A program made the translations under genes and the position numbers. The notes under the pieces were generated by a model. That model did no database searches. It saw nothing but the letters and a program-made list of their open reading frames with translations, and was not told the origin of the DNA. Of a stretch of DNA of 64,000 nucleotides, positions 1 to 64,000 are shown one piece after another. Numbering within the stretch: position 1 is the first letter of the stretch; each line of letters begins with the position of its first letter. This DNA is from Cyanosarcina radialis HA8281-LM2. Lineage in GTDB: Bacteria; Cyanobacteriota; Cyanobacteriia; Cyanobacteriales; CCAP-1448. Location of the stretch: contig JAHHHA010000018.1 of assembly GCA_019359615.1 (NCBI GenBank), positions 1 to 64,000 of the forward strand, in the 5' to 3' direction.

Positions 1-1381
1 TGTTGAGGGTGGCAGCTTCTGTAGAGCGATCTCCCACCGCCCGCGATAGTGGAAGGGACTGGTTGTAAAATTCCAATGCCTTTTGCTTTTCTCCCAATGC
101 GTCGTAAACCTGACCGATGTTGTTGAGAGTGGCAGCTTCTCCAAAGCGCTCGCCTACTGCCCGCGATAAGGGGAGAGAGAGGTTGTAGTATTCCAAGGCC
201 TTTTGCTGTTCCCCCAAGTCAGCGTAAACCCCACCGATGTTGTTGAGGGTGGCAGCTTCTCCGGAGCGATTGCCTACTGCCCGCGATAAGGGGAGAGAGA
301 GGTTGTAGTATTCCAAGGCCTTTTGCTGTTCCCCCAAGTAAGCGTAAACTCCACCGATCTTGTTGAGGATGGCAGCTTCCACAAGGCGATCGCCCACTGC
401 CCGCGATAAGGGGAGAGAGAGGTTGTAGTATGACAAAGCCTTTTGCTTTTCCCCCAAGGCATCGTAAACCGCGCCGATGTTGTTGAGGGTAGTAGCTTCT
501 CCGGAGCGATTGCCCACCGCCCGCGATAGTGGAAGGGACTGGTTGTAAAATTCCAATGCCTTTTGCTTTTCTCCCAATGCGTCGTAAACCTGACCGATGT
601 TGTTGAGGGTGGCAGCTTCTGTAGAGCGATCTCCCACCGCCCGCGATAGTGGAAGGGACTGGTTGTAAAATTCCAATGCCTTTTGCTTTTCTCCCAGTGC
701 GTCGTAAACCAAGCCGATGTTGTTGAGAGTGGCAGCTTCCTCTGAGCGATCTCCTACCGCCCGCGATAAAGGGAGAGACAGGTTGTAGTATGACAAAGCC
801 TTTTGCTTTTCCCCCAAATCGGAGTAAACCAAGCCGATGTTGTTGAGGGTGATAGCTTCCTGAGTGCGATTGCCCACTGCCCGCGATAAGGGGAGGGACT
901 GATTTAAGAATTCCAAAGCTCTTTGCTTTTCCCCCAAATCGGAGTAAACCAAGCCGATGTTATTAAGGGTGGTAGCTTCCTTTGAGCGATCGCCCACTGC
1001 CCGCGATAGTGTAAGGGACTGATTTAAGAATTCCAAAGCTCTTTGCTTTTCCCCCAGAGCAAAGTAAACCCGACCGATCGCCAGGAGTGTCAGTGCTTCG
1101 TTAGGTTTATCTCCGGCTGCCCTAAATAGTGGCAATGCCTCTTGCCATTTAGCAATAGCTTGTTGCCGCGATTCTAAGCTTCCTTGCCGATATAGTTGCA
1201 ATCCTTCTTGTAAAAGTTGCGTAGCTCGATCGCTCCTTGGCTGTTGGGCAATTTGAAATAATGGCTCTACCCGATCGCCTCTCGTTTGTATGGCATTAGC
1301 TGTAGGGGCGATCGCCGGGAGGTAAAGGGCTAGAAATAAGATCGACCAGAGACGGCGATCGTTTTTCTTCAGTTGAGCCAT
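1..1381 (-). CDS. TPR-repeat secreted protein, C-terminus off the left edge
   Basis: The frame is open from an ATG at 1381 to the window edge (460 codons, no stop). A signal-peptide-like N-terminus (KKNDRR, then a hydrophobic stretch ending APTANA) precedes about ten tandem 40-residue tetratricopeptide units, each 120 bp, with core NNIGxVYxxLGEKQKAL and LPLSRAVGDR. The unit length is constant, so the frame is kept throughout. The ATG at 1381 is preferred over 1390 because GGGAGGA lies about 9 nt upstream. In cyanobacteria such TPR arrays often precede a C-terminal CHAT protease domain, which would lie off-window; this is inference. The role is probably protein-protein interaction outside the cytoplasm. 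Confidence 0.85.
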   Translation of the reverse strand, partial: MAQLKKNDRRLWSILFLALYLPAIAPTANAIQTRGDRVEPLFQIAQQPRSDRATQLLQEGLQLYRQGSLESRQQAIAKWQEALPLFRAAGDKPNEALTLLAIGRVYFALGEKQRALEFLNQSLTLSRAVGDRSKEATTLNNIGLVYSDLGEKQRALEFLNQSLPLSRAVGNRTQEAITLNNIGLVYSDLGEKQKALSYYNLSLPLSRAVGDRSEEAATLNNIGLVYDALGEKQKALEFYNQSLPLSRAVGDRSTEAATLNNIGQVYDALGEKQKALEFYNQSLPLSRAVGNRSGEATTLNNIGAVYDALGEKQKALSYYNLSLPLSRAVGDRLVEAAILNKIGGVYAYLGEQQKALEYYNLSLPLSRAVGNRSGEAATLNNIGGVYADLGEQQKALEYYNLSLPLSRAVGERFGEAATLNNIGQVYDALGEKQKALEFYNQSLPLSRAVGDRSTEAATLN

Positions 1382-1475
1382 GAGGTACATTCCTCCCACC
1401 AAGATTGATGTCACAATCTTAATCTCTCAGTGGGTGAAATTAGGGAAAATTGCAATATAAATTCAGCGATCGACG

Positions 1476-1559
1476 GTTGAAACCGCGTCTACACAAACAA
1501 AACCTGCCTACACAGTTTGCCAGAGCGCGATACGTGCTACGCACAGGCTGCGCCAATGC
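1476..1559. repeat. Two dispersed repeats (families D and A) upstream of the TPR gene
   Basis: 1476-1516 is a degenerate copy of the ACACAAACAAA repeat seen also at 14861, 15815 and 48507. 1527-1559 is a copy of the GCGATACGTGCTACGCACAG repeat seen at 2168, 2947, 36541, 41344 and 45471. Confidence 0.75.
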
Positions 1560-1604
1560 CCTCTAGCAATCGAGAATCAATCCGAGCGATCGCTCTGTCT
1601 ATAG

Positions 1605-1796
1605 CTAAGTTAAAGTCTTGTCAGCGAGCGAACCCCTCACTCGCTTCAACCTTTGCTGTCTGAGTTCATCTGCCAATCGGGCATTGATGTCAGCTAGCTC
1701 TAGGTTTGTTTCTTGCAACTCCAAGCGAGTTCGACGCAGGTTAGCTAGGAGACGTTTAGATGTTTCCGGATCGGGGATACGCAGTTGCTTAGTCAT
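1605..1796 (-). CDS. Small coiled-coil protein, function unknown
   Basis: A 63-residue product rich in Leu, Glu and Arg, with a heptad-like segment (LANLRRTRLELQETNLELAD) predicting a coiled coil. The start is the ATG at 1796, which overlaps the TGA of the upstream gene as ATGA, so the two are probably translationally coupled. No family recognised. The upstream partner is also helical, so they may bind each other (inference). Confidence 0.55.
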   Translation of the reverse strand: MTKQLRIPDPETSKRLLANLRRTRLELQETNLELADINARLADELRQQRLKRVRGSLADKTLT

Positions 1797-2137
1797 GGCA
1801 AGTTCCATTCCATCTTTACTTCTTGAATGCTACGCTCCAACGCTGGAATCCTAGCTTGAGTTCGGGCAATTACTTGGGATAATAATCTTAACAGATCGGG
1901 AGTAGCATTAGGTTGAGCCTGAGCGATTTGAAGTTGGAGAGTAGACAGTTGAGAAAAGGACGATGCTGCTTCATCGGCTACGTTTTTCATTTCATCCATG
2001 TAAGATAGGGTTTGTTGCGTCTCTCCCAGCAACTCAAAAATAGTTAGTTCTATAGCTGTAGCGTCGTCAACAATATCTAGCGACTGTTGTTTTAAGTTAT
2101 TGATGATTTCCGTAGTTTCTGAAGGTAATTTTGCCAT
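1793..2137 (-). CDS. Helical hypothetical protein, pair partner of the coiled-coil gene
   Basis: A 114-residue, mostly helical protein beginning MAKLPSETTEIINNLKQQ, with no signal peptide or membrane segment. The frame opens at a TTG at 2161, but the ATG at 2137 is the more natural start, and a copy of repeat family A begins directly upstream at 2168. It ends in an ATGA overlap with the next gene. The size and pairing resemble small two-gene modules, but no toxin or antitoxin motif is visible; function unknown. Confidence 0.55.
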   Translation of the reverse strand: MAKLPSETTEIINNLKQQSLDIVDDATAIELTIFELLGETQQTLSYMDEMKNVADEAASSFSQLSTLQLQIAQAQPNATPDLLRLLSQVIARTQARIPALERSIQEVKMEWNLP

Positions 2138-2167
2138 ATTTGCTTGTGTCAAGGGTTTCAATGGAGA

Positions 2168-2200
2168 GCGATACGTGCTACGAACAGGCTACGCCAACGC
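2168..2200 (+). repeat. Dispersed repeat family A
   Basis: Copy of the 33-bp GCGATACGTGCTACG... repeat, with one or two differences from the copy at 1527. Confidence 0.75.
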
Positions 2201-2348
2201 GCTATGTTGTCTCGGCATTCCCTATGCCTGCTAGCATGACGCTTGCATTTGAGGCAAAGCGATCGAGCATTTCATCAGTCCATCTTTCTGTAGCCACTTT
2301 CCTTTTCCTAAGAGCTATTTATTGACGCTCGGAGCATCAGCGCCAATA

Positions 2349-2696
2349 TCAATCCAAATTTAAAGCTATTTTTAAAATTTTTTGTACTTCTACCCATAAA
2401 TCTGTCGATAGGTTGCCTAACTTTCTTTGAAAAACTGATGTACTGACTGTAGCTATTTTATCGGCTCTAATCAAAGATGTTTTCTTTAAACCTGTTTGGG
2501 AAAATTGAGGATTGCTATCTTCAATTAACGCCCAGCTATTCCGTATGCTGCCGATAGGAATTTTAGAAAATATCCCCAAAATAATTACTTCTTCTTGATG
2601 AACCGCTAAAATCAGTGCGGGTCTGAGTTTGGCAGAAGTTAGATCGCTAAAAGGAAATCTAACTAGCCAAATTTCCCCAAGTTGAGGCTTAGACAT
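2349..2696 (-). CDS. MazF/PemK-type endoribonuclease toxin
   Basis: The 115-residue product opens MSKPQLGEIWLVRFPFSD and continues KLRPALIL, the PemK-fold pattern (GEIW...F..S...K.RPALI) of MazF-like mRNA interferases, which cleave RNA in the cytoplasm. ATGs at 2699 and 2696 are adjacent; both overlap the end of the upstream antitoxin reading frame (stop 2691-2689), the usual arrangement in TA operons. Length fits the family (about 110-120). The C-terminal half (SLIRADKIATV) matches the family pattern, so it appears intact. Whether it is active is not shown. Confidence 0.8.
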   Translation of the reverse strand: MSKPQLGEIWLVRFPFSDLTSAKLRPALILAVHQEEVIILGIFSKIPIGSIRNSWALIEDSNPQFSQTGLKKTSLIRADKIATVSTSVFQRKLGNLSTDLWVEVQKILKIALNLD

Positions 2697-2919
2697 CATA
2701 AATATCTTCTTCCTCGTCATTCCACTCGGTAAAACCTGTCTCCGTTAATTGCATCATCTGTATGGTTTCTAGTTTTTCTTCCACATCCTCCATCAAGATT
2801 ATTTGTTCTTCGATCGGCAACTGAAAAATCATTTGTTTGATTTCTTCCACTGTTGGCATGGGTGTTGTCATAGCTTCAGGCTCGAATTCATTTTGAGTTA
2901 GACTGTTCGTTAAAACCAT
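2689..2919 (-). CDS. Antitoxin partner of the MazF-like toxin
   Basis: A 76-residue acidic protein with the helical segment PTVEEIKQMIFQLPIEEQI and a very acidic tail (EWNDEEEDIYDV). It lies directly upstream of and overlaps the MazF-like toxin. This 'IxQLPxEEQxxL' architecture is common in cyanobacterial antitoxins paired with PemK toxins. The acidic C-terminus probably occupies the toxin's basic RNA groove (inference). The start could be the ATG at 2919 or that at 2871 (MTTPMPTVEE). Confidence 0.7.
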   Translation of the reverse strand: MVLTNSLTQNEFEPEAMTTPMPTVEEIKQMIFQLPIEEQIILMEDVEEKLETIQMMQLTETGFTEWNDEEEDIYDV

Positions 2920-2926
2920 TTATTAG

Positions 2927-3115
2927 GCAGAAATTTTCCAGCACGAGCGTTGGCGTAGCCTGTGCGTAGCACGTATCGCCTCTGTTACCGCTCTACTCAC
3001 ACTAGCAATCTTAGCTTTAATTGCAGGCATAGCGGGAGGATTGACACTCAATTCCATATCGATCCCGATATTCGGCGATCGAGTCAGAGCAATCGCGATC
3101 GGCTTCACCAGCTAA
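2927..3115 (+). pseudogene. Fragment encoding a hydrophobic peptide, probable gene remnant
   Basis: The frame after a TAG at 2924 is open for 62 codons. From about 2978 it encodes a transmembrane-like segment (LLTLAILALIAGIAGG) followed by LNSISIPIFGDRVRAI and a stop at 3113-3115. No ATG lies in frame. The 5' part is a copy of dispersed repeat family A (2947-2979), so the fragment looks like the 3' end of a membrane-protein gene whose start was lost or replaced. Family not recognised. Confidence 0.35.
2947..2979 (-). repeat. Dispersed repeat family A, inverted copy
   Basis: Reverse complement of the 1527 and 2168 copies (GCGTTGGCGTAGCCTGTGCG...). Confidence 0.75.
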
Positions 3116-3177
3116 AAACCTTGCCATTACCGATCGATTTGAGTTAGATTTGAGCCATCATTTCACTCTAACTTGAG

Positions 3178-4122
3178 ATGAAACCAACTATTTGTGTCAA
3201 TTATCTCTCATTAATCTTAGCTTTTACCGCAGCGATACCGTTAGCAATATCACCGATCGATTCTGTAATTTCAGCCCCTACAATCCAAGCAGCTACTAAT
3301 AGTTACGATCGCTACATGAAACTAGGCTATCGAGCTACTGCAAAACGAGATTACCGCAATGCTTTAGTGAATTTTAGAAAAGCATTGCAAGCACGCCCAG
3401 GCGATCGCTATGCAACAACCGCAATTAGTAATGTTAGTAGCTATGCAGCCCGCCGAGAACGAAAACTGGTCTTTATCCCAGGAATCAAGGGAGCGCCCGT
3501 TAATCGCCTCGGTGCCGGAAGCCGCAATCCGAGAAGCTGTTTGGGCGACACTACTTGTCTATTTGCCCTAATACCAGATAACGATCGCGTTTTATTAACT
3601 ACAGCCGCCTATCCAAAGTTGCTATTTTACGTTCCTCAAACTTCTGGAAAGCAAATCGAGCTATTATTTCGCTCGACGGCCAACAATGCTAAAACCTATC
3701 AATTAAGTATTCCGGCTCCAGCACGATCTGGAATTGTCAGTTTCGATCTTTCTACGCTCAAAGATGCCGAAGGGAAAAGTTTACCCCCGCTGGAAATCGG
3801 CAATAAATATAAATGGAATCTGGCAATAATTTTAAATTCTGATAACAACTCGGAAAATCTAGTAGTTGATGGTGTTATCGAACGCCAACAAGTTAATCCC
3901 GAACTGGCCGAACTGTTGCAACAAGGCTCGCCCAGCGATCGCATCTCTCTCTATACCGTCAATAATTTTTGGTATGATGCTGTGGCAACGCTCTATCAAG
4001 AACGCCAAGCTCAACCCAATAATTCATCTTTAGTAGATGACTGGACGAGTCTTTTAGAATCGATCGATCTCGGTGTTATTGCTAAAGAACCTTTAGTTGA
4101 GTGCTGTCTTGCCAAAAATTAA
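3178..4122 (+). CDS. DUF928-family exported protein, copy 1
   Basis: The 314-residue product has an N-terminal hydrophobic signal-like segment (about residues 9-32) and a short TPR-like region (DYRNALVNFRKALQARPGD, about 60-78). The C-terminal half has the DUF928 pattern: AYPKLLFYVPQTS, a beta-rich core with PARSGIVSFDL, LELLQQGSPSDRISLY-like spacing and NNFWYDAVATL. DUF928 is a cyanobacterial family of unknown role, usually exported. The next gene is a tandem paralogue 8 nt downstream. In this copy the loop after GAGSR is short. Confidence 0.85.
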   Translation: MKPTICVNYLSLILAFTAAIPLAISPIDSVISAPTIQAATNSYDRYMKLGYRATAKRDYRNALVNFRKALQARPGDRYATTAISNVSSYAARRERKLVFIPGIKGAPVNRLGAGSRNPRSCLGDTTCLFALIPDNDRVLLTTAAYPKLLFYVPQTSGKQIELLFRSTANNAKTYQLSIPAPARSGIVSFDLSTLKDAEGKSLPPLEIGNKYKWNLAIILNSDNNSENLVVDGVIERQQVNPELAELLQQGSPSDRISLYTVNNFWYDAVATLYQERQAQPNNSSLVDDWTSLLESIDLGVIAKEPLVECCLAKN

Positions 4123-4130
4123 GGGTAATT

Positions 4131-5252
4131 ATGAAGAGTAGAGCTAGGCTGAATTATCTATTTGTACTTATAGTCGTTAGCGGAGCGGTGCTGCTGCCCG
4201 TCGGCCCGACTCTCCAGACCGATATCTCCACTCGGCCAGCCATCTCAGCCCCAATTATCCCAGCTACTACCGATAAGTATAGTCGCTATATGAGGTTGGG
4301 CTATCGAGCCACCGCCAAACGAGATTATCGCAATGCCCTAGTTAATTTTAGAAAAGCTTTGCAAGTACGTCCGGGCGATCGCTATGCCACGGTGGCAATT
4401 GATAATGTCAGCGGTTATGCTGCCCGTCGAGGTCGCAAACTGGTCTTTATCCCAGGAATCCAAGGAGCGCCCGTCAACCGCATCGGTGCTGGAACCCGCT
4501 TGTATCGATTGTCGCCGCCCCCGTCATCAATAACGCCTCCTAGATCGGCCCAAGAGCCTCCTAAGCCGCCAGAATCACCTAGCCTGGATAACAATGCTAC
4601 TCCTAGCCCAGAGGATCGACCAACAACTAGTTCGGGTGAAGAATTAGTAACTTCCAATTCCCAAAAGTGTGCGGGCGATAATCCTTGTCCGATCGCTCTT
4701 TTACCGAACAACGATCGCGCCTTATTAACTACGGTCGCCTATCCCAAGCTACTATTTTATCTGCCTCAAACTTCTAGAGAGCAAATCAATCTATTGTTGC
4801 GATCGACTGAAGGCAATGCCAAGACTTATGAATTAACTATTCCAGCCCCAACAGCATCTGGGATTGTTAGTTTCGATCTCTCTGCGCTTAAAGATGCTGA
4901 GGGTAAAGTTCTACCTCCCCTGGAAGTTGGCAAGAAATACAAATGGAGCTTGGCGATCGTAAGCCGGGAAAATAATCGCCCTAAAGATTTAGGATTTGAG
5001 GGTGCGATCGAACGCCAGCAGGTCGATCCCGAACTGGCAAAACTTTTGCAACAAGGCTCGCCCAGCGATCGCATCTCCCTCTACACAGTGAATAATTTTT
5101 GGTATGATGCTCTGGCAACGCTCTATCAAGAACGTCAATCTCGCCCTGACGATCCATCTTTAATCAATGACTGGACGAGCCTTCTAGAGTCGATCGAACT
5201 CAGCAGTATTGCTAAAGAACCTCTAGTTCCCTGCTGTGGGGCCAAAAAATAA
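4131..5252 (+). CDS. DUF928-family exported protein, copy 2
   Basis: The 373-residue paralogue follows copy 1 in the same operon. The ATG at 4131 follows AAGGGTAATT and gives a clean signal-like N-terminus; an upstream in-frame ATG at 4101 lies inside copy 1. Long blocks match copy 1 nearly exactly (YRATAKRDYRNALVNFRKAL; NNFWYDALATLYQERQ). The main difference is about 50 extra residues rich in Pro and Ser after GAGTR (PPPSSITPPRSAQEPPKPPE and following), a flexible linker between the TPR-like part and the DUF928 core. Tandem duplication followed by linker expansion or loss is the simplest history. Confidence 0.85.
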   Translation: MKSRARLNYLFVLIVVSGAVLLPVGPTLQTDISTRPAISAPIIPATTDKYSRYMRLGYRATAKRDYRNALVNFRKALQVRPGDRYATVAIDNVSGYAARRGRKLVFIPGIQGAPVNRIGAGTRLYRLSPPPSSITPPRSAQEPPKPPESPSLDNNATPSPEDRPTTSSGEELVTSNSQKCAGDNPCPIALLPNNDRALLTTVAYPKLLFYLPQTSREQINLLLRSTEGNAKTYELTIPAPTASGIVSFDLSALKDAEGKVLPPLEVGKKYKWSLAIVSRENNRPKDLGFEGAIERQQVDPELAKLLQQGSPSDRISLYTVNNFWYDALATLYQERQSRPDDPSLINDWTSLLESIELSSIAKEPLVPCCGAKK

Positions 5253-5306
5253 ATTTCGCCAGAATTATCTTATGGGAAACAGGTCTAGCCTGCTAGTCCG
5301 TCAGTC

Positions 5307-5541
5307 CGCCAGGGGTTCAAAACCCCTGTCTCATAGCATAAGTCCGTTAAAACGGACTGATAAGACCTGCATTAGTGGGTTTGAACCAAGATCTAGCGCC
5401 ATGTTCGGTACGCCCGATCGACTTGCGCCAAAATCGATTTCTGGGACGCTAGCCTGGGGTGGGTTGAGGGGACTGGAATTTTTTCAACAGTCATCTTTAG
5501 ATGACTTTCGCTATTAGCCAGGGGTTTTGAACCCCTGGCGG
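5307..5541. repeat. REPIN-like element, copy 1
   Basis: The left arm (5307-5358) has a hairpin AGGGGTTCAAAACCCCT, a short linker with ATAGC, then a second hairpin AGTCCGTTAAAACGGACT. The right arm (5489-5541) is the same double hairpin inverted. About 130 bp of unrelated sequence lies between. It fills the gap between the DUF928 pair and the kinase gene. Further copies are at 53039 and 63488. Confidence 0.8.
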
Positions 5542-5562
5542 TCGTGCTACCCAACTTTAACA

Positions 5563-7629
5563 ATGCGTGCTTTCCTGTCGAGACATCAGCCCGTTCTCTT
5601 TACCAGTTTAGCGATCGCAGCCCTCATTACGGGAGTGCGGCAGTTAGGAGTTTTACAGGGATTGGAATTAAGCGCGTTCGATGGGTTAGTGCGCTTGCAG
5701 CCCGATCGCGGTGTCGATCCTCGGCTGCTGGTAGTTGCCATCACCGAAGAGGATATCAGAAACCTCAAAAAACCGCCGCCAATTGACGATCGCACTCTAG
5801 ATGAGGTCTTGAATAAGCTAGATCGATACCAACCGCGAGCGATCGGCTTGGATGTTTATCGGGATTTGCCAGTAGAACCAGGCAATGCCGAATTAAGCAC
5901 GAATTTTCAGGTTAATCCTAATTTAGTGGCAATTTGTGGCGGCAGCGGTAACATTGCCCCACCGCCGACAGCACCAGCCAGCAGCTTGGGGTTTAGCGAT
6001 GTCGTGTTGGATAGCGATCTGATAGTCCGCCGCAATTTATTGTTCGTCACCCCAGATCCTGAATCTAAATGTCCGGCTAACTACTCTTTTAGCGCCCAGT
6101 TGGCTTTGCGCTATCTGGAAAAACAGGGAACTAAATGGCAAAAAACGCCTCAAGAAGAATTGCAGATCGGTTCGATCGTCTTCAAACCCATAGATAGCAG
6201 CGTCGGCGGCTACCACCGAGTTGACAACAGAGGCTATCAGATCTTGTTGCAATATCGATCGCCTAGATCCATAGCCAAACAAGTAACTCTCACCGATGTT
6301 TTGCAAGATCGAGTCGATCCCAACTTAGTTAAAGATCGCATCGTTTTGATCGGTGTCACCGCTGCCAGCGGCAACGACTTTTTCTATACCCCTTACACTG
6401 CTAGAGGACAAGAAGACTTGAGGATGCCAGGAATTATCCTTCAGGCTCAAATGGTCAGTCAAATCCTCAGCGTAGTTCTCGACGGGCAACCCTTATTGTG
6501 GAGTTGGCCGGGATGGACGATTGCCATCTGGGTGTGGGGATGGTCTTTATTAGGGGGAATTCTGGCCTGGTATCTTCGCCATCCCCTGGTAATGTTAGCG
6601 AGTACCGCCGCCTGTGCGATCGCTTTGAGCGGAATTTGCTATCTCCTCCTCATTCCAGGCGGATGGATGCCGATCGTACCGCCTTTGTTAGGACTTGTCA
6701 CCACGGCTGTTAGCGTCATTTTCTACAAAACTTACAAATCTGGTAGTCCTCAAATCACCCAACTACCGACCACGCAACCTATCGTGCCGTTGAGCCGGCC
6801 GTTTCTAGCGACGAATACCCTATTAAAAGGACGCTACCGGATCGTAGAAAGGCTCGGCCGGGGCGGATTCGGTGTCACTTATAAAGCTGAAGATATTCAA
6901 CAACCCAGCCATCCCGCGATCGTCGTCAAGCAGTTGAAACCCGTGCGGGACGATGAGGAATTCATGGGAGTAGCCAGACGCTTGTTTAACTCCGAAGCAG
7001 AAACTCTGGAATTGCTGGGCAGACACGAGCAAATTCCCCAGTTAATGGCTTATTTTGAAGAAGATGGAGAATTTTACTTAGTACAAGAATTCATTAAAGG
7101 CCACCCTCTGAGTAAAGAGATTTTAATGAGTCGCCCCTTGTCAGAATCTTATGCAGTAGCTTTGCTGAAAAACATCTTGCCAGTTCTCGACTTCATTCAC
7201 AGCCATCAAATCATTCATCGCGATCTCAAACCAGCCAATATCATCAGGCGAGAAGCAGATGGCAAACTGGTATTAATTGACTTTGGGGCCGTGAAACGGC
7301 TAGAAACCGAAATTGCTACGGGCGAAACCAATCCTACCGTGCCCATGGTGACAGAAGGCTATGCCCCGCCGGAACAGTATTTAGGCCGCCCCGTACTTAA
7401 CAGCGACATTTATGCTTTAGGAATCGTAGCGATTCAAGCGCTGACGGGATTGCCGCTACCTGCGATCGTCAAAGATGAAATCAGAAAACTGGTGGTGTGG
7501 AAAGAACGCACTGAAGTTCGAGTCAGCGATCGTCTGGCTGCCATCTTAGATCGAATGGTGCGGCTTGAGGTCAGCGACAGGTATCAATCTGCTGCCGAAG
7601 TTTTGCAAGCACTTGAGGATTTAGGGTAA
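5563..7629 (+). CDS. CHASE2-domain Ser/Thr protein kinase
   Basis: The 688-residue membrane protein starts at the ATG at 5563; the upstream TTG lies in the repeat arm. A transmembrane start (about 10-30) leads into an extracytoplasmic CHASE2 sensor (about 30-305; LVVAITEEDI, ALGLDVYRDL-like core, DRIVLIGVTA). Three membrane segments (about 315-390) follow, then a Hanks-type kinase (about 420-688). Visible kinase motifs: GRGGFGVTYKAED, VVKQL, HRDLKPANII (near 551), DFGAVK (near 572) and EGYAPPEQ. The key Lys, Asp and Asn are present, so it should be active. It probably senses an outside signal and phosphorylates cytosolic targets. Confidence 0.93.
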   Translation: MRAFLSRHQPVLFTSLAIAALITGVRQLGVLQGLELSAFDGLVRLQPDRGVDPRLLVVAITEEDIRNLKKPPPIDDRTLDEVLNKLDRYQPRAIGLDVYRDLPVEPGNAELSTNFQVNPNLVAICGGSGNIAPPPTAPASSLGFSDVVLDSDLIVRRNLLFVTPDPESKCPANYSFSAQLALRYLEKQGTKWQKTPQEELQIGSIVFKPIDSSVGGYHRVDNRGYQILLQYRSPRSIAKQVTLTDVLQDRVDPNLVKDRIVLIGVTAASGNDFFYTPYTARGQEDLRMPGIILQAQMVSQILSVVLDGQPLLWSWPGWTIAIWVWGWSLLGGILAWYLRHPLVMLASTAACAIALSGICYLLLIPGGWMPIVPPLLGLVTTAVSVIFYKTYKSGSPQITQLPTTQPIVPLSRPFLATNTLLKGRYRIVERLGRGGFGVTYKAEDIQQPSHPAIVVKQLKPVRDDEEFMGVARRLFNSEAETLELLGRHEQIPQLMAYFEEDGEFYLVQEFIKGHPLSKEILMSRPLSESYAVALLKNILPVLDFIHSHQIIHRDLKPANIIRREADGKLVLIDFGAVKRLETEIATGETNPTVPMVTEGYAPPEQYLGRPVLNSDIYALGIVAIQALTGLPLPAIVKDEIRKLVVWKERTEVRVSDRLAAILDRMVRLEVSDRYQSAAEVLQALEDLG

Positions 7630-7637
7630 ATCTCACA

Positions 7638-8093
7638 TCACTTACTTTTTTCCCACCATCCATCCGCTAGCAAAACCCCACCTCGATCGCTAACTCGATC
7701 TAAATTCATCAGATAAACCCAAGCCAATCCCAGCGATCGCCCATCGGGAGAAAATGTAGGAATCAGTTGTCGATCGTATTCGTTTTCGTGGCAGGGTCGC
7801 TCCCTTTGGTAATCTTCTAAGCGATCGAGATCGTCCAAGATAGCTATGTCAGCAAACGATAACAAAAAACCATGCACCGGACAATTTCCTGAAGTCATGG
7901 CTGGATATCCCGCTGGCAGAGAGAAGAGTCGCCCAAAAGCGATCGCTCTTCGTTCTGCTAACACTTTGCCAGCACAGTAAATTTGATAATTGGCCTCTCC
8001 TGGTTTGAGAGTGCCGTAAACAAAAACGATCGCGCGGCCTGCGTTGCTAGATTTGAAGCTTTCTAGAATTTCCATTAGCAAACGCAGCAGCAT
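7638..8093 (-). CDS. Gamma-glutamylcyclotransferase-like (AIG2/GGCT fold) protein
   Basis: The 151-residue product has the family signature VYGTLKPGEANY near its start, a YPAM segment and an acidic LDDLDRLEDY segment carrying the conserved catalytic-type Glu, then a terminal WVYL. Members cyclise gamma-glutamyl compounds or act on related amides; the substrate here is unknown. The start may be the ATG at 8093 or 8075. It converges on the kinase gene with 8 bp between them. Confidence 0.8.
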   Translation of the reverse strand: MLLRLLMEILESFKSSNAGRAIVFVYGTLKPGEANYQIYCAGKVLAERRAIAFGRLFSLPAGYPAMTSGNCPVHGFLLSFADIAILDDLDRLEDYQRERPCHENEYDRQLIPTFSPDGRSLGLAWVYLMNLDRVSDRGGVLLADGWWEKSK

Positions 8094-8248
8094 AAAATCT
8101 CATACCAAAGGCAGATCTCAATTAATCTCCTGTCAGTGTAGATTGGCAACGTCAAAGCAATCCGCAAACGTTCATATTGGTGGGGGGCTTGAAACCCATC
8201 GATCCGATTAGCATTTAAGCCCACATTATATGAGATGACTGTTCTTGC

Positions 8249-9298
8249 ATGAGCCTTCCCTCAATTTCCCTAGTTATTCCAGTTCATAACGGTGGCGAAC
8301 ACTTTCGTAAATGTCTGTCGAGCGTACAACAATTTGTGCCTTCAGATACAGAAATCATTATAGTTGTAGACGGTGGAACGGATGATTCTTTACAGGTCGC
8401 TCAGACATTTGCTCGCTCTTCTGGCGCTAAAGTATTGCACTCTTCAACGGCATCAGGACCGGCTCGCGCTCGCAATTTAGGCGCGCGGTCAGCTTGCGGC
8501 GACATTCTTTTTTTTATCGATGCTGACGTTACTCTTCATCCAGATACTTGCGCTCAAATTGCGACAATTTTTCAGCATCAGCCAGATCTAGCAGCACTCA
8601 TAGGTTCTTACGACGACGCGCCCGGATCTCCTAATTTTTTGTCTCAATACAAGAACTTGTTTCATCATTACACCCATCAAACTGCGAGCGAAACCGCATC
8701 GACGTTTTGGGGTGCGTGTGGTGCTATTCGGCGAGACATATTCCTCAAGATAGACGGCTTTGATGAAAGCTATAGATATCCTTCAGTAGAAGATATCGAA
8801 CTCGGTTATCGGCTCAAGCAAGGAGGGTATCGGATTCAGTTATGTAAAACAGTGCAGGTAAAGCACTTAAAACACTGGCGACTTATCTCACTTTTGAAGG
8901 CTGAAATCTTTTATCGAGCTATTCCTTGGACGGAGCTACTTTGGCGCGATCGCCAATTCATTAACGATCTAAATTTAAAAGTATCGACTCGCACCAGCAT
9001 CTTATTAACCGATCTGCTATTAATAGCAGTAATAGCATCTTGGTGGACGACAAAGGTAATTATCGTTGCTGGAGTTATCGGTTTAATTCTGCTAGTAATT
9101 AACCGTTCGGTCTATCAATTTTTCTGGCAACAACGCGGTTTGTGGTTTGCTTGCCGTACCGTACCTTGGCATTGGCTGTATTTTTTCTACAGCGGACTAG
9201 CCTTTGGGATCGGCACGCTCCGCTATCAGTTAATTGGTAAACCAAGAGTCGTTAAATCGAATTCGCAATTGCCAATTCACAATTCGCAATTACTCTGA
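8249..9298 (+). CDS. GT2 family glycosyltransferase
   Basis: The 349-residue product has the GT-A fold: ISLVIPVHNGG at the start, VVDGGTDDS, PARARNLGARSACGDILFF followed by the metal-binding IDADV, and later FDESYRYPSVEDIELGYRL (acceptor/catalytic region). Two hydrophobic segments lie near the C-terminus (about 250-280 and 300-320). It should transfer a sugar from a nucleotide donor in the cytoplasm at the membrane. It opens the polysaccharide locus. The last residues (SNSQLPIHNSQLL) are encoded by a short AATTCGCAATT repeat and are probably not functional. Confidence 0.9.
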   Translation: MSLPSISLVIPVHNGGEHFRKCLSSVQQFVPSDTEIIIVVDGGTDDSLQVAQTFARSSGAKVLHSSTASGPARARNLGARSACGDILFFIDADVTLHPDTCAQIATIFQHQPDLAALIGSYDDAPGSPNFLSQYKNLFHHYTHQTASETASTFWGACGAIRRDIFLKIDGFDESYRYPSVEDIELGYRLKQGGYRIQLCKTVQVKHLKHWRLISLLKAEIFYRAIPWTELLWRDRQFINDLNLKVSTRTSILLTDLLLIAVIASWWTTKVIIVAGVIGLILLVINRSVYQFFWQQRGLWFACRTVPWHWLYFFYSGLAFGIGTLRYQLIGKPRVVKSNSQLPIHNSQLL

Positions 9299-9307
9299 AT
9301 TGCCAAT
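9258..9307. repeat. Short AATTCGCAATT/AATTGCCAATT repeats
   Basis: Four or five degenerate copies of an 8-11 bp unit (AATTCGCAATTGCCAATTCA). They run through the 3' end of the GT2 gene. A related block is at 30638-30664. Confidence 0.7.
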
Positions 9308-9385
9308 TGTCAAGCTATCGAAGATCTGAATCGTTAATTTTGCTTGAAAGCTCAAGAGAGACTAAATTCATTCAAGAGGTTTTTT

Positions 9386-12157
9386 ATGGCTCAATCTCCG
9401 ATTGTAATTATCGGTGGCGGTCCGGCTGGATTGACTGCGGGTTACGAACTGGTCAAACAAGGTATCGAACCGATTATTTTTGAACGAGGCGATCGCGTCG
9501 GTGGAATTTCCCGCACGGAAACTTATAAAGATTATCGGTTTGATATTGGCGGTCATCGTTTTTTTACGAAAGTGAACGCAGTTGAAGAATTTTGGCAAGA
9601 AATTCTCGGCAATGAATTTATTCAAGTTCCACGACTTTCCCGCATTTACTATCAAGGCAAATTCTACAATTATCCCCTTTCTTTAGTTAACGCTTTATCA
9701 AACTTAGGTTTGATAAAAAGCTTTTTGATTCTGGTTAGTTATCTCCAAGCTAAGTTGAGAGACAAACTGAATTTAACTCCCACTCCAGAAACTTTTGAAG
9801 AATGGGTAATCGATTGTTTTGGAGAACGCCTGTATCGCACGTTTTTCAAAACTTATACCGAAAAAGTTTGGGGAATTCCCTGTAGTAAGATCCAAGCCGA
9901 TTGGGCAGCCCAGCGCATTCAAGGGATGTCGTTGAAGCGGGCAGTTCTCAATGCGATCTTTGGCGGTCAAAAGGCTAAAAGTTTGATCGAGGAATTTAAA
10001 TACCCAGCATTGGGTCCGGGCATGATGTGGGAACGCTGCCAGGAACTAATTGAAGATAAAGGTGGAACGGTGCGCTTGCAAACCGCCGTTAAAAGTATCA
10101 AACGAGATGGAAACCGAATTAAGAGTGTCGTTGTCGAACGAGATGGAGAGCTAGAAGAGATCGCTGCCGAACATTTCATCTCCAGTATGCCTGTTACTGC
10201 CCTGCTCTATCGACTCGATCCCTTACCGCCAACCTCGGTTTTAGAAGCAGCCCGGAAGTTGAAGTATCGAGATTTCCTAATTGTGGCGCTAATTGTTAAC
10301 CAAGAACAGTTATTTCCAGATAACTGGATTTATATTCACAGTCCAGAGTTTAAAGTAGGGCGGATTCAAAACTTTAAAAATTGGAGTTCAGCAATGGTTC
10401 CCGATCCGACCAAGACTTGTCTGGGAATGGAGTATTTCTGTAGCGAAGGCGACGATATTTGGGAACTGAGCGATCGCGATTTAATCGAACTGGCAACCCA
10501 AGAAGCGATCGCCCTGCAATTGGGTATCAAACCAGGAGATGTCGAGGATGGAGTGGTGATTCGCCAACACAAGGCTTATCCAGTTTATGACGGCGAATAT
10601 CGACAGCATTTGCAAGTCATTCAAGACTATTTAGCCACCTTGGAAAACCTCCAAACCGTCGGTCGTAACGGGATGCACCGCTACAACAATCAAGATCATT
10701 CGATGCTGACGGCAATGCTGGCAGTTAAGAATATTTTGGGCGAAAAACACAACCTGTGGAACGTCAATACCGAACGTTCTTATCATGAAGAATTCACTAA
10801 AGAGCAGTGGACGGACTTGAAAAAGCCCAAATCGCCGCGAGAAGATGCGATCGCTCCACCTGCTACTGAGAACATTCCAGAAGTCAGAGCGAATTCGTCC
10901 CTCACCCCCTTCGGCAAGCTCACGGCAACGCCCAACCCCTCTCAGATCCCCCCTGCCCCCCTTAAAAAGGGGGGTGGGAGAGGAGAGCCGGAGGCGGGTG
11001 AGGGCAACCAGGTTTGGCTGAGCGGATTCGATCTCGAACCTCAAGTAACGCTAGTTGTGACCCCGCGCGAACGGTTTAGCTATACCAAAGAGTCGCTAGA
11101 GAGCATTTACGAACACACAACTCTTCCGTTTAAGTTGGTGTATGTCGATGGCAATTCTCCAGCCGAGGTGCAGAAATATCTCGCTGAACAGGCAAAAGCC
11201 AAAGGATTTGAACTGATTCGGACAGATTACTACCTGTTTCCCAATCAGGCGCGTAACTTGGGACTGGCTAGAGTCGATACGCCCTACGTCGTCTTCATCG
11301 ACAACGATGTCATCGTCTCTCCGCAATGGCTAGAGGCACTAGTTCGATGCGCTGACGAGACGGGAGCAACGGTGGTCGGCCCCTTGATGTGTCAGTTTTT
11401 ACCGTTGCACGAAGAGATTCATTTTGCTGGCGGAGAATCGCACCTGGTGCGAGATGCCAAAGATAGACTGCGGCTGCGAGAAAAGATGTACAAACAAGGA
11501 CAAGCTGTAGCCGATGTCAGACCTCAACTTCAGCGATCGTCTACTGAATTGGCTGAATTTCACTGCGTCTTAGTCAGAACCGAGATTTTTCAAGCGATCG
11601 GGCCGTTTGATGAAACGATGCTCAACACCAAAGAGCATTTGGATTTTTGCATGACTGTCGATCGAGCAGGCGGGACGGTCTACTTCGAGCCAGATAGTAT
11701 AGTTACTTACGTGCCGACTGCTCCCCTGAAGTTCACAGACCTGCATTTTTATATGCTGCGCTGGAGCGATGCTTGGGAACTAGCTACTTTAAATCGGCTG
11801 CGGGAAAAATGGCATCTGGCGGAAGATGGCTACTTCAAACATAAGTACAAAGCTTTGGGCTGGCGACGGCGAGACACGATTTTAATGCCGATAATTCGGC
11901 GACTGACCTTGGGCATCCGCCATAACTTCCTCGACAAGCTGTTAATGTATGGCTGCTTGGCCCCCTTGGAAAAACGCCTCAACCGCTACCTGACAGAGCG
12001 GCACGCCAAAAAGTTCGGAGTTGGTAATTTTGAGGGAGTCGGGCAGACGGAGAACGCCAAAGAAGTTCAAAGCCAGGAAACAGCTAGCAGCGATCGAGTT
12101 TTTTCTTTGCCCTCTAACCTTTTGAAATTATTAGATGAAGATTCTGCTGTTGAATGA
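9386..12157 (+). CDS. UDP-galactopyranose-mutase-like flavoprotein fused to GT2 glycosyltransferase
   Basis: 923 residues from the ATG at 9386 (AAGAGG about 6 nt upstream). The N-terminal half (1 to about 490) is an FAD oxidoreductase with VIIGGGPAGLTAGYEL and FDIGGHRFFTK, as in UGM/protoporphyrinogen-oxidase-like proteins of polysaccharide loci. The C-terminal half (about 545-800) is GT2: TLVVTPRERFSYTKESLES, FPNQARNLGLA, FIDNDV. The linker (504-540) is encoded by a palindromic G/C-rich repeat. Fusion suggests that sugar modification and transfer are linked. The gene overlaps the next GT by 23 nt. Confidence 0.88.
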   Translation: MAQSPIVIIGGGPAGLTAGYELVKQGIEPIIFERGDRVGGISRTETYKDYRFDIGGHRFFTKVNAVEEFWQEILGNEFIQVPRLSRIYYQGKFYNYPLSLVNALSNLGLIKSFLILVSYLQAKLRDKLNLTPTPETFEEWVIDCFGERLYRTFFKTYTEKVWGIPCSKIQADWAAQRIQGMSLKRAVLNAIFGGQKAKSLIEEFKYPALGPGMMWERCQELIEDKGGTVRLQTAVKSIKRDGNRIKSVVVERDGELEEIAAEHFISSMPVTALLYRLDPLPPTSVLEAARKLKYRDFLIVALIVNQEQLFPDNWIYIHSPEFKVGRIQNFKNWSSAMVPDPTKTCLGMEYFCSEGDDIWELSDRDLIELATQEAIALQLGIKPGDVEDGVVIRQHKAYPVYDGEYRQHLQVIQDYLATLENLQTVGRNGMHRYNNQDHSMLTAMLAVKNILGEKHNLWNVNTERSYHEEFTKEQWTDLKKPKSPREDAIAPPATENIPEVRANSSLTPFGKLTATPNPSQIPPAPLKKGGGRGEPEAGEGNQVWLSGFDLEPQVTLVVTPRERFSYTKESLESIYEHTTLPFKLVYVDGNSPAEVQKYLAEQAKAKGFELIRTDYYLFPNQARNLGLARVDTPYVVFIDNDVIVSPQWLEALVRCADETGATVVGPLMCQFLPLHEEIHFAGGESHLVRDAKDRLRLREKMYKQGQAVADVRPQLQRSSTELAEFHCVLVRTEIFQAIGPFDETMLNTKEHLDFCMTVDRAGGTVYFEPDSIVTYVPTAPLKFTDLHFYMLRWSDAWELATLNRLREKWHLAEDGYFKHKYKALGWRRRDTILMPIIRRLTLGIRHNFLDKLLMYGCLAPLEKRLNRYLTERHAKKFGVGNFEGVGQTENAKEVQSQETASSDRVFSLPSNLLKLLDEDSAVE
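10899..11005. repeat. Family B palindromic repeat inside a coding sequence
   Basis: CTCACCCC...CCCCCCTTAAAAAGGGGGG...GGGTGAGGGC. The ends are inverted and the centre is a strong hairpin. It is translated in frame as a Pro/Gly-rich linker between the two enzyme domains. Confidence 0.85.
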
Positions 12158-13367
12158 TTACGGCACGGCTACTGGTGGGGCGGAACTGCAAATGCTATCG
12201 CTGCGGCAAGGATTGCGCGATCGCGGTCACGAGGTGCGCCTGTTCTCTAGCCGGGCCTCGCTGGTGGCCGAGAGTCCCTTGCTATCAGACTACCACTGCT
12301 TCGGTTCGACCTCCCGACTGCAAGTTCTTTCCCAAACCATCAATCCCTCAGCCTACTTCCAGCTTCAGTCTGCCTTGCAAGATTTTCAACCCGATGTCGT
12401 CCACGTGCGGATGTTCATGTGGCAATTGTCGCCGTTAATTTTACCGTTACTCAAAACCGTACCTTGTCTTTATCAAACGGCGGTGTACAAAGCGATTTGC
12501 CCGCTGGGAACGAAAGTTTTGCCCGATGGGAAGGCTTGTCAGTCAGTAGCAGGAATAGCTTGCTGGCGTTCTGGCTGTTTAACGCCCCAGTCTTGGGCAG
12601 TGCTGATGCTGCAACGACAACTGTGGCAGCGTTGGCGAGATCGCTTCGACTTAGTAGTAGCACTGAGTCACGGAATGAAAAGGCAACTAGAAGCCGAAGG
12701 TATGCAACCGATCGAAGTCGTTTACAACGGGGTTCCAGAGCGATCGATGCGCCCGCCTTTAAGCCATCCACCGACGATCGCTTATGCCGGACGACTAGTA
12801 CCGGAAAAGGGTGTAGATATCCTGTTGCGATCGCTAGCTCGAATTCAACCCCATTTGCCCGCAGTAAGGCTTCTGATAGCAGGCCGAGGACCGGAGGAGA
12901 AGCAATTGCAGCAATTGGCCCGCAGCCTGGGAATTAGCGATCGCATCACTTGGTTGGGGCATCTGCCCCGATCTGAGATGGAACGGCAGTTCGAGGCCGC
13001 TTGGGTGCAAGTCGTACCTTCCCGCTGGGAAGAACCCTTCGGCAACGTTTCCACTGAGGCGATGATGCGGGGTACGGCCGCGATCGTCAGTGGGGTTGGG
13101 GCGCAACCGGAGATCGTCGAAGATGGCATCACTGGATTTTTAGTCCCTCCAGGCGATGTCGAAGCTTTAGCCAACAAATTACTGGAGGTTTTAAAAAATG
13201 TAGCTTTGGCTGAGTCTATGGGGCAGGCAGGACGGCAACGGGCAATTCAGTTCTTTAGCGAAGATCGACGAACGGAGAGATTTTTGGAACTGTATCGACA
13301 ATTGCAAGAGCGGTACTCTCCTAGTGCGAGAATCGAGCGATCGCCAGTAGGTTGGGTTGAGCGATAG
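12135..13367 (+). CDS. GT4 family glycosyltransferase
   Basis: 410 residues with GT-B architecture: KILLLNDYGTATGGAELQ at the N-terminus (acceptor side), VYNGVPE at the hinge, IAYAGRLVPEKGVDILL, then VVPSRWEEPFGNVSTEAMM and PPGDVEAL, the donor-binding EX7E region of GT4 retaining enzymes. The start overlaps the end of the preceding fusion gene by 23 nt, implying coupled translation. Likely adds a sugar in exopolysaccharide or LPS-type glycan assembly; sugar unknown. Confidence 0.9.
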   Translation: MKILLLNDYGTATGGAELQMLSLRQGLRDRGHEVRLFSSRASLVAESPLLSDYHCFGSTSRLQVLSQTINPSAYFQLQSALQDFQPDVVHVRMFMWQLSPLILPLLKTVPCLYQTAVYKAICPLGTKVLPDGKACQSVAGIACWRSGCLTPQSWAVLMLQRQLWQRWRDRFDLVVALSHGMKRQLEAEGMQPIEVVYNGVPERSMRPPLSHPPTIAYAGRLVPEKGVDILLRSLARIQPHLPAVRLLIAGRGPEEKQLQQLARSLGISDRITWLGHLPRSEMERQFEAAWVQVVPSRWEEPFGNVSTEAMMRGTAAIVSGVGAQPEIVEDGITGFLVPPGDVEALANKLLEVLKNVALAESMGQAGRQRAIQFFSEDRRTERFLELYRQLQERYSPSARIERSPVGWVER

Positions 13368-13381
13368 CGAAACCCAACGCC
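13346..13381. repeat. GTAGGTTGGGTT...AACCCAAC dispersed palindrome
   Basis: GTAGGTTGGGTTGAGCGATAGCGAAACCCAACGCC forms a stem of GTTGGGTT with AACCCAAC around a short loop. It straddles the stop of the GT4 gene (encoding its last residues VGWVER) and could act as a 3' hairpin. Confidence 0.7.
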
Positions 13382-13403
13382 AGCCAGAGGTGGAAAGGGT
13401 GGG

Positions 13404-14912
13404 ATGAGTCTTAAAGAAAAAGCCATTCAAGGCGTTATCTGGTCGGCGATTCAAAACTGGGGCAGTCAGTTAGGTTCCCTGGCGGTGTTTTTTTTGCTGG
13501 CGCGACTGCTGACACCCGATGACTTCGGTTTAGTGGCGATCGCTAATATTGTCGTGGCGTTTTTTCAAGTTTTTTTGCAACGAGGATTCACCGAAGTTCT
13601 GATTCAACGCCAGTCTTTAGAACCCGATCGCGTGCAAACAGTTTTCTGGATGAATCTAGCGATCGCTTTGGTATTGACGGGCCTGACTTTTGCTACTACT
13701 AATTCCGTTGCCGATTGGTTCGATCGACCTGAATTAATTTCTTTACTGCCAGCTTTCTCAATTCTATTTCCGCTCGCGGCTTTCAGTCAGGTGCAGCAAG
13801 CGTTATTAGAGCGGCAGTTGGCGTTTAAGGCGATCGCGATGCGACAGTTGATGGGCACTTTTATCGGTGGCACGGTGGGTGTAGCCATGGCGCTATTAGA
13901 TTATGGCGTTTGGAGTTTAGTCGTTCAGCAATTGCTGCAAGAACTCGTCGGTGCAATTGTCTTATGGGGATCTAGCGATTGGCGACCTCAGTTACAATTT
14001 TCGCGATCGCACGGCCGGGAACTCTTTGGTTTTGGCATTCATCTTCTCGGATTCAACTTTTTGAATTTTTTAAATACTCGCGCTGACGATCTTCTCATCG
14101 GTTATTTTTTAGGGTCTACAGCCCTGGGTTATTACAGTGTTGCCTATCGAATTTTACTCGTCATGCAGCAGTTATTAGTACAAACGAGCAAACAGGTAGC
14201 TCTCCCCACTTTTTCTCGGTTGCAGGACGATTTAGAGCGATTTCGGCAAGCGTTTTATCGGGCAACCCAATTGACGAGTGCGATCGCTTTTCCTGCCTTT
14301 TTAAGCGTGGTCGTTCTAGCACCGGAATTCATCGAGATCGTCTTTGGCCAGCAATGGCTACCATCGATTCCGGTTTTACAAGTGTTGGCAGTGGCGGGGA
14401 TTTTCCAGTCGGTAAGTTTCTTCAAAAGTGCTGTATTTATAGCGATGGGCAAACCCGCTTGGAGTTTGTGGCTATCGGCTTTAACGGTCGTACTCAATTT
14501 AATTGGATTTGCGATCGCGGTTCGCTGGGGAATTGTGGCAGTGGCCGCAGCCTTCGTCATTCGCGGTTATTTAGTATTTCCGGTCGGTCAATGGGCAGTT
14601 AGCCGATTGATTCATACTCCTATTCTGACTTACTTACAACAATTTGTTGCCCCTTTACTTAGTTCTTTAGTAATGACTTCAGCTATGTTTGTCAGCAAAT
14701 TAGCTATCAGCAATTTTGTCGATTCATCTTTGTTTTTAGCTTTCATCTGTTCTGCGATCGGAGTTATTATCTATGCCGCCTCGATACGAATATTTGCTCC
14801 CAATTTATTTAGAGAATTGCTAGCGATCGCTCGTTTAGCCAATCGCCTAACGACTGAGATCGCGGCTACACAAACAAAGTCCGACAACGCGGACTTCAAG
14901 AAAAATAAGTAA
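13404..14912 (+). CDS. Wzx-type polysaccharide flippase (MOP superfamily)
   Basis: 502 residues, almost entirely hydrophobic with about 12-14 membrane segments. It begins MSLKEKAIQGVIWSAIQNWG and then LLARLLTPDDFGLVAIANIV, the usual opening of the WzxC/polysaccharide-biosynthesis branch of MOP exporters; IGYFLGSTALGYYSVAYRI is the matching internal motif. It should flip lipid-linked oligosaccharides across the inner membrane. AAAGGGTGGG precedes the ATG. The last residues (AATQTKSDNADFKKNK) come from dispersed repeat family D. Confidence 0.9.
   Translation: MSLKEKAIQGVIWSAIQNWGSQLGSLAVFFLLARLLTPDDFGLVAIANIVVAFFQVFLQRGFTEVLIQRQSLEPDRVQTVFWMNLAIALVLTGLTFATTNSVADWFDRPELISLLPAFSILFPLAAFSQVQQALLERQLAFKAIAMRQLMGTFIGGTVGVAMALLDYGVWSLVVQQLLQELVGAIVLWGSSDWRPQLQFSRSHGRELFGFGIHLLGFNFLNFLNTRADDLLIGYFLGSTALGYYSVAYRILLVMQQLLVQTSKQVALPTFSRLQDDLERFRQAFYRATQLTSAIAFPAFLSVVVLAPEFIEIVFGQQWLPSIPVLQVLAVAGIFQSVSFFKSAVFIAMGKPAWSLWLSALTVVLNLIGFAIAVRWGIVAVAAAFVIRGYLVFPVGQWAVSRLIHTPILTYLQQFVAPLLSSLVMTSAMFVSKLAISNFVDSSLFLAFICSAIGVIIYAASIRIFAPNLFRELLAIARLANRLTTEIAATQTKSDNADFKKNK
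14861..14900. repeat. Dispersed repeat family D at a gene 3' end
   Basis: CGCGGCTACACAAACAAAGTCCGACAACGCGGACTTCAAG. The GTCCG...CGGAC stem forms a hairpin. It encodes the flippase tail. Confidence 0.75.
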
Positions 14913-14916
14913 ACTT

Positions 14917-15852
14917 ATGAATTCTGAAATGCTGCTTTTTTCAATTGTAATTCCTACCTACAATCGTCCCGATCGCCTCAAGAGTTGTCTTCAGGCATTG
15001 AGTCAGTTAGATTATCCTCGCGATCGCTTTGAAGTAATTGCCGTTGATGACGGTAGTTCGATCGCTTTAAACTCAGTAGTCGAGCCTTTTCAATCTCAGT
15101 TGCAGCTTACTTTATGGCGACAAGAAAACGCCGGGCCGGCAGCGGCTCGCAACGCCGGGGCAGCGATGGCTAAAGGTCAGTTTTTAGTGTTTACCGATGA
15201 TGACTGTATGCCCGCAACTAACTGGTTAACAGCATTAAGCGATCGCTTGGCAACTTCACCTCAAAGTCTTATCGGCGGACAAACTCTTAATGCTCTACCA
15301 GATAATGTTTGTTCGACCGCCAGCCAACTTTTAATCGATTACCTCTACGAATACTACAACGCTAACAGCGATCGCGCCCATTTCTTTGCCTCTAATAACT
15401 TTGCCATGCCGACAGCAGCTTTTAGGGCGATCGGGGGATTTGATACCACCTTTCCTTTAGCCGCCGGGGAAGATCGAGAATTTTGCGATCGCTGGCTTCA
15501 TGCAGGTTACACGATGGCTTATGCACCAGAAGTGCAAATTTATCACGCCCATCATTTAACCTTAAAAAGTTTCTGGAAACAGCATTTTAACTATGGGCGA
15601 GGGGCATTTTGCTTTCATCAATTACGCGCCCAACGCGGTCAACAACGCTTGCAAGTCGAACCGCTCTCTTTTTACTTTAATCTCTTGACTTATCCATTCG
15701 TTAGATCGTCTAGTTATTTATCTACATGGAGGTTAGCTGTTTTACTTTTTATCTCTCAAGTTGCTAATATTGCAGGTTTCTTTTGGCAGCAAAAACAGCG
15801 TCCAGCGAATGAATTCGCAGCTACACAAACAAAGTCCGCCTGCGCGGACTGA
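14917..15852 (+). CDS. GT2 family glycosyltransferase
   Basis: 311 residues: FSIVIPTYNRPDRLKSCLQA, VIAVDDGSS, GPAAARNAGAAMAKG, then the metal-binding FTDDDC and AAGEDREFCDRW (catalytic-base ED region). One or two C-terminal hydrophobic segments suggest membrane association. It starts 4 nt after the flippase stop. Its C-terminus (AATQTKSACAD) is encoded by another copy of repeat family D, matching the flippase tail although the proteins are unrelated. Confidence 0.9.
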   Translation: MNSEMLLFSIVIPTYNRPDRLKSCLQALSQLDYPRDRFEVIAVDDGSSIALNSVVEPFQSQLQLTLWRQENAGPAAARNAGAAMAKGQFLVFTDDDCMPATNWLTALSDRLATSPQSLIGGQTLNALPDNVCSTASQLLIDYLYEYYNANSDRAHFFASNNFAMPTAAFRAIGGFDTTFPLAAGEDREFCDRWLHAGYTMAYAPEVQIYHAHHLTLKSFWKQHFNYGRGAFCFHQLRAQRGQQRLQVEPLSFYFNLLTYPFVRSSSYLSTWRLAVLLFISQVANIAGFFWQQKQRPANEFAATQTKSACAD

Positions 15853-15855
15853 AGA
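15815..15855. repeat. Dispersed repeat family D, second copy at a gene 3' end
   Basis: CGCAGCTACACAAACAAAGTCCGCCTGCGCGGACTGAAG, closely matching 14861-14900; hairpin GTCCGC/GCGGAC. Confidence 0.75.
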
Positions 15856-15896
15856 ATAAACGGTATTTTAAAACCGGATTTGGGATAAGAGATCTA

Positions 15897-17717
15897 ATGC
15901 TCTACTTAATGGCAGTTTGGACGATTTTGTTAGTTGTATGTAGCGTCGCTGGTGGGTATTTGATTCAGTTGTCGAGTCTGCTACCCGATCGCTTTGGAGA
16001 TCGCTGGTTTCTGTCCATTTGGCTCGGTTTAGTAGTTCTTTCTGTAGTTTTGCTAGCAACTTCGATCGCTCTCCCATTAAGTCCCATTGTCGGCATGGCG
16101 ATCGCTTTCTTGTTATGCCTTCTAGCCCTGCTCTCACCCCAGACTCGAAATGAATTAATTAGCTGGAAATCTCAATTTTCTCGAACTCGTTTAGTCTGGT
16201 TGCTGGCCGTAATGGTAGCGATCGCAGCAATGTCGAGTCAAGCAGTGACTTGGATCGATACGGGACTGTATCATTACAGCACCATTCGATGGCTAGCTGA
16301 CTTTGGAGCCGTGCCAGGAGTAGCCCTGTTATTTGCTAACTTTGGCTTTACTTCTGCCTGGTTTGCGTTAGCTGCTCCCTTCAATCCAGAGTTTTTAGGT
16401 TCTAGCGGTAGTGCTGTTGCTAATGGATTTGTCTTTTTAGTGGTAGTGCTGCAATTTTTGGTGAGTTTAGTTCGCTGTTTTCAGAATCGAGCCAGACGAA
16501 GCGACTGGTTTATTGTGGCGTTCTTCAGCGTGGTTTTGCCCCTCGTCATCGGTTTTAGCTTGCTGAATACCATCCGAGTTTCTGCCTCTCCCGATTTTCC
16601 CGTTCTAGTTTTGACGGGAATAATTGCTTGGTCGATTGTATTGCCAGGAGATCGCGATCGCTCCTCTGTAGCTCCTCTACCAGATACTTCGACGATGACG
16701 CTCATCCTAGCAGCCGGAATGGTGGCGATGAAGCTGATTGCGCTCCCATTATTAATAGTGGCGAGTTTACAGTTTTTGGTAAAGCAAGTAACCCCAAAGC
16801 CGCGATTCAGCCTTCACCCCGCCCTGACGGGCACCCCTCTCCCAAGCTTGGGAGAGGGGACGGGGGTGAGGACCGGATTCAAGATTTTTAAACCCAGATT
16901 TGATATCAAACGGATATTGCTGGGAGCCATTATCGTCTCTAGCTTAATTTTGCCCCAGCTAGTTCATAGTGCGATTACATCTGGTTGTCCGTTGTTTCCC
17001 TCTTCGCTGTTTTGTTTAGATGTTCCTTGGTCGCCGTCAGCCTCAGCAATTCAAAGAGTCACTAAAGCCACCCAGCAGTGGACGACCTGGTATGGTGCCC
17101 CACCAGCGGGGGTTAACCCTTGGGTTTGGAAAATCGTGCGGTTGTTGACCGATAAACCACTCGATCGCGCTGTGGCAGTTCTGATGGTAGTTGCTATCTT
17201 GGCAGCTATTTACGTAGCAGTCCGGGCTGTAAAACTTAAACAGCCAGAATTTCTTTGGGTATTAGCGATCGCGGTTTCGGGCATGAGTTTCGTCATGATG
17301 ACTGCGCCCTTCTTTCGCTTCCACATCGGATATCTAATTTTAATGCCGACTTTAGCGATCGCTATTTACGTCGATCGACACTTCAAATTGCCGAGCTTCG
17401 AGCGTAACAATCGAAGTTTAAACTCTATTTTAGGGGTGACTGGGTGCTTTGTGGTTTCTGCGATCGTTGTCAGCCAACTTCAGGGCAACTACTCCAAAAT
17501 TCTTCTACCGCCGCCACTTCAGCCAGTTAAAACCACCCAAAAGCAAATCAACGATCTGACCTACTATTCACCCCAAGGGCTTTCACCCCAAGGGCTTTGT
17601 TGGGCAACTCGACTTCCTTGTGCGTTTACCGTCAAAAATGTCAGGTTGCGCGATCCAAATCGCGGCATTCGGGCAGGTTTTATCCGCAACGATGTTCCAA
17701 AAACCAGCAATAAGTAA
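15897..17717 (+). CDS. Polytopic membrane protein of the glycan locus
   Basis: 606 residues with about 12 hydrophobic segments, no cytosolic enzymatic motif recognised and a soluble tail. Position after the flippase and GT2 suggests a role in glycan assembly, such as a membrane glycosyltransferase or polymerase. It resembles the LIC_10190-type family of large bacterial membrane proteins, but this is a tentative match. The segment at 16812-16871 (protein TGTPLPSLGEGTGVR) is a G/C-rich palindromic repeat carried in frame in what is probably a loop. Confidence 0.65.
   Translation: MLYLMAVWTILLVVCSVAGGYLIQLSSLLPDRFGDRWFLSIWLGLVVLSVVLLATSIALPLSPIVGMAIAFLLCLLALLSPQTRNELISWKSQFSRTRLVWLLAVMVAIAAMSSQAVTWIDTGLYHYSTIRWLADFGAVPGVALLFANFGFTSAWFALAAPFNPEFLGSSGSAVANGFVFLVVVLQFLVSLVRCFQNRARRSDWFIVAFFSVVLPLVIGFSLLNTIRVSASPDFPVLVLTGIIAWSIVLPGDRDRSSVAPLPDTSTMTLILAAGMVAMKLIALPLLIVASLQFLVKQVTPKPRFSLHPALTGTPLPSLGEGTGVRTGFKIFKPRFDIKRILLGAIIVSSLILPQLVHSAITSGCPLFPSSLFCLDVPWSPSASAIQRVTKATQQWTTWYGAPPAGVNPWVWKIVRLLTDKPLDRAVAVLMVVAILAAIYVAVRAVKLKQPEFLWVLAIAVSGMSFVMMTAPFFRFHIGYLILMPTLAIAIYVDRHFKLPSFERNNRSLNSILGVTGCFVVSAIVVSQLQGNYSKILLPPPLQPVKTTQKQINDLTYYSPQGLSPQGLCWATRLPCAFTVKNVRLRDPNRGIRAGFIRNDVPKTSNK
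16812..16871. repeat. Family B palindromic repeat inside a coding sequence
   Basis: TTCACCCCGCCCTGACGGGC followed by CCTCTCCCAAGCTTGGGAGAGG and GGGGTGAGG. The central hairpin CTCTCCCAAGCTTGGGAGAG is perfect. Confidence 0.88.
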
Positions 17718-17953
17718 CGCCAATTAACTGCGATCGCTATTTTGCTGGCTCGCGAGTACGACTTTTGGCAGAGGTGGTTCTAACGTTGGTCGGATGCGAA
17801 CCTGGTACTTTTCTCAGGGAGAGATTTTTACCTTTTTCAGATGTAAATTTATTTGAGAATCTCTATATTTAAGCTATAGAAAAGCACAAAAAACTAAATT
17901 AATTGCTTTTCTTCTTAACACTAACCTGCTCAATTATAGAGGAAACAAAAATC

Positions 17954-18364
17954 ATGAAATTACATTTAGTAATTCCCGCCGTTGCTGCTATCTTAACCGC
18001 TGGAATCCAACCCACGCTATCTGTCCCCGTCCCCTTAAATATCGGAACAGATCAAAGATTAGTATTAATCAATATAGATGGTACTATTTCTCGATCGATT
18101 GGTGGGGTTGTCTCTAGCCAAAGTTTTAATAGTATAGGTTTCACAGGCCGCTATGAAGTTATCTTCAATCGAGATGTGACGAAGTGTATCTATCTAGGAA
18201 ATGTTGGCACGCCTGGAGCTTCCGGAGCAGGCGAGGGCACTGTATCATTTACCTCGCGAGCGTTAAATCCCAACGGGATATTTGTCGAACGCAGAGATGT
18301 TGCTGGCAAGTTCGTTAACGGATCGTTCTTTGTTGGGGTCTTCTGTCCTAGAGTTACCAAATAA
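17954..18364 (+). CDS. Small exported protein of unknown function
   Basis: 136 residues from the ATG at 17954, preceded by GAGGAAACAAAAATC. An N-terminal signal peptide (LHLVIPAVAAILTAG) is followed by a beta-rich, Gly/Ser-rich body and two Cys (KCIYLG and VFCPR) that could pair. No family recognised. It stands between glycan genes and ends before a strong hairpin. Confidence 0.65.
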   Translation: MKLHLVIPAVAAILTAGIQPTLSVPVPLNIGTDQRLVLINIDGTISRSIGGVVSSQSFNSIGFTGRYEVIFNRDVTKCIYLGNVGTPGASGAGEGTVSFTSRALNPNGIFVERRDVAGKFVNGSFFVGVFCPRVTK

Positions 18365-18380
18365 TCTCTGCCATACAAAA

Positions 18381-18410
18381 CTGCCTCCCCTCGCAATCGA
18401 GGAGAGGCAG
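18381..18410. terminator. Bidirectional hairpin terminator between convergent genes
   Basis: CTGCCTCCCCTCG-CAAT-CGAGGAGAGGCAG: a 13-bp stem with one mismatch and a 4-nt loop. It is placed between the stops of 17954-18364 (+) and 18438-18617 (-). The minus-strand transcript continues into TTTTG. Confidence 0.8.
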
Positions 18411-18437
18411 CTTGGTTTCAATTACTAAATGGGTTTA

Positions 18438-18617
18438 TTAAGCATTGAGGGTTTGAGGAGTGCGAGAGCGCCCTCCCAAAACTTCCTGAGTCAGAGTGCG
18501 ATCGCCAATTAGAGGTGTCATCTCTTGATAGCAAGAGGTGCAGAACCAATATATCCCGCCTTGACGAGCGTGGCGCAAAAGGATGTTACCGCAGCAAGGG
18601 CAAGTATTTGGTCGCAT
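18438..18617 (-). CDS. Small zinc-ribbon protein
   Basis: 59 residues from the ATG at 18617, with GGAGATAAGATT upstream. CPCC and CTSC pairs (NTCPCCGNI ... YWFCTSCYQEM) form a four-Cys zinc ribbon. This size and pattern occur in many cyanobacteria; the function is not known to me. It lies 28 bp after the GT4 stop, so it is likely cotranscribed. Confidence 0.75.
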   Translation of the reverse strand: MRPNTCPCCGNILLRHARQGGIYWFCTSCYQEMTPLIGDRTLTQEVLGGRSRTPQTLNA

Positions 18618-18645
18618 AATCTTATCTCCAATTAAAAACAGCGCG

Positions 18646-19716
18646 TTAAAAAACTGGTTTTGATTCAGAAAGGCTGCCATTTAAAGCAAAACGACCTTCA
18701 AGGATTTCTCGATAAGCCGCTTCGTAGCCATCTACCATTTGAGCGATCGTAAATCGGCTTTCAACTTCATCTCGACAGGCTTGACGAGAGAGCGCTAAAG
18801 CATCGGGAATCTTAGCCGCCATTTCTTCCCAACTTTGGCAGACAAAACCCGTCTTGCCATCAGCAATTACCTCTCGTACCGAACCGAGATCGATCCCGAT
18901 GACTGGCGTGCCAGCGGCCATCGATTCGATCATCACTAACCCAAAGGGTTCTCGCCAAGTAATTGGAAATAGTGTCACTGCCGCATGAGCTAATAGTTCG
19001 ACTTTTTCCTCGTGACTGACTTCACCCAAAAACTCAATTTGTCCTCCATCTATCAGATGAGCGATTTCCGTTTCAAAGAACTCTACGTCTACGGCATCGA
19101 TTTTGCCTGCCATTTTTAGATGATAGCCAGTCTTTTTAGCAATCTCGATCGCCAATTGGGGACCTTTCTCAGGAGACATCCGCCCCAAAAAGGCTAAATA
19201 TGGTGGTTCGGATGGCTGGGCGATAAAGGGGTATTTTGATACATCGATCGCGTTGTAAACCGTGCGAACGTAGTTTAGATCTTTGTACTGGCGTTGGGCA
19301 TCGCTAATAGAGATATATGGCTGATGGCGGTATTGGCTAAAGATTTTGAGGAAATCCTCAGTCAAGTTGCCGTGCAGGGTGTGAACTGTTGGTGTTTTCA
19401 CCAGTTCTGCAAAGGGTAATGCCGAAAAACCCATGTGAGAATGAATGATATCGAACTCTGCGGCTCGTCCGTAAACCGAGCCTAGTTTCATCATTTCGTA
19501 CACTGCTGGTTCCTTAATCTCCGGATCGAGGCGTAGGGCACGAGGATGGATGGATTCTAGCTTGGCTAAGGTTTGAGAGTCTCCAGAGGCAAACAAGGTG
19601 ACTTCATGACCTCGGCGGACTAATTCATCAGTTACAGAGCTAACTACCAGTTCAATCCCACCATAGGTTGGGGGCGGTACTCTTTCCCACAGGGGAGCAA
19701 CTTGGGCAATTCGCAT
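18646..19716 (-). CDS. GT4 family glycosyltransferase
   Basis: 356 residues, GT-B fold: RIAQVAPLWERVPPPTYGGI at the N-terminus, VYNAIDVSKYPF at the hinge, LAFLGRMSPEKG, then FPITWREPFGLVMIESMAAG with the donor-binding Glu pair and TPVIG. Proteins of this kind transfer sugars or synthesise glycosides in cyanobacteria. The start at 19716 is a clean ATG. It runs opposite to the main glycan operon. Confidence 0.88.
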   Translation of the reverse strand: MRIAQVAPLWERVPPPTYGGIELVVSSVTDELVRRGHEVTLFASGDSQTLAKLESIHPRALRLDPEIKEPAVYEMMKLGSVYGRAAEFDIIHSHMGFSALPFAELVKTPTVHTLHGNLTEDFLKIFSQYRHQPYISISDAQRQYKDLNYVRTVYNAIDVSKYPFIAQPSEPPYLAFLGRMSPEKGPQLAIEIAKKTGYHLKMAGKIDAVDVEFFETEIAHLIDGGQIEFLGEVSHEEKVELLAHAAVTLFPITWREPFGLVMIESMAAGTPVIGIDLGSVREVIADGKTGFVCQSWEEMAAKIPDALALSRQACRDEVESRFTIAQMVDGYEAAYREILEGRFALNGSLSESKPVF

Positions 19717-20019
19717 AATTTAGATTTGATGTTGTTCTCGATTAAGGTTGAACCCAAAACGACTACAGGTTTAGTAGGTAGTTGTTCTGGTGTAACTTAA
19801 AAATTAAGTTAACCTTAATTCTACCGAACAGTGGAAGTGAGGATAACCCTACTAAAAGTCTATTCCCCGTCAAATGGTGATAAACTGTGACCTCCAAATG
19901 GCTCTTAAATTATAGAACTATGACTTCGATCTTGGGGATCGTTTCCCCGTAAGGATTTGAAAGCTTTAGATTTTTTTTAGATTTGTCGCCGCTGAAGGTA
20001 ATAGGAAATACAGCTTTTT
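19717..20019. other. Intergenic region with nested inverted repeats
   Basis: About 300 bp between two minus-strand glycosyltransferase genes. TAACTTAA-AAA-TTAAGTTA at 19793-19811 is a perfect 8-bp A/T-rich stem. An outer pair, ATTAAGGTT at 19741 and AACCTTAAT at 19811, brackets it. This could be the operator or leader of the GT4 gene or an end of the upstream transcript. Otherwise I see nothing. Confidence 0.4.
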
Positions 20020-22590
20020 TTATTTGTCATTGGCAAGTGCAGATAAGGTTTGCCAAGCTTGGAAGAAATTACCTTGCATCAAAGCTGCTATACCGCTAAG
20101 TGCTTGGATTTCTGGCAGGTTGGGGTTAAGGGCGATCGCTGGTTGCAGGGCAGTTCGGGCGGCGTGCGATCGCCATTGATATAGATAAACAAATGCCAGA
20201 TAAGCATGAGCGTAGGGATTGGCTGCATCTACTAAAGTAATGCGTTTCAAGGTAGCAATTAAGGGGTCTACTTGTTGCTGCAAGGCTTGAGACAACGCCA
20301 AAGCATAGAGCCATGACAAGTTTTCAGGCTGCTGTTGCAGGCGAAAGGTTAAAGCTTGAGATGCTTGAACTAAATAATCTTGAATGGGATCGTACTGATT
20401 AATTCGAGCTACTTCTTCAAATACAGGCGATAGAGCCTTTGTCCCTTTGGGTAAAGCGGCCGATAAAGCCCGCATTTGGGTAATTAGGTCGAGTTCTGGT
20501 GCAGGGGTGGCGTTGGCCACAGGATCGATCTTCAGGGTTACAGGCGTTACGGGGAGAGCGTAATGTTCTCCAGTTTGCCGATTTAAGTAGATGGCATCTA
20601 AGGTGTAGCTTCCAGCCGGAACGTCTAAGGGGGGTAACATGGCCAGGCGTTCGATGACTTGGAAACTGTTTTGACCTTTGGCCCCCAGCCCCTGTCTGCC
20701 CTCACCCCAGCCCTCTCCCACGGGAGAGGGAGCAAGAGGGAGAGGGTTAGGTAGATCGGCAAACAAATTCCCCATGCCGATACCACGATCGTGCAACCAA
20801 CTACTAGAACCGCTACTGTTGCGCCAAGTCAGCAATACCAACCCCGATCGCAATTCCTCCAGATCTCCAGACCACTCGTAGGTTACGGGAACTGGCTTAC
20901 CAGGCGGGGCTGTTTGGGGGACTACCACTCGCTCTAACTTCACCGATCGAGGAGCAGGGGAGGCAGGGGAGGCAGGGGGAGCAGGGGGAGCAGGGGAAGT
21001 TAACAGTTGTACCTCGACTGGTGGTTGGCGACGACGGTAAAGCTTAAGAAGAGTGCTATCGGGTAAATTCCAGGTTTTGTGCGGTTGGAAATCTCCACCT
21101 CGATCGACAATTTGGGTAATGGCAGCTTGGGCTTCTTCGGGAACTGAGCCTTGTTCGCCAGTTTTAGTGACGAACCAAGAAAGCGATCGCGCGTCTTGTT
21201 GTACCTGCTTTTTCCGCACTCCCACTTGACGGGCGTAAACCTGAAAGTTCTGCAAAGCGCCGTAATAATTGAGATTGTGTTGGTTAACCGCAGTGGTAGA
21301 GGGCAACACGCCTAAGTTAGAGCGGAGATATGGTTCGGTTTTAATTATTTCGTCAATTACTTGAGTCAGGGGCCAATCGGCTCCCGTATAGGCATAGTGC
21401 TGGGCGGTAGGAGTTACGATCGAGGTCAACCAAGAGCCAACAGCCCCACCTACGGGATACAAGTTGAGGAACAAAAGTAGGATGGCTGCACCAATACTTC
21501 CCCAACGGATGCGATCGAATAAGCGACTGCTTCCTAAAGTTAAGCCATATGCTAAAAACACTGACACTATCGGCAAATAGGGCATGATGTAGCGCAGATC
21601 TTTGTTGACGATGGCGCTGGCAAGGAAATAAGAGCCGCAAAAAAAGACTGCCAGCCAACGCAGAGCCGAATTAATATGGCTTTGAGCGAAAAAACTCTTC
21701 CAGTGGAGCAACAAACAGACGATCGGTACTAATAATAGAATCCAAGAAAGAGCGCGGGGTAGGTCGTTCCAGTAGTAAGTCCAGGCTGCTAGGGTATTGA
21801 GCGGCGGATCTCCTTCTAAGGTTGCAGGTTCGATATTGGCGTTACTAAAACCGCTAAAGACAAATATCAAATTAGTGCGATACCAAGGAGCAAAAATAAC
21901 GATGCTGAGGAGTAAACCGCTAGCTAATTGAGCTAGCCTGCCACAACTTCGCCGCCAAACATTCTTGCTGGTTTCCCAGAGAAGGGGAAAGAAGAGAAAG
22001 AAGAGAGCAGTCTGCTTGACTAACATTGCCAGTCCAAAGCAAAGTCCAAAACCGAAAATTGTTGCCCAACTTTTTTTGGTGGTTTTGGCATCTCGCCAAA
22101 GAGTCAAACAGCAAAAACTGGCTGCTACCAAGGCTGTGAGGGGATAATCTAACAGGTATTCCAACCGGACGGTGTATAACCGGGGTAATAGCAGGCAAAG
22201 TCCCGCTGCCCAGAGTCCGACGCGATCGCTAAACAGGTGTTTGCCGATGCCATAGACTGAAAACAGCAAAATGGCACTAAAGAGCAGATTGACCGCTGTT
22301 GCCTGGTCTGGTCCGGTCCCGAAGATATTGAGAATAGGTGCGGTGGCAATATATACGAGTGGTGGATACTTAGAGGAGAGCATCCAAAAGTTAGTCCACC
22401 ATTCGCCCGAAAAGAACTGGGGACTTTGTTGCAATGCGTGCCAATAGTTTAGGGAACCCGTTAAGTGTTTGGCTAAGTCCCAAGAAGGAGGAGTGCGATC
22501 GACTGCCAGCCAAATTAGATCGCTGATTGCCCCGATTAGCCAAATAATGCCTAGAATTAGTAAATTTTTGTCTTTAAGGTTTTGTCTCAT
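20020..22590 (-). CDS. PMT/ArnT-like membrane glycosyltransferase (GT39/GT83 type)
   Basis: 856 residues from the ATG at 22590 (a GTG at 22641 is also in frame). About 10-12 N-terminal membrane segments; the first loop has PPSWDLAKHLTGSLNYWHAL and later YPPLVYIATAPIL, the Asp-containing loop typical of dolichyl/undecaprenyl-phosphate sugar transferases. RLEYLLDYPL fits the next conserved loop. The C-terminal half is soluble, probably periplasmic, ending in helical TPR-like repeats. A Pro/Ala repeat and a family B palindrome (20699-20752) are translated in frame. Likely adds a lipid-linked sugar outside the inner membrane. Confidence 0.8.
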   Translation of the reverse strand: MRQNLKDKNLLILGIIWLIGAISDLIWLAVDRTPPSWDLAKHLTGSLNYWHALQQSPQFFSGEWWTNFWMLSSKYPPLVYIATAPILNIFGTGPDQATAVNLLFSAILLFSVYGIGKHLFSDRVGLWAAGLCLLLPRLYTVRLEYLLDYPLTALVAASFCCLTLWRDAKTTKKSWATIFGFGLCFGLAMLVKQTALFFLFFPLLWETSKNVWRRSCGRLAQLASGLLLSIVIFAPWYRTNLIFVFSGFSNANIEPATLEGDPPLNTLAAWTYYWNDLPRALSWILLLVPIVCLLLHWKSFFAQSHINSALRWLAVFFCGSYFLASAIVNKDLRYIMPYLPIVSVFLAYGLTLGSSRLFDRIRWGSIGAAILLLFLNLYPVGGAVGSWLTSIVTPTAQHYAYTGADWPLTQVIDEIIKTEPYLRSNLGVLPSTTAVNQHNLNYYGALQNFQVYARQVGVRKKQVQQDARSLSWFVTKTGEQGSVPEEAQAAITQIVDRGGDFQPHKTWNLPDSTLLKLYRRRQPPVEVQLLTSPAPPAPPASPASPAPRSVKLERVVVPQTAPPGKPVPVTYEWSGDLEELRSGLVLLTWRNSSGSSSWLHDRGIGMGNLFADLPNPLPLAPSPVGEGWGEGRQGLGAKGQNSFQVIERLAMLPPLDVPAGSYTLDAIYLNRQTGEHYALPVTPVTLKIDPVANATPAPELDLITQMRALSAALPKGTKALSPVFEEVARINQYDPIQDYLVQASQALTFRLQQQPENLSWLYALALSQALQQQVDPLIATLKRITLVDAANPYAHAYLAFVYLYQWRSHAARTALQPAIALNPNLPEIQALSGIAALMQGNFFQAWQTLSALANDK
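20699..20752. repeat. Family B palindromic repeat inside a coding sequence
   Basis: CCCTCACCCCAGCCCTCTCCCACGGGAGAGGGAGC... with hairpin CCCTCTCCCACGGGAGAGGG. Translated in frame (minus strand) as PLAPSPVGEGWGEG. Confidence 0.88.
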
Positions 22591-22722
22591 GCCTAGCGAT
22601 CGTATTATCCCTTTATCGATCCAGTGCGATTTTAACCTCACTGTGGGATGCGTGCGATCGAGACGATCTGTTTAATTCTTCTAGAATTATCGAAGCTGTA
22701 CGCAAGTTACATTGAAGTCGTT

Positions 22723-23091
22723 ATGGAAATTAGCAGCAAAGACCGAGAAATCCTAGAACGCTTAGAAGAGGAACTATGGCGCGAAGAGACTCGTTTTGAT
22801 TTGCAGCGCATGAACGAACTCATTGCCACTGACTTCTTTGAGTTTGGCCGTTCTGGGCGCGTCTACCAAAGAGAGGATACCCTCGCGGTGGCGCGTCAAA
22901 CGATCGATGCCATCTTGCCACTACCTGAGTTTCAAGTGCGCCTGCTCGATGAGAACATCGCCCAGGTTACTTATAACACTTCGGTTACGTATGATGGCGC
23001 GATCGAATATGCACGCAGAAGCTCGATCTGGTCGCGAACCACAAGCGGTTGGGTAATTCGTTTTCATCAGGGTACGCCGTTTCAACCATGA
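22723..23091 (+). CDS. NTF2-like (DUF4440-type) protein
   Basis: 122 residues from the ATG at 22723 (MEISSKDREIL). The pattern RFDLQRMNELIATDFFEFGRSGRVYQREDTL and the closing WVIRFHQGTPF are those of DUF4440/SnoaL-like alpha-beta barrels, often of unknown ligand. It is divergent from the GT39-like gene. Complete length for the family. Confidence 0.8.
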   Translation: MEISSKDREILERLEEELWREETRFDLQRMNELIATDFFEFGRSGRVYQREDTLAVARQTIDAILPLPEFQVRLLDENIAQVTYNTSVTYDGAIEYARRSSIWSRTTSGWVIRFHQGTPFQP

Positions 23092-23157
23092 TTTAGAGTG
23101 TATTGCTAACTCCCACCAGGTTTTATTTGAGTTGATGTAGGAGAGCGATCGCATTTA

Positions 23158-23520
23158 TTACATATAGTCTGGGTTTGAAGTTGTATCCTGCTCGACAATG
23201 GCTCCTAAATCTAAAGCAAACATCAAGGCTTGTTTGATTTCGAGCATGGTTTCCTCTGATAGTTCGCCAAGTTTGCGTTCCAATCTCACAGATGGGACAG
23301 AACCTAAACCTTGCACGTTAGCAACAGACCCCTGCCGTAGAAACGGTAAATTAGGCAACTCAACCTCGTAAGCACTCCCTCGGTTCTGAGTCGTTACGGG
23401 TATATAGAGAACCAAAGCTCGTGGGGGTTCTGTATCGTAGCGAGACACGATAACGATCGGACGTGTTTTGGCTGCGAGTCCTAGATCGACCAGCCAGACC
23501 TCACCAGGTTTAGGGTTCAT
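23158..23520 (-). CDS. MazF/PemK-type endoribonuclease toxin
   Basis: 120 residues: MNPKPGEVWLVDLGLAAKTR followed by PIVIVSR and the IPVTTQNRGSAYEVELP block of the MazF/PemK family. It should cleave RNA when free. The ATG at 23520 overlaps the antitoxin reading frame by 11 nt. This toxin and the one at 2349 are different subfamilies. Confidence 0.88.
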   Translation of the reverse strand: MNPKPGEVWLVDLGLAAKTRPIVIVSRYDTEPPRALVLYIPVTTQNRGSAYEVELPNLPFLRQGSVANVQGLGSVPSVRLERKLGELSEETMLEIKQALMFALDLGAIVEQDTTSNPDYM

Positions 23521-23686
23521 CGATTAGATCCAATACCTCCTGCTCGACTGCCCTAGAACGAAGAAGATCTAAAGCATCTCGATCTGCCAATTCAATAATC
23601 TCTACAAGGTACTGCCGCACCTGTTCGACGATCGCAGGTTGCCATTGACGCAGTTTTATATCGAGTTCTTGAATCAAGGTATCCAT
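23510..23686 (-). CDS. Short antitoxin partner of the PemK-type toxin
   Basis: 58 residues, ATG at 23686 and TAA at 23512-23510: MDTLIQELDIKLRQWQP ... VEQEVLDLIDEP. It is acidic and helical and overlaps the toxin start by 11 nt (ATGAACCCTAA). Size, order and overlap are typical of a TA antitoxin. The family is not recognised by motif, so the role rests on context. Confidence 0.7.
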   Translation of the reverse strand: MDTLIQELDIKLRQWQPAIVEQVRQYLVEIIELADRDALDLLRSRAVEQEVLDLIDEP

Positions 23687-23723
23687 GTCAAGTTTTTACA
23701 GTAGATAATACTTTTAGTCTAAG

Positions 23724-23800
23724 AGACATTTCTAGAAATTCACCTGAAACCTCGATCGCCTCTCTTTTGGTCGATATCATCCTATCCTTTAGTAGGCGAT
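23724..23800. repeat. Duplicated 75-bp sequence (family E), copy 1
   Basis: AGACATTTCTAGAAATTCAC... to ...TTTAGTAGGCGAT. It matches 26925-27002 at most positions. It forms the upstream region and possibly the start of the SUKH gene. Confidence 0.75.
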
Positions 23801-24419
23801 GCCTGACCAACTTCTGAAAGATGTAATAAAGGCTGCGCGATCGCGCTCTGATGGGTATAGCTACCTGTTATCGATCGAGAGAACTTTTGTTACAGACAAG
23901 ATTGGATTTAATCGTATGCACAGTATTGATTTTCAAGGCATCACATTGATTTCTGATTCACCACTATCTCCTGTCTCTATTGAAGAATTAGAAAGTGTGG
24001 AAGCGCGGCTAGGATTTAATTTTCCAGAGGCTTATCGAGCTTTTATTACCACTTTAGGAATCGGTGAAACTGAGTTTCATATACGGACATTGCCGCCGCA
24101 GCTTATTCTAGATGACTATCTGCTTGAAGTCCAAGAGCGATTATCAGAGTTTTGGTTTTGGGATAGAAGCCCAGATATATTGACGCAAGCTCATGCTGTT
24201 GAGTGTGTGCCATTTTTTGATAGCCCAGACGGGGATGATATTCTTTTCCATCCATCCGATCGAAGTCGCTGGTTCATTCTCCCGCATGAAGAAGAGGAGA
24301 TATTTGTAGTTCATTCATTTCAGGAGCTTTGTACGTTTTATCTTCAGCGGTATGACGATTTGCAGCCTCCTTACAAATTTGATGTCATGGAGTGCGCCGC
24401 ATTAGAAGAACCCTGGTGA
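23799..24419 (+). CDS. SUKH (SMI1/KNR4) superfamily protein
   Basis: 206 residues; the recognisable core is PVSIEELESVEARLGFNFPE then AYRAFITTLGIGE, and a C-terminal block WFILPHEEEEIFVVHSFQEL, the SMI1/KNR4 pattern. Many SUKH proteins are immunity proteins against secreted toxins, but no toxin partner is visible here. The N-terminal 39 residues may not be translated: an ATG at 23916 (MHSIDFQG) starts the conserved part, and the upstream section lies in duplicated sequence. Confidence 0.75.
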   Translation: MPDQLLKDVIKAARSRSDGYSYLLSIERTFVTDKIGFNRMHSIDFQGITLISDSPLSPVSIEELESVEARLGFNFPEAYRAFITTLGIGETEFHIRTLPPQLILDDYLLEVQERLSEFWFWDRSPDILTQAHAVECVPFFDSPDGDDILFHPSDRSRWFILPHEEEEIFVVHSFQELCTFYLQRYDDLQPPYKFDVMECAALEEPW

Positions 24420-24476
24420 AGCAGACTCACGAGATCTATACCAAATCTAACAGTGGATAATACTTGCTTCCAGGTT

Positions 24477-24605
24477 TCAAGCTGACTCGCCAACTGATTG
24501 TAAAACCTCTGCGTAAAGCCGCGCATCAATCCAGAAGCCAACCCGATCGATTAAGTCATTAAGTAACGGTTTTACCTCTTGAATCAAAAAAGGCACTACA
24601 ACTTC
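24477..24605 (-). pseudogene. C-terminal fragment of a DUF3368 PIN-like toxin
   Basis: The minus-strand frame ending with TGA at 24479-24477 encodes VVVPFLIQEVKPLLNDLI, then FWIDARLYAEVLQSVGE, the characteristic C-terminus of DUF3368 PIN-like proteins (usually about 150-160 residues). The N-terminal part, including the catalytic acids, is missing; upstream sequence runs into the HepT-like coding strand. It is a truncated toxin remnant. Confidence 0.6.
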
Positions 24606-24652
24606 GAGATTGTATCGATCGAATTGAAGCTTATACTCTTGAAGGAAGAGAA

Positions 24653-24913
24653 GTGTTTTTGGCAGATATTAAGACTCAAGATGCTGTAATCAGAAATTTG
24701 CAAACTTTCTGCGAATCTACTCAAAGATTACCAATAAAGTGGAAAGCGGCACACCCAGAAACTGATTGGATAAGAATTGCCGAATTTCGGATTTTTTTGG
24801 CTCATCAATATTTAGATGTCGATCTGGAAATTGTTTGGAATGTAGCGACCAACTATTTGCCTGAATTGAAAATGACCGTTGAAGCAATCGCCCAAGAATA
24901 TTGGAATCAGTAA
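24653..24913 (+). CDS. HepT-like HEPN protein, N-terminus probably truncated
   Basis: 86 residues if translated from the GTG at 24653: FLADIKTQDAVIRNLQTFCE, WIRIAEFRIFLAHQYLDVDL. This is the DUF86/HepT pattern, where R-x4-6-H-x-Y is the RNase active site (here R...H-Q-Y). The same frame continues upstream with recognisable HepT sequence (LQLRDCIDRIEAYTLEGREV) but no start codon before a TAA near 24560, so the 5' end seems lost. No MntA nucleotidyltransferase partner is seen. Probably a decayed TA component. Confidence 0.65.
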   Translation: MFLADIKTQDAVIRNLQTFCESTQRLPIKWKAAHPETDWIRIAEFRIFLAHQYLDVDLEIVWNVATNYLPELKMTVEAIAQEYWNQ

Positions 24914-25228
24914 ACTGAAGTGTACCCATCAATAGCTAAATATGTAAAAATTGCTACAATTTATATTTTTCTCATTTCTCCAAGATGACTCTAATAAAAG
25001 CGATGTAAATCTGAAGATTTACTAAATTTTACCCGTCTAATTCCCCTAAGCTCCGATAACATAGAGGCAAGTTTGACTTCTAATTACATAAATTATGCAG
25101 TTAGACTCCAAGCGATCGATCTAATAAATAGTTAGCAAACTGAAAATTTTTCGATCGAATTGAGATCTTAGATTTCCAATGTCATTTCATTAATCTGTTT
25201 ATCCTAGTATTTTAGGAGTAGCCGATCG
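24914..25228. other. Intergenic region, nothing recognised
   Basis: A/T-rich stretch between the HepT remnant and the GMC oxidoreductase. No ORF, repeat or hairpin seen. TTTAGGAG at 25211-25218 precedes the GTG of the next gene and likely serves as its ribosome-binding site. Confidence 0.4.
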
Positions 25229-26908
25229 GTGGTATTTTCTCCGTCAACGTATGTAAACTTTGTATCTGAGGCGACCGCTTCGCAGGAACGCCTATTTCTG
25301 CAATATATAAGTCCGCGCAACGATTTCGACGTAATCATCATTGGATCGGGTATCGGCGGGGGCGTGCTGGCTGACGATCTAGCCGAGCGGATAGGAAAAA
25401 ACCAGCGAATACTCCTGCTAGAAGCTGGATCGTTCGTCTACCCTACTCATGTCTACAATGTATGTCGCTTTCCCAACGCCAGCATCGCCAAGCATTTTGG
25501 CTGCGATACCTTCTGGCAATCTGGCAATCCTGGAACGCAAAACTATATTGGCGAGAAGCCACAACTAAATTTCGGCGGTCGATCGATTTTCTGGTCTGGT
25601 CTAATTCCTGCAATTCAGGGATGGGAACTGGATTTTTTCCCTGACACGGTTAAGCAAGACTTAGAAGCTGGTCTGCTGAATCTGGCTGGAGAGGCGATGA
25701 ATGAATCGAGAAGCATGGGATCGGTCGCCCAGGCAATCGTTGCCAAGCTTCGGCAATCGCCGCTGGCCAGCGATTTCTCAATTCAAGAGACACCTCGCGC
25801 TTTACACCAACCTTACTTAGAGTCGGACAGCAAACCAAAAGATCGATTTTTTACTGAGCCAACTGGTGTTTTCAATACGGCTGAGTTACTAATTAACCAG
25901 TTAGGACTCACTCCTGGAATCAGCCAGGGAGACGGGCCTGGTCTGCACATACTTCTGAATCACTATGTCGAAGATGTGAAAAAACAGGGGGCATCTTTTA
26001 CTATTGTGGGTCGCAATACGTTAACTGGGGCGGCGCGAGAGTTTCAAGCGGGGACCGTCATTCTGGCTGCTGGCTCGATCGAAAGCCCCAAACTCATTCA
26101 ACGTTCGAGCGTGTACGGTCTATTACCTGCGGCTACACAACAATTAGTCGGGCTGGGGCTTACAGATCATCCGACATCCAACGAAATAACCACCTACGCC
26201 ACAGGCATCGGCAATGTAGCGATCGGGAGCGACGATCATGCCAAGATTATTTTTTATTCTCGTGGACTCAGAGACTCGAACGATGAGATTAGATATCCAT
26301 TCAACGTGGAAATGAATATCAATCATGAATACTGGCATTTGCGAGAGAACGATCCTACTGAAAGCCAATCGAGCAACCCTACAAACGGGGCAGCCCGAAT
26401 CGATATTAAGTTCAGTTTTGCAAACTGCCTAGATGACGAGAATCAGGTGAAACCATCCCCACCATCAAGCTTCGTTCCTGAAATTGCCTTTAGAAATTTG
26501 AGTTGGGCAGACTACCTAGCCCAATCTCGTTTTCCTGCCTTGGCAGGTTGGCAGAAGAGCGCTAGTGAAATATTTGCGATTCTCAACAGCGTGACTTACG
26601 AGATCTTCAAACAATTCGACAACAACGGGAACCCTGCACGACCTGTCGATGAAGTATGGTACGGGCAAGGCGGCAAGGGTTTTGGGTGGGGAACCGTTCA
26701 TCATTCGGCTGGTTCCTTACGAATGCCGTACAGGACTCGACTCGATGCCCCATTTTCAACCAGTTCCGTTGTAGACGAAAACCTGAGTGTTTCTGGAGTG
26801 CCAGGTTTATATATTTGTGATATGTCTGTTATGCCCTTTAGCTCCGCAGCCAATCCGGTACGCACGCTGGTCGCTCTTGCTCTCAGGTTATCTCGTCACC
26901 TCAGTTGA
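25229..26908 (+). CDS. GMC-type FAD oxidoreductase
   Basis: 559 residues from the GTG at 25229. N-terminal FAD-binding motif VIIIGSGIGGGVLADDLAE, a middle variable region, and the GMC C-terminal signature HHSAGSLRMPY ... SVSGVPGLYICDMSVMPFSS then NPVRTLVALALRL. The His in the HHSAGS block and Asn of SAANP are at the usual active-site positions. GMC enzymes oxidise alcohols (glucose, choline, cholesterol and others). The substrate is unknown; proximity to the terpenoid-type operon makes a sterol or terpene alcohol possible (inference). Confidence 0.85.
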   Translation: MVFSPSTYVNFVSEATASQERLFLQYISPRNDFDVIIIGSGIGGGVLADDLAERIGKNQRILLLEAGSFVYPTHVYNVCRFPNASIAKHFGCDTFWQSGNPGTQNYIGEKPQLNFGGRSIFWSGLIPAIQGWELDFFPDTVKQDLEAGLLNLAGEAMNESRSMGSVAQAIVAKLRQSPLASDFSIQETPRALHQPYLESDSKPKDRFFTEPTGVFNTAELLINQLGLTPGISQGDGPGLHILLNHYVEDVKKQGASFTIVGRNTLTGAAREFQAGTVILAAGSIESPKLIQRSSVYGLLPAATQQLVGLGLTDHPTSNEITTYATGIGNVAIGSDDHAKIIFYSRGLRDSNDEIRYPFNVEMNINHEYWHLRENDPTESQSSNPTNGAARIDIKFSFANCLDDENQVKPSPPSSFVPEIAFRNLSWADYLAQSRFPALAGWQKSASEIFAILNSVTYEIFKQFDNNGNPARPVDEVWYGQGGKGFGWGTVHHSAGSLRMPYRTRLDAPFSTSSVVDENLSVSGVPGLYICDMSVMPFSSAANPVRTLVALALRLSRHLS

Positions 26909-26924
26909 TGATAAGAACTACATT

Positions 26925-27002
26925 AGACATTTCTAGAAATTAACCTCAAACTTCGATCGCATCCTCTTTTGGTCGATGTCATCCTCTCATTTAGCAGGCG
27001 AT
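26925..27002. repeat. Duplicated 75-bp sequence (family E), copy 2
   Basis: AGACATTTCTAGAAATTAAC... to ...TTTAGCAGGCGAT. See 23724-23800; differences are scattered point changes. Confidence 0.75.
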
Positions 27003-27102
27003 CGCGCTTTGATGCCGTCTGTAAGACTTCAGTGCCAAGCTTCCAACTTTTGTAGTATATTGTATTATAAATACTGAAGCTTACAGAGTTAACGGGCTTT
27101 AT

Positions 27103-27588
27103 ATGGTAATGGAAATCGAACCATACGACCCACGCCACCTTGATGCCATTATTCGTCTTTCACTGCGGGCATGGAATCCAGTGTTTGATTCGATTCAAAA
27201 GGCGATGAATGCCGATGTCTACCAGGCATTCTATCCCGATAGTTGGCGTGCGAGCCAGCAAAAAGCTGTCGAGGATGTCTGCGCTGCGGAAGACACAAAT
27301 GTATGGGTGGCGATCGATACAGGTTCTACTGTAGGCTTTGTAGCCATGAAACTACACTCAGAAGACAGCATGGGTGAAATCTACATGGTGGCTGTCGATC
27401 CAGACTTTCAAGGTCGCGGTATTGGCAGCGCTCTGATAGAATTCGCTCTGGATCGGATGAAAGATGCTGGGATGTCTGTGGCTATGGTTGAGACTGGAAG
27501 CGATCCGGGTCATGCTCCAGCGCGTCATACCTATGAAAAAGCGGGCTTCGAGTTGTTCCCAGTCGCCAGATATTTTAAGAAGCTCTAA
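27103..27588 (+). CDS. GNAT family N-acetyltransferase
   Basis: 161 residues: the acetyl-CoA motif VDPDFQGRGIGSALIEFAL, preceded by GEIYMVAV and followed by HTYEKAGF, the GNAT fold motifs A and B. ATGs at 27103 and 27109 are both possible. Substrate unknown. Complete. Confidence 0.9.
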   Translation: MVMEIEPYDPRHLDAIIRLSLRAWNPVFDSIQKAMNADVYQAFYPDSWRASQQKAVEDVCAAEDTNVWVAIDTGSTVGFVAMKLHSEDSMGEIYMVAVDPDFQGRGIGSALIEFALDRMKDAGMSVAMVETGSDPGHAPARHTYEKAGFELFPVARYFKKL

Positions 27589-27620
27589 GTATAGATGCAA
27601 GTCTCACAACTAGAGAAGCG

Positions 27621-27767
27621 ATGCCAACGATCGAAATTTCCGAGGCTCAATTCGGCAAAGTTGCCCATCTGATGCCCTACTAGAAGCGAGTTATAGAAGC
27701 TTATCTGCATGGTTGGGAAACCGTCGATGGAGGCGCTCTTCGGCAGCTTCAGTCAGTTACAATTTAA
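27621..27767 (+). pseudogene. Small decayed reading frame with an internal TAG
   Basis: ATG at 27621 encodes MPTIEISEAQFGKVAHLMPY and meets TAG at 27681-27683. The same frame then continues KRVIEAYLHGWETVDGGA to TAA at 27765. Composition looks coding on both sides of the stop, as in small antitoxin genes, but the family is not recognised. Probably a dead gene; it could also be chance. Confidence 0.3.
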
Positions 27768-27788
27768 GCAATTGCAACCAATGTAGCC

Positions 27789-28691
27789 GTGAGCGATCTT
27801 GGCAAAAATAATTTGCCGTTGGTCTTCCCCCACCCACCGATTCTAGCTAGCGATCGCGCTAACTGGAAAAACATTCAGTTCGCTCATTTCCGGCAACCGC
27901 CTCGCGAGATTCCGGAGTACGTGTCGCCACACCATACTATTTGCATCAATGTCGGTCAGCCCGTTCTACTCGAACAAGTTGTAGGCGGACAACGCGAGAC
28001 GGTTAATTCCATGGCAGGAGGTTTAGCTATTTATCCAGCCTATTTAAGCCAACAGTTCTGCTGGAATAAAGAAGCTGAATTTTTCAATCTGTTTTTAGCA
28101 CCTTCATTCCTCGTTCGAGTTGGTTATGAGGTGTTTGGAAGCGATCGCCTCGAACTCATTCCGCATCTGGCTACACTGTTCGATCCATTAGTTCAACAGA
28201 TGGGCTTTGCCCTCAAAACATCCTTAGAAATCGACGGGCAAAATAGCAACCTTTATGCTGATGCGATCGCTCAGGCACTCGTCGTTCATCTTTTATCTAG
28301 ATACTCAAACAATTCGCGTCAAATAAAAAAGATCGGAGGTGGTTTTACCCAACTGCAATGGCAAGAAATTGTTGATTTTATTAATGCAAACTTGAGCGAA
28401 CATATTAGCTTGAATGAATTAGCAGCGATCGCGCGATTGAGTCCCTATCATTTTGCCCATATATTTAAGAAATCGACTAATACTTCACCTCATAAATATT
28501 TAATTAGTTGTCGGATCGAACGGGCTAAAGAATTGATAGTTACGAGCGACTTATCGCTGGCAGCAATTGCTCAGATGGTTGGTTTTGCTAGCCAAGGACA
28601 TTTCACCTACCATTTCAAACGCCTCGTGGGAGTTACTCCCAAGGTTTTTTGGCAGCAATCTCGGCTAGCTCTTTCAGAGCCGCCCTGCTAA
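27789..28691 (+). CDS. AraC family transcriptional regulator
   Basis: 300 residues from a GTG at 27789. N-terminal cupin-type effector domain; C-terminal AraC DNA-binding domain with two helix-turn-helix motifs: SLNELAAIARLSPYHFAHIF and LSLAAIAQMVGFASQGHFTY, ending FKRLVGVTPKVFW. Probably senses a small molecule and controls neighbouring accessory genes such as the SnoaL-like or GMC genes; the targets are inference. Confidence 0.92.
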   Translation: MSDLGKNNLPLVFPHPPILASDRANWKNIQFAHFRQPPREIPEYVSPHHTICINVGQPVLLEQVVGGQRETVNSMAGGLAIYPAYLSQQFCWNKEAEFFNLFLAPSFLVRVGYEVFGSDRLELIPHLATLFDPLVQQMGFALKTSLEIDGQNSNLYADAIAQALVVHLLSRYSNNSRQIKKIGGGFTQLQWQEIVDFINANLSEHISLNELAAIARLSPYHFAHIFKKSTNTSPHKYLISCRIERAKELIVTSDLSLAAIAQMVGFASQGHFTYHFKRLVGVTPKVFWQQSRLALSEPPC

Positions 28692-28854
28692 GGCAACTGC
28701 CTTGAGTTCCAAGGAGAAAGGCTGCGGGTGAGGCTATAGGCGATCGCAAGAACGTTGAAAACAATCGCAAAAACCTGGAAGAGAAGTATTGAATAATCTC
28801 CCATACTGAATGTGTCAATTAATTTCAGAGTTCGCTTCTGATGTGGGAGAATTT

Positions 28855-29268
28855 ATGTCACAGCAAAATATAGAAAATACTCGCCATCTGTTCAAAGCAG
28901 TCGAAGACCGCGACATCGATGGAGTTCTGGCGGCTTACGATCCCGAAATTGTCATCCGCGATGCCGAGTCGCTGCCCTATGGTGGCATCTATCGCGGTTT
29001 TGAGGGTGCGAAACAACATATCAATGGTGCTGCCCAAACTTGGAACCCCCTTCAACCAGCAACCGAGAGGAAAATGGATGCAGTCTTCTTGGATGCAGGA
29101 GATTATGTCATCGTCCTTTGGCGGTTGAGAGGACTGGCAATGAGGAGCAAAAGAAAACTCGATTTGCCAGTCGCGAGCGTCTATAAAATGCGCGGCGGCA
29201 AAATTGCCGAATCGCAGATGTTCTATGCAGATACAGTGGAGATACGGCAATTTTTAGAGGACAAATAG
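28855..29268 (+). CDS. SnoaL-like (NTF2 fold) protein
   Basis: 137 residues from the ATG at 28855 with GGGAGAATTT upstream. Opens NIENTRHLFKAVEDRDIDGV and has PYGGIYRGFEGAKQHI and LPVASVYKMRGGKI then SQMFYADT, the SnoaL-like ketosteroid-isomerase-type pattern. SnoaL proteins include polyketide cyclases and steroid isomerases as well as stress proteins. It follows the AraC gene in the same direction and may be its target. Confidence 0.85.
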   Translation: MSQQNIENTRHLFKAVEDRDIDGVLAAYDPEIVIRDAESLPYGGIYRGFEGAKQHINGAAQTWNPLQPATERKMDAVFLDAGDYVIVLWRLRGLAMRSKRKLDLPVASVYKMRGGKIAESQMFYADTVEIRQFLEDK

Positions 29269-29309
29269 CGATTTAGACGATCGCACCAAGTTAAGCCATA
29301 TCTGGCCCC

Positions 29310-30623
29310 TTATCCTTTAGTCCAAAGCGATTTAGGCACCAGACAGTGGACGTTCTTGGCTCCAGCTTCGAGTTGTCCGAGGCGGGCATCGAGGGCGAGA
29401 CTCGATAGCGAGTAAGCATCGAGGGCCGATAGCTGCTTCATTTCTTGCAGGCGATCGATCGCTTGCATGGCGGCTTTATTCAACGCCTGCATCGCATCCC
29501 CGTCTACAGCATGGGTAACAAAACTGTCGGTGGTGTCGGTCTTTGGGTTGGCGACAATGGGTGTTGTCAGATTCTTCGGCAACATACAGTATACGCCCCG
29601 CAACTGATTCACCACTTCTGCTACCCGACAGTCGCCGTAAGTCGCCATAAATTTACGGGCCTCTGCGCCTCGCAGCCCCCGCCACTCGGACAGAAACTTC
29701 ATGGTTTCTTCGTCGAGGATATCTAGAGCTTTGTTGAGATCGCGATCGTATCCTAGCGTTATCCAGTGGGTAGGCGACTCAATGCGAGGCCAGGTGAGCG
29801 ATCGCCCTTTGATAACGGTTACGGTAAGATTGAGTTCGCTGAAAGCTGTTTCGATCGCCGTTAGATTAATTTCGCCATTACCCTGTACCGCGTGGGAATC
29901 TCCCGACCACAGCAACGCTCCATCGACAAACACGGGTAAGTAGATAGTCGTGCCCTGTACCAATTCCCGACAATCGAGATTGCCGCCAAAGGGGCCTGGC
30001 GGAACGGTGCTGTATTGCCCGCTTTCAGCCCGTGCCACCCCAATAATTCCCGGAAACGGGCGAACTGGGAGTTCGATACCGGGCAGAAACTGGGTTTTTC
30101 GCCTTCCCATATCCAAGTAGAAATGCTTCACCTGAGCCTCGGCAAACTCTTTAGGAAATAGCCCTAATCCCAGATTTCCAGGCAAATTCCAATTGGCTCC
30201 ATAAGGGCGAGGCACGATGCGGTTAATTCGCACCCGCAACACATCTCCCGGCGCAGCCCCCTCGACAAAAATCGGTCCCGTGACCGAGTGGGGACCTCGA
30301 CCGGGATTATCGACCCGAAGTTTGGTAATTTTATCGATCGGTACTCCAGGCAAAACCTGATTTAGTGATGCCATCATCGTTTCCATCACGACTGTATCGC
30401 CCGACTTGATGCGAGCGCGTGGAGGTTCTGAGTTGTTAAACCAGCCCCACTGAACGGTTTCGTTGGTTGCTGGTAGCAGGTAGACCCCGCCCTCATATTG
30501 CCCGACATAGCCCTCTTGGAGCGCCTGCATTTCCGGGCGATTCGTTTCCTGAGCCTGCACTTGAGAACTAACCGCTGCTGCTACCGCAGCACTACCCAAA
30601 AGGAAATCGCGTCTTTTTGGCAT
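29310..30623 (-). CDS. Acetamidase/formamidase family protein, Tat-exported
   Basis: 437 residues. The N-terminus KRRDFLLGSAAVAAAV is a twin-arginine-like signal. The body has GPHSVTGPIFVEGAAPGDVL, PFPGIIGVA, PGPFGGNLDCRELVQGTT and GDSHAVQGNGEI, which are signature blocks of FmdA/AmdA amidohydrolases (formamide or acetamide to ammonia and acid). Export to the periplasm is unusual for the cytosolic enzymes but seen in annotated cyanobacterial forms. Substrate not known. Confidence 0.88.
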   Translation of the reverse strand: MPKRRDFLLGSAAVAAAVSSQVQAQETNRPEMQALQEGYVGQYEGGVYLLPATNETVQWGWFNNSEPPRARIKSGDTVVMETMMASLNQVLPGVPIDKITKLRVDNPGRGPHSVTGPIFVEGAAPGDVLRVRINRIVPRPYGANWNLPGNLGLGLFPKEFAEAQVKHFYLDMGRRKTQFLPGIELPVRPFPGIIGVARAESGQYSTVPPGPFGGNLDCRELVQGTTIYLPVFVDGALLWSGDSHAVQGNGEINLTAIETAFSELNLTVTVIKGRSLTWPRIESPTHWITLGYDRDLNKALDILDEETMKFLSEWRGLRGAEARKFMATYGDCRVAEVVNQLRGVYCMLPKNLTTPIVANPKTDTTDSFVTHAVDGDAMQALNKAAMQAIDRLQEMKQLSALDAYSLSSLALDARLGQLEAGAKNVHCLVPKSLWTKG

Positions 30624-30637
30624 AACTTAAAATAACA

Positions 30638-30664
30638 GTTGTCAATTCGCAATTCGCAATTAAA
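30638..30664. repeat. Short AATTCGC repeats upstream of the amidase gene
   Basis: GTCAATTCGCAATTCGCAATTAAAA: two tandem AATTCGC units, the same motif as 9258-9307. A related AATTGCGAATTGG-like piece is near 30743. Confidence 0.6.
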
Positions 30665-30854
30665 ATACGCGCTCGTCCCGTTGGAAAATTGTAAATTTGT
30701 GGTTTTAAGCCGCCAAACATTTAAATCACCAATTACGGACTGGTAATTGCGAATTGGTTCAACATCCATTATTTCGAGCCAGGAATTTCAGATTTGTGAG
30801 TTTAGATACAATATTTCAATATGGCCGAAACAATTACTTCAGGAAAATAAGGCG

Positions 30855-31544
30855 ATGGTAATGCAGCTAGAAAAAGTGGTTCCCTTTGGGCGATCGCTTG
30901 GTGAATATCTCAAAATGTTCGATTTGGCAGAACTGAATCCTGCCACGCGGATTTTAGGTGTAGGTGACGGACCTGCTAGCTTCAATTCAGAGGCTACTAA
31001 AATCGGTGCTAATGTCACTTCTGTAGACCCCATATATCAATTTAGCGGGGCAGAAATTCAAAAAAGATTCGATAAAGTAGTTGACGATATCATCGGTCAA
31101 GTTATAGCCACTCCCGATGACTGGGTATGGTCGTATCATAAATCGCCAGAAGATCTCCGAAATAACAGATATCGAGCCATCAAAGAATTTGTCAGCGACT
31201 ACGATCGCGGTAGATTAGAAGGAAGATATCAACTGGGGGAATTGCCAAAACTGAATTTTGAAGACAATCGATTCGATCTGGCTCTATGTTCTCATTTTCT
31301 CTTTTTGTACTCCGACCATTACGACTATCAGTTTCACTTTGATGCGATTAGAGAAATGCTGAGAGTCAGTCGAGAGGTCCGAATTTTCCCCTTATTAACT
31401 TTAATGTTGAAACGTTCTCCCCATCTCGATCGGATCCTGGAAGAATTTAGCGACTTGGGATACAAGGTATCGATCGATCGGGTGAAATACCAACTGCAAA
31501 AAGGTGGTAACGAGATGCTGAAGATGGAAACGGTAACACTGTAA
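30855..31544 (+). CDS. SAM-dependent methyltransferase, class I
   Basis: 229 residues from the ATG at 30855, preceded by AGGAAAATAAGGCG. ATRILGVGDGPASFNSEATK is a motif I region (GxGxG-like), then TSVDPIYQF (acidic residue after strand 2) and DLALCSHFLFLYSDHYDYQF (motif IV-like), with REMLRVSREVRIFPL after it. Related proteins occur near natural-product loci. It precedes the prenyl-synthase operon by 430 bp on the same strand. The acceptor is unknown. Confidence 0.8.
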   Translation: MVMQLEKVVPFGRSLGEYLKMFDLAELNPATRILGVGDGPASFNSEATKIGANVTSVDPIYQFSGAEIQKRFDKVVDDIIGQVIATPDDWVWSYHKSPEDLRNNRYRAIKEFVSDYDRGRLEGRYQLGELPKLNFEDNRFDLALCSHFLFLYSDHYDYQFHFDAIREMLRVSREVRIFPLLTLMLKRSPHLDRILEEFSDLGYKVSIDRVKYQLQKGGNEMLKMETVTL

Positions 31545-31975
31545 TACAAAATGATTTTCTGAAAGAGAGAGAGCCTTAATGTAAAGACGCGATACATCGC
31601 GTCTCCCAGCCCAGTCATGTCTCCAGCGATTAAGGAAAATTGGTATCATTGCCAATCGATCCTTTACCAGGTTTAAAGCAAGACGAAAGTTATAAGCATA
31701 TTTAACCTAACCATCAACGAAAGTTGCAGTCCGATGAGGAATTTCGTCGCTCGCGACCAAGACTTTCTTCAGATGATTTCTTATTAGAGCTACATCTACG
31801 ATCGAAGTATCGATATCGCTCTAAAGCTAATTAGATCGAATCGTTAGCAGGCTCAATACCAGGATGGCGATCGCCCCCGGATCGGCGATCGAGTTGTCAT
31901 GGGTTGGCGGAACTATCTGGATTAATTCTGTAGTTAAGAGCGTCGGCACTATTAATATTTATTTTCTCAAATTTT
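31545..31975. other. Intergenic region before the terpenoid-type operon
   Basis: 430 bp. It includes AAGACGCGATACATCGCGTCT (about 31583-31603), a perfect short stem of a common cyanobacterial hairpin. The rest shows no ORF. The last 50 bp, A/T-rich with TATTTATTTTCTCAAATTTT, precede the operon start and may hold its promoter. Confidence 0.4.
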
Positions 31976-34243
31976 ATGGAAAACCAGTTACCAAAGAATT
32001 CATGCTTAGGGATTAAGTCTTTTCCAGACGATTGGCCTGGCGATGGAGCGATCGATCTCAAAATCCACGATCTCCCCCATCGTTCTTCCACGATCGAATG
32101 GTGGTATGTCAACAGCCATTTGGTGACTGTTGACGGCAGAGAATTTTCTGTATTCGCAGCCTTTTTTCGCTCTTTGGAAGAAGCTGGAGAGCCAAAATTA
32201 GAACCAGTTTACTGCCATTCGTTGACGTGGGCGCTAATCGATGCTTCCGAGCAGAAATACTATCGGGAATCTCTGCTCGATCGTCGAGGGCCTGGGATTG
32301 CTCTAAACAAGATGCAAAAGGATTTTAACACTACCGATCCATTTCTCAAAAAAGCTCTGAGAGAAGTTTTTGAACAGGGAAAGGTAACTCTTCCAGATTT
32401 ACTGCTGAAAAAGAATGCTGAGGTGAGCGCGGAGGAATTAAAGCTGGACTATGACGGCAATCGATTTGTGAAGCTAACTGAAGGATGCTACCAGCTAAAA
32501 CTGGCAGACAGAGATGGAATAGTCGGTTGCGAACTCTTATTTACTTTAAAAAAACCTCCCGCTCGCCACGGCAATAACGGCGTGGTGCGAGGCACTACGG
32601 GAGAAGAAATGTTTTATTACTTTGTCCCTTCGTGTCGAGTAGAAGGAACCCTAACAGTGGCAGGAAAAACTCTTGAAGTTAAAACAGCTAAGGGTTGGTA
32701 CGATCGCGAATTTGGTAGACCGGAAGAGCGGCAAAATAGCGATCGTACTAAATCGAATGTTGCTTGGAATTGGATTGCCGTCCAACTCGATAATGGCTGC
32801 GAAATTAATGCCTACGATCTGATCGATATCGATAAAGACACAAGTTGCGGACATTATGCTATTGTCATCGATCCAAAAGGAGATTGGCAATGCCATAGGG
32901 AGTTTACTTTCAAGCCCCTAGAAAACTGGACCAGTAGCCGTACTTTTGAGAACTACCCGATTCGATGGCTGTTACAAATTCCCGCTCTCGATCTTAGCCT
33001 TACCGTAGAGGCCGCATTTCCCGCGCAGGAGTTTGTCACCCTTATTTCTCACCCAGGTTTTTGGGAAGGGCGGGTAACGATCGCAGGTGAGATGAAGGGA
33101 AAAACAGTTCGAGGAATTGGCTTTATCGAACGCAGTGGCTTTAGTAAGTTGGCAAGATTAGAAGACTTTCTCAAAGCTGTCGGACAGCAAACCAGAACAT
33201 CGATCCAAAATCTTTTACCGCTTGCACCCACTACCGCTCAATTGAAAAAACTCATAGGTAGCGAATCTCAACCCCACCGCCTGCAAGGACTCGACTCCCA
33301 GCAGTATTCTCAAGCCTTACTCGAACCGATTCGTACCATCGTCGATCGAGGTGGCAAAGCTTGGCGCTCCTACGCTCCCTTAGCCTGTATCGATCTTGTA
33401 GGGGGTGATTCTTCCTTGTTCTTAGATTGGCTGGGAGTTCCCGAATTATTGCACGTCGGTTCTTTAATTGTTGACGACGTGCAGGATCGCTCTCTAGTGA
33501 GGCGAGGCGGTCCTACTTGCCATCATCTCTATGGCGAACCTTTGGCGATTAATGCTGGAAATGCCTGTTATTTTCTAGGAGAGATCTTACTAAGAAATAG
33601 TAATATTTCTGCCGCAGATAAGCTGCGAATTTACCAGCTATATTTTGATACTTTGCGAGCCGCTCATGCCGGACAAGCTTTAGATCTTAGCGGTTTTAGT
33701 TATCTGATGCCTGAAGTAGTCGATTGCGGTACTGGAGAACTGTTAGAAGCACGAATTTTGTCCATGTACTGCCTTAAATCTGGAGTTCCTGCCAGCGCCT
33801 CGGCCAAAATGGGGGCGATTCTCGGTGGGGGAAGTCAAGAGCAAATCGATCGACTTGGTGGCTTTTTTGAAGCTTTGGGTATTGCTTTTCAGATTGTTGA
33901 TGATGTTTTGAATTTACGCGGCTTTGAAAACAATTTAAAGTCCAAGGGAGAAGATATTACGGCAGGTAAAATCACCCTTCCTGTGGCTAAGGCGATGTCA
34001 GCTTTACCTTTAAAAAAACGGCAGCAGCTTTGGAAAAGTCTTGGTGCTAATCTTAGCGATCCGAAAGATATATCTGCTGTCATCGACTCTCTCGAAGCCT
34101 GCGGAGCAATCACAGCCTGCGTGCAACAAGCTAACGGGTTGGTCGAGTCAGCTTGGCAAGAACTCGATCGACTAGTTCCTGATTCTGATGTCAAGATGCG
34201 ATTGCGATCGTTTAGTTGGTACGTTCTCCAGAGGCATTATTAA
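31976..34243 (+). CDS. CrtC-like lipocalin domain fused to polyprenyl diphosphate synthase
   Basis: 755 residues. The N-terminal half (about 15-390) is of the CrtC/AttH lipocalin-like type: EWWYVNSHL at 41, FFRSLEE, KGWYDREFGRPEE, GFWEGRVTIAGEM, GIGFIERSGF. In other proteins this fold hydrates, cyclises or binds polyprenes. The C-terminal half (about 425-755) is a trans-prenyltransferase: LLHVGSLIVDDVQDRSLVRR with DDVQD at 500-504, and a second motif FQIVDDVLN at 639-646 that ends in Asn, then KGEDITAGKITLPV. Motif spacing is most like type III (eukaryotic/fungal) GGPP synthases. It probably makes and modifies a C15-C20 or longer chain in one polypeptide. Confidence 0.82.
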   Translation: MENQLPKNSCLGIKSFPDDWPGDGAIDLKIHDLPHRSSTIEWWYVNSHLVTVDGREFSVFAAFFRSLEEAGEPKLEPVYCHSLTWALIDASEQKYYRESLLDRRGPGIALNKMQKDFNTTDPFLKKALREVFEQGKVTLPDLLLKKNAEVSAEELKLDYDGNRFVKLTEGCYQLKLADRDGIVGCELLFTLKKPPARHGNNGVVRGTTGEEMFYYFVPSCRVEGTLTVAGKTLEVKTAKGWYDREFGRPEERQNSDRTKSNVAWNWIAVQLDNGCEINAYDLIDIDKDTSCGHYAIVIDPKGDWQCHREFTFKPLENWTSSRTFENYPIRWLLQIPALDLSLTVEAAFPAQEFVTLISHPGFWEGRVTIAGEMKGKTVRGIGFIERSGFSKLARLEDFLKAVGQQTRTSIQNLLPLAPTTAQLKKLIGSESQPHRLQGLDSQQYSQALLEPIRTIVDRGGKAWRSYAPLACIDLVGGDSSLFLDWLGVPELLHVGSLIVDDVQDRSLVRRGGPTCHHLYGEPLAINAGNACYFLGEILLRNSNISAADKLRIYQLYFDTLRAAHAGQALDLSGFSYLMPEVVDCGTGELLEARILSMYCLKSGVPASASAKMGAILGGGSQEQIDRLGGFFEALGIAFQIVDDVLNLRGFENNLKSKGEDITAGKITLPVAKAMSALPLKKRQQLWKSLGANLSDPKDISAVIDSLEACGAITACVQQANGLVESAWQELDRLVPDSDVKMRLRSFSWYVLQRHY

Positions 34244-34244
34244 T

Positions 34245-35144
34245 ATGACTAATATGCAATCTGTGGATTTACCAAATGGATTGACGATTTCGGCTTTAAA
34301 TAAAACGGAAGCTGGGATTCTTTACCATGAAATTTTTATTCAAAAGTCATACCTAAAGTATGGTATTCAAGTCTGCGATGGCGACTGTATCTTCGATGTT
34401 GGTGCCAATATTGGGATGTATACAATTTTTCTCGGTCAATTATTCAGCCATCTAAAAATCTTCGCCTTTGAACCAATTCCCGATATTTTTTCGGCTCTAA
34501 AAGACAATGCCAGTAATTATTCCCAGACCTCAGAGATCGAACTTTTCAATTTAGGATTATCAGAGCAGAATCGGGTAGCTCGATTTGAGTTTAATCCAAA
34601 ACTCAGCTTGGCAGCAAGTATGTACGATCGGGAGCTAGCAGAGTCTGTCAGTCAGGATGCAACCATAGATGACTGGGTGAAAGCGATCGCGGTCGATTTA
34701 GCAAAAGTCGCTCTGATTTCTCCTGGATTAGCACGATTTTTCCTAAAAATTCTGTCAATACCGTTGCTCGGATCTCTCTGTCTGACAATTCTCAATCGAT
34801 TGGTTTTAGGGAAGATAGATAAAGCCCGATCGATTCAGATCGATTGTCAACTGAAAACGGTTTCAGAAATTATTAGAGAGAACGATATTGCCGCGATCGA
34901 TCTGATGAAAATCGATACTGAAGGCAGCGAGTTAGACGTGCTGATGGGAATCGAAGCGGAGGATTGGAAGAAGATTAAACAGTTTGTAGTCGAAGTGCAT
35001 AATATCGACGATCGCTTGTCAAAGATCGTATCCCTGTTCGAGAGCCACAGATACAGCACGATTGTCGATCGAGAAGACTGGGAAGTCCACAAACTGATGA
35101 ATATTTTTACCATTTATGCAGTTGCTAGAGAGCAAGTTTTATGA
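34245..35144 (+). CDS. FkbM family methyltransferase
   Basis: 299 residues from the ATG at 34245, 1 nt after the fusion gene's stop. CIFDVGANIGMYTIFLGQLF is motif I; KIFAFEPIPDIFSALKDN follows; IDLMKIDTEGSELDVLMG is the FkbM C-terminal signature; QFVVEVHN closes it. FkbM enzymes methylate hydroxyls on sugars, polyketides or lipids. It ends in an ATGA overlap with the glycosyltransferase, so the three genes form one operon. Confidence 0.9.
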   Translation: MTNMQSVDLPNGLTISALNKTEAGILYHEIFIQKSYLKYGIQVCDGDCIFDVGANIGMYTIFLGQLFSHLKIFAFEPIPDIFSALKDNASNYSQTSEIELFNLGLSEQNRVARFEFNPKLSLAASMYDRELAESVSQDATIDDWVKAIAVDLAKVALISPGLARFFLKILSIPLLGSLCLTILNRLVLGKIDKARSIQIDCQLKTVSEIIRENDIAAIDLMKIDTEGSELDVLMGIEAEDWKKIKQFVVEVHNIDDRLSKIVSLFESHRYSTIVDREDWEVHKLMNIFTIYAVAREQVL

Positions 35145-36466
35145 CCTCTAAATATTCAGGTAACTATGCCTTATTTGTCTCCATTCCCTTTGTGGGACAC
35201 ATCAACCCTCTACTGCGGCAAGCAGAGGAACTCGTCCGACGTGGATGGCGGGTGGGCATTGCCTCTACACGAGAAATCCAAAACTATGTAGAAGCAGATC
35301 CCTGCGTTCGACAGGGGGCGCGTTTTGTCGATTTGGGATCGGCAGCCCGGTTTCAGGATAAGTTGTTGGAGATCGAGCAAGAGATCTCCAAAGGGAAAAA
35401 CTTCCGGCAGGGTAGCTTCCAGATCGTCGAGTCTTTATGGTTGATTTGGCCGCTCTTCTTTGATGAATTGTTGAAAGTTGTCCGCCAAGAACGCCCCGAT
35501 ATTCTGATTGTCGATTTTGTCACCAGAGGTGCGATCGATCTGGCTGAAGCTGAAGGGATCGCAGTTATTATCAACAATCCCGATCTACTTACTACTATTT
35601 CTATTGAATATCTGCCCCCCGCGTTTGATGTGCCTCTGCCCTATATGGGGCATTCTGTTCGCGCTCTGCCCTGGCATCGCCAATGGTCTTATCCGGTGCT
35701 GCGATGGCTCAGCGGCCGGATCGTCGATCTAACCATCGGACGCAGGCTCAACCAGCTTCGGGCAAGTCGGGGATTGGGGAAACTGAGTATTAATTGCGCC
35801 TGGGCCAAACATACTGTCATGGTTAACAGTGCTTTTGGTCTGGAGTATCCCCGGCCGCTGCCAGGGAATGTAATCATGGTTGGTCCCATGCTGTCTTCAG
35901 TCGTCGAGCCGTTATCCCCTGAAATCGAGGATTGGTTGGGTAACGGCCCGCCAGTAGTCTATGTTAACCTGGGCACGATCGCGCTGCCGATGCTAGATTT
36001 AGTCGATCGGATGTACGAGGCATTTGCTGGCGCACCGTTTCGAGTCTGGTGGATTCTGCGACCTCAAATGCAGCAGCTACTACCTGCACCGCTGGCTGCA
36101 AACATTCGCATTGATGCCTGGGGACCACCTTTGCTGGCGATCCTCAAACATCCACAGGTTCGGGTTTTTGTTTCTCATTGCGGTATCAACAGCACTCAGG
36201 AATCGCTGGCAGCCGGAACGCCAATTGTGGGCATCCCGATGCTGGCAGACCAGTTTGATATGGCAATGCGGGTCGAGGATGCTAGGGTAGGTTTAATCCT
36301 CAACAAGCTGACATTCTCTGCCTCCGAACTGCGGGCAGCGATCGAGCGGGTGCTGTCAGATTCGTCTTTCCTCCAGCCAATTCCAGCTATTCAAGAGTCA
36401 TTTCGTCAAGCTGGGGGCGTGGCTCGCGCTGCCGATACGATCGAGTTGGATTTATTAGCCTACTGA
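35141..36466 (+). CDS. GT1 (UGT/MGT-type) glycosyltransferase
   Basis: 441 residues. The N-terminus (SIPFVGHINPLLRQAEELVR) binds the acceptor; the C-terminal donor motif is FVSHCGINSTQESLAAGTPI then PMLADQFD, the macrolide/terpenoid UGT signature. UGTs of this kind glycosylate small lipophilic acceptors, fitting a carotenoid, sterol or other terpenoid made upstream. The start overlaps FkbM by 4 nt. Confidence 0.92.
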   Translation: MTSKYSGNYALFVSIPFVGHINPLLRQAEELVRRGWRVGIASTREIQNYVEADPCVRQGARFVDLGSAARFQDKLLEIEQEISKGKNFRQGSFQIVESLWLIWPLFFDELLKVVRQERPDILIVDFVTRGAIDLAEAEGIAVIINNPDLLTTISIEYLPPAFDVPLPYMGHSVRALPWHRQWSYPVLRWLSGRIVDLTIGRRLNQLRASRGLGKLSINCAWAKHTVMVNSAFGLEYPRPLPGNVIMVGPMLSSVVEPLSPEIEDWLGNGPPVVYVNLGTIALPMLDLVDRMYEAFAGAPFRVWWILRPQMQQLLPAPLAANIRIDAWGPPLLAILKHPQVRVFVSHCGINSTQESLAAGTPIVGIPMLADQFDMAMRVEDARVGLILNKLTFSASELRAAIERVLSDSSFLQPIPAIQESFRQAGGVARAADTIELDLLAY

Positions 36467-36540
36467 GCTATTTGGTTGGAAGAGCGAGTAAGTAGAAAAA
36501 AAGACTAACAAGGCTAGCAGTCAATAACCAGATTAGCAAA

Positions 36541-36573
36541 GCGATACGTGCTACGCACAGTCTACGCCAACGC
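36541..36573 (+). repeat. Dispersed repeat family A
   Basis: GCGATACGTGCTACGCACAG... copy between the GT1 gene and the next gene. Confidence 0.75.
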
Positions 36574-36723
36574 AATTTCCCAGTGTTAGAGTAGATGGGA
36601 GGCAATCGCCTTCTAGTTGTAGAAGTATAAATAATGCTCGTTATGGAACCCGATCTACAAGGACTAGCGATTAGGAGAGGAGAACTAAGACGTTGGAGTG
36701 GCGCGAGCATAAATGCAGTCTTG

Positions 36724-37278
36724 ATGCCACCGACAATGAAGAAATTTTTGACCGAGATCCTAAAAACTTGCGCCCTACTACCTTTGCTGTTTCTCAGTTG
36801 CTTGGTGCAGTCCCGGATATTTTTAGATTTTGCTCCCTTACTAGTAATACTTCATGCCGCGATCGCTATAGGGTTGCTCGTTCGAGATATCAAAAAGATC
36901 TATTTCACCACAGAGAATTACAATCTCGTTCGCTTGTTTGAAGAAGTCGATCGCTATAATGCCGTAATTAAAGCGATCGATCTGAACGATCGGATAGAAT
37001 CGGTGGGAAATCCTAGCGTTAAGTTGCAAGATAGAGATCGGGTAATAGACGCGCTTTATCTAACTAGAGAAGATTTAATTAGAGCTTTAAAAACCGAACG
37101 GATTTTGCGAGAAAACGAAAGCTTTATTAGCTCGAACCAGCAATTATTTACTAACAATCTGTCAGCTTTGGCAGCTTTACAGGTGAGCGATCGCGCTAGC
37201 GAACAGGGACGATTGTTAAATGAAGCTATTCAAATCGCTGTAGACGTTCGAGAAGAAATGAGAAAGTTGAAGCCATAA
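36724..37278 (+). CDS. Hypothetical membrane-anchored protein
   Basis: 184 residues from the ATG at 36724; 36736 (MKKFLTEILK) is equally likely, and upstream starts at 36634 lie in sequence that looks less coding. Two hydrophobic segments at the N-terminus (TCALLPLLFLSCLVQ and FAPLLVILHAAIAIGLL) are followed by a helical cytoplasmic domain. No family recognised. Confidence 0.6.
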   Translation: MPPTMKKFLTEILKTCALLPLLFLSCLVQSRIFLDFAPLLVILHAAIAIGLLVRDIKKIYFTTENYNLVRLFEEVDRYNAVIKAIDLNDRIESVGNPSVKLQDRDRVIDALYLTREDLIRALKTERILRENESFISSNQQLFTNNLSALAALQVSDRASEQGRLLNEAIQIAVDVREEMRKLKP

Positions 37279-37320
37279 AAGGAGTTTATATCAACTCCGG
37301 TTCTTATACCATCCATTGCT

Positions 37321-37370
37321 GCCCTCACCCCCAACCCCTCTCCCACGGGAGAGGGGAGCCGGAGGCTCCT
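37321..37370. repeat. Family B palindromic repeat, intergenic
   Basis: GCCCTCACCCCCAACCCCTC then TCCCACGGGAGAGGGGAGCC. Hairpin CCCTCTCCCACGGGAGAGGG-like. It lies between convergent genes. Confidence 0.85.
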
Positions 37371-37678
37371 TATACAACCTTGCTACTCGCGGCGAATGCG
37401 ATCGATCGCAGGTGGATTTTTAGCGATCGCATCCCAACCTCAAACCGCAGTGGAAAACGGTTTGTCGAGGCTAGCGGTTGTTGTACTGCGCGGTTATGGA
37501 AACAAACCCAAACGAATCCATAGGCAAGGGCCAAATTGGCTTCATCATTTGAACCTTGCCAAGAAAGTGGAATAATATGCTCTACCTCAAAGGGAAAATT
37601 GAAAACCACTTCAGGAGGCTTGCAATATTCACAACGATGATTCGCTCGTTGAGCGATCGCCGTGTAGTAAGGATTCAT
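37370..37678 (-). pseudogene. HNH endonuclease gene interrupted by a dispersed repeat
   Basis: 102 residues. The first half is a clear HNH pattern: YYTAIAQRANHRCEYCKPPE and FPFEVEHIIPLSWQG, then NEANLALA. Usual proteins then continue with a CxxCN and a long conserved tail; here the tail is replaced by sequence encoded by repeat family F (37421-37476). The catalytic His of EHIIP is present, but the C-terminal half of the ßβα-metal site appears lost. It is ATGA-coupled to the upstream gene. Confidence 0.65.
37421..37476. repeat. Dispersed repeat family F, copy 1
   Basis: TAGCGATCGCATCCCAACCTCAAACCGCAGTGGAAAACGG... matches 38115-38167 (GCGATCGCATCCCAACCTCA, then TTTGTC(A/G)AG). It sits inside the HNH reading frame. 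Confidence 0.75.
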
Positions 37679-38037
37679 GAATTACCTTGCTGGATCGATG
37701 CCGCTGTCCGCGCTGTTGCTGCCCAGAGTTCCATGTCAACTAAGGTATTCAACTTCGTTTGTTGTTCTGGCGATAATTCCCGTCCTTCATCCCGTGCTAA
37801 TCGCCACAGACTCATTAATTCCGATAACTCTTCCTGCTGCTGGGCATTAAAGAATGGGTCAGGATAAAAGCTCTGGACGATTAGTAGCGCACTAAATTCA
37901 ATCTCATCTAACTGAGCAGTTAAGGCATCCAGAGCTTGCCCCGCAGTTTTACCGATACAATGTTTGTCTCCTGCGATCGCTCGATATGATTTCTCTCCAT
38001 TAACGTCAGAGATTGGCAAAATGGCTACTGTGGTCAC
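37675..38037 (-). CDS. Cyanobacterial protein coupled to an HNH gene
   Basis: 120 residues: SYRAIAGDKHCIGKTAGQAL, DALTAQL, FYPDPFFNAQQQEELSELMS, then LSPEQQTKLNTLVDMELWAA. This pattern recurs in cyanobacteria directly upstream of HNH genes of the present type; function unknown, possibly an antitoxin-like partner. It overlaps the HNH start by 4 nt. Confidence 0.7.
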   Translation of the reverse strand: MTTVAILPISDVNGEKSYRAIAGDKHCIGKTAGQALDALTAQLDEIEFSALLIVQSFYPDPFFNAQQQEELSELMSLWRLARDEGRELSPEQQTKLNTLVDMELWAATARTAASIQQGNS

Positions 38038-38114
38038 GATCCTAGCTTAAAATCACTTGCTTAAATTATAGCTCTACTCAGCCGCCCATTAAATTGCTAT
38101 GGCAGGGGACTATT

Positions 38115-38167
38115 GGCGATCGCATCCCAACCTCAAACCCTCGTGGGAAAAAGTTTGTCAAGACTAA
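38115..38167. repeat. Dispersed repeat family F, copy 2
   Basis: GCGATCGCATCCCAACCTCAAACCCTCGTGGGAAAAAGTTTGTCAAG; compare 37421-37476, which is in the same orientation. The rest of 38038-38271 shows no ORF. Confidence 0.75.
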
Positions 38168-38271
38168 TGTGATGGGCGATCGCTTCAGCAATTTAACGGT
38201 CGTGTTCGGCAGCGACAGATTTCCTTTGCTTCAATACCAAGATCTTTAAGCCGTCCACTGCAACATGGTTG

Positions 38272-38550
38272 TTAGGCTGATTGACGCAGGCTAGCCGCAT
38301 TTTTCTGTGCTTCTGCATAAATTTGCAAAGCCGCCGCCATGTGTTGCTCTGCTTTCTCACCTTTTGATTGGAACCAAGCTAGAGTTTCAGGATCGACACG
38401 AATAGCAACGGTAGCTAATGAAGAAGAAGGCATCCGCAATTTAGCTTTTGCAAAAAACTCATCGGTAAGAGGCGGAATATCAGAGGTATCAATGTCCTCA
38501 TCGGACATTGCATCGATTCTATCCCAGTTGGTTCTTGAGGTATTGCTCAT
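38272..38550 (-). CDS. brnA: BrnA-type antitoxin
   Basis: 92 residues from the ATG at 38550 with AGGAAACGTT upstream: NWDRIDAMSDEDIDTSDIPP, then VAIRVDPETLAWFQSKG, the BrnA ribbon-helix-helix pattern. The upstream longer frame (from 38634) would be translated only inside the toxin gene. It overlaps the BrnT stop by about 32 nt. It should bind BrnT and repress the promoter. Confidence 0.9.
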   Translation of the reverse strand: MSNTSRTNWDRIDAMSDEDIDTSDIPPLTDEFFAKAKLRMPSSSLATVAIRVDPETLAWFQSKGEKAEQHMAAALQIYAEAQKNAASLRQSA

Positions 38551-38806
38551 AACGTTTCCTTTCATGTGAGAGAGCTTTTCTGAGTGAGATGATACGAATT
38601 GTTTGCTCATCAGGCTCAGTGTAAACAAGCACAACGACTCGTCCGTCTAGCATTCCCGTCCCAATCGATCGATCCTCACCATAATCGTAACGCTCATCAA
38701 GTTCAATCACCATTGGTAAATCAAAGATCCGATAAGCGTCAGCAAAATCGAAGCCATGCTTATCAATATTACTCTCGTTTTTTCTCTCGTCCCACTCAAA
38801 GTTCAT
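38519..38806 (-). CDS. brnT: BrnT-type ribonuclease toxin
   Basis: 95 residues: FEWDERKNESNIDKHGFDFA, DAYRIFDLP, then RIISLRKALSHERKRYE. All family elements (Dxxk...KHG, IISLRKA..ER..Y) are present. Toxin first, antitoxin second is the normal BrnTA order. Confidence 0.93.
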   Translation of the reverse strand: MNFEWDERKNESNIDKHGFDFADAYRIFDLPMVIELDERYDYGEDRSIGTGMLDGRVVVLVYTEPDEQTIRIISLRKALSHERKRYEQYLKNQLG

Positions 38807-38888
38807 GAGCTAACGTTTCACAATCACCGGACGCAGATAAAATTGGCTATCAATTATAATAAGCAAAAGTTCCGGTGCATTGCGCTTG

Positions 38889-39377
38889 TTATGCTGGCTG
38901 AGGATCGTACAACTGATTGTTGCTATATGGATGGTTATTCAACCAAGGTAATAGTTCAAATACTTCAAGCAGTTCGGGATCTTCTGTAGAAAACCATCCA
39001 GCATTAATATAGTCAGATGGCGTAGCAATAATGTTCTTCCAAGTAATATCAATGCCAAACATTATGATTGTGCAATGAGAAGCATCCCATACACCATATC
39101 GTTTCTCAATCGGCAACCATATAAGAATCCCAGCAGGGTCATAATCATTGGTGCAACTTTCGACTAAGTTAACACCAAGGACGAGGTAGGAATTAACATT
39201 TGGGTAGTTAGGATCTTGCTTGAATGATTTGGAACTACTGGTTTCCACAGGGAACCGCTCATATTTGAGATTGGCAAAAGAACGTATTTTCACCATACCT
39301 GCTTCACAGGTATCTGGATCGTATTCAAGTTGTTTCCCTGCACTAATAAACTCAAGAAGATCGACGGGTAGTTTCAT
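38889..39377 (-). CDS. Hypothetical protein, possibly immunity-like
   Basis: 162 residues, cytosolic, acidic. Contains VKIRSFANLKYERFPVET, LIWLPIEKRYGVWDASHCTI and a closing block around ELLEVFELLPWL. The size and aromatic content resemble immunity proteins of secreted-toxin systems, but I recognise no family. Confidence 0.55.
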   Translation of the reverse strand: MKLPVDLLEFISAGKQLEYDPDTCEAGMVKIRSFANLKYERFPVETSSSKSFKQDPNYPNVNSYLVLGVNLVESCTNDYDPAGILIWLPIEKRYGVWDASHCTIIMFGIDITWKNIIATPSDYINAGWFSTEDPELLEVFELLPWLNNHPYSNNQLYDPQPA

Positions 39378-39628
39378 TACTTGCCCTCAATATCTAGTTT
39401 CGAGAATTAAAGCATAAGTTATAATTAGACTACAATTGCAATCTAATAATCTAGCAAGCAATAATACCGCAGTTACAGGCTCGTATTTTTATCGGTGCAA
39501 TTTACGGCGACTGCGTTTGGGATGTCAATCGATTCGATCTTGAGTTAGGAACTCCCCTTATCTCTGCCATCTCCACTCATACCCATATACAATTTAAATT
39601 GCACCAGAGCTTATCAGGAGTTTTCGCC

Positions 39629-40663
39629 ATGAGTTCTCACTTCGATCGCCAATGGCATTTTCCTCGCTATTCGCGGCGGATATTCTTGATGGCAGGTGGG
39701 TTCTTGGCGGTAGAATTCCTCGGCCGAAAAACTGGCTGGTGGGGAGAACAAGAGGTAGCGATCGCTAAAGACAATCCTCTCCAAAACTCTCAGGTAAGAA
39801 TTTATCTGAAAGGCAACTATCGCTATATTGTTGCCAACGGTTTGCCCAACCATCAAACAGGCACTTTTCCCAATCCAGGCAATCCAAATAGCATCAAAGC
39901 GCAAAGCTATCAATTGCGAGTACCTGCCAACCCCCAAATCGCTGCTAAGATTAGGCGGTTCCAGTTCGGGCGCTTTGGAGTAGCTGTTAATGGAGTCCTG
40001 TTCGATCCGGGGGCCGCGGAGTTTTGGAGGGGCGATCGCAACTGGCAATACGAGGCACTCTCTGGCAAACTCAATCTGGGAATTGATGCCAATAATGCCC
40101 ACGTTCAGCCTACTGGTGCTTATCACTATCACGGCTTACCTACGGGATTGATCGCCAAATTGGGCAGCAGCAAGAAAATGCTGCTAATTGGCTATGCAGG
40201 TGATGGGTTTCCAGTTTATGCTCCTTACGGCTACTCAGAACCCCGCAATTCTCGCAGTCCGATTCGCCAAATCCGCTCTAGCTATCGATTAAAGCAGGGA
40301 AAACGCGATAGCGGTCCCGGCGGGCAGTACGACGGTACCTTCGTGCAAGATTACGAATACGTCGCAGGTGCAGGAGATTTAGATGAATGTAACGGGCGTT
40401 TTGGTGTCACGCCAGAGTATCCCAAAGGCATTTACCACTACTACATCACCCCAGAATTCCCGTTTATTTCCCGTGCCTTTCGAGGGACACCGGATGAAAC
40501 TTTTGTGCCCAAAGAGGGTAGTCGAGTCCCTATGCCCGGACAAAACTCGCCCAGTCGTCCCACTCAACCGGGTTCCGGGCAACCGCCACCAGGTTTTCCG
40601 CCAGGACAATACCCGCCGCCCCGCAGACCTCCAGGCGATCGATTGCCTTCTTTTCCCCGCTGA
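39629..40663 (+). CDS. YHYH-domain exported protein
   Basis: 344 residues from the ATG at 39629 with TCAGGAGTTTTCGCC. The N-terminus RYSRRIFLMAGGFLAVE is a twin-arginine-like signal. The body has GAYHYHGLPTGL (YHYH motif), LIGYAGDGFPVYAPYGYSEP, GPGGQYDGTFVQDYEYVAG and DLDECNGRFGVTPEYPKGIY. The C-terminus is Pro/Gly-rich (about 45 residues). YHYH proteins are exported and of unknown biochemical function; the His residues suggest metal binding. Confidence 0.88.
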   Translation: MSSHFDRQWHFPRYSRRIFLMAGGFLAVEFLGRKTGWWGEQEVAIAKDNPLQNSQVRIYLKGNYRYIVANGLPNHQTGTFPNPGNPNSIKAQSYQLRVPANPQIAAKIRRFQFGRFGVAVNGVLFDPGAAEFWRGDRNWQYEALSGKLNLGIDANNAHVQPTGAYHYHGLPTGLIAKLGSSKKMLLIGYAGDGFPVYAPYGYSEPRNSRSPIRQIRSSYRLKQGKRDSGPGGQYDGTFVQDYEYVAGAGDLDECNGRFGVTPEYPKGIYHYYITPEFPFISRAFRGTPDETFVPKEGSRVPMPGQNSPSRPTQPGSGQPPPGFPPGQYPPPRRPPGDRLPSFPR

Positions 40664-40667
40664 GTAG

Positions 40668-41246
40668 CTAGTTAGTCCGAGGTAAGATATCGATAACCGC
40701 GATCGCCAAATCGGGAAAAGCTAGAGGTGCGATCGCTTGTCGTTCGTCCAGAATTACTTGACTTCGATATCCTTGGGGATCTGGTTCTCTAAAAACAATT
40801 AACCTTCGATCGCTAACATCTAAAACCCAATAATCGACAATTCCAGATGCAGCGTAAAGTTCAGCTTTGATTTCGGTATCGTAAGTCAAACTACTGTCTG
40901 CCACTTCAATAATCAGATAAACTTCAGCCGCTGTCGGATGGTGAGTCGAGTAATCTAAAGGATCGAATCTAACCACGCTCACATCTGGTTCTGGTTCGGA
41001 AAGATCGTTTAATTGGATGGGATCTTGAGTGTAAACAGAGGCGCGATCGCCTAGCAGGTTCCGTAAAATGTTACTAGCACGCCTAGTAGCAGATGTATGA
41101 GCAGTTCCTTTGGCACTCATTTGAATAATTTGTCCTGCAATTAATTCAACTCTTTCTTCTGGATGAAAAACCCCCTTTTCAATCAATTCGTGGTATCGAT
41201 CGACAGTCCATAATTTGACTTTAAAGGCTGTTTCTTGAGTTAGCAT
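40668..41246 (-). CDS. Uma2 family (DUF820) endonuclease-like protein
   Basis: 192 residues with the PD-(D/E)xK-type core: EPDVSVVRF, then LIIEVADSSLTYDTEIKAEL and YAASGIVDYWVLDVSDRRLI. Asp, Glu and Lys of the presumed active site are present. Many cyanobacterial genomes carry dozens of these. It converges on the YHYH gene with 4 bp between them. Confidence 0.9.
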   Translation of the reverse strand: MLTQETAFKVKLWTVDRYHELIEKGVFHPEERVELIAGQIIQMSAKGTAHTSATRRASNILRNLLGDRASVYTQDPIQLNDLSEPEPDVSVVRFDPLDYSTHHPTAAEVYLIIEVADSSLTYDTEIKAELYAASGIVDYWVLDVSDRRLIVFREPDPQGYRSQVILDERQAIAPLAFPDLAIAVIDILPRTN

Positions 41247-41343
41247 ATGATTTAGTTTAGAGCAAGATTATTGCCATATTTTGGTTAAAAGGTAGATAGG
41301 CATAACTAGGCTGAGGTTTGCCTACTATTGTATCAAGGCAATC

Positions 41344-41377
41344 GCGTTGGGACAGCCTGTGCAATAGCACGTATCGC
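41344..41377 (-). repeat. Dispersed repeat family A, inverted copy
   Basis: GCGTTGGGACAGCCTGTGCAATAGCACGTATCGC, a slightly diverged copy in the leader of the aminotransferase gene. Confidence 0.7.
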
Positions 41378-41471
41378 CTCTTGTGGCTGCCAGAGCGATA
41401 AAGGCGACTCATTTGGAAACAAGCGCGGTAAAATTGTTGTCTCAGGCTCGTTAATTAATTGTTTCTCTCAG

Positions 41472-42668
41472 ATGACTTTAGATTGGATTAGCCCAGCGCA
41501 ACGCCTGCAAAAACTACCGCCTTACGTGTTTGCTCGCCTCGACGAACTCAAAGCCCGCGCCCGCGAACAGGGATTGGACTTAATCGATTTGGGCATGGGC
41601 AATCCAGACGGGCCTGCCCCTCAACCAGTAATTGATGCCGCGATCGCTGCTTTGCAAAACCCCAACAATCACGGCTATCCTCCATTTGAAGGGACTGCCA
41701 GTTTTCGTCGCGCGATTACTAATTGGTATCAACGTTGCTATGACGTAGCTCTCAATCCCGATAGCGAGGCTTTACCCTTACTCGGTTCCAAAGAAGGACT
41801 GGCTCACCTAGCTTTGACATATCTCAATCCTGGAGATATCGTTATCGTTCCCAGTCCAGCTTATCCAGTACATTTTAGAGGCCCGGCGATCGCTGGCGCT
41901 CAAGTCCACAGTTTGATTCTCAAACCAGAGAATGATTGGCTGATCGATCTAGCTGCCATTCCCGACGAAATCGCCCAAGCTGCCAAAATTCTCTATTTCA
42001 ACTACCCCAGCAATCCCACCGCTGCCACTGCACCTCGCGAATTTTTTGAAGAAATTGTCGCTTTTGCCCGCAAGTACGAAATTCTCCTCGTCCACGACCT
42101 CTGCTATGCCGAATTAGCTTTTGATGGCTATCAACCTACTAGCTTGCTAGAAATTCCTGGAGCCAAAGATATCGGGGTGGAATTTCACACCATGTCTAAA
42201 ACTTACAATATGGCAGGTTGGCGGGTGGGTTTTGTCGTCGGCAACCAGCACATCATTCAAGGGCTGCGAACTCTAAAAACTAACTTGGACTACGGCATTT
42301 TTTCGGTGTTGCAAGCCGCCGCAGAAACGGCACTGCAATTGCCCGATACCTACATCCATCAAGTCCAAAAACGATACCAAAGCCGCCGCGACTTTCTAAT
42401 TGAAGGGCTAGCCCAATTAGGTTGGGATATTCCCAAAACCAAAGCCACCATGTATCTTTGGCTGCCTTGTCCTACGGGATTGAGTTCGACTGATTTTGCC
42501 CTGTCAGTCTTGCAAGAAACAGGCGTAGTCTTAACTCCTGGCAACGCTTTCGGCCCTGGCGGCGAAGGTTACGTGCGGATCAGTTTGATTGCTGAATGCG
42601 ATCGCTTGGCTGAGGCTTTAAAACGTCTGCAAAAAGCCAATATCCGCTATGAGAAGAAAGGAGTTTAG
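41472..42668 (+). CDS. Class I/II PLP aminotransferase (AlaC/DapL-like)
   Basis: 398 residues from the ATG at 41472 (MTLDWISPAQRL). IDLGMGNPDGPAPQPVIDAA, GSKEGLAHLALTYLNPGD, YFNYPSNPTAATAP and HTMSKTYNMAGWRVGF, the last holding the PLP lysine. Belongs with alanine-type or LL-diaminopimelate-type aminotransferases. Amino-acid specificity cannot be set from sequence alone. The longer frame from 41328 passes through a repeat and is unlikely to be translated. Confidence 0.9.
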   Translation: MTLDWISPAQRLQKLPPYVFARLDELKARAREQGLDLIDLGMGNPDGPAPQPVIDAAIAALQNPNNHGYPPFEGTASFRRAITNWYQRCYDVALNPDSEALPLLGSKEGLAHLALTYLNPGDIVIVPSPAYPVHFRGPAIAGAQVHSLILKPENDWLIDLAAIPDEIAQAAKILYFNYPSNPTAATAPREFFEEIVAFARKYEILLVHDLCYAELAFDGYQPTSLLEIPGAKDIGVEFHTMSKTYNMAGWRVGFVVGNQHIIQGLRTLKTNLDYGIFSVLQAAAETALQLPDTYIHQVQKRYQSRRDFLIEGLAQLGWDIPKTKATMYLWLPCPTGLSSTDFALSVLQETGVVLTPGNAFGPGGEGYVRISLIAECDRLAEALKRLQKANIRYEKKGV

Positions 42669-42682
42669 AAGTTTAGAAGTAT

Positions 42683-42818
42683 GCGCCGAGCGCAGGCTGC
42701 GCCAACAGAAGTTCAGGAGTTCAGGAGCTTAGGAAGTGTTAAGTGTGGAGTGTTGAGTGTGGAGTTAAAAATTCTCCCCATCTCCCCATCTCCCCATCTC
42801 CCCATCTCCCCATCTCCT
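42683..42818. repeat. Composite short repeats downstream of htrA
   Basis: A partial family A copy (42683-42706), GTTCAGGAGTTCAGGAG, AAGTGTTAAGTGTGGAGTGT (42735-42764), then a perfect 10-bp tandem TCTCCCCATC, about five copies at 42772-42818. Confidence 0.8.
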
Positions 42819-44021
42819 TTATTCCGATGATTGACTGACCGGATAGGGACCAGGTTGGACTGTAATCGTCTGATTTTGGCCGTTGCGACTAATTTCTATC
42901 TGTAAATCATCACCGATTCGACTGGCTTCTACTCGATTTTGCACGTCGCTGGCAGTCGCGATCGCTTCATCGTTAATTTTGATAATGACATCTCCTGCCT
43001 CCAGACCAGCTTTTTCGGCCGGTGAATTTCTCACCACCCTGCCAATTAAGACTCCCTTGTCTTGGGTGACTTTAAGCTTGATGTCGGTATCTTTGTTAAT
43101 TTCTTCTTTCAATTCTGGTGTCAGCGTCACCATTTGAATTCCCAGATAGGCGTGCTCGACTTTACCTGTAGCAAAGAGTCGATCGTATATTCGTTGGGCG
43201 GTATTGATGGGAATCGCAAAACCGAGTCCTTGAGCGTCGGCGCGAATAGCGGTGTTGATGCCAATTACTTCCCCGCTGCCATTCAATAGCGGGCCACCAG
43301 AATTACCGGGATTGATTGCCGCGTCGGTTTGGATGAAGTTCACTCGCTTATCGGTAATCCCAACTTGGGAACTAGAACGCCCGGTAGCACTGATAATGCC
43401 AATAGTTACAGTATTGTCTAAGCCTAGAGGATTGCCGATCGCGATCGCCCACTCTCCAGGAATCAAGTTTTCGGAGTTGCCTAATTTGACTGTAGGTAAG
43501 TTAGATGCTTCTATTTGGATGGCAGCAACATCTGTCAGCGGATCGATTCCCACTACTTTGCCGTTGAAGGTTCGACCGTCTTTGAGAGTGACTTTCACCG
43601 TATCGCTACCAGCTACCACGTGAGCGTTAGTCACTAAACGCCCATCCGCACTGATAATAAAACCAGAACCAGTACCGCGCTCTACCCGTTCTCGTGGATT
43701 TACGTCGCCAAAGAAGTCTTTAAACAACGGATTGTCGAATTCTGGAGGCAGTTGTCGAGAGATCCGACGAGAGGCATCGATTTTCACCACTGCCGGGCCG
43801 ACTCTCTCTACAGCTTGAGCAATGAAATTGAGATCTTGTCTGGGCGGACTTTTTGGCGGTGCAGGAATGGGAGATTGGACGGCTACTTGCACTGTCTGAG
43901 AACTGCTGTCAATTTGGTTGACACTCTCTGCTTTGAGATATTGACTGCCTAATACGCCCGCACCACCGCCGATCGAGAGAATTGCTAAATAAGCTGTTAA
44001 CTGCTTCACTGATAGACTCAT
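42819..44021 (-). CDS. HtrA/Deg-family serine protease
   Basis: 400 residues from the ATG at 44021. N-terminal membrane anchor or signal (QLTAYLAILSIGGGAGVLGS), then a trypsin-like domain with His134 (VTNAHVVAG), Asp164 (DPLTDVAAI) and Ser241 (NPGNSGGPL), then a PDZ domain (about 285-390; AGLEAGDVIIKIN). This is the HhoA/HhoB/HtrA type of cyanobacteria, degrading misfolded proteins in the periplasm or lumen. Catalytic triad intact. Confidence 0.95.
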   Translation of the reverse strand: MSLSVKQLTAYLAILSIGGGAGVLGSQYLKAESVNQIDSSSQTVQVAVQSPIPAPPKSPPRQDLNFIAQAVERVGPAVVKIDASRRISRQLPPEFDNPLFKDFFGDVNPRERVERGTGSGFIISADGRLVTNAHVVAGSDTVKVTLKDGRTFNGKVVGIDPLTDVAAIQIEASNLPTVKLGNSENLIPGEWAIAIGNPLGLDNTVTIGIISATGRSSSQVGITDKRVNFIQTDAAINPGNSGGPLLNGSGEVIGINTAIRADAQGLGFAIPINTAQRIYDRLFATGKVEHAYLGIQMVTLTPELKEEINKDTDIKLKVTQDKGVLIGRVVRNSPAEKAGLEAGDVIIKINDEAIATASDVQNRVEASRIGDDLQIEISRNGQNQTITVQPGPYPVSQSSE

Positions 44022-44084
44022 GATTTGTAGGTTCTCAAACAATACAAGTAGACTTTACTAACTTTATTCTAGAGCTTACCCAGA

Positions 44085-44375
44085 AGTTCGGGAGCATTGG
44101 AAGTCTTATTGGAAGTGTGAAGTGTGGAGCTTAGGAAGTGTTAAGTGTTAAGTGTGGAGTGTTGAGTTAAAAATAACTCCGAACTCCGAACTCCCCTCTC
44201 CACCCTCTTCGCCCTCTTCGCCCTCTTCGCCCTCCTCTCCCTCTCTCCTGCTCCCCAATTCTTAGACTACAGCCTCAAGAGCGATCGTTCCGCAAAAATG
44301 CTGGCAGAGTCTAAAATGAGGCATTATGGCTGGGTTAGTTGGGTTTCCTGCCGTCAACTCAACCTACAGCTATTG
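44085..44375. repeat. Repeat-rich region between htrA and DUF1823
   Basis: AAGTGTTAAGTGTTAAGTGT (44136-44158), close to the block downstream of htrA; CCGAACTCCGAACTCC; a 9-bp tandem CCCTCTTCG, about four copies near 44203-44235; and repeat family G at 44331-44375 (GGGTTAGTTGGGTTTCCTGC...), also found at 57593-57635. Confidence 0.8.
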
Positions 44376-44397
44376 CTCCTCTTGCCTCTTGCTATAT

Positions 44398-44769
44398 ATG
44401 TTCGATCTTCCACCCTTAAATACCGATACTATTTGGGCAATTTTACGCGAAGAAATTGCTGACGATACGGTTAATCAATTAGTCTGGCAATGCCTTGGTT
44501 ATCGATATGACGATAATACGAGTAAATGGGATGCTACCAATGTAGCCGATGAGTGGAAAAACGAGTATCCAGAGCCGCCAGATTTTATCGCTAGCCGCCC
44601 AGCAACGGTAAAACTTACCCGTTCTATTCCACCGGAAAACAAACAGTTATTGAAAGAAGATTTAGGCTTCCAGGGTTATAAATTGGGCGAGTTCGGACCG
44701 AGGCAAACGCGCCGAGCTACAGCAGCTAATTGGTTGTTGAGCTATATGAAAGATAAAGGCGATCGCTAA
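44398..44769 (+). CDS. DUF1823 family protein
   Basis: 123 residues from the ATG at 44398: LPPLNTDTIWAILREEIADD, LVWQCLGYRYD, YPEPPDFIASRPATVKLTRS, then GPRQTRRATAANWLLSYMK. Conserved throughout cyanobacteria and plastid-bearing plants, function unknown. The upstream frame from 44326 is made of repeat family G and is not counted. Confidence 0.9.
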   Translation: MFDLPPLNTDTIWAILREEIADDTVNQLVWQCLGYRYDDNTSKWDATNVADEWKNEYPEPPDFIASRPATVKLTRSIPPENKQLLKEDLGFQGYKLGEFGPRQTRRATAANWLLSYMKDKGDR

Positions 44770-44856
44770 AATTCAATTCGGCTTGTTTCCGTGGGCAGCC
44801 CAGAGGGCTACCCCACAAGAATGGATTTCACTTTATTTAAAGATCGCAGTGAGATG

Positions 44857-45549
44857 ATGAATAAAAAAGTTGGATTTTGGCTGTTATGGTTGGGGTTTAT
44901 AGGCTATGCTTTTTTGCTAGCTCCCCCCATACAACCAAATACTTTAGAACTAATTGCCAATCTTTCTCTAGTCCATTGGGGAAAAATTAACGCTGTGGTA
45001 GTTGCTTTATTCAATTTGATGGGCATTTGGCCGCTGATTTATATTTGTTTAATGCTAATTGACGGTAGAGGGCAAAAAATTCCAGCATGGCTATTTTCTG
45101 TCGTATCGTTTGGCGTGGGAGCGTTTGCCATCTTGCCTTATTTAGCTCTGCGAGAACCATATACAGAATTTAATGGTGAAAAAAATATACTGTTAAAGAT
45201 TTTAGATTCTCGTTGGTTTGGAATTTTGTTGAGTATTGGTGTCTTCGCACTGATTTCCTATGGTTTGATAAATGGAGATTGGCAAGACTTTGTTCGACAA
45301 TGGCAAAGCGATCGCTTTATTCACGTTATGAGTTTAGATTGTTGCTTGTTAAGTCTCTTGTTTCCGGTATTACTAAAAGATGACATGGCGCGGCGAGGAA
45401 TGGATGATTTTCGGATTTTTTGGGCAATATCGATGGTTCCTCTATTGGACCCGCTAGCTTATTTGTGCGTGCGATACGTGCTACCGCACAGGCTAGCGCC
45501 AACGCCTTTGTCAGGAAGCACTGACATAACAAGTATTAAAGTAAAATAG
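44857..45549 (+). CDS. Conserved cyanobacterial membrane protein
   Basis: 230 residues, about six membrane segments (VGFWLLWLGFIGYAFLLAPP; AVVVALFNLMGIWPLIYIC; WLFSVVSFGVGAFAILPYLA and three more). No family named with confidence. Its leader carries a repeat (GGGCAGCCCAGAGGGCTACC, also near 63689), and its last 27 residues are encoded by repeat family A (45471-45505) plus extra sequence, replacing the natural tail. Confidence 0.7.
   Translation: MNKKVGFWLLWLGFIGYAFLLAPPIQPNTLELIANLSLVHWGKINAVVVALFNLMGIWPLIYICLMLIDGRGQKIPAWLFSVVSFGVGAFAILPYLALREPYTEFNGEKNILLKILDSRWFGILLSIGVFALISYGLINGDWQDFVRQWQSDRFIHVMSLDCCLLSLLFPVLLKDDMARRGMDDFRIFWAISMVPLLDPLAYLCVRYVLPHRLAPTPLSGSTDITSIKVK
45471..45505 (+). 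repeat. Dispersed repeat family A within a coding sequence
   Basis: GCGATACGTGCTACCGCACA... It changes the C-terminal end of the membrane protein after LAYLCV. Confidence 0.8.
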
Positions 45550-45596
45550 TCAAAAAGTGTATTGTTCTCTCGCAGTTATCAATCTTGGAGTTAGGA

Positions 45597-45773
45597 ATGC
45601 AATTGCACGATCGTTGGACAAGAGGGCAATTGCTAACTTCTGAAGAACAGCAGCAGTTGGAGAGATGGTATCAACAACAAGATGCCGAAGAAGCTAAACA
45701 GTTGAACTCGGTTGCCCCTACTGCGATCGCTTCAGCTAAATTTCCTTCTTTAGATGGACGCGCCAAGACATAG
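45597..45773 (+). CDS. Small hypothetical protein
   Basis: 58 residues from the ATG at 45597: LHDRWTRGQLLTSEEQQQLE, RWYQQQDAEEAKQL. This 'LHDRxTRGxxLTxEE' opening recurs as a small cyanobacterial protein often next to nuclease or TA genes. The end looks truncated or replaced (FPSLDGRAKT). It lies just upstream of the DUF433/DUF5615 pair but has a 52-bp gap to it. Confidence 0.5.
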   Translation: MQLHDRWTRGQLLTSEEQQQLERWYQQQDAEEAKQLNSVAPTAIASAKFPSLDGRAKT

Positions 45774-45825
45774 GCGCGTAACTTAGGTTAAACTATTCCC
45801 TATAGAGGGAAAGGTTTAGCTAAAT

Positions 45826-46362
45826 ATGGAAGCGATATTCACCCCCACCGAAGCCGCCGCTTTTACAGATTTACCGCCTAAGCGGGTTTATAAAGAGTTG
45901 GAGTATAAAGTCATTCAACCTGTAGCCGATGTCCCGCGTCTGTCTTTTGCCGCATTGGTTTATCTTCGCGTCCTCAAAGAAATTAATTTCGAGTTTTCAG
46001 TTACTTTTCGGATGAATCTCTATCAGCGTTTAGTCAAAGCGATAGAAAACCATGCTTCTAATTTAGAGATTGCCAAGTTTTTTATCCTCCAACTAGATGT
46101 CATTACTCAAGAATTATCAAACTCGATCGCTCAATTCGATCGATGGAAATCTCGATTAGTTACTGACCCAAATATTATGGGAGGCGAGGTAGTATTTTCT
46201 AGTTCTCGTCTGTCAGTGCGGCGAATTGGTGGAATGTTAGAACGTGGGGAGTCTGCTGTAACAATTCAAGAAGATTACCCCTATTTATCGTCAGCAGATT
46301 TAAGGTTTGCACTGCTATATGTGAAAGCTTATCCACTGGCAGGAAGACCTAAAAAAGTATGA
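45826..46362 (+). CDS. DUF433 antitoxin
   Basis: 178 residues. A MerR-like N-terminal DNA-binding segment (FTPTEAAAFTDLPPKRVYKE) is followed by the DUF433 C-terminus (LVTDPNIMGGEVVFSSSRLS, VRRIGGMLERGES, then YLSSADLRFALLYVKAYPL). It ends in an ATGA overlap with the toxin. It should bind DNA and the PIN-like partner. Confidence 0.88.
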   Translation: MEAIFTPTEAAAFTDLPPKRVYKELEYKVIQPVADVPRLSFAALVYLRVLKEINFEFSVTFRMNLYQRLVKAIENHASNLEIAKFFILQLDVITQELSNSIAQFDRWKSRLVTDPNIMGGEVVFSSSRLSVRRIGGMLERGESAVTIQEDYPYLSSADLRFALLYVKAYPLAGRPKKV

Positions 46363-46739
46363 GGTTTTTGATAGATGAAGACTTGTCTCCTGCGGTCGCT
46401 CGCTATCTATGTCAAGAGCTTTATATCGACGCAGTGGCGGTGCGAGATAGAGGATTATTGGGAAAAAGCGATCTCGCAGTTCTAGAATATGCCTTCAATG
46501 AAGATCGAATTTTAGTAACAGCAAACATTAGGGATTTTGAGCGATTTGTGCAAACTGTTGAAGTTCATGGAGGAATTGTGTTTCTTGAAGAAGGGGATTT
46601 ACTGCGTTCTGAGCAAATAGAAATTTTAAAAGAAGCAGTGGCAGCGATACAAGAAGAAATAACAACTAGTAAAGATATGATAAATCGAGTGCTTTACATT
46701 TCTATTAGTGGAGCAAAGCGATTTGAAAGCTTGCCTTAA
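46359..46739 (+). CDS. DUF5615 (Mut7-C-like) PIN-type toxin
   Basis: 126 residues: MRFLIDEDLSPAVARYL, AVRDRGLLGKSDLAVLEYA, ILVTANIRDFERF, with DED, D and the N-x-x-D-F acid positions of a PIN-like RNase. Four-nucleotide overlap with DUF433. Intact pair. Confidence 0.88.
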   Translation: MRFLIDEDLSPAVARYLCQELYIDAVAVRDRGLLGKSDLAVLEYAFNEDRILVTANIRDFERFVQTVEVHGGIVFLEEGDLLRSEQIEILKEAVAAIQEEITTSKDMINRVLYISISGAKRFESLP

Positions 46740-46760
46740 ATATTTACCAAGCAAACAACT

Positions 46761-48602
46761 TTAAAACCTAAAAAATAATCTGCCGCCAATTTCATCAGCC
46801 TGATAACCGCTACCGCCACCGCTGGCTGAGATGTTGAAGCGATCGTATTGCAATCGGAAACTTGCTCGATCCGAAATTTGCCAATTCAAACCAGCAGTAA
46901 TATTTAGAGAAAATTCACTATCGCCATCGTTAACTGTTTGTACGCCAAACAAATTTCGAGAAAATAACGTTACCTGTTTATTTAGGGGTAATTCTAAACT
47001 CAATGTGGCTCCATGTTGAACGAATTGAGTTGGGCTAAAGTAGCCTCGATCTAATTGTTTTTCATAGCCAAAATTGCGAAATAAATAGCCGATATCCAAT
47101 CGAAATGGATTGGTAGTTATAACTCGATTAGCAGAAATAAATATTCCATCTCGGCGGTTGAAAGGATCGAAAATAGCTTGTTCTATAGATAAATTTAATT
47201 GAGTTTTAGAATCGAGATTAAAATTGCTACCAAAGCTATAAGCTGTTTGCGTCACTTCATTTTCGACAGAATTTACCGTAGCGCTGACAGCTTGACGGCT
47301 AATTTGCGCTTGAAATCCCAGTCGATCTGTAGGTTGCCAACGGGCACGCACGCCCCAAAGTACCTTGTCGCTATAATCAGTTAAGGCTATAGATCCAGAA
47401 ACTTGCCATTGAGAACTTAAAGTTTGATTTAAACCCAAGCTATAAATAGTCGCACTAGTATCATCAAAGTTAGGTTGACCGATCTGACTTTGAGAAACTT
47501 GCAGTTGCATTTGAGATTGAGGGGCAATAAAAGCATTAAATTCTCCCCTCCAAGTACGATTAGTTAAATTATCGCTATCTGACAGCGAACTGAAACTTAA
47601 TTGGCTGCTAGGTTTGAGATCGGTTTGGATCTGGGCTAAAAGTTTCTTAGCTTCTCGATCGCCTGTTTGAATTAAAGGTTGAATCAATTGTAAGGCTTCC
47701 TTTGTTACTCCTTGCGATCGATAAACCCGTGCCAACCCTACAAGCAATTCTGGCGATTCAGGAAACGATTTTAAGGCAGATTTATAAAGAGCGATCGCTT
47801 TTTGCGATTTCCCCAACCAAAAAGTTACTTCGGCTCTACCAGCTAAAGCTTTCACCGCATCGGGATGCTTGTCGATAATTGCGTTGTAGAGATCTAAAGC
47901 TTCGTTTAACCGATTAGCCCAAGAGGTAAATTGTGCGATTTTTATTTGTACGTCTAAGTTACCTGGATCTGACTCCAAGATTTTTTGATAAACTGCGATC
48001 GCCTCATCAAACTGCTCGTTCCAACTTAAAACTTCCCCTAAACCCAATCGAGCGTTGAGATTGCCAGGATCTCGATCGAGGATATCTTCGTAAGTTGCGA
48101 TCGCGGCGTTTAAATCTCCTTTCCAGCTATAAATTTTAGCTAATTGCAACTTCAACTCTAGATTATCTGGTTCTTCTTTTGCGAGTTCTTCATACAGGCG
48201 AATGCTCTCATCTAATTGGTTATTTAAACTATAGGTAAAAGCCAAACCTTCCCTAGCATCGCGCTGTCGTGGCTCGCTAGCTAAAATTTGTTGGTAGATC
48301 GCGATCGCCCCATCAAAATCTCCCTGACTTCTTAGTTCTCTAGCCGTCCTTAATCGAACGTCTAGATCGGATTCTTGTTGCTCTAAGCTTTCTCGACTGC
48401 TCGGTTTTTCTAATTCTTGGGCTTGAATGGAATTAGTGAAAAATCCACTCAACCCCAACGTACTCAAAAATAGAAATAAAACAATTCTCCACTTTTGCTC
48501 TAAAACCAGCGCAGGCGGGTTTTGTTTGTATAGACGCGATTTCAATCGCCCAGCACTCCAAAGCGAGTATTGTTCGTGTAACTGCGATTTCGCTCTAAAC
48601 AT
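46761..48602 (-). CDS. TPR domain plus YaiO-type outer-membrane beta-barrel protein
   Basis: 613 residues. A signal segment (VLFLFLSTLGLSGFFTNSIQ) starts only near residue 40. Residues about 75-325 hold TPRs (FDGAIAIYQQILASEP; DEAIAVYQKILESDPGN). About 335-613 is beta-rich with alternating aromatic residues and ends GRLFFRF, the C-terminal Phe of an outer-membrane barrel. This is the YaiO arrangement. The ATG at 48602 overlaps the response-regulator stop, which sets the start; the segment before the signal peptide (RLKSRLYKQNPPALV) comes from repeat family D. Confidence 0.83.
   Translation of the reverse strand: MFRAKSQLHEQYSLWSAGRLKSRLYKQNPPALVLEQKWRIVLFLFLSTLGLSGFFTNSIQAQELEKPSSRESLEQQESDLDVRLRTARELRSQGDFDGAIAIYQQILASEPRQRDAREGLAFTYSLNNQLDESIRLYEELAKEEPDNLELKLQLAKIYSWKGDLNAAIATYEDILDRDPGNLNARLGLGEVLSWNEQFDEAIAVYQKILESDPGNLDVQIKIAQFTSWANRLNEALDLYNAIIDKHPDAVKALAGRAEVTFWLGKSQKAIALYKSALKSFPESPELLVGLARVYRSQGVTKEALQLIQPLIQTGDREAKKLLAQIQTDLKPSSQLSFSSLSDSDNLTNRTWRGEFNAFIAPQSQMQLQVSQSQIGQPNFDDTSATIYSLGLNQTLSSQWQVSGSIALTDYSDKVLWGVRARWQPTDRLGFQAQISRQAVSATVNSVENEVTQTAYSFGSNFNLDSKTQLNLSIEQAIFDPFNRRDGIFISANRVITTNPFRLDIGYLFRNFGYEKQLDRGYFSPTQFVQHGATLSLELPLNKQVTLFSRNLFGVQTVNDGDSEFSLNITAGLNWQISDRASFRLQYDRFNISASGGGSGYQADEIGGRLFFRF
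48507..48548. repeat. Dispersed repeat family D within a coding sequence
   Basis: AGCGCAGGCGGGTTTTGTTTGTATAGACGCGATTTCAATC; reverse orientation of the 15815 copy. It adds the pre-signal residues of the YaiO-like protein. Confidence 0.75.
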
Positions 48603-48978
48603 TTTTGGTATATCGTAGAACTCGCCTCAATCTAGCCATCAATTCCTCCGCCCTAAAAGGTTTAGTCACATAATCATCTGCACCCGCATCTAGAGCCTGA
48701 ACTACGTGTTCTTCTGTAGCGTCGGTAGTGATGACGACAATCGGAACTTTCTGCCAGCGATCGTGACTGCGGATGCGAGGAATTAGCTGCAAGCCACTAA
48801 TATATGGCAACATCAGATCTAATAAAATGGCATCAGCTATAACTTCATTTTCCAAGCAATCTAACACTTGACGACCATCTTTTAACCACAACACCTCAAA
48901 TCGATCGCGCTCTAACAGAAACTTTAATAAATCTCCTGTCACTTCATCATCTTCAACTACTAAAATCTGAGGCTTCAT
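48595..48978 (-). CDS. Single-domain response regulator
   Basis: 127 residues from the ATG at 48978. Receiver only: PQILVVEDDEVTGDLLKFLL, DAILLDLMLPYISG (phospho-Asp), VVITTDATEEHVV and YVTKPF (Lys). No output domain. Its last codons overlap the start of the TPR/barrel gene by 8 nt, so the two are coupled. It is divergent from the CHASE2 hybrid kinase at 49154, a likely partner (inference). Confidence 0.93.
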   Translation of the reverse strand: MKPQILVVEDDEVTGDLLKFLLERDRFEVLWLKDGRQVLDCLENEVIADAILLDLMLPYISGLQLIPRIRSHDRWQKVPIVVITTDATEEHVVQALDAGADDYVTKPFRAEELMARLRRVLRYTKNV

Positions 48979-49153
48979 ATTGAATAATTCAAAAGTCAAA
49001 AGTCAAAAATAAAACAACTATTGCCTATAAAGAAAACTGAGGATTTTTAGAAACGCGATCGACCCTTTTATCTGCCGATCGCAACTTTATATTTCATAAT
49101 TTATAATTTAGTATGCCCAGTATAATGAAAAAACATACATCCCGATTAAAGCT

Positions 49154-52100
49154 GTGAAGTGGAAAATCTCGGAAGCAGGATGGCGCTGGCTCCCAGGAGG
49201 AATTTCTGCCTTGGTGATGGCCCTGTTATTCAAGGTCGGGGCTTGGCAGCCTCTCGAACAGATCGCTTACAATGTTCTGTTCCAATCGCGGGGACAACAG
49301 CCATGGGACGATCGAGTAGTGGTGGTAGCCATCGATGATGCTAGCTTGCGCCAGCTAGGACCTCTCCCCTGGCCGAGACAGCGGTATGCCAAACTGTTAG
49401 ATTTACTCTCTCAAGCCCAAGATAACGTAGTAGTCATAGACGTGCTGTTCTCAGAACCCAGCCCGGAAGACGAAGGGCTAGCAACGGCGATTTTCAATCA
49501 TGGGCGAGTAGTATTGGCTGTAGCTGGAGATCCGAGCAAGGAGTTTTTAAGCACTACTGAAAAATTGTCGGAAGCAGCAGTTGCTAAAGGGCACATTCAA
49601 AAGTTTGAAGAATCTGATGGCATTATCCGTTATATCAAACGGGAAATGGAGAAGCGAAAAACCTCAGATGGCTCGCCCGTTATTACCTCAAAAACCCCCC
49701 TAGCTTTGGGTATAGAAGCAATAGGCGCTTATAACGACACCATCAATGCTTACCGCCTTGAAGGCCAACCAGAAAAGCCACAGATCCAACTGCCAAATTT
49801 AGAAGAAAAACTGTGGCTCAATTGGCCGGGAGCAGTTAAAAACTCTCATACTCATTCTTTTGCTGACGTGCTGGCAGGCAAGGTGCCGCTGGCTCAATTT
49901 AAAGATAAATTTATCCTGGTGGGCGCTACAGCTACCGGAGTCGATCCGATCCTCACCCCTTACGATCGCATTCCCCCGGCCAGTGGGGTTTATATGCACG
50001 CCGTCACCATTCAAAACCTGTTGCAAAATAACTTTTTGCAAGTTTTGGTGTCAGAGCCAGTGTGGATAATACCAATTCTGTTGCTGGGAGGGCCGTTATT
50101 AAGTTGGGTAATGAGCCGCCAGCGGGCCGGACAGCGGTTAGCTACCGTACTGTTTCTGACGGTAACTGCTGCTGGAGTTGGCTTTGCCGCCCTCAAGTTT
50201 AATTATTGGATACCCGTTGCTTTTCCCATCGGTTTAGTGACTTTTACCGGGGGCGCAATTGCTTTGAGCCAACGGTTGCGCACCGAATTTTTATTAGAAC
50301 AGCAAATCAAGCAACTTTGGCATACTTATCACATCGATATTGTCGCCCAAAGTCACCCTTCAATTCAAAGTAAATTCGATCGAGATAATAACCCTTCAGG
50401 CTACGTGGGCAAGGTCGATAAGCTGACAGCTTTAGCCGAGCAATTCGGGCGTTCTCAATCGGCCCAAGCTGCGATCGCTCATAGCCTCTCTTTAGGATTG
50501 GTAGCCGCCGAACTTAACGGCCAGGTTTGGTTTTGCAATTCGGTAGCTTCTCAGTGGTTAGGGCTGCACGTGGGAGAATATTTAACCCGGTGTTTGGTTC
50601 CCAATTGGCTCGGCCGTGAAGAATGGGAAACAGCCCTGCAAACCCTCAGTCAAGGGGGTTATGTCGAACCAAAAGAATTACAGTTAGATAGCCGCTGGTT
50701 TCTGCTGAAGCTAGAGCCTTTACTTAACTGGCAAACAATTCAAAATGAATTCAATTCTGGGAAAAATATAGAAGATATTTCGGTAGTTTCAGGAGTTTTG
50801 ATTGCAGTTGAAGACGTAACTGCTAATCGGCAAATGCAAGCCAAGATTTTAGAAGGAGAAATCAGGCGTTCTGAAGAACTAGAACAACAAAATCTGGCTT
50901 TACAAGAAGCCAGAAAATTAGCAGAGTCAGCCGCACGAATCAAAAGTGCTTTCTTAGCCAATATGAGCCATGAAATTCGCACGCCGATGAATGCAGTAGT
51001 CGGGATGACGGGCTTGTTATTAGAAACTCATCTCACCCCAGAACAAAGAGATTTTGTCGAAACTGTTAGAGTCAGCGGCGAAACTTTATTAACTATTATC
51101 AATGAAATTCTAGATTTCTCTAAATTAGAAGCCGGAGAAATGCAACTAGAAATCATTGACTTTAATTTAAATACTTGCGTCGAAGAAGTTACAGAGTTAC
51201 TAGCACCATCCGCTCACAAGAAAGGCATAGAGCTTCTGGGTTTAGTCCCCTACAACGTACCAGTTTATCTGCGAGGAGATCCGACTCGCTTGCGGCAAAT
51301 TTTAACCAATTTGGTTGGTAATGCCATTAAGTTTACTGCGTTGGGTGGAGTAAATATAGAGATAGATTTAGGATCGGAAACGATCGACACGGCTACTATC
51401 CACTGCGCTGTTAAAGATACGGGCATTGGCATTTCAAATGAAAATCAGAAAAAGCTATTTCAATCTTTTTCTCAAGGCGATACCTCTACGACTAGAAAAT
51501 ATGGAGGTACGGGTTTAGGGTTAGCGATTTGCAAGCGATTAATCGAGATGATGGGAGGGGAAATTAAAGTTGAAAGTATTGAAGGACGAGGCTCGACTTT
51601 CTCGTTTACTATTACCTTAAACAAAACTGCACCCTCTACCCTGTTGCCACCGCATCCCAACCTACTTCAAGGAGTGCGGTTGTTGGTGGTAGATGACTAT
51701 CGGGCTACGAGGGAAGCGATCGCATATCATGCTAAAACTTGGGGCATGGAAGTAGAGATAGCAGAAAACGCCAGCATCGCTTGGGAATTGTTACAGGAAG
51801 GAATTACTATAGGTAATCCTTTTGCGATTGCGATCGTCGATTTGCAAATGTCAGATATCGATGGCGAAACCTTAAGCCGCAGAATTAAATCGGATCGCAC
51901 CTTAGCTAGCACGGAGTTAATTTTAACCATCCCCGTAGACGGACACGAACGCGCCAAACAATTAATAGATTCGATCGTTAGCAGCTACTTGGTGAAACCC
52001 ATTAAATCGTCGCGGCTATTCAACAGTTTAGTCAATGCTATTAGTCCTAAAAGTCCGCAACTCCAGGCAACTGCTAATGCGAACGCCACTAATAATGTTA

Positions 52101-53002
52101 GCAGTAATCTCGATTTAGCTACTCAAAATCAACGCGCCAGAGTTAAGATATTGTTAGCTGAAGATAATGCGATTAACCAAAAAGTTGCCCTCACTCAACT
52201 TAAAAGCTTGGGATATATGTCTGAGGTTGCAGTTAATGGAAAAGAAGTTTTAGATAAGTTAGCCAGCAGCGACTACGACATCATTTTAATGGATTGTCAA
52301 ATGCCAATTATCGATGGCTATGAAGCTACCCAAGAAATTCGCGATCGAGAAGGAGAACGCAAACATACGATTATTATTGCCTTAACTGCCAGCGCCATGC
52401 AGGAAGATTTAGATAAATGTATGGCAGTAGGAATGGATGATTTTATCTCTAAACCAGTCCGGAAAGAAGAATTATTGAATCGGTTAGAATATTGGGCAAA
52501 ATTCACGGAAGTTTCGCCAGGATTATCATCTTCCAATCTACTCGATCGAGCCTCAGATCTCAACGGGGATTCCCTTTCTAATAATAAAGTTATTCTTGGC
52601 GATTCTGGAATTGAAAATGGACGGGATAAAATCAGAATTTTAGTAGCCGACGATAACGCTATTAACCAAAAAGTTGCTTTAACTCAACTTAAAAATCTGG
52701 GCTACAAGGCTGAAGTGGTAAATAATGGCAAAGAAGTTTTAGATAAGTTAGCTGGCAACAAATACGATATCATTTTAATGGATTGTCAAATGCCGATCGT
52801 GGATGGTTATGAAGCTACCCAAGAGATTCGCCGTCAGGAAGGAGAAGCCAAACATACAATTATTATTGCCTTAACTGCTAGCACCATGCCAGGAGATTTA
52901 AATAAATGTAAAGCGGTAGGAATGGACGACTTTATCTCGAAACCAGTTCGCAAGGAAGAATTATTAAAGAAACTGGAATATTGGACGACAAGTAATAAGT
53001 AA
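49154..53002 (+). CDS. CHASE2 hybrid histidine kinase with three receiver domains
   Basis: 1282 residues from a GTG at 49154. Extracytoplasmic CHASE2 (about 30-290) between a first membrane segment and three more (about 300-375), a PAS-like part (about 430-560), coiled coil, HisKA with [19 protein letters not shown] (His606), HATPase ([26 protein letters not shown]), then REC1 (about 838-965), REC2 (about 996-1115) and REC3 (about 1157-1280). Each receiver has acidic pocket, Asp and Lys. REC2 and REC3 are about 80% identical (MDCQMPI(I/V)DGYEATQEI). Phosphorelay sensor of an outside cue. Confidence 0.95.
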
Positions 53003-53038
53003 TAAGTAATAGGCTTACAACTGTAGCCACACAGCAAC

Positions 53039-53283
53039 CGCCAGGGGTTCAAAACCCCTGTCTCATAGCTAAAGTCCTCTAAAGAGGACTAGATAATAAC
53101 TGTAGCGTTTCAGTCTAATAAAAAGTGCTTCTAGCTAAGAGTGGATGCAATCGATTTCAGGGGTGGATGAGGATGCTAATTCAAAATGTTTCAAGTTCTC
53201 TGTTAAAACGGACTGAAAAGAAGAGCTTCTCAGTCGGTTTTAACCGACTTGAGCTATTAGCCAGGGGTTGAAAACCCCTGGCG
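53039..53283. repeat. REPIN-like element, copy 2
   Basis: Left arm 53039-53090 (AGGGGTTCAAAACCCCT; AGTCCTCTAAAGAGGACT), right arm 53231-53283 (AGTCGGTTTTAACCGACT; AGGGGTTGAAAACCCCT) inverted. A further partial hairpin lies near 53202. The rest of 53003-53451 has a TAATAAG tandem at 52993-53012 and no ORF. Confidence 0.85.
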
Positions 53284-53451
53284 GGTGGAATAGCCAACTT
53301 TAAATCTGAGAATAATTAGCCTTGCAGCGAAGAAGTCAAAGCATATCGTATCAAACTGAGAATTGCTATCTCTCTCTGCGTTCTACCCTACGGGAAGCCG
53401 CTAGCACGTCTATGTGCCTCTGTGGTTAATTAAAAATTTTATCTCCTGGCT

Positions 53452-56400
53452 ATGCCCACTTTTCCTAAGTACGATGGCAAATTACCAGAATGTTTGAATC
53501 CCTTCAACCCGATTCATTATTGGTTGCTCGCGTACTGGGTTTACTTTCGTCCTACAGCCTTAAATTGCTATCTTTATCAAGCCGCACCAGAAATTTATCA
53601 TCATCGAAATGTACGGCAAATATTTCGCCTTTGGAAAATTCGAGCTTATCGCCATCTGTACTGCATGACGCTAGTAGCGATCTTGTTGTTCGGCGTGTTA
53701 GTTACATGGTTGATGATTCCGCAAGAGGTGCTAGCGCATCAGAACCAAGTTAATGCTGTGACGGCAATTCCTAATAGCGAAATTGCTCTCTCTGCTTCTG
53801 CTGATGGCACTGTCAGAATGTGGGATTTTCGCTACAAGCCTTCATTATCGATTTTACCGAGCAATATTTCAGCCTTACTTAACAGCAATCTCGACAAGTT
53901 AGATAATGCCCGCTGGCGAGAACGACTAATTTGGCATAGCGGCGCTAAAGGGGCAACGGCAATTGCTGTCACCTCCAGCCCTCAAAAGCGATATGTAGCT
54001 ACTGCTTTAACTAACCAAACATCTTTCGATTCTTATTTGTGGGAGATCGTTCCCTATCTAGAAAAAACTTTTAACGTCCGCATCCACAACCGCCGCCTCA
54101 GTCCTAAAATTCAGAGTATAGAAACAGGAACGATCGAGGTTTGGGATTGGCAAAGCGGTCAGTTTCTCCATACCCTCGCCGGACATACAGATGTCGTAAA
54201 TGCGATCGCAATTGCCCCAAATAATTCCATAGTTATCTCTGCCTCTGATGATAAAACTATAAAAATTTGGGACATCAATACAGGCAAAGAGTTACGTACT
54301 TTAATCGGGCATACTCAAGCTGTAAATGCTATAGCGATTTCTTCGGATAATTCTACAGTTATTTCAGCCTCTGATGACAAAACTATTAAGGTTTGGGATC
54401 TGAATACAGGGCAGGAATTACGGACGCTAACCGGGCATACTCAAACCGTAAATGCGGTAGCCATTACTCCGAATAGTTCCACAGTTATCTCTGCCTCTGA
54501 TGACAAAACTATTAAGGTTTGGGATCTGAATGCGGGGCGAGAATTACGGACGCTAACCGAGCATACTCAAGCCGTGAATGCGGTAGCCATTACTCCGAAT
54601 AGTTCCACAGTTATCTCTGCCTCTGATGACAAAACTATTAGAGTTTGGGATCTCAATACTGGTCAAGAATTACGCAGAATTACAGGCAGCGGCGAAGCAG
54701 TCGAGTTAATGTCAGTGACATCACACGGTAAAAAGGCAATCTACTTTACAACTACCAGCACCGCACCTCAGTTTGTAGATTTAGAACGAGGAGTAAAAAT
54801 ACAACGGGTAAACGAACTTCTAAATCGATTACATATACCTAACTTGGAACCATTACTGGTACTTGTCACGCTCGCTAGCGGTTTATCGAGCATACCGTTA
54901 ATTTTAGCCGCCAGCGTTGCGACTTTTGGGATCGTCGGTGCTTTTATCGGTGGCATATTGGGCACGATTTTATTGCCCTATGCCTCCCCATTTTGGTATT
55001 TTTTCTCTCCCATATATGGTGCAGTTCCCTCTTCCCTATCGATTTTAGTCAAGCTAGGATTCTACACCCGTTTGCTGCCTTTGGGCCTGGCTGGGGGTGT
55101 ATCTAGCCGCAAGGCTTTGGGAGTAGTCGGTGGCATCTTATGCTTTACAGGTTTATTTGCGATCTTTCTGGGTGTAACTGCCGATGTCATCCCGATATCG
55201 CCCGCCAATCCTGACTTGTTCGCCAGAATTTCAGTCAGTTTAGCGGGTAGCGTGGTCATTGCGATCGTCTACGGGATTTTTTCTGGCATTGTCAGCATTT
55301 TGAGTGCTTCCCGGTTAGTTTTCTACCCAGTCTATCTGCCGCTGGCATTAGCCAGTAGATTTGGGCGAGGACGGCATCCTGTGGAATGGGATGAATTAAT
55401 CGTTCTACCGCTACCAGGAACCCAGCGAATTATTACTCAACGCTTGCAACAAAACGAACGCCAGGGTTTAAATTTGGCGGCTGAGGTGGCTGGTAATCCT
55501 TTCCAGCGGGCTTTTGCCCAACAAGCACTGCATACCTACCTGCACCAACAAGTTGCACCCCTACGCTTTCTTTATAATTTATTGAGCGACCTGCAAACCT
55601 ATATTTACCCACCTCTCAGAAACCGAGATTGGCAAAGATTTCCGACTACAGGACAAGTGTTGTTAGGTGAATTAGGAAGACAATGGGTAGATTGCAGCAG
55701 CGGTTGGTTTAACCAGCAAGCGGAAAGATGCGTTTGGCGACTCACACAAGGTTTCCGCCACCGCCAGCCGACTTCCTTGACTCGTTTTGCTGCCCTACTT
55801 GATCAACTGCTAGATCCACAGACAGTAGAAGCAGAAGATTTTAACTTATCTGCCCATCGCCAAATATACAGTGCGATCGCCCTTTACAACGATGGCGCAG
55901 AAATCTCCCAGTCATTTGCTGCTCTAGACGAGTTTTTAGCTTATCGGCAGATATCAGACTTGCCCCAGGCTGTAGATGCTATTTCTCAACTAACCCTCGA
56001 TTTCAAATCCGGGTCTAAAAATCCTCAAACCAGCCCTCACCCTGCCCTCTCCTACGAGGAGAGGGAAATGGAAGTTTCTTTTACTGGAGAGGGAAAGGGG
56101 GTGAGGGCAAGCCAAGTAGCTAACTACAACCGAATTTGTGATGACACTGCTATCCGTCCTGCCGTGCTGACAGCATTGGCTAGGTTAGGACAAGTAGGCG
56201 CAGAAGTTGCTACTTACGAGGCCGCAACCAGTCGAGTTAACAAACTAGCAGCTTTAGCTCGCGCTAGCAAAAACCTCGATGACATCGACAAATATATCAG
56301 CGCGGAAATAGTCAGCCCAGAGAAATTTTTACTGCGGCGAATCGTCCGCCAATGGCAACCCCTGGTAACAGAAGCTAGCGGGAAATTTGGCTTCTGGGAA

Positions 56401-57543
56401 ATTAATCAACCAGTAGCTAATCCTTATGTTATCGGCAATCCAGTTACAGGCAGCGTTTTTGTGGGACGCGAAGATATTATGCGCCGCCTAGAAGAACTTT
56501 GGCTGGCAGCAGATAGGTGTCCGTCAGTCATCCTCTACGGTCATCGACGGATGGGGAAGTCATCGATTTTGCGGAATTTAAGTCTCAGGTTAGGGGCAAA
56601 CACGTTAATAGTAGACTTCAATCTGCAACGAGTGGGGATGGTTACTAGCACTGGCGAACTAATTTATAACTTGGCATTATCGCTTTACGATGTTTTGCCT
56701 GCCGAACAACAGATGCAATTAAGAGAACCAGACGCAGAACGCTTTTTACAACATAATCCTTATACGGCATTCGATCGCTTTTTAAAACAGATCGATCGCC
56801 TCCGGGCAGACCAGCAATTTATCATCACCATTGATGAATTTGAACTAATCGAACAACTAATTGCCGAAAAATATTTAGAGGCGCGTTTCTTAGATTTTTT
56901 GCGCGGATTAATTCAAACTTATCCTTGGTTTATCATCGCCTTTGCTGGATTGCATACCTTGCAAGAAATGACGCAAAATTATTGGCATCCACTATTTGGC
57001 AGCGTCACGGCAATTCCTGTTAGTTTTATTTCCTCCAAAGCTTCAGAACGCTTGCTCGTTCAACCTTCAGAAGACTTCAATTTAGATTACGATCGAGAGG
57101 CGATCGATCTGATTATCGAACTTACCAACGGTCAACCATACTTACTGCAACTAATCGGACATAGTTTAGTCACTCATTTCAACCGTCAAACTTTTGAAGA
57201 TGGTATAGAACGGGAACGCAAATTCACCTCCGCAGATGTAGAAGTAATAATTAACACTCCAGAATTTTATCGAGATGGAAATGCCTATTTTAGCGGCATT
57301 TGGGCGCAAGCTGCTAATAGTCAACCTGCGGGACAAACTGAGATTTTGCAACTGCTAAGTCGTGGCAGTTTATCGCTGCATGAAATTGTCGATCGAACGG
57401 CTATGAGCCTGAGTCAGGTGCGATCGGCTCTAGAAGCTTTACAGCGTCACGATGTCGTCAAACCGAGCGGCGATTCCTACGTTTATACGGTAGAATTAAT
57501 GCGTCGTTGGGTAGCAGTTAAAATCATTTCCCCCGACACCTAA
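53452..57543 (+). CDS. WD40-repeat, membrane, P-loop ATPase protein
   Basis: 1363 residues. First membrane segment about 75-95. WD40 blades from about 97; four 42-residue repeats (54181-54690; STVISASDDKTIKVWDLN) are near-identical. Residues about 460-640 are hydrophobic with several segments. A helical region follows, then an ATPase: VFVGREDIMRRLEELW, Walker A GHRRMGKSS, Walker B FIITIDEFELI, closing with a winged helix (SLSLHEIVDRTAMSLSQVRS). The order WD40-TM-STAND/ORC-like ATPase suggests a membrane sensor or defence switch. A family B palindrome at 56037-56108 is translated in frame. Confidence 0.85.
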   Translation: MPTFPKYDGKLPECLNPFNPIHYWLLAYWVYFRPTALNCYLYQAAPEIYHHRNVRQIFRLWKIRAYRHLYCMTLVAILLFGVLVTWLMIPQEVLAHQNQVNAVTAIPNSEIALSASADGTVRMWDFRYKPSLSILPSNISALLNSNLDKLDNARWRERLIWHSGAKGATAIAVTSSPQKRYVATALTNQTSFDSYLWEIVPYLEKTFNVRIHNRRLSPKIQSIETGTIEVWDWQSGQFLHTLAGHTDVVNAIAIAPNNSIVISASDDKTIKIWDINTGKELRTLIGHTQAVNAIAISSDNSTVISASDDKTIKVWDLNTGQELRTLTGHTQTVNAVAITPNSSTVISASDDKTIKVWDLNAGRELRTLTEHTQAVNAVAITPNSSTVISASDDKTIRVWDLNTGQELRRITGSGEAVELMSVTSHGKKAIYFTTTSTAPQFVDLERGVKIQRVNELLNRLHIPNLEPLLVLVTLASGLSSIPLILAASVATFGIVGAFIGGILGTILLPYASPFWYFFSPIYGAVPSSLSILVKLGFYTRLLPLGLAGGVSSRKALGVVGGILCFTGLFAIFLGVTADVIPISPANPDLFARISVSLAGSVVIAIVYGIFSGIVSILSASRLVFYPVYLPLALASRFGRGRHPVEWDELIVLPLPGTQRIITQRLQQNERQGLNLAAEVAGNPFQRAFAQQALHTYLHQQVAPLRFLYNLLSDLQTYIYPPLRNRDWQRFPTTGQVLLGELGRQWVDCSSGWFNQQAERCVWRLTQGFRHRQPTSLTRFAALLDQLLDPQTVEAEDFNLSAHRQIYSAIALYNDGAEISQSFAALDEFLAYRQISDLPQAVDAISQLTLDFKSGSKNPQTSPHPALSYEEREMEVSFTGEGKGVRASQVANYNRICDDTAIRPAVLTALARLGQVGAEVATYEAATSRVNKLAALARASKNLDDIDKYISAEIVSPEKFLLRRIVRQWQPLVTEASGKFGFWEINQPVANPYVIGNPVTGSVFVGREDIMRRLEELWLAADRCPSVILYGHRRMGKSSILRNLSLRLGANTLIVDFNLQRVGMVTSTGELIYNLALSLYDVLPAEQQMQLREPDAERFLQHNPYTAFDRFLKQIDRLRADQQFIITIDEFELIEQLIAEKYLEARFLDFLRGLIQTYPWFIIAFAGLHTLQEMTQNYWHPLFGSVTAIPVSFISSKASERLLVQPSEDFNLDYDREAIDLIIELTNGQPYLLQLIGHSLVTHFNRQTFEDGIERERKFTSADVEVIINTPEFYRDGNAYFSGIWAQAANSQPAGQTEILQLLSRGSLSLHEIVDRTAMSLSQVRSALEALQRHDVVKPSGDSYVYTVELMRRWVAVKIISPDT
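54181..54690 (+). repeat. Four near-identical 126-bp WD40 units
   Basis: Each unit encodes 42 residues; third and fourth units are almost the same DNA (AATAGTTCCACAGTTATCTC repeated at 54471 and 54597). Recent internal duplication. Confidence 0.85.
56037..56108. repeat. Family B palindromic repeat inside a coding sequence
   Basis: CTCACCCTGCCCTCTCCTACGAGGAGAGGG ... GGGGGTGAGGGC, with a hairpin CCCTCTCCTACGAGGAGAGGG and inverted ends; the translation includes SPHPALSYEERE and GEGKGVR. Confidence 0.88.
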
Positions 57544-57592
57544 AGCTTTTGGGTATGCGATCGAATTCATTTTCGATCGAACATTAGAGGGA

Positions 57593-57635
57593 GGGTTAGT
57601 TGGGTTTCCTACCGTCAACCCAACCTACAGCTATT
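57593..57635. repeat. Dispersed repeat family G, copy 2
   Basis: GGGTTAGTTGGGTTTCCTACCGTCAACCCAACCTACAGCTATT; matches 44331-44375 except for a few bases. Followed by TTTTTGACTTTTGACTTG (57695-57713), related to AAAGTCAAAAGTCAAAAA near 48990. Confidence 0.8.
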
Positions 57636-57746
57636 ACACTCTTTTCCCTTCTACAAAAAGAGAATTTTCAAGCTTCTCGCAAAAACCAATTTTTTATTTT
57701 TGACTTTTGACTTGATTCGACTGCTTCACCCACAAAAGATTATAGT

Positions 57747-58280
57747 TTATCGATCGGGAAGATTATTCGGCGCTCCGCTTTCAGGAGACTGCTGCATCCG
57801 TTGCAAGCGGAGTTCTGCTTCGGCTATTTGCTTTTGCAACAGTTGCAGTTGGGCTTGACTGACTTCCCTTTGCGATTCTAAAGCTGCAGTTTCTGCCCGC
57901 AAGCGAGACATTCTGTTTTTGTGATCTTCTGTTCGTCCGGGTTGAAAAATTATGCCCATGTATACTGTGACGTTAGAAGAATCTAGAGTATTAACCCCTA
58001 CTGACAAATTTAACCCAAAATCATTTTCTGTATTGACTGGAGTGTTAATCGGGTTGTCGAGGGGAAAAATATTAGGGAAATTAACTTCAGTGCGATTCTG
58101 AGCGTTGTTTTGATTTTGGTTTTGGATGACATTATTGAAGTCTGAATCATCCCCAATATTAGAATTTTGATTGCTATCTTGTCGGACAGATTGAGCGACA
58201 GAAGGATAAATTAATAACCCTTCTGATAGCAGAAATAACAACGAACAAGTGGCGAATTTGTGGGCGAACTTTTTCAGCAT
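57747..58280 (-). CDS. Secreted Asn/Gln-rich protein with C-terminal coiled coil
   Basis: 177 residues from the ATG at 58280 with ACAGGAAAAATT upstream. Signal peptide (CSLLFLLSEGLLIYPSVAQ); then an Asn/Gln-rich stretch (RQDSNQNSNIGDDSDFNN; VIQNQNQNNAQNRTEVN) with GDD motif; a hydrophobic beta segment (GLNLSVGVNTLDSSNVTVYM); then a coiled coil (AALESQREVSQAQLQLLQKQ). Last of six small secreted genes in a row. Might anchor or nucleate the others (inference). Confidence 0.75.
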   Translation of the reverse strand: MLKKFAHKFATCSLLFLLSEGLLIYPSVAQSVRQDSNQNSNIGDDSDFNNVIQNQNQNNAQNRTEVNFPNIFPLDNPINTPVNTENDFGLNLSVGVNTLDSSNVTVYMGIIFQPGRTEDHKNRMSRLRAETAALESQREVSQAQLQLLQKQIAEAELRLQRMQQSPESGAPNNLPDR

Positions 58281-58415
58281 AATTTTTCCTGTTTGGTGGA
58301 ACATAAACTTTAATTTACGCCATATTACGGCAGTTTTTACCAATCAAACCCACATTCCGCAGGTGCGATTGCTAAATTTTGTATTTTTCTAGAATAGAAA
58401 ATCTTTCAATAACAG

Positions 58416-58461
58416 CCCTGACACCCAATCCCTCTGTCCTAGCGTGGGAGAGGGTAGGCGG
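58416..58461. repeat. Family B-like repeat, intergenic
   Basis: CTGACACCCAATCCCTCTGTCCTAGCGTGGGAGAGGGTAGG, a diverged copy. Confidence 0.6.
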
Positions 58462-58467
58462 AAATAT

Positions 58468-58497
58468 TGTAGGGGCGCAAAGCTTTGCGCCCCTACA
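58468..58497. terminator. Perfect 30-bp palindrome, probable terminator
   Basis: TGTAGGGGCGCAAAGCTTTG with its complement reads the same on both strands over 30 bp. It sits 28 bp after the stop of the minus-strand gene at 58526. A similar hairpin recurs in many cyanobacteria as an interspersed repeat. Confidence 0.6.
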
Positions 58498-58525
58498 GAC
58501 CATATATTATCTGTTCCTTGGCCTG

Positions 58526-58966
58526 TTATTGCACGTCCACGACGATCGTATGAGCGATCGCGCCATTACCGCTGGTCTGCTGGCTGACTTGAGTGCCAGG
58601 TCCTGAAAACTCGATCTGTACTGAAGAATCGCCCGGACTGTAGTTGCCGAGAATTTCGATCGTATGTTTTCCCCTACCTAACATCGGAGAAAGATTGAGT
58701 TCGATCGGGGAGTTTTTAGCCGTTGAAATCGTTCTGCCATCGACTTTAATCTTGACTTCACTCAATCGACCGCTAGATGAATTGGTGCTAACCTTCAAAA
58801 TATGAGGCTCTTGCAAATCGGCAGCATCCAAGCTAATCGTAGTTCTTTGCATTTGCTCCGTTTCGGCATAACTCATAGAGCGATCGCCTTTTCCTGCCCC
58901 CAATGCGATCGCTGTGGCTAAAATCCCCGTACAGCAGCCGACTATTACTACTTTTTTGATATTCAT
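58526..58966 (-). CDS. Secreted beta-sandwich-like protein
   Basis: 146 residues. N-terminal signal (KKVVIVGCCTGILATAIALG, a possible lipobox-like CC but position unusual); then beta-rich sequence with LSEVKIKVDGRTISTAKNS and MLGRGKHTIEILGNYSPGDS, like an Ig- or PEGA-like domain. No catalytic motif. Part of the six-gene secreted cluster. Confidence 0.65.
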   Translation of the reverse strand: MNIKKVVIVGCCTGILATAIALGAGKGDRSMSYAETEQMQRTTISLDAADLQEPHILKVSTNSSSGRLSEVKIKVDGRTISTAKNSPIELNLSPMLGRGKHTIEILGNYSPGDSSVQIEFSGPGTQVSQQTSGNGAIAHTIVVDVQ

Positions 58967-59125
58967 ATGTTAAAGAATGTAAAAGTTTAGAATCAATTTA
59001 CTTTGCAATTTATTATCCAACTTGTAGTTCGATCTCTGATATTTATTTTATTTTATAAGCGTTCTCAATTGCTTGAAGTAAATTCTTGTGGGGTAGGCAT
59101 CCTGCCTGCCCCATAGCATTCTATT

Positions 59126-59500
59126 TTAGTACCTCAGATTGTCAGCGGGGTTGTACACGTCAATTGGTACGTTTACTCGAACTTTAACGGGTTTGCCGCC
59201 AATGCCGTCATTGCTGCCGTTGATTTGTTGTCTAACCGTTCGCCGCTGCTCTACCCGGCCGTTACCGCCAACATTGCCTTGTACCCCCGTAGTGACAACC
59301 GAGTTGCCCCGACACCTGCCATTACTATCTTGCCTGACATCATTAGTGCGATCGGTCGGTTGCCTAGAACCACTAATGTTGTATTGAACTGAGACATCGG
59401 CCATGACGCATTGCGCCGATGCCGAATTGGTTAAACTAGCTCCGACTAATAAAAAAGTCGAACCAGATAGCAAGCTAAATGCTAATAATTTGACCTTCAT
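59126..59500 (-). CDS. Secreted Gln/Gly/Asn-rich protein
   Basis: 124 residues from the ATG at 59500, with AAGGAGATTACAA. Signal peptide ends SASAQ; the mature part is short repeats of Asn, Gln, Arg and Gly (DVRQDSNGRCRGNSVVTTGV; RRTVRQQINGSNDGIGG) and a beta-like C-terminus. It follows 59527 by 26 bp. No family recognised. Confidence 0.7.
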   Translation of the reverse strand: MKVKLLAFSLLSGSTFLLVGASLTNSASAQCVMADVSVQYNISGSRQPTDRTNDVRQDSNGRCRGNSVVTTGVQGNVGGNGRVEQRRTVRQQINGSNDGIGGKPVKVRVNVPIDVYNPADNLRY

Positions 59501-59526
59501 TTGTAATCTCCTTGGATCGATAGAAC

Positions 59527-59955
59527 TTAGTAACACCCGTTACTGGAAACGCTACTTTCAACTACCGTGACTCCAGCACCACTGATTTGCCTCACATCTT
59601 GCCTGGAATAAGTGCTATTGCCATCGCAATAGACGCGCCCAGAGCGACTATTTGAGGGGGAGTAAATGATTGTTGGTGTTCCGTAACGGCGAGATCTCGG
59701 CCGACTGTAGCACTTATAGCGATATCGGCCGTACCGCTTGTATTTGTAGCAATAGCGGCGAGAGCGAGAGCGATATCGATCGGATGAAGAATCGAGATCG
59801 ATATTACTTCTTCCAGATTCTACATACACTTCACCATCACTACCAGTGTTGACTCTAATATTGCCAACTTGGACATCAACGTCATTGGCAATAGCTGCTG
59901 TTGGTAGAGAAAAAAGTAAAGCGATCGCCACTAAAGTTAGCCGTTTTTTAAACAT
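59527..59955 (-). CDS. Secreted Arg/Tyr/Ser-rich basic protein
   Basis: 142 residues; signal (LTLVAIALLFSLPTAAIAN), then VDVQVGNIRVNTGSDGEVYV, a strongly basic Arg/Tyr/Lys stretch (RSRSRRYCYKYKRYGRYRYK) and a C-terminus with CDGNSTYSRQDVRQ. Four to five Cys. The basic stretch could bind polysaccharide or nucleic acid (inference). Confidence 0.7.
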   Translation of the reverse strand: MFKKRLTLVAIALLFSLPTAAIANDVDVQVGNIRVNTGSDGEVYVESGRSNIDLDSSSDRYRSRSRRYCYKYKRYGRYRYKCYSRPRSRRYGTPTIIYSPSNSRSGRVYCDGNSTYSRQDVRQISGAGVTVVESSVSSNGCY

Positions 59956-60113
59956 GGTGTTTTACCTCACCACTAAACAAGAAAAAGTTGGAGAAGGTAC
60001 TAGCGCATCTAGTCAAAAATTGAGTGCGAATACCTTCTCCTAATATAACTAATTTGTCAATTAGAAGCGTGAAGTTTGCTATTTTTAATTTCTTCACGCT
60101 TGCTAATTTTTTA

Positions 60114-60416
60114 TTAGCGATTGCGGCGACTGCGGCTGCTATTAGATTGCCGACAGTTTTGGTCGGTAGTGTTATTATCGCCTTGGATGTCAGACAACTG
60201 ACGGCAGCTTTGCACTATCCCCTCGCTGTCTCGATTGCCTGTATTGCTGGTGCGATTGCGTTGGTTGCTATTTTGGGTGGCAGAGTTGCCATCACCAGTA
60301 ATCACAACTTCTTGGTCGCTATTTTGATCGACGACTCGATCGGCGCGACTTGGTAAAGCAAAACTACCGAGTGTAACTACTGTCAGCAAGCCGATCGCTA
60401 AGACTTTCTTATTCAT
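60114..60416 (-). CDS. Secreted protein with curlin-like repeats
   Basis: 100 residues from the ATG at 60416 with CTAAGGAGAAATCAA. Signal peptide (LAIGLLTVVTLGSFALPSRA), then VVITGDGNSATQNSNQ and a second, Cys-bracketed unit of the form C-x-Q-x3-I-x-G-D-N-N-x4-Q-x-C-x-Q. The I-x-G-D-x-N-x-x-x-Q pattern resembles curlin strand-turn-strand units, which stack into amyloid. Tail basic (SSRSRRNR). The longer frame to 60575 lacks a signal and is not chosen. Confidence 0.75.
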   Translation of the reverse strand: MNKKVLAIGLLTVVTLGSFALPSRADRVVDQNSDQEVVITGDGNSATQNSNQRNRTSNTGNRDSEGIVQSCRQLSDIQGDNNTTDQNCRQSNSSRSRRNR

Positions 60417-60783
60417 TTGATTTCTCCTTAGATGGTTTGGTTTTAAACTTCTAAGGGTATATATGGAAGACTCCGAGTTTTTATGCAGAAGTTGGAAGCA
60501 ATTTGTGAAACTTTTTTTGAGAACTTCCGTAATTTCCCGTACCGTAAGGTTTTGAGAAATTGGTGCTTCTGTCAATCACCTGGAATTTTGGAAAATATAC
60601 CTAAGTAGTTTTGCCAAACATCTAGGGGAGAGGGAGAGGGGGAGATGGGGGGAATAATTTATGCCCCATGCCCTATGCCCGATGTAAGAAATTCGGAAGC
60701 CTGGAACCTGCAAACTGTAGTTGTTCGAGTTTTTCCAAGCTTCCGACTCCAATGGCATGATGACAATCGATCGATCTAAAACC
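60417..60783. other. Intergenic region with G-rich low-complexity sequence
   Basis: Contains GGGGAGAGGGAGAGGGGGAG at 60625-60645 and GCCCCATGCCCTATGCCCGA at 60662-60682, the reverse of the GGGCATG minisatellite at 62985. AAGGAG near 60427 is the ribosome-binding site of the next gene. No ORF seen. Confidence 0.5.
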
Positions 60784-61128
60784 TTAACGGCGATAGTAGC
60801 GGCGAGCGCGTTCCCGACGGGCGCGTTCTCTTTGTTGTTCGATGTTGGTTTGGTTAATATTCTGATAAGTTGAGTTGCCATCGCCGAGGATATCTACACC
60901 CTGATTCCCAGTTTGCACCCTGGCAGCACTACCCGAACGTCTTTGACGACCTTGGCGTTGGTTGACGTTGACTTGGGTGCAACCTTGCTCGGCATAGTTA
61001 TCATTACCTGTGATCACGATATCCTGCGAACATTGCTGTACCGTGGCTTCATCGGCTTTAGAGGGTAAGGAAAAACCGCCAACGGTGGCTACTGTTAATA
61101 AAGCGATCGTCCAAACTTTACTCTTCAT
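60784..61128 (-). CDS. Secreted protein with curlin-like repeats
   Basis: 114 residues; AAAGGAGCAATTTCTC precedes the ATG. Signal peptide (TIALLTVATVGGFSLPSKA). First repeat is Cys-bracketed (C-x-Q-x3-I-x-G-N-D-N-x4-Q-x-C-x-Q), second is DILGDGNSTYQNINQTN. C-terminus is a run of Arg and Glu then RRYYRR. It is the paralogue of 60114 with the two units in opposite order. First gene of the secreted cluster, divergent from the XRE regulator. Confidence 0.78.
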   Translation of the reverse strand: MKSKVWTIALLTVATVGGFSLPSKADEATVQQCSQDIVITGNDNYAEQGCTQVNVNQRQGRQRRSGSAARVQTGNQGVDILGDGNSTYQNINQTNIEQQRERARRERARRYYRR

Positions 61129-61267
61129 GAGAAATTGCTCCTTTATGGTTTCCGTGGAAAAAGTTTAATGGTCGCAGGAAAAAACGATCGCTAATCTAGG
61201 TACATCACTTATCATTTCTCCTAGTGGCGAGTCCCCTCCTGTTGGTTGCATACCGATTATGGTCTTA

Positions 61268-61344
61268 CACTAAATAGTTTTAACTAAATATCTTTAGTGT
61301 TGTCAAGTCCTATTGGTTAATTTTTTTTAACCAATACCTTTTGG
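61268..61344. promoter_or_regulatory. Palindromic operator-like region between divergent genes
   Basis: CACTAAATA...TTTAGTG (61268-61299), TATTGGTTAA-TTTTTT-TTAACCAATA (61311-61336, perfect 10-bp arms) and TACCTTTTGGTA (61333-61344). These lie in the 254-bp gap between the secreted cluster and the XRE gene. Such clustered palindromes are typical of XRE-type operators; binding is inference. Confidence 0.6.
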
Positions 61345-61382
61345 TAAACTTAAAACAGGAGTCAAATCGAGGAGTTAGAGAC

Positions 61383-61706
61383 ATGGAAAAGAAAGCCAAA
61401 CCGAGGATTGCAAGTCTGCGAGACAAGTCTGGACTAACCCAGTTGGAACTATCCCGGCTGGTGGGAGTGACGGAGACTACCATTCAGAATTGGGAAAGCG
61501 GTAGAACTGGAACCGATCAAATCGAGCGGATAATTAAGTTCTGCAAAGCTTTGGGCTGCCAAGTGGAAGAACTAATCGAATACGTCGAAGCCCCTTCTTC
61601 TTTGAGCGACGTTCACAAGCTATTGGGAACCGATAAGCCGTCAGCAACGACTAATAATAAAGAGAGAGTAACTGAAACTCGAAGCGATAATGGGTTAAAA
61701 GCCTAA
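61383..61706 (+). CDS. XRE-family HTH regulator
   Basis: 107 residues from the ATG at 61383. Helix-turn-helix: IASLRDKSGLTQLELSRLVG, VTETTIQNWESGR. The C-terminus is Ser/Thr/Asn-rich and disordered. It stops 2 nt before the frame of the PIN/TPR gene and 75 nt before its likely start. Probably represses itself and perhaps the divergent cluster. Confidence 0.9.
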   Translation: MEKKAKPRIASLRDKSGLTQLELSRLVGVTETTIQNWESGRTGTDQIERIIKFCKALGCQVEELIEYVEAPSSLSDVHKLLGTDKPSATTNNKERVTETRSDNGLKA

Positions 61707-61780
61707 AGTTGCCTCTTAAACGATTTACTCGCTCGGCAAGGCTAGAGCGAAAACTGCCGCTGCGAACTGGAGGGTTAAGG

Positions 61781-62995
61781 GTGATACGGGTTCTAGTCGA
61801 TACAGACCTGATATTAGAGGCGTTATTAAACCGTAGCGGGTTTGTCGGAGAAATCCAGCCGTTATTGGATCGGGTTGACCCTCTAATTGAACGGATACAG
61901 ATGTACGTTACCGATGTCGGTTTGCAAAGGATCAAAACTTTTACCAGTCGATTGCAAAATATCGAGATTGCCGAGAAAGTAGTTGACTGGTTAAAAGAGA
62001 GAATGTATACCTGCTCGATCGATGGAGGTATGCTCAAAAAAGCCTGCTCGTCGGCTTTAATCGACTTTGAATCGGCGGTGGAGTTGGTCGGGGCGAGGAA
62101 TTTAGACCTAGATGCGATCGTGACTCACAAGCCCGATGATTTTGCTGAAGCCAAAGCCTTCGTGCCAGTGTGGTCGGTAGCTAAATTATGGGAGCGGCTC
62201 AATCTAGAAGGCATAATCTCTGCTAACAACTACGGTTTGTTGGTCAAAGATTTGCTCGCCCTGCAATGTCACAAGCATCCCGATAGCGAAGTCGAGGAAT
62301 TAGAAAGCGATCGCGCTCTGCAATACTTGGGGGAAGTAGTCACTAACGAGTTGAACAACATCTTCCAGCCTCAGCAGGATGCCCAAGATAATTCATCGCT
62401 CGAAAGGCTAATCCAACTGGGGGTTTCTCAGTTTTGGGCGGGTGACTTAAAGGGGGCGCTACATTGCTTTGAAGCGTCGGCTAAATTAGATACGATGAAC
62501 CCCAGTTATTTGCTGGGAATCGCCAGAACTTATAAAGAGATCGATCGCTACATTCAAGCGTTTGTCTTTGCTGTTGCCGCTTTGTCTCATGCGGAAGACG
62601 CTCAACCTTGCAGCCGCGCTCACAGCTTAATTGCCGGGATCTATCACGAATTATTTGTCTACACCCATCGCCTCGATTATGGAGAAGAGGCGATTAATTT
62701 CTATACCAAAGCCCAGCGAGAATTGCCTCAAGATTGTTTGCCAGTTTGGAACTGCATATCTACCTCGGTTTGGATTTTTCGGCAAGCAGAAAATCTGACT
62801 TTAGAGGAGCGAGAATATTACTTAACACGAGCCAGAGATAATCTGTCTGTGTTGAAAAAGGTTGCGGAATTACCAGAATCTAACTGGAGTAGATATAAAG
62901 ACCGAATAATCGCCGATGCCGAACAGGTTTTCGCCGATTTAGGAGACTGGTGGCAGCAAGCGATCGAGGAGATGAAAATAGGGCATGGGGCATAG
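61781..62995 (+). CDS. PIN-like domain plus TPR protein
   Basis: 404 residues from a GTG at 61781 with GGAGGGTTAAGG directly upstream; a TTG at 61709 opens the same frame. VIRVLVDTDLILEALLNRSG and ALIDFESAVELVGARNLDLD, THKPDDF give the acidic residues of a PIN-type RNase fold. The C-terminal half is TPR-like (LGIARTYKEIDRYIQAFVFA; EEAINFYTKAQREL). With the XRE gene it forms a two-gene unit. The frame ends inside a GGGCATG minisatellite, so the tail (KIGHGA) may be new. Confidence 0.82.
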   Translation: MIRVLVDTDLILEALLNRSGFVGEIQPLLDRVDPLIERIQMYVTDVGLQRIKTFTSRLQNIEIAEKVVDWLKERMYTCSIDGGMLKKACSSALIDFESAVELVGARNLDLDAIVTHKPDDFAEAKAFVPVWSVAKLWERLNLEGIISANNYGLLVKDLLALQCHKHPDSEVEELESDRALQYLGEVVTNELNNIFQPQQDAQDNSSLERLIQLGVSQFWAGDLKGALHCFEASAKLDTMNPSYLLGIARTYKEIDRYIQAFVFAVAALSHAEDAQPCSRAHSLIAGIYHELFVYTHRLDYGEEAINFYTKAQRELPQDCLPVWNCISTSVWIFRQAENLTLEEREYYLTRARDNLSVLKKVAELPESNWSRYKDRIIADAEQVFADLGDWWQQAIEEMKIGHGA

Positions 62996-63078
62996 GGCAT
63001 GGGGCATGGGGCATAGGGCATGGGGCATGGGGCATAGGGCATGGGGCATGGGGCATAGGGCATAGGGCATAGGTCATA
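62982..63078. repeat. GGGCATG/GGGCATA minisatellite
   Basis: About 13 units of 7-8 bp (GGGCATGGGGCATAGGGCAT). It runs through the stop of the PIN/TPR gene. Confidence 0.9.
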
Positions 63079-63106
63079 GGTAATAAATAGAGACATTAAA
63101 GATAAG

Positions 63107-63376
63107 ATGATGAACAATAAATCAAAAAAATACGCTAAAAAAATTCTTTTTCTGGCTATTCCTGCGGTTTTATGTGGAGTTGGCCTGCAAATATGGCCCT
63201 CGGCAGACCTGAAGGTGGCCAATGCTGAAGATGTCGAGGTTGCCAATATCGATCACGATATTGACGATATTGTTGGCTCTTCTAAACCCCGAAGATATAC
63301 AGACGATCGGCCATCGCCCAAACCGTCACCCAGACCCTCACCGCAACCATCTCCCAGACCCAAACCGAGAAAATAG
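63107..63376 (+). CDS. Exported Pro/Ser-rich protein
   Basis: 89 residues; ATG at 63107 or 63110. Signal peptide (ILFLAIPAVLCGVGLQIWPS), acidic middle (VEVANIDHDIDDIVG) and a C-terminus of alternating Pro, Ser, Arg and Lys (PSPKPSPRPSPQPSPRPKP), extended and probably wall- or sheath-associated. Eighth exported or regulatory gene of this end of the window. Confidence 0.7.
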   Translation: MMNNKSKKYAKKILFLAIPAVLCGVGLQIWPSADLKVANAEDVEVANIDHDIDDIVGSSKPRRYTDDRPSPKPSPRPSPQPSPRPKPRK

Positions 63377-63431
63377 TGCTGGTTTCGTTTCGATCGCGGT
63401 GAATAAAATGCTTGTAGGGTAGGCATCCTGC

Positions 63432-63641
63432 CATTGGTGTCAACTTAAGGCTAGGGCCATTGCTGGGCCTTGCTCTTCAGCGCCAACCGCCAGGGGTTCA
63501 AAACCCCTGACTAATAGTACAAGTCCATTAAAATGGACTAACTTGACCTCAGTTTAGTCCTCTTTAGAGGACTTTAGCTATGAGGCAGGGGTTTTCAACC
63601 CCTGACGGATCAAGGCTTTGACCGTTAACTTGACACCAATG
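63432..63641. mobile_element. 210-bp MITE-like element with 9-bp target-site duplication
   Basis: TIRs CATTGGTGTCAACTTAA (63432-63448) and TTAACTTGACACCAATG (63625-63641), differing at one base, flanked by perfect direct repeats GCATCCTGC at 63423-63431 and 63642-63650. It carries REPIN copy 3. The uninterrupted target resembles 59090-59115. It has no coding capacity, so movement would need a transposase elsewhere. Confidence 0.85.
63488..63607. repeat. REPIN-like element, copy 3
   Basis: Left arm 63488-63539 (AGGGGTTCAAAACCCCT; AGTCCATTAAAATGGACT), right arm 63555-63607 inverted (AGTCCTCTTTAGAGGACT; AGGGGTTTTCAACCCCT). Only about 15 bp between the arms. Confidence 0.88.
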
Positions 63642-63768
63642 GCATCCTGCCTCCCCTATGTATCTTATTGCATCCTGCCTAAGTGCGGGGACAGCCCAGA
63701 GGGCTATCCCACAAGAGGTGGATTTCTACATTCTGAACTTCTGAACTCCTGAACTCCTGCCTCCTTTT

Positions 63769-64000
63769 TCAAGAAGGAGAGCCAGGGATAGAAATATCTA
63801 CTGGCACTACCTTTTTACCCAAAGAGGTCAAAGGTGGTTCGATCGCATCTCCATTACCAACTACCAAAGTGACCATTTTATCTGGCTGCAAATACTTTTG
63901 GGCGACGCGCTGCACGTCTTTAATAGTAGTGGCTTCAACCCCCCGTTGATAGCGGAAGATAAAATCATCGGGGTAGTCGTAATACTCGTATCGCATCAAT
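63769..64000 (-). CDS. M16 family zinc peptidase, C-terminal fragment
   Basis: The frame is open from the right edge to TGA at 63771-63769. About 76 residues: YYDYPDDFIFRYQRGVEATT, IKDVQRVAQKYLQPDKMVTL, VVGN. This is the C-terminal (inactive-half-type) end of M16 insulinase-like peptidases, usually 400-500 residues. The remainder is off-window. Confidence 0.85.
   Translation of the reverse strand, partial: LMRYEYYDYPDDFIFRYQRGVEATTIKDVQRVAQKYLQPDKMVTLVVGNGDAIEPPLTSLGKKVVPVDISIPGSPS

Follow-up and report, generated by a model that had tools for sequence, protein, structure and literature searches.

Three adjacent genes of the cyanobacterium Cyanosarcina radialis HA8281-LM2, located in the 64,000-nucleotide stretch analysed here (the window; positions 1 to 64,000 of contig JAHHHA010000018.1), appear to form an operon that, on balance, we consider to be dedicated to a decorated isoprenoid, through chain synthesis, modification of the chain end, O-methylation and glycosylation. 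The first gene encodes a fusion of a CrtC/AttH lipocalin-fold domain with a prenyl diphosphate synthase (IDS) domain, the second an FkbM-family methyltransferase and the third a GT1 enzyme (Table 1). From four observations, namely the gene arrangement, the identity of the domains, the conservation of catalytic residues and the repeated co-occurrence of the fusion with glycosyltransferase and FkbM genes, we infer the steps of the pathway. Terpenoid operons are already known as a kind; what is novel here is the uncharacterised bifunctional enzyme family at the centre. The compact operon is also a testable route to its product, consisting of one predicted scaffold gene and two predicted decoration genes.

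Table 1 Features in and around the candidate isoprenoid operon (positions are those of the window).
Feature	Position	Strand	Evidence
GMC oxidoreductase	25229-26908
AraC	27789-28691
SnoaL-like	28810-29268
TAT-signal acetamidase/formamidase-like	29310-30623	-	Pfam
Class I-type methyltransferase, upstream, membership doubtful	start 30747 or 30855, end 31544	+	ORFs, PF08241
CrtC/AttH-lipocalin + prenyl diphosphate synthase (IDS) fusion, 755 aa	31976-34243	+	ORFs, Pfam, model
CrtC N-terminal + Lipocalin_9 domains of the fusion, aa 40-388	32093-33139	+	Pfam, alignment, structure comparison
Polyprenyl synthase domain of the fusion, aa 446-704	33311-34087	+	Pfam, alignment, structure comparison
FkbM-family methyltransferase	34245-35144	+	1 nt after fusion; Pfam/NCBIfam
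GT1 (UDP-glycosyltransferase-like)	35141-36466	+	ATGA overlap with FkbM; Pfam/NCBIfam
YHYH-domain protein	39599-40663	+	Pfam

Layout of the operon

The original prediction proposed an operon for a methylated, glycosylated isoprenoid, in which a prenyl-synthase fusion, an FkbM gene and a GT1 gene follow one another with a 1-nt gap and an ATGA overlap. Open reading frames, sequence and Pfam/NCBIfam assignments agree with this arrangement: the junction between the fusion and FkbM genes reads TAA, a single T, ATG, and the FkbM and GT1 genes overlap in ATGA. The reading of the three genes as one operon is supported by this spacing and overlap; the tight spacing, together with the independent reappearance of the fusion alongside glycosyltransferase and FkbM genes (see below), also supports a product of the predicted kind. 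The fusion itself was predicted without naming the partner of the prenyl synthase; the IDS domain is confirmed, and the partner is the N-terminal CrtC/AttH lipocalin-fold domain. A promoter and terminator scan of the operon locus stayed at the level of shuffled sequence. The G+C content of the genes is unequal (46% in the fusion, 41% in FkbM and 53% in GT1), so the operon may have been assembled recently.

The wider cluster of the original prediction is not supported. The methyltransferase just upstream is a real gene with a weak PF08241 match (22.3 bits vs a cut-off of 21.2), but it is separated from the fusion by a 431-nt gap and has no counterpart in the related clusters. The GMC oxidoreductase, AraC and SnoaL-like genes lie where they were expected, and the acetamidase/formamidase gene sits between them and the operon. 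However, the upstream methyltransferase, GMC, SnoaL-like and formamidase genes have no match at any of 84 related loci (E 1e-5), and all four were rejected as cluster members. We read the cluster as probably comprising three genes and drop the wider reading for the upstream methyltransferase, the GMC oxidoreductase and the SnoaL-like protein. No link to the operon was found for the acetamidase/formamidase or for the downstream YHYH protein.

The prenyl synthase half of the fusion

The fusion protein has three Pfam domains: PF07143 CrtC (aa 40-247; E 2.1e-18), PF17186 Lipocalin_9 (aa 259-388; E 3.1e-23) and PF00348 polyprenyl_synt (aa 446-704; E 3.6e-46). In the full-length model (mean pLDDT 89.2, pTM 0.88) the IDS part superposes on GGPP synthase 1wy0 (Z 36.7, rmsd 2.3, 325 residues). 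Besides the fold, the IDS part has the two Asp-rich motifs (DDVQD, 33473-33487, and DDVLN, 33899-33913) and the GKxxR-type IPP site of the trans-prenyl diphosphate synthases (PF00348). Across 62 aligned homologues, a set which includes one diverged Nitrosomonas protein lacking a Pfam-detectable CrtC domain, the first motif is DDxxD in every sequence and the DD of the second is kept in 61, usually followed by VLN; R464, R509, R510 and K601 are invariant and K461 is found in 58. In chain-elongating synthases these residues bind the metal, the allylic substrate and IPP; prenyl chain elongation is therefore the expected activity of the domain. Gly495, five residues before DDxxD, takes the position that is Met in the CrtE-type synthase and Ala in the long-chain synthase of the same genome, which suggests a product chain of C20 or longer. 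A chimeric prenyltransferase-terpene synthase (PTTS) was considered and rejected, Pfam giving CrtC, Lipocalin_9 and polyprenyl_synt only and no class I terpene synthase domain, and aa 1-395 folding as a beta-barrel in the model of the N-terminal domain.

Two other prenyl synthases are encoded elsewhere in the genome (contigs C38 and C25; the window is on C58), so the fusion is an extra copy and unlikely to be the housekeeping prenyl synthase. As predicted, neither a phytoene or squalene synthase nor a squalene-hopene cyclase is encoded in the window; phytoene/squalene-type synthases are encoded on C64 and C8, the latter contig also carrying a squalene-hopene cyclase gene. This gene shares a 14-kb stretch of C8 (9923-23695) with a P450 gene and a squalene-synthase-like gene.

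The CrtC/AttH-like domain and the proposed pathway

Modelled alone (pLDDT 89.1), the N-terminal domain matches AttH (2ich; Z 35.7, rmsd 3.0, 307 residues) and kievitone hydratase (7a0q; Z 32.5, rmsd 3.0, 300 residues), followed by the fungal [4+2] pericyclases CghA, Fsa2 and Phm7 (Z 24-25) and a 25-phosphosteroid lyase (Z 22.7), later matches falling below 9. It has both the fold and the WYDR...W-x-W site of kievitone-hydratase-like proteins, the letters of this site aligning with those of kievitone hydratase itself. The known chemistries of the fold are terminal prenyl hydration, pericyclisation and, judging by the entry name, elimination at the end of a steroid side chain; they speak for an action of the domain on the distal end of the chain, although fold similarity by itself is no proof.

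Active site residues were mapped by aligning the fusion family with Roseobacter litoralis CrtC, a weak profile match (E 0.028) in which the motif region lines up, with reference to the mutant-defined residues of Rubrivivax CrtC (PMC4717167, PMC12402844). Asp268 of the Rubrivivax enzyme corresponds to D243 (codon 32702-32704), which is Asp in 55 and Glu in 4 of the 62 aligned homologues, departures from Asp (Glu or loss) being confined to a few divergent members; Trp283 and Trp285 correspond to W264 (57/62) and W266 (60/62). His239, Trp241 and Tyr266 are replaced by E211, F213 and W241, respectively. The counterparts of the CrtC proton donor and of the cation-stabilising Trp pair are retained, and the other CrtC site residues replaced. 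In Rubrivivax CrtC, His239, Trp241, Tyr266 and Asp268 are all essential (PMC4717167); with only Asp268 of these four kept, the identification of the domain as a true carotenoid 1,2-hydratase CrtC was rejected despite the PF07143 match, and the replacements imply that it may not be a hydratase.

We propose that the IDS domain would join IPP to an allylic diphosphate and so build a linear prenyl diphosphate, which would probably be C20 or longer. The far, dimethyl end of this chain would be taken into the cavity of the CrtC/AttH-like barrel, where Asp243 would protonate it and Trp264 and Trp266 would stabilise the resulting cation. Quenching by water, the outcome that we somewhat favour, would give a tertiary alcohol, and quenching by an internal double bond would give a ring; O-methylation by FkbM and glycosylation of a hydroxyl by GT1 would follow. 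Hydration fits both characterised prenyl-acting relatives, kievitone hydratase and CrtC, the latter of which hydrates the chain ends of C12-C20 terpenes (PMC12402844). Should the chain end indeed be the substrate of the hydratase-fold domain, one protein would combine two known activities, which would point to isoprenoids not yet sought.

Ring closure is the less probable outcome, though we retain it as a tentative alternative: the CrtC-like domain would be a protonation-initiated terpene cyclase, and the fusion alone would make a cyclic terpenoid from IPP and DMAPP, with oxidation, methylation and glycosylation to follow. It would fit the lack of a cyclase gene in all of the clusters, of which the related ones yet have P450s and a KshA-type (steroid-hydroxylase-like) Rieske oxygenase; moreover, the CrtC Asp has been likened by the CrtC authors to the squalene-hopene cyclase Asp (PMC4717167), and the pericyclases sharing the fold are ring-forming. 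Both prenyl-acting relatives of known function are, however, hydratases, oxygenases also use linear chains, and no cyclic product is known. We regard it as a rather unlikely generalisation that the CrtC/AttH-IDS fusions would constitute an unrecognised class of self-contained terpenoid synthases in bacteria and archaea, the Asp-bearing barrel protonating and cyclising the chain made by its own IDS domain; if true, this would open up a class of terpenoids that has tailoring clusters of its own.

A lipocalin domain that is not catalytic, and binds the unmodified prenyl diphosphate or prenol delivered by the IDS domain in order to pass it to the tailoring enzymes, we hold to be improbable. Lipid binding is common among lipocalin folds and the fusion retains only half of the catalytic residues of CrtC, but Asp243 and Trp241, Trp264 and Trp266 are kept across phyla, beyond what a passive binder would need.

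Distribution and phylogeny of the fusion

The fusion is rare in cyanobacteria. In overlapping samples of 386, 389 and 388 cyanobacterial genomes (phylum, order and class, respectively) it was found only in this genome and in two others, G386 (same family, 87% identity to the window fusion) and G722 (same class, 47%); the other AttH-like proteins of the sampled cyanobacteria lie in open frames of at most 621 aa, too short for a fusion. Searching plasmids by tblastn gave homologues in Tolypothrix PCC 7601 and 7712 (37%) and in Streptomyces canus (30%), and a scan of 84,980 species genomes gave at least 80 loci, the best two among the matches listed being from Spirosoma (57-58%). At least 65 proteins have both the CrtC and the IDS domain. 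The two-domain enzyme, catalytic residues intact, occurs across Bacteroidota, Myxococcota, actinomycetes, Thermoplasmata archaea, cyanobacteria and others, many of the hosts, as identified by record title, being metagenome bins, and neither a function nor a description of it was found in open-access full text.

In the tree the window fusion pairs with that of G386 (SH-aLRT 100) and is nested in a Bacteroidota set (97); it is sister to Spirosoma with a support of only 68, and the G722 fusion is on another branch. Transfer of the fusion between phyla, in either direction, is likely. Two sequences in these searches deserve separate mention. The fusion of CAMDBH010000001.1, a bin labelled Klebsiella pneumoniae, groups with Myxococcota, and the bin is probably mislabelled. 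The diverged homologue on a Nitrosomonas stercoris plasmid (AP019756.1, 9368-11317), in whose N-terminal half Pfam detects no CrtC domain, adjoins genes for an FMO-like oxygenase, an LCM-type methyltransferase and a GMC oxidoreductase.

Related clusters and the tailoring enzymes

Neighbourhood comparison, proposed with the original prediction, showed that the relative order of fusion, FkbM and glycosyltransferase recurs in Spirosoma, a member of another phylum, so the order is conserved elsewhere. The Spirosoma cluster consists of the fusion, a lipase-maturation-factor-like protein, FkbM, an MGDG-synthase-like glycosyltransferase and two P450s, on one strand and with short gaps. Likewise on one strand, G722 has the fusion (7018-9273), the KshA-type Rieske oxygenase, a P450, a GT1 and FkbM. 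G386 has the fusion, a GT1, a sulfotransferase and a P450, on a contig that begins 351 nt before the fusion, and this locus has no FkbM; its fusion is the sister of that of the window. On a plasmid of Tolypothrix PCC 7601 (NZ_CP064882.1, 9655-14184) a sulfotransferase, a glycosyltransferase, CrtC and IDS make up one protein of 1509 aa, encoded next to DevC-type exporter genes; being a single polypeptide of a cultured strain, it lends itself to a check. Over these four loci and the window, a glycosyltransferase is present in 5/5, FkbM and P450 in 3/5 each and a sulfotransferase in 2/5; that is, the fusion recurs with both glycosyltransferase and FkbM in Spirosoma and G722, and with a glycosyltransferase in G386 and Tolypothrix. 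Most of the Flavobacterium, Myxococcota and archaeal fusions have no common partner and no glycosyltransferase or FkbM neighbours, and the wider family has no constant neighbours beyond lineage-specific blocks; the fusion therefore does not depend on these tailoring enzymes to act. Elsewhere in the present genome, the best matches to the Spirosoma and G386 P450s are 24-35% identical over part of the protein and not orthologous, and the only match to the G386 sulfotransferase is 30 aa long and contains stops.

The methyltransferase of the operon matches TIGR01444 (E 6.9e-25) and PF05050 (E 2.5e-15) and shares 50% identity with the FkbM of the Spirosoma cluster and 36% with that of G722. The GT1 protein matches PF00201 (E 4.8e-29) and, below the cut-off of that model, TIGR01426 (E 2.7e-41); it resembles macrolide glycosyltransferases and is 64% identical to the GT1 of G386. 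With 10 FkbM genes in a genome of 6.5 Mb, and about 6000 genes assumed, the chance that one lies four genes or fewer from the fusion is about 1%; FkbM is that close in three separate clusters (window, Spirosoma and G722), more often than expected by chance. Among the FkbM paralogues of the genome, the closest is embedded as a domain in an NRPS (40% over part), which fits a role of FkbM in natural-product methylation. NRPS genes are found on the minus strand of contig C50 (120000-136000), one of them with embedded luciferase-like monooxygenase and FkbM domains, adjoining FkbH-like, acyl-CoA dehydrogenase and hydroxyacyl-CoA dehydrogenase genes, which together resemble a methoxymalonyl-type set.

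It is very unlikely that FkbM and GT1 have nothing to do with the fusion, for instance as surface-polysaccharide genes that came to lie downstream by chance: cyanobacteria have many FkbM and glycosyltransferase genes (as the FkbM count above illustrates), the wider family mostly lacks them and the G+C content is unequal, but the 1-nt gap and ATGA overlap, one FkbM subfamily (35-50% identity) beside three separate fusions, the glycosyltransferase fused to CrtC-IDS in Tolypothrix and the NRPS-embedded nearest paralogue all argue for a functional link.

Comparison with known systems

The IDS domain has the fold and all the catalytic motifs of the trans-prenyl diphosphate synthases (GGPP to solanesyl type); unlike these, it is fused to an N-terminal barrel domain, and the second motif is DDVLN in most fusion members vs DDxxD in those synthases. 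The N-terminal domain belongs to the same Pfam domain as CrtC of Rubrivivax and Roseobacter and has Asp268, Trp283 and Trp285 in common with it, whereas His239, Trp241 and Tyr266 are replaced, CrtC is unfused and phytoene desaturation genes are absent from the locus of the fusion. With kievitone hydratase of Nectria haematococca (7a0q/7a0t), which hydrates a prenyl terminus, it shares the fold and the WYDR/W-x-W letters; the latter is, however, a fungal single-domain enzyme of 18% identity, acting on a prenylated isoflavonoid, with no prenyl synthase attached. CghA, Fsa2, Phm7 and the 25-phosphosteroid lyase share the fold (Z 22-25), but have 11-12% identity and polyketide or steroid substrates. 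At the level of the cluster, the gromomycin clusters similarly combine a prenyl synthase and a non-standard cyclase with Rieske/P450 tailoring and are missed by pattern-based tools; they differ in having separate genes, guanidine prenylation and, as far as the consulted description goes, no CrtC-IDS fusion (PMC13010261).

Follow-up and report, generated by a model that had tools for sequence, protein, structure and literature searches.

A single gene in the window (the whole stretch of 64,000 nucleotides analyzed here) encodes a protein in which a CrtC/AttH-type lipocalin-like unit is joined to a trans-isoprenyl diphosphate synthase. The bifunctional architecture is real and conserved but apparently uncharacterized so far, and a search of the open, searchable literature turned up no characterized enzyme combining CrtC with a prenyl synthase. 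The protein is moderately likely to be a make-and-modify enzyme of terpenoid formation, in which the lipocalin half would protonate the prenyl chain produced by the synthase half and thereby found a glycosylated terpenoid.

Domain architecture and the synthase half

The gene begins with ATG and runs without interruption to the stop codon at 34241-34243. Scans for promoters and terminators gave no excess over shuffled sequences. The gene and its domains are as follows:

31976..34243, + strand: coding sequence of the fusion protein, 755 amino acids (from the ORF list, its translation, and full-length conservation in relatives)
32093..32716, + strand: CrtC N-terminal lipocalin domain, residues 40 to 247 (Pfam PF07143, E = 2.1e-18)
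32750..33139, + strand: Lipocalin_9, residues 259 to 388, second part of a two-domain lipocalin with CrtC (PF17186, E = 3.1e-23)
33161..34240, + strand: trans-isoprenyl diphosphate synthase half as folded, from about residue 395/396 to 755 (Pfam and AF2 model)
33311-34087, + strand: polyprenyl_synt match, residues 446 to 704 (PF00348, E = 3.6e-46)

All three Pfam matches lie well above the curated cut-offs, which bears out the first-pass annotation of a CrtC/AttH lipocalin-like domain fused to a polyprenyl synthase. Profile searches on each half assign CrtC and Lipocalin_9 to the N-terminal half, so that residues 15 to 390 do match the lipocalin families, and polyprenyl_synt to the C-terminal half. 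All 16 aligned relatives contain polyprenyl_synt, and 15 of the 16 contain CrtC and Lipocalin_9. This recurrence of the domain set shows that the fusion is real, and its conservation across many genomes rules out a one-off chimera or an artifact of assembly or annotation. Both halves are under nearly equal purifying selection, with dN/dS values against the nearest relative (a member of the same family, locus L060) of 0.23 for the lipocalin half and 0.20 for the synthase half.

The protein was modeled with AF2 from an alignment that included 11 homologues; the model has a mean pLDDT of 82 and a pTM of 0.80. Its first 390 residues form a mainly beta, two-domain unit that superimposes on AttH (2ich) with a Z score of 35.6 (307 residues, RMSD of 2.6) and on kievitone hydratase (7a0q) with a Z score of 32.3 (298 residues, RMSD of 3.0, 18% identity over the aligned residues). 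Residues 395 to 755 are all helical and match the Pyrococcus GGPP synthase 1wy0 (Z score of 36.3, RMSD of 2.5, 326 residues). Only a very short linker (within about 10 residues) separates the final lipocalin strand, which extends to residue 387, from the first synthase helix, which starts at residue 395; the helix that follows the linker is conserved.

The sequence of the C-terminal half strongly indicates a trans-isoprenyl diphosphate synthase that would condense IPP with an allylic diphosphate. Its two Asp-rich motifs are as follows:

33473..33487, + strand: first Asp-rich motif, DDVQD (residues 500 to 504), preceded by invariant Gly495 and Ser496 at positions -5 and -4
33899..33913, + strand: second Asp-rich motif, DDVLN (residues 642 to 646), ending in Asn, with D642, D643, and N646 invariant in the alignment of fusions

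Both motifs, and the KGEDITAGK motif that had been listed with them, are present in the protein, and the metal-binding Asp pairs are kept, with D500, D501, D504, D642, and D643 invariant among the fusions. The first motif, in the context GSLIVDDVQD, lacks the type II insertion and carries no aromatic residue at -5. Type III enzymes share both traits, and so do long-chain bacterial synthases. By the general rules of chain-length control, the Gly and Ser at -5 and -4 suggest products of C20 or longer. The proposed resemblance to eukaryotic and fungal type III enzymes holds for the local motifs but not for overall similarity: the profile of the fusion synthases scores the archaeal Pyrococcus GGPPS (119.6 bits), a plant GGPPS (114.1 bits), and a bacterial octaprenyl synthase (108.1 bits) above the yeast (105.4 bits) and human (98.3 bits) GGPPS. 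The best NCBIfam models are likewise prokaryotic (IdsA and the encapsulin-cargo type). The C-terminal half shares fold, length, and both Asp-rich motifs with the IdsA/GGPPS enzymes of the polyprenyl_synt family, but it differs from them in that the fusion synthases form a clade of their own, Asn closes the second motif, every NCBIfam cut-off is missed, and another domain is fused to the N terminus.

Candidate active-site residues of the lipocalin half

The lipocalin half was compared with the authentic CrtC of Roseobacter litoralis, taken from its photosynthesis cluster (locus L036) and aligned by MAFFT and hhalign. The positions concerned are as follows:

32606..32608, + strand: Glu211 (Glu or Asp among the aligned fusions), aligned with RgCrtC His239
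32702..32704, + strand: Asp243, proposed general acid, corresponding to RgCrtC Asp268 (MAFFT and hhalign against R. litoralis CrtC)
32765..32773, + strand: Trp264-Asn265-Trp266, corresponding to the cation-pi residues RgCrtC Trp283/Trp285 (same alignment), invariant among the fusions

The hhalign score against this single R. litoralis sequence is weak. The spacing in R. litoralis CrtC (29 from His to Asp, and +15 and +17 from Asp to the Trp pair) is identical to the published RgCrtC numbering, which supports the assignment of D243, W264, and W266. In CrtC, Asp268 and the Trp pair are required (PMC4717167, PMC12402844), and Trp283/Trp285 have a cation-pi role (PMC12402844). The invariant polar and aromatic residues in the alignment of fusions are D243, E210, W264/N265/W266, and R197/H198.

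The likeness to CrtC (studied in Rubrivivax gelatinosus and Thiocapsa roseopersicina) comprises the CrtC lipocalin domain, the Asp, and the Trp pair. CrtC targets terminal double bonds in prenyl chains, C20 included; its substrates range over C12 to C20 terpenes, geranylgeraniol among them (PMC12402844), and its protonation step has been likened to that of squalene-hopene cyclase (PMC4717167). In the fusion, however, three essential CrtC residues are replaced (His239 by Glu or Asp, Trp241 by Phe, and Tyr266 by Trp), a prenyl synthase is attached, and there are no adjoining carotenoid genes. Since only Asp268 is retained among His239, Trp241, Tyr266, and Asp268, the protein does not count as an orthologue of CrtC, but a similar mode of action is possible.

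The other characterized relative is the kievitone hydratase of Nectria haematococca (7a0q/7a0t), which shares the fold and the WYDRxxG and WxW motifs with the fusion. It is a fungal enzyme of single activity that, according to PMC5805349, adds water to the prenyl double bond of a prenylated isoflavonoid. AttH-like lipocalins (2ich) are the top fold and sequence match of the N-terminal half, but they are stand-alone proteins with no function assigned. AttH carries the Asp and the Trp pair in a similar pattern too. Keeping these residues is therefore no proof of hydratase chemistry by itself, and the active-site argument for the lipocalin half is suggestive.

Gene neighborhoods and proposed reaction

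Two genes follow the fusion gene in a tight operon (fusion-FkbM-UGT):

34245..35144, + strand: FkbM-family methyltransferase (TIGR01444, 8.5e-25; PF05050), starting 1 nt after the stop codon of the fusion gene
35141..36466, + strand: UDP-glycosyltransferase of the macrolide-GT/UDPGT type (PF00201, 4.8e-29), its ATG overlapping the FkbM stop codon

For the FkbM gene the start at 34245 was used, the one in the ORF list (34188) being overlong. A GMC-type oxidoreductase gene lies on the same strand about 5 kb upstream of the fusion gene (25229-26908), with no sign of operon membership.

Tailoring genes recur next to the fusion in other genomes. In the same-family genome L060 the order is fusion, UGT, sulfotransferase, and P450, with the UGT directly after the fusion and 64% identical to that of the window. 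Loci L019 to L021 and L023 (Spirosoma and Telluribacter) carry the fusion, an LMF1-like gene, FkbM, a glycosyltransferase, and two P450s; the FkbM of the window is 50% identical to that of the Spirosoma cluster L019, with 50% and 41% across Spirosoma/Telluribacter. The order at L025 is P450, nucleotide-sugar epimerase, fusion, and glycosyltransferase. A plasmid of Tolypothrix sp. PCC 7601 encodes a single protein of 1509 amino acids with the arrangement sulfotransferase-glycosyltransferase-CrtC-Lipocalin_9-synthase (L031:9655-14184), flanked by DevBCA-type exporter genes. The neighboring genes vary, however, and the lineages L022, L024, L026 to L029, and L055 show no obvious tailoring genes, a point against the scheme proposed below. 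The UGT of the window was considered as an orthologue of the Tolypothrix glycosyltransferase segment and rejected at only about 20 to 23% identity. As the glycosyltransferases are not all orthologous, what recurs is the class of function and not the orthologue, and the common theme suggested by the neighborhoods is a terpenoid glycoside decorated with methyl, sulfate, or oxygen groups. No clear orthologous P450, sulfotransferase, or FkbM gene was found elsewhere in the two cyanobacterial genomes searched.

Other neighbors were also observed. The LMF1-like (lipase maturation factor) protein, of 760 to 764 amino acids, is encoded directly after the fusion at five Bacteroidota loci (L019:12248-14542, and likewise L020, L021, L023, and L056). 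On two Streptomyces plasmids, ABC permease and ATPase genes lie directly upstream of the synthase gene and divergent from it; the synthase is fused in one (L032:12288-13771), and in the other a related synthase stands alone (L034:8136-9622).

A squalene-hopene cyclase search in four fusion-cluster genomes (G001, G415, G416, and G531) found none and detected its controls. Bacterial class I terpene synthase profiles gave no match in the same four genomes, a weaker result, as that search had no detected positive control. The genome of the window contains a squalene-hopene-cyclase-like gene on another contig (C8 of G000, about 9638-10696), and it also encodes two further trans-prenyl synthases.

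The first-pass annotation had proposed a bifunctional make-and-modify enzyme. This idea gains support from the conserved candidate acid, the Trp pair that may stabilize a cation, and the tailoring genes nearby, and leads to the following scheme. The C-terminal half would condense IPP with an allylic diphosphate to an all-trans prenyl diphosphate, of C20 or longer because of the Gly/Ser before the first Asp-rich motif. The lipocalin half would then take up the chain, Asp243 protonating a terminal or internal trisubstituted double bond and Trp264/Trp266 holding the cation. Quenching by water would give a tertiary alcohol, as with CrtC and kievitone hydratase, and quenching by another double bond would give a ring, by analogy with squalene-hopene cyclase. 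The UGT would glycosylate a hydroxyl group, either the new one or that from the diphosphate end, and the FkbM enzyme would probably O-methylate the sugar or the aglycone; relatives would add P450 oxidation or sulfation and may export the product. The fusion would channel the chain into its own pathway, away from the two other trans-prenyl synthases of the genome. Of the two outcomes, hydration is the more conservative expectation: both characterized relatives are hydratases, and CrtC accepts geranylgeraniol. Cyclization is possible in view of the comparison drawn between CrtC and squalene-hopene cyclase (PMC4717167). A more far-reaching reading, tentative and rather unlikely, sees in the lipocalin half a proton-initiated (class II-like) terpene cyclase of a new structural type; one polypeptide would then carry out every step from the C5 units to a cyclic terpenol, the substrate for glycosylation.

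Lipid binding is the best-known role of the lipocalin fold. The lipocalin half might accordingly be a noncatalytic carrier or release factor that hands the prenyl chain to the glycosyltransferase, a P450, or another enzyme, a reading also favored by the substitution of three essential CrtC residues and by the presence of the Asp and Trp residues in AttH, for which no activity is known. Against it stand the invariant, active-site-like residues of the fusions, purifying selection nearly as strong as on the synthase half, and the lack of any other gene near the L060 fusion able to supply a terpene cyclase or hydratase; it is possible but on the unlikely side. Fungal lipocalin-like Diels-Alderases show that such a fold carries several chemistries (PMC9701702, PMC9055775), and pericyclic chemistry, diphosphate removal, or isomerization might thus be performed here. 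This is improbable: an activated diene is missing from a linear prenyl diphosphate, and among solved sequences the family profile matches AttH and kievitone hydratase alone at an E value of 0.01. The Diels-Alderases are absent from these matches and from the fold matches listed, though kinship with them is possible all the same.

The halves might also act on unrelated molecules, the fusion keeping them in equal amounts and the lipocalin half working late in their shared pathway on an intermediate, for example a prenylated aromatic, much as kievitone hydratase acts on a prenylated isoflavonoid. With no aromatic prenyltransferase or polyketide gene among the annotated neighbors of the fusions, we regard this as having little probability. 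Joint action of both halves on one chain remains the preferred reading. In its logic the fusion resembles the fungal chimeric prenyltransferase-terpene synthases of the PaFS type, single polypeptides in which the prenyl synthase likewise follows, on the C-terminal side, a domain that transforms terpenoids. Their cyclase is a class I terpene synthase, whereas the N-terminal half of the fusion is the unrelated CrtC/Lipocalin_9 unit. PaFS founds the diterpene glycoside fusicoccin A (PMC8190136), and such chimeras have been described as fungi-only (PMC8307374). If the preferred reading is true, these enzymes have a bacterial and archaeal counterpart in which a lipocalin replaces the class I cyclase and which would offer a channeled, cofactor-free route to hydroxylated or cyclic terpenols. 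The fusion makes it directly testable whether the CrtC fold cyclizes besides hydrating, and its family marks apparently unmined terpenoid clusters in Spirosoma, Telluribacter, Flavobacterium, Streptomyces, cyanobacteria, and Thermoplasmatota.

Distribution and descent

Full-length fusions are found at loci L019 to L029, L031, L032, L054 to L057, and L060, and are 29 to 87% identical across a same-family cyanobacterium, Tolypothrix, Bacteroidota, proteobacteria/Myxococcota, Thermoplasmatota, and Streptomyces. That such an enzyme would be unfamiliar from cyanobacteria agrees with its rarity there: it occurs in 1 of 386 sampled genomes, in one further member of the same family (87% identical), and on the Tolypothrix plasmid (37%). 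It is not a cyanobacterial peculiarity, being scattered over bacteria and archaea. The Spirosoma class gave six matches in 295 genomes (four of them full length, one truncated at the edge of its contig, and a fragment), and the fusion is present in 3 of 145 Thermoplasmatota genomes, in Myxococcota and proteobacterial MAGs, and in Streptomyces canus (30% identical). The archaeal placement looks genuine, since a TFIIB gene lies close to the fusion in the Thermoplasmata contig L026.

In the tree of the synthase half, 18 fused rows form one clade (support of 100/99), with some of its inner and surrounding forks left open and with uncertain placement for the Nitrosomonas, Tolypothrix, and S. canus rows, which have long branches. 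S. canus falls outside this clade, adjoining two stand-alone Streptomyces synthases, and a single origin for all fused rows has a support of only 79/40. No lipocalin gene was found by tblastn beside the stand-alone Streptomyces synthases at L034 and L069. The protein of the window groups with those of Bacteroidota (99/97) and not with that of Tolypothrix, an indication of horizontal transfer. A candidate natural split in Flavobacterium sp. Root935 (L030:10001-12273) was rejected: the reading frame changes between its two ORFs at the linker, which makes it a frameshifted copy (or a sequencing error) and not an independent split. A plasmid of Nitrosomonas stercoris encodes a protein of 649 amino acids (L033:7368-9317) with a related synthase half and an N-terminal half too diverged for Pfam, followed by genes for a flavin monooxygenase and a leucine-carboxyl-methyltransferase-like protein. 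The plasmid-borne members are annotated merely as "polyprenyl synthetase family protein."
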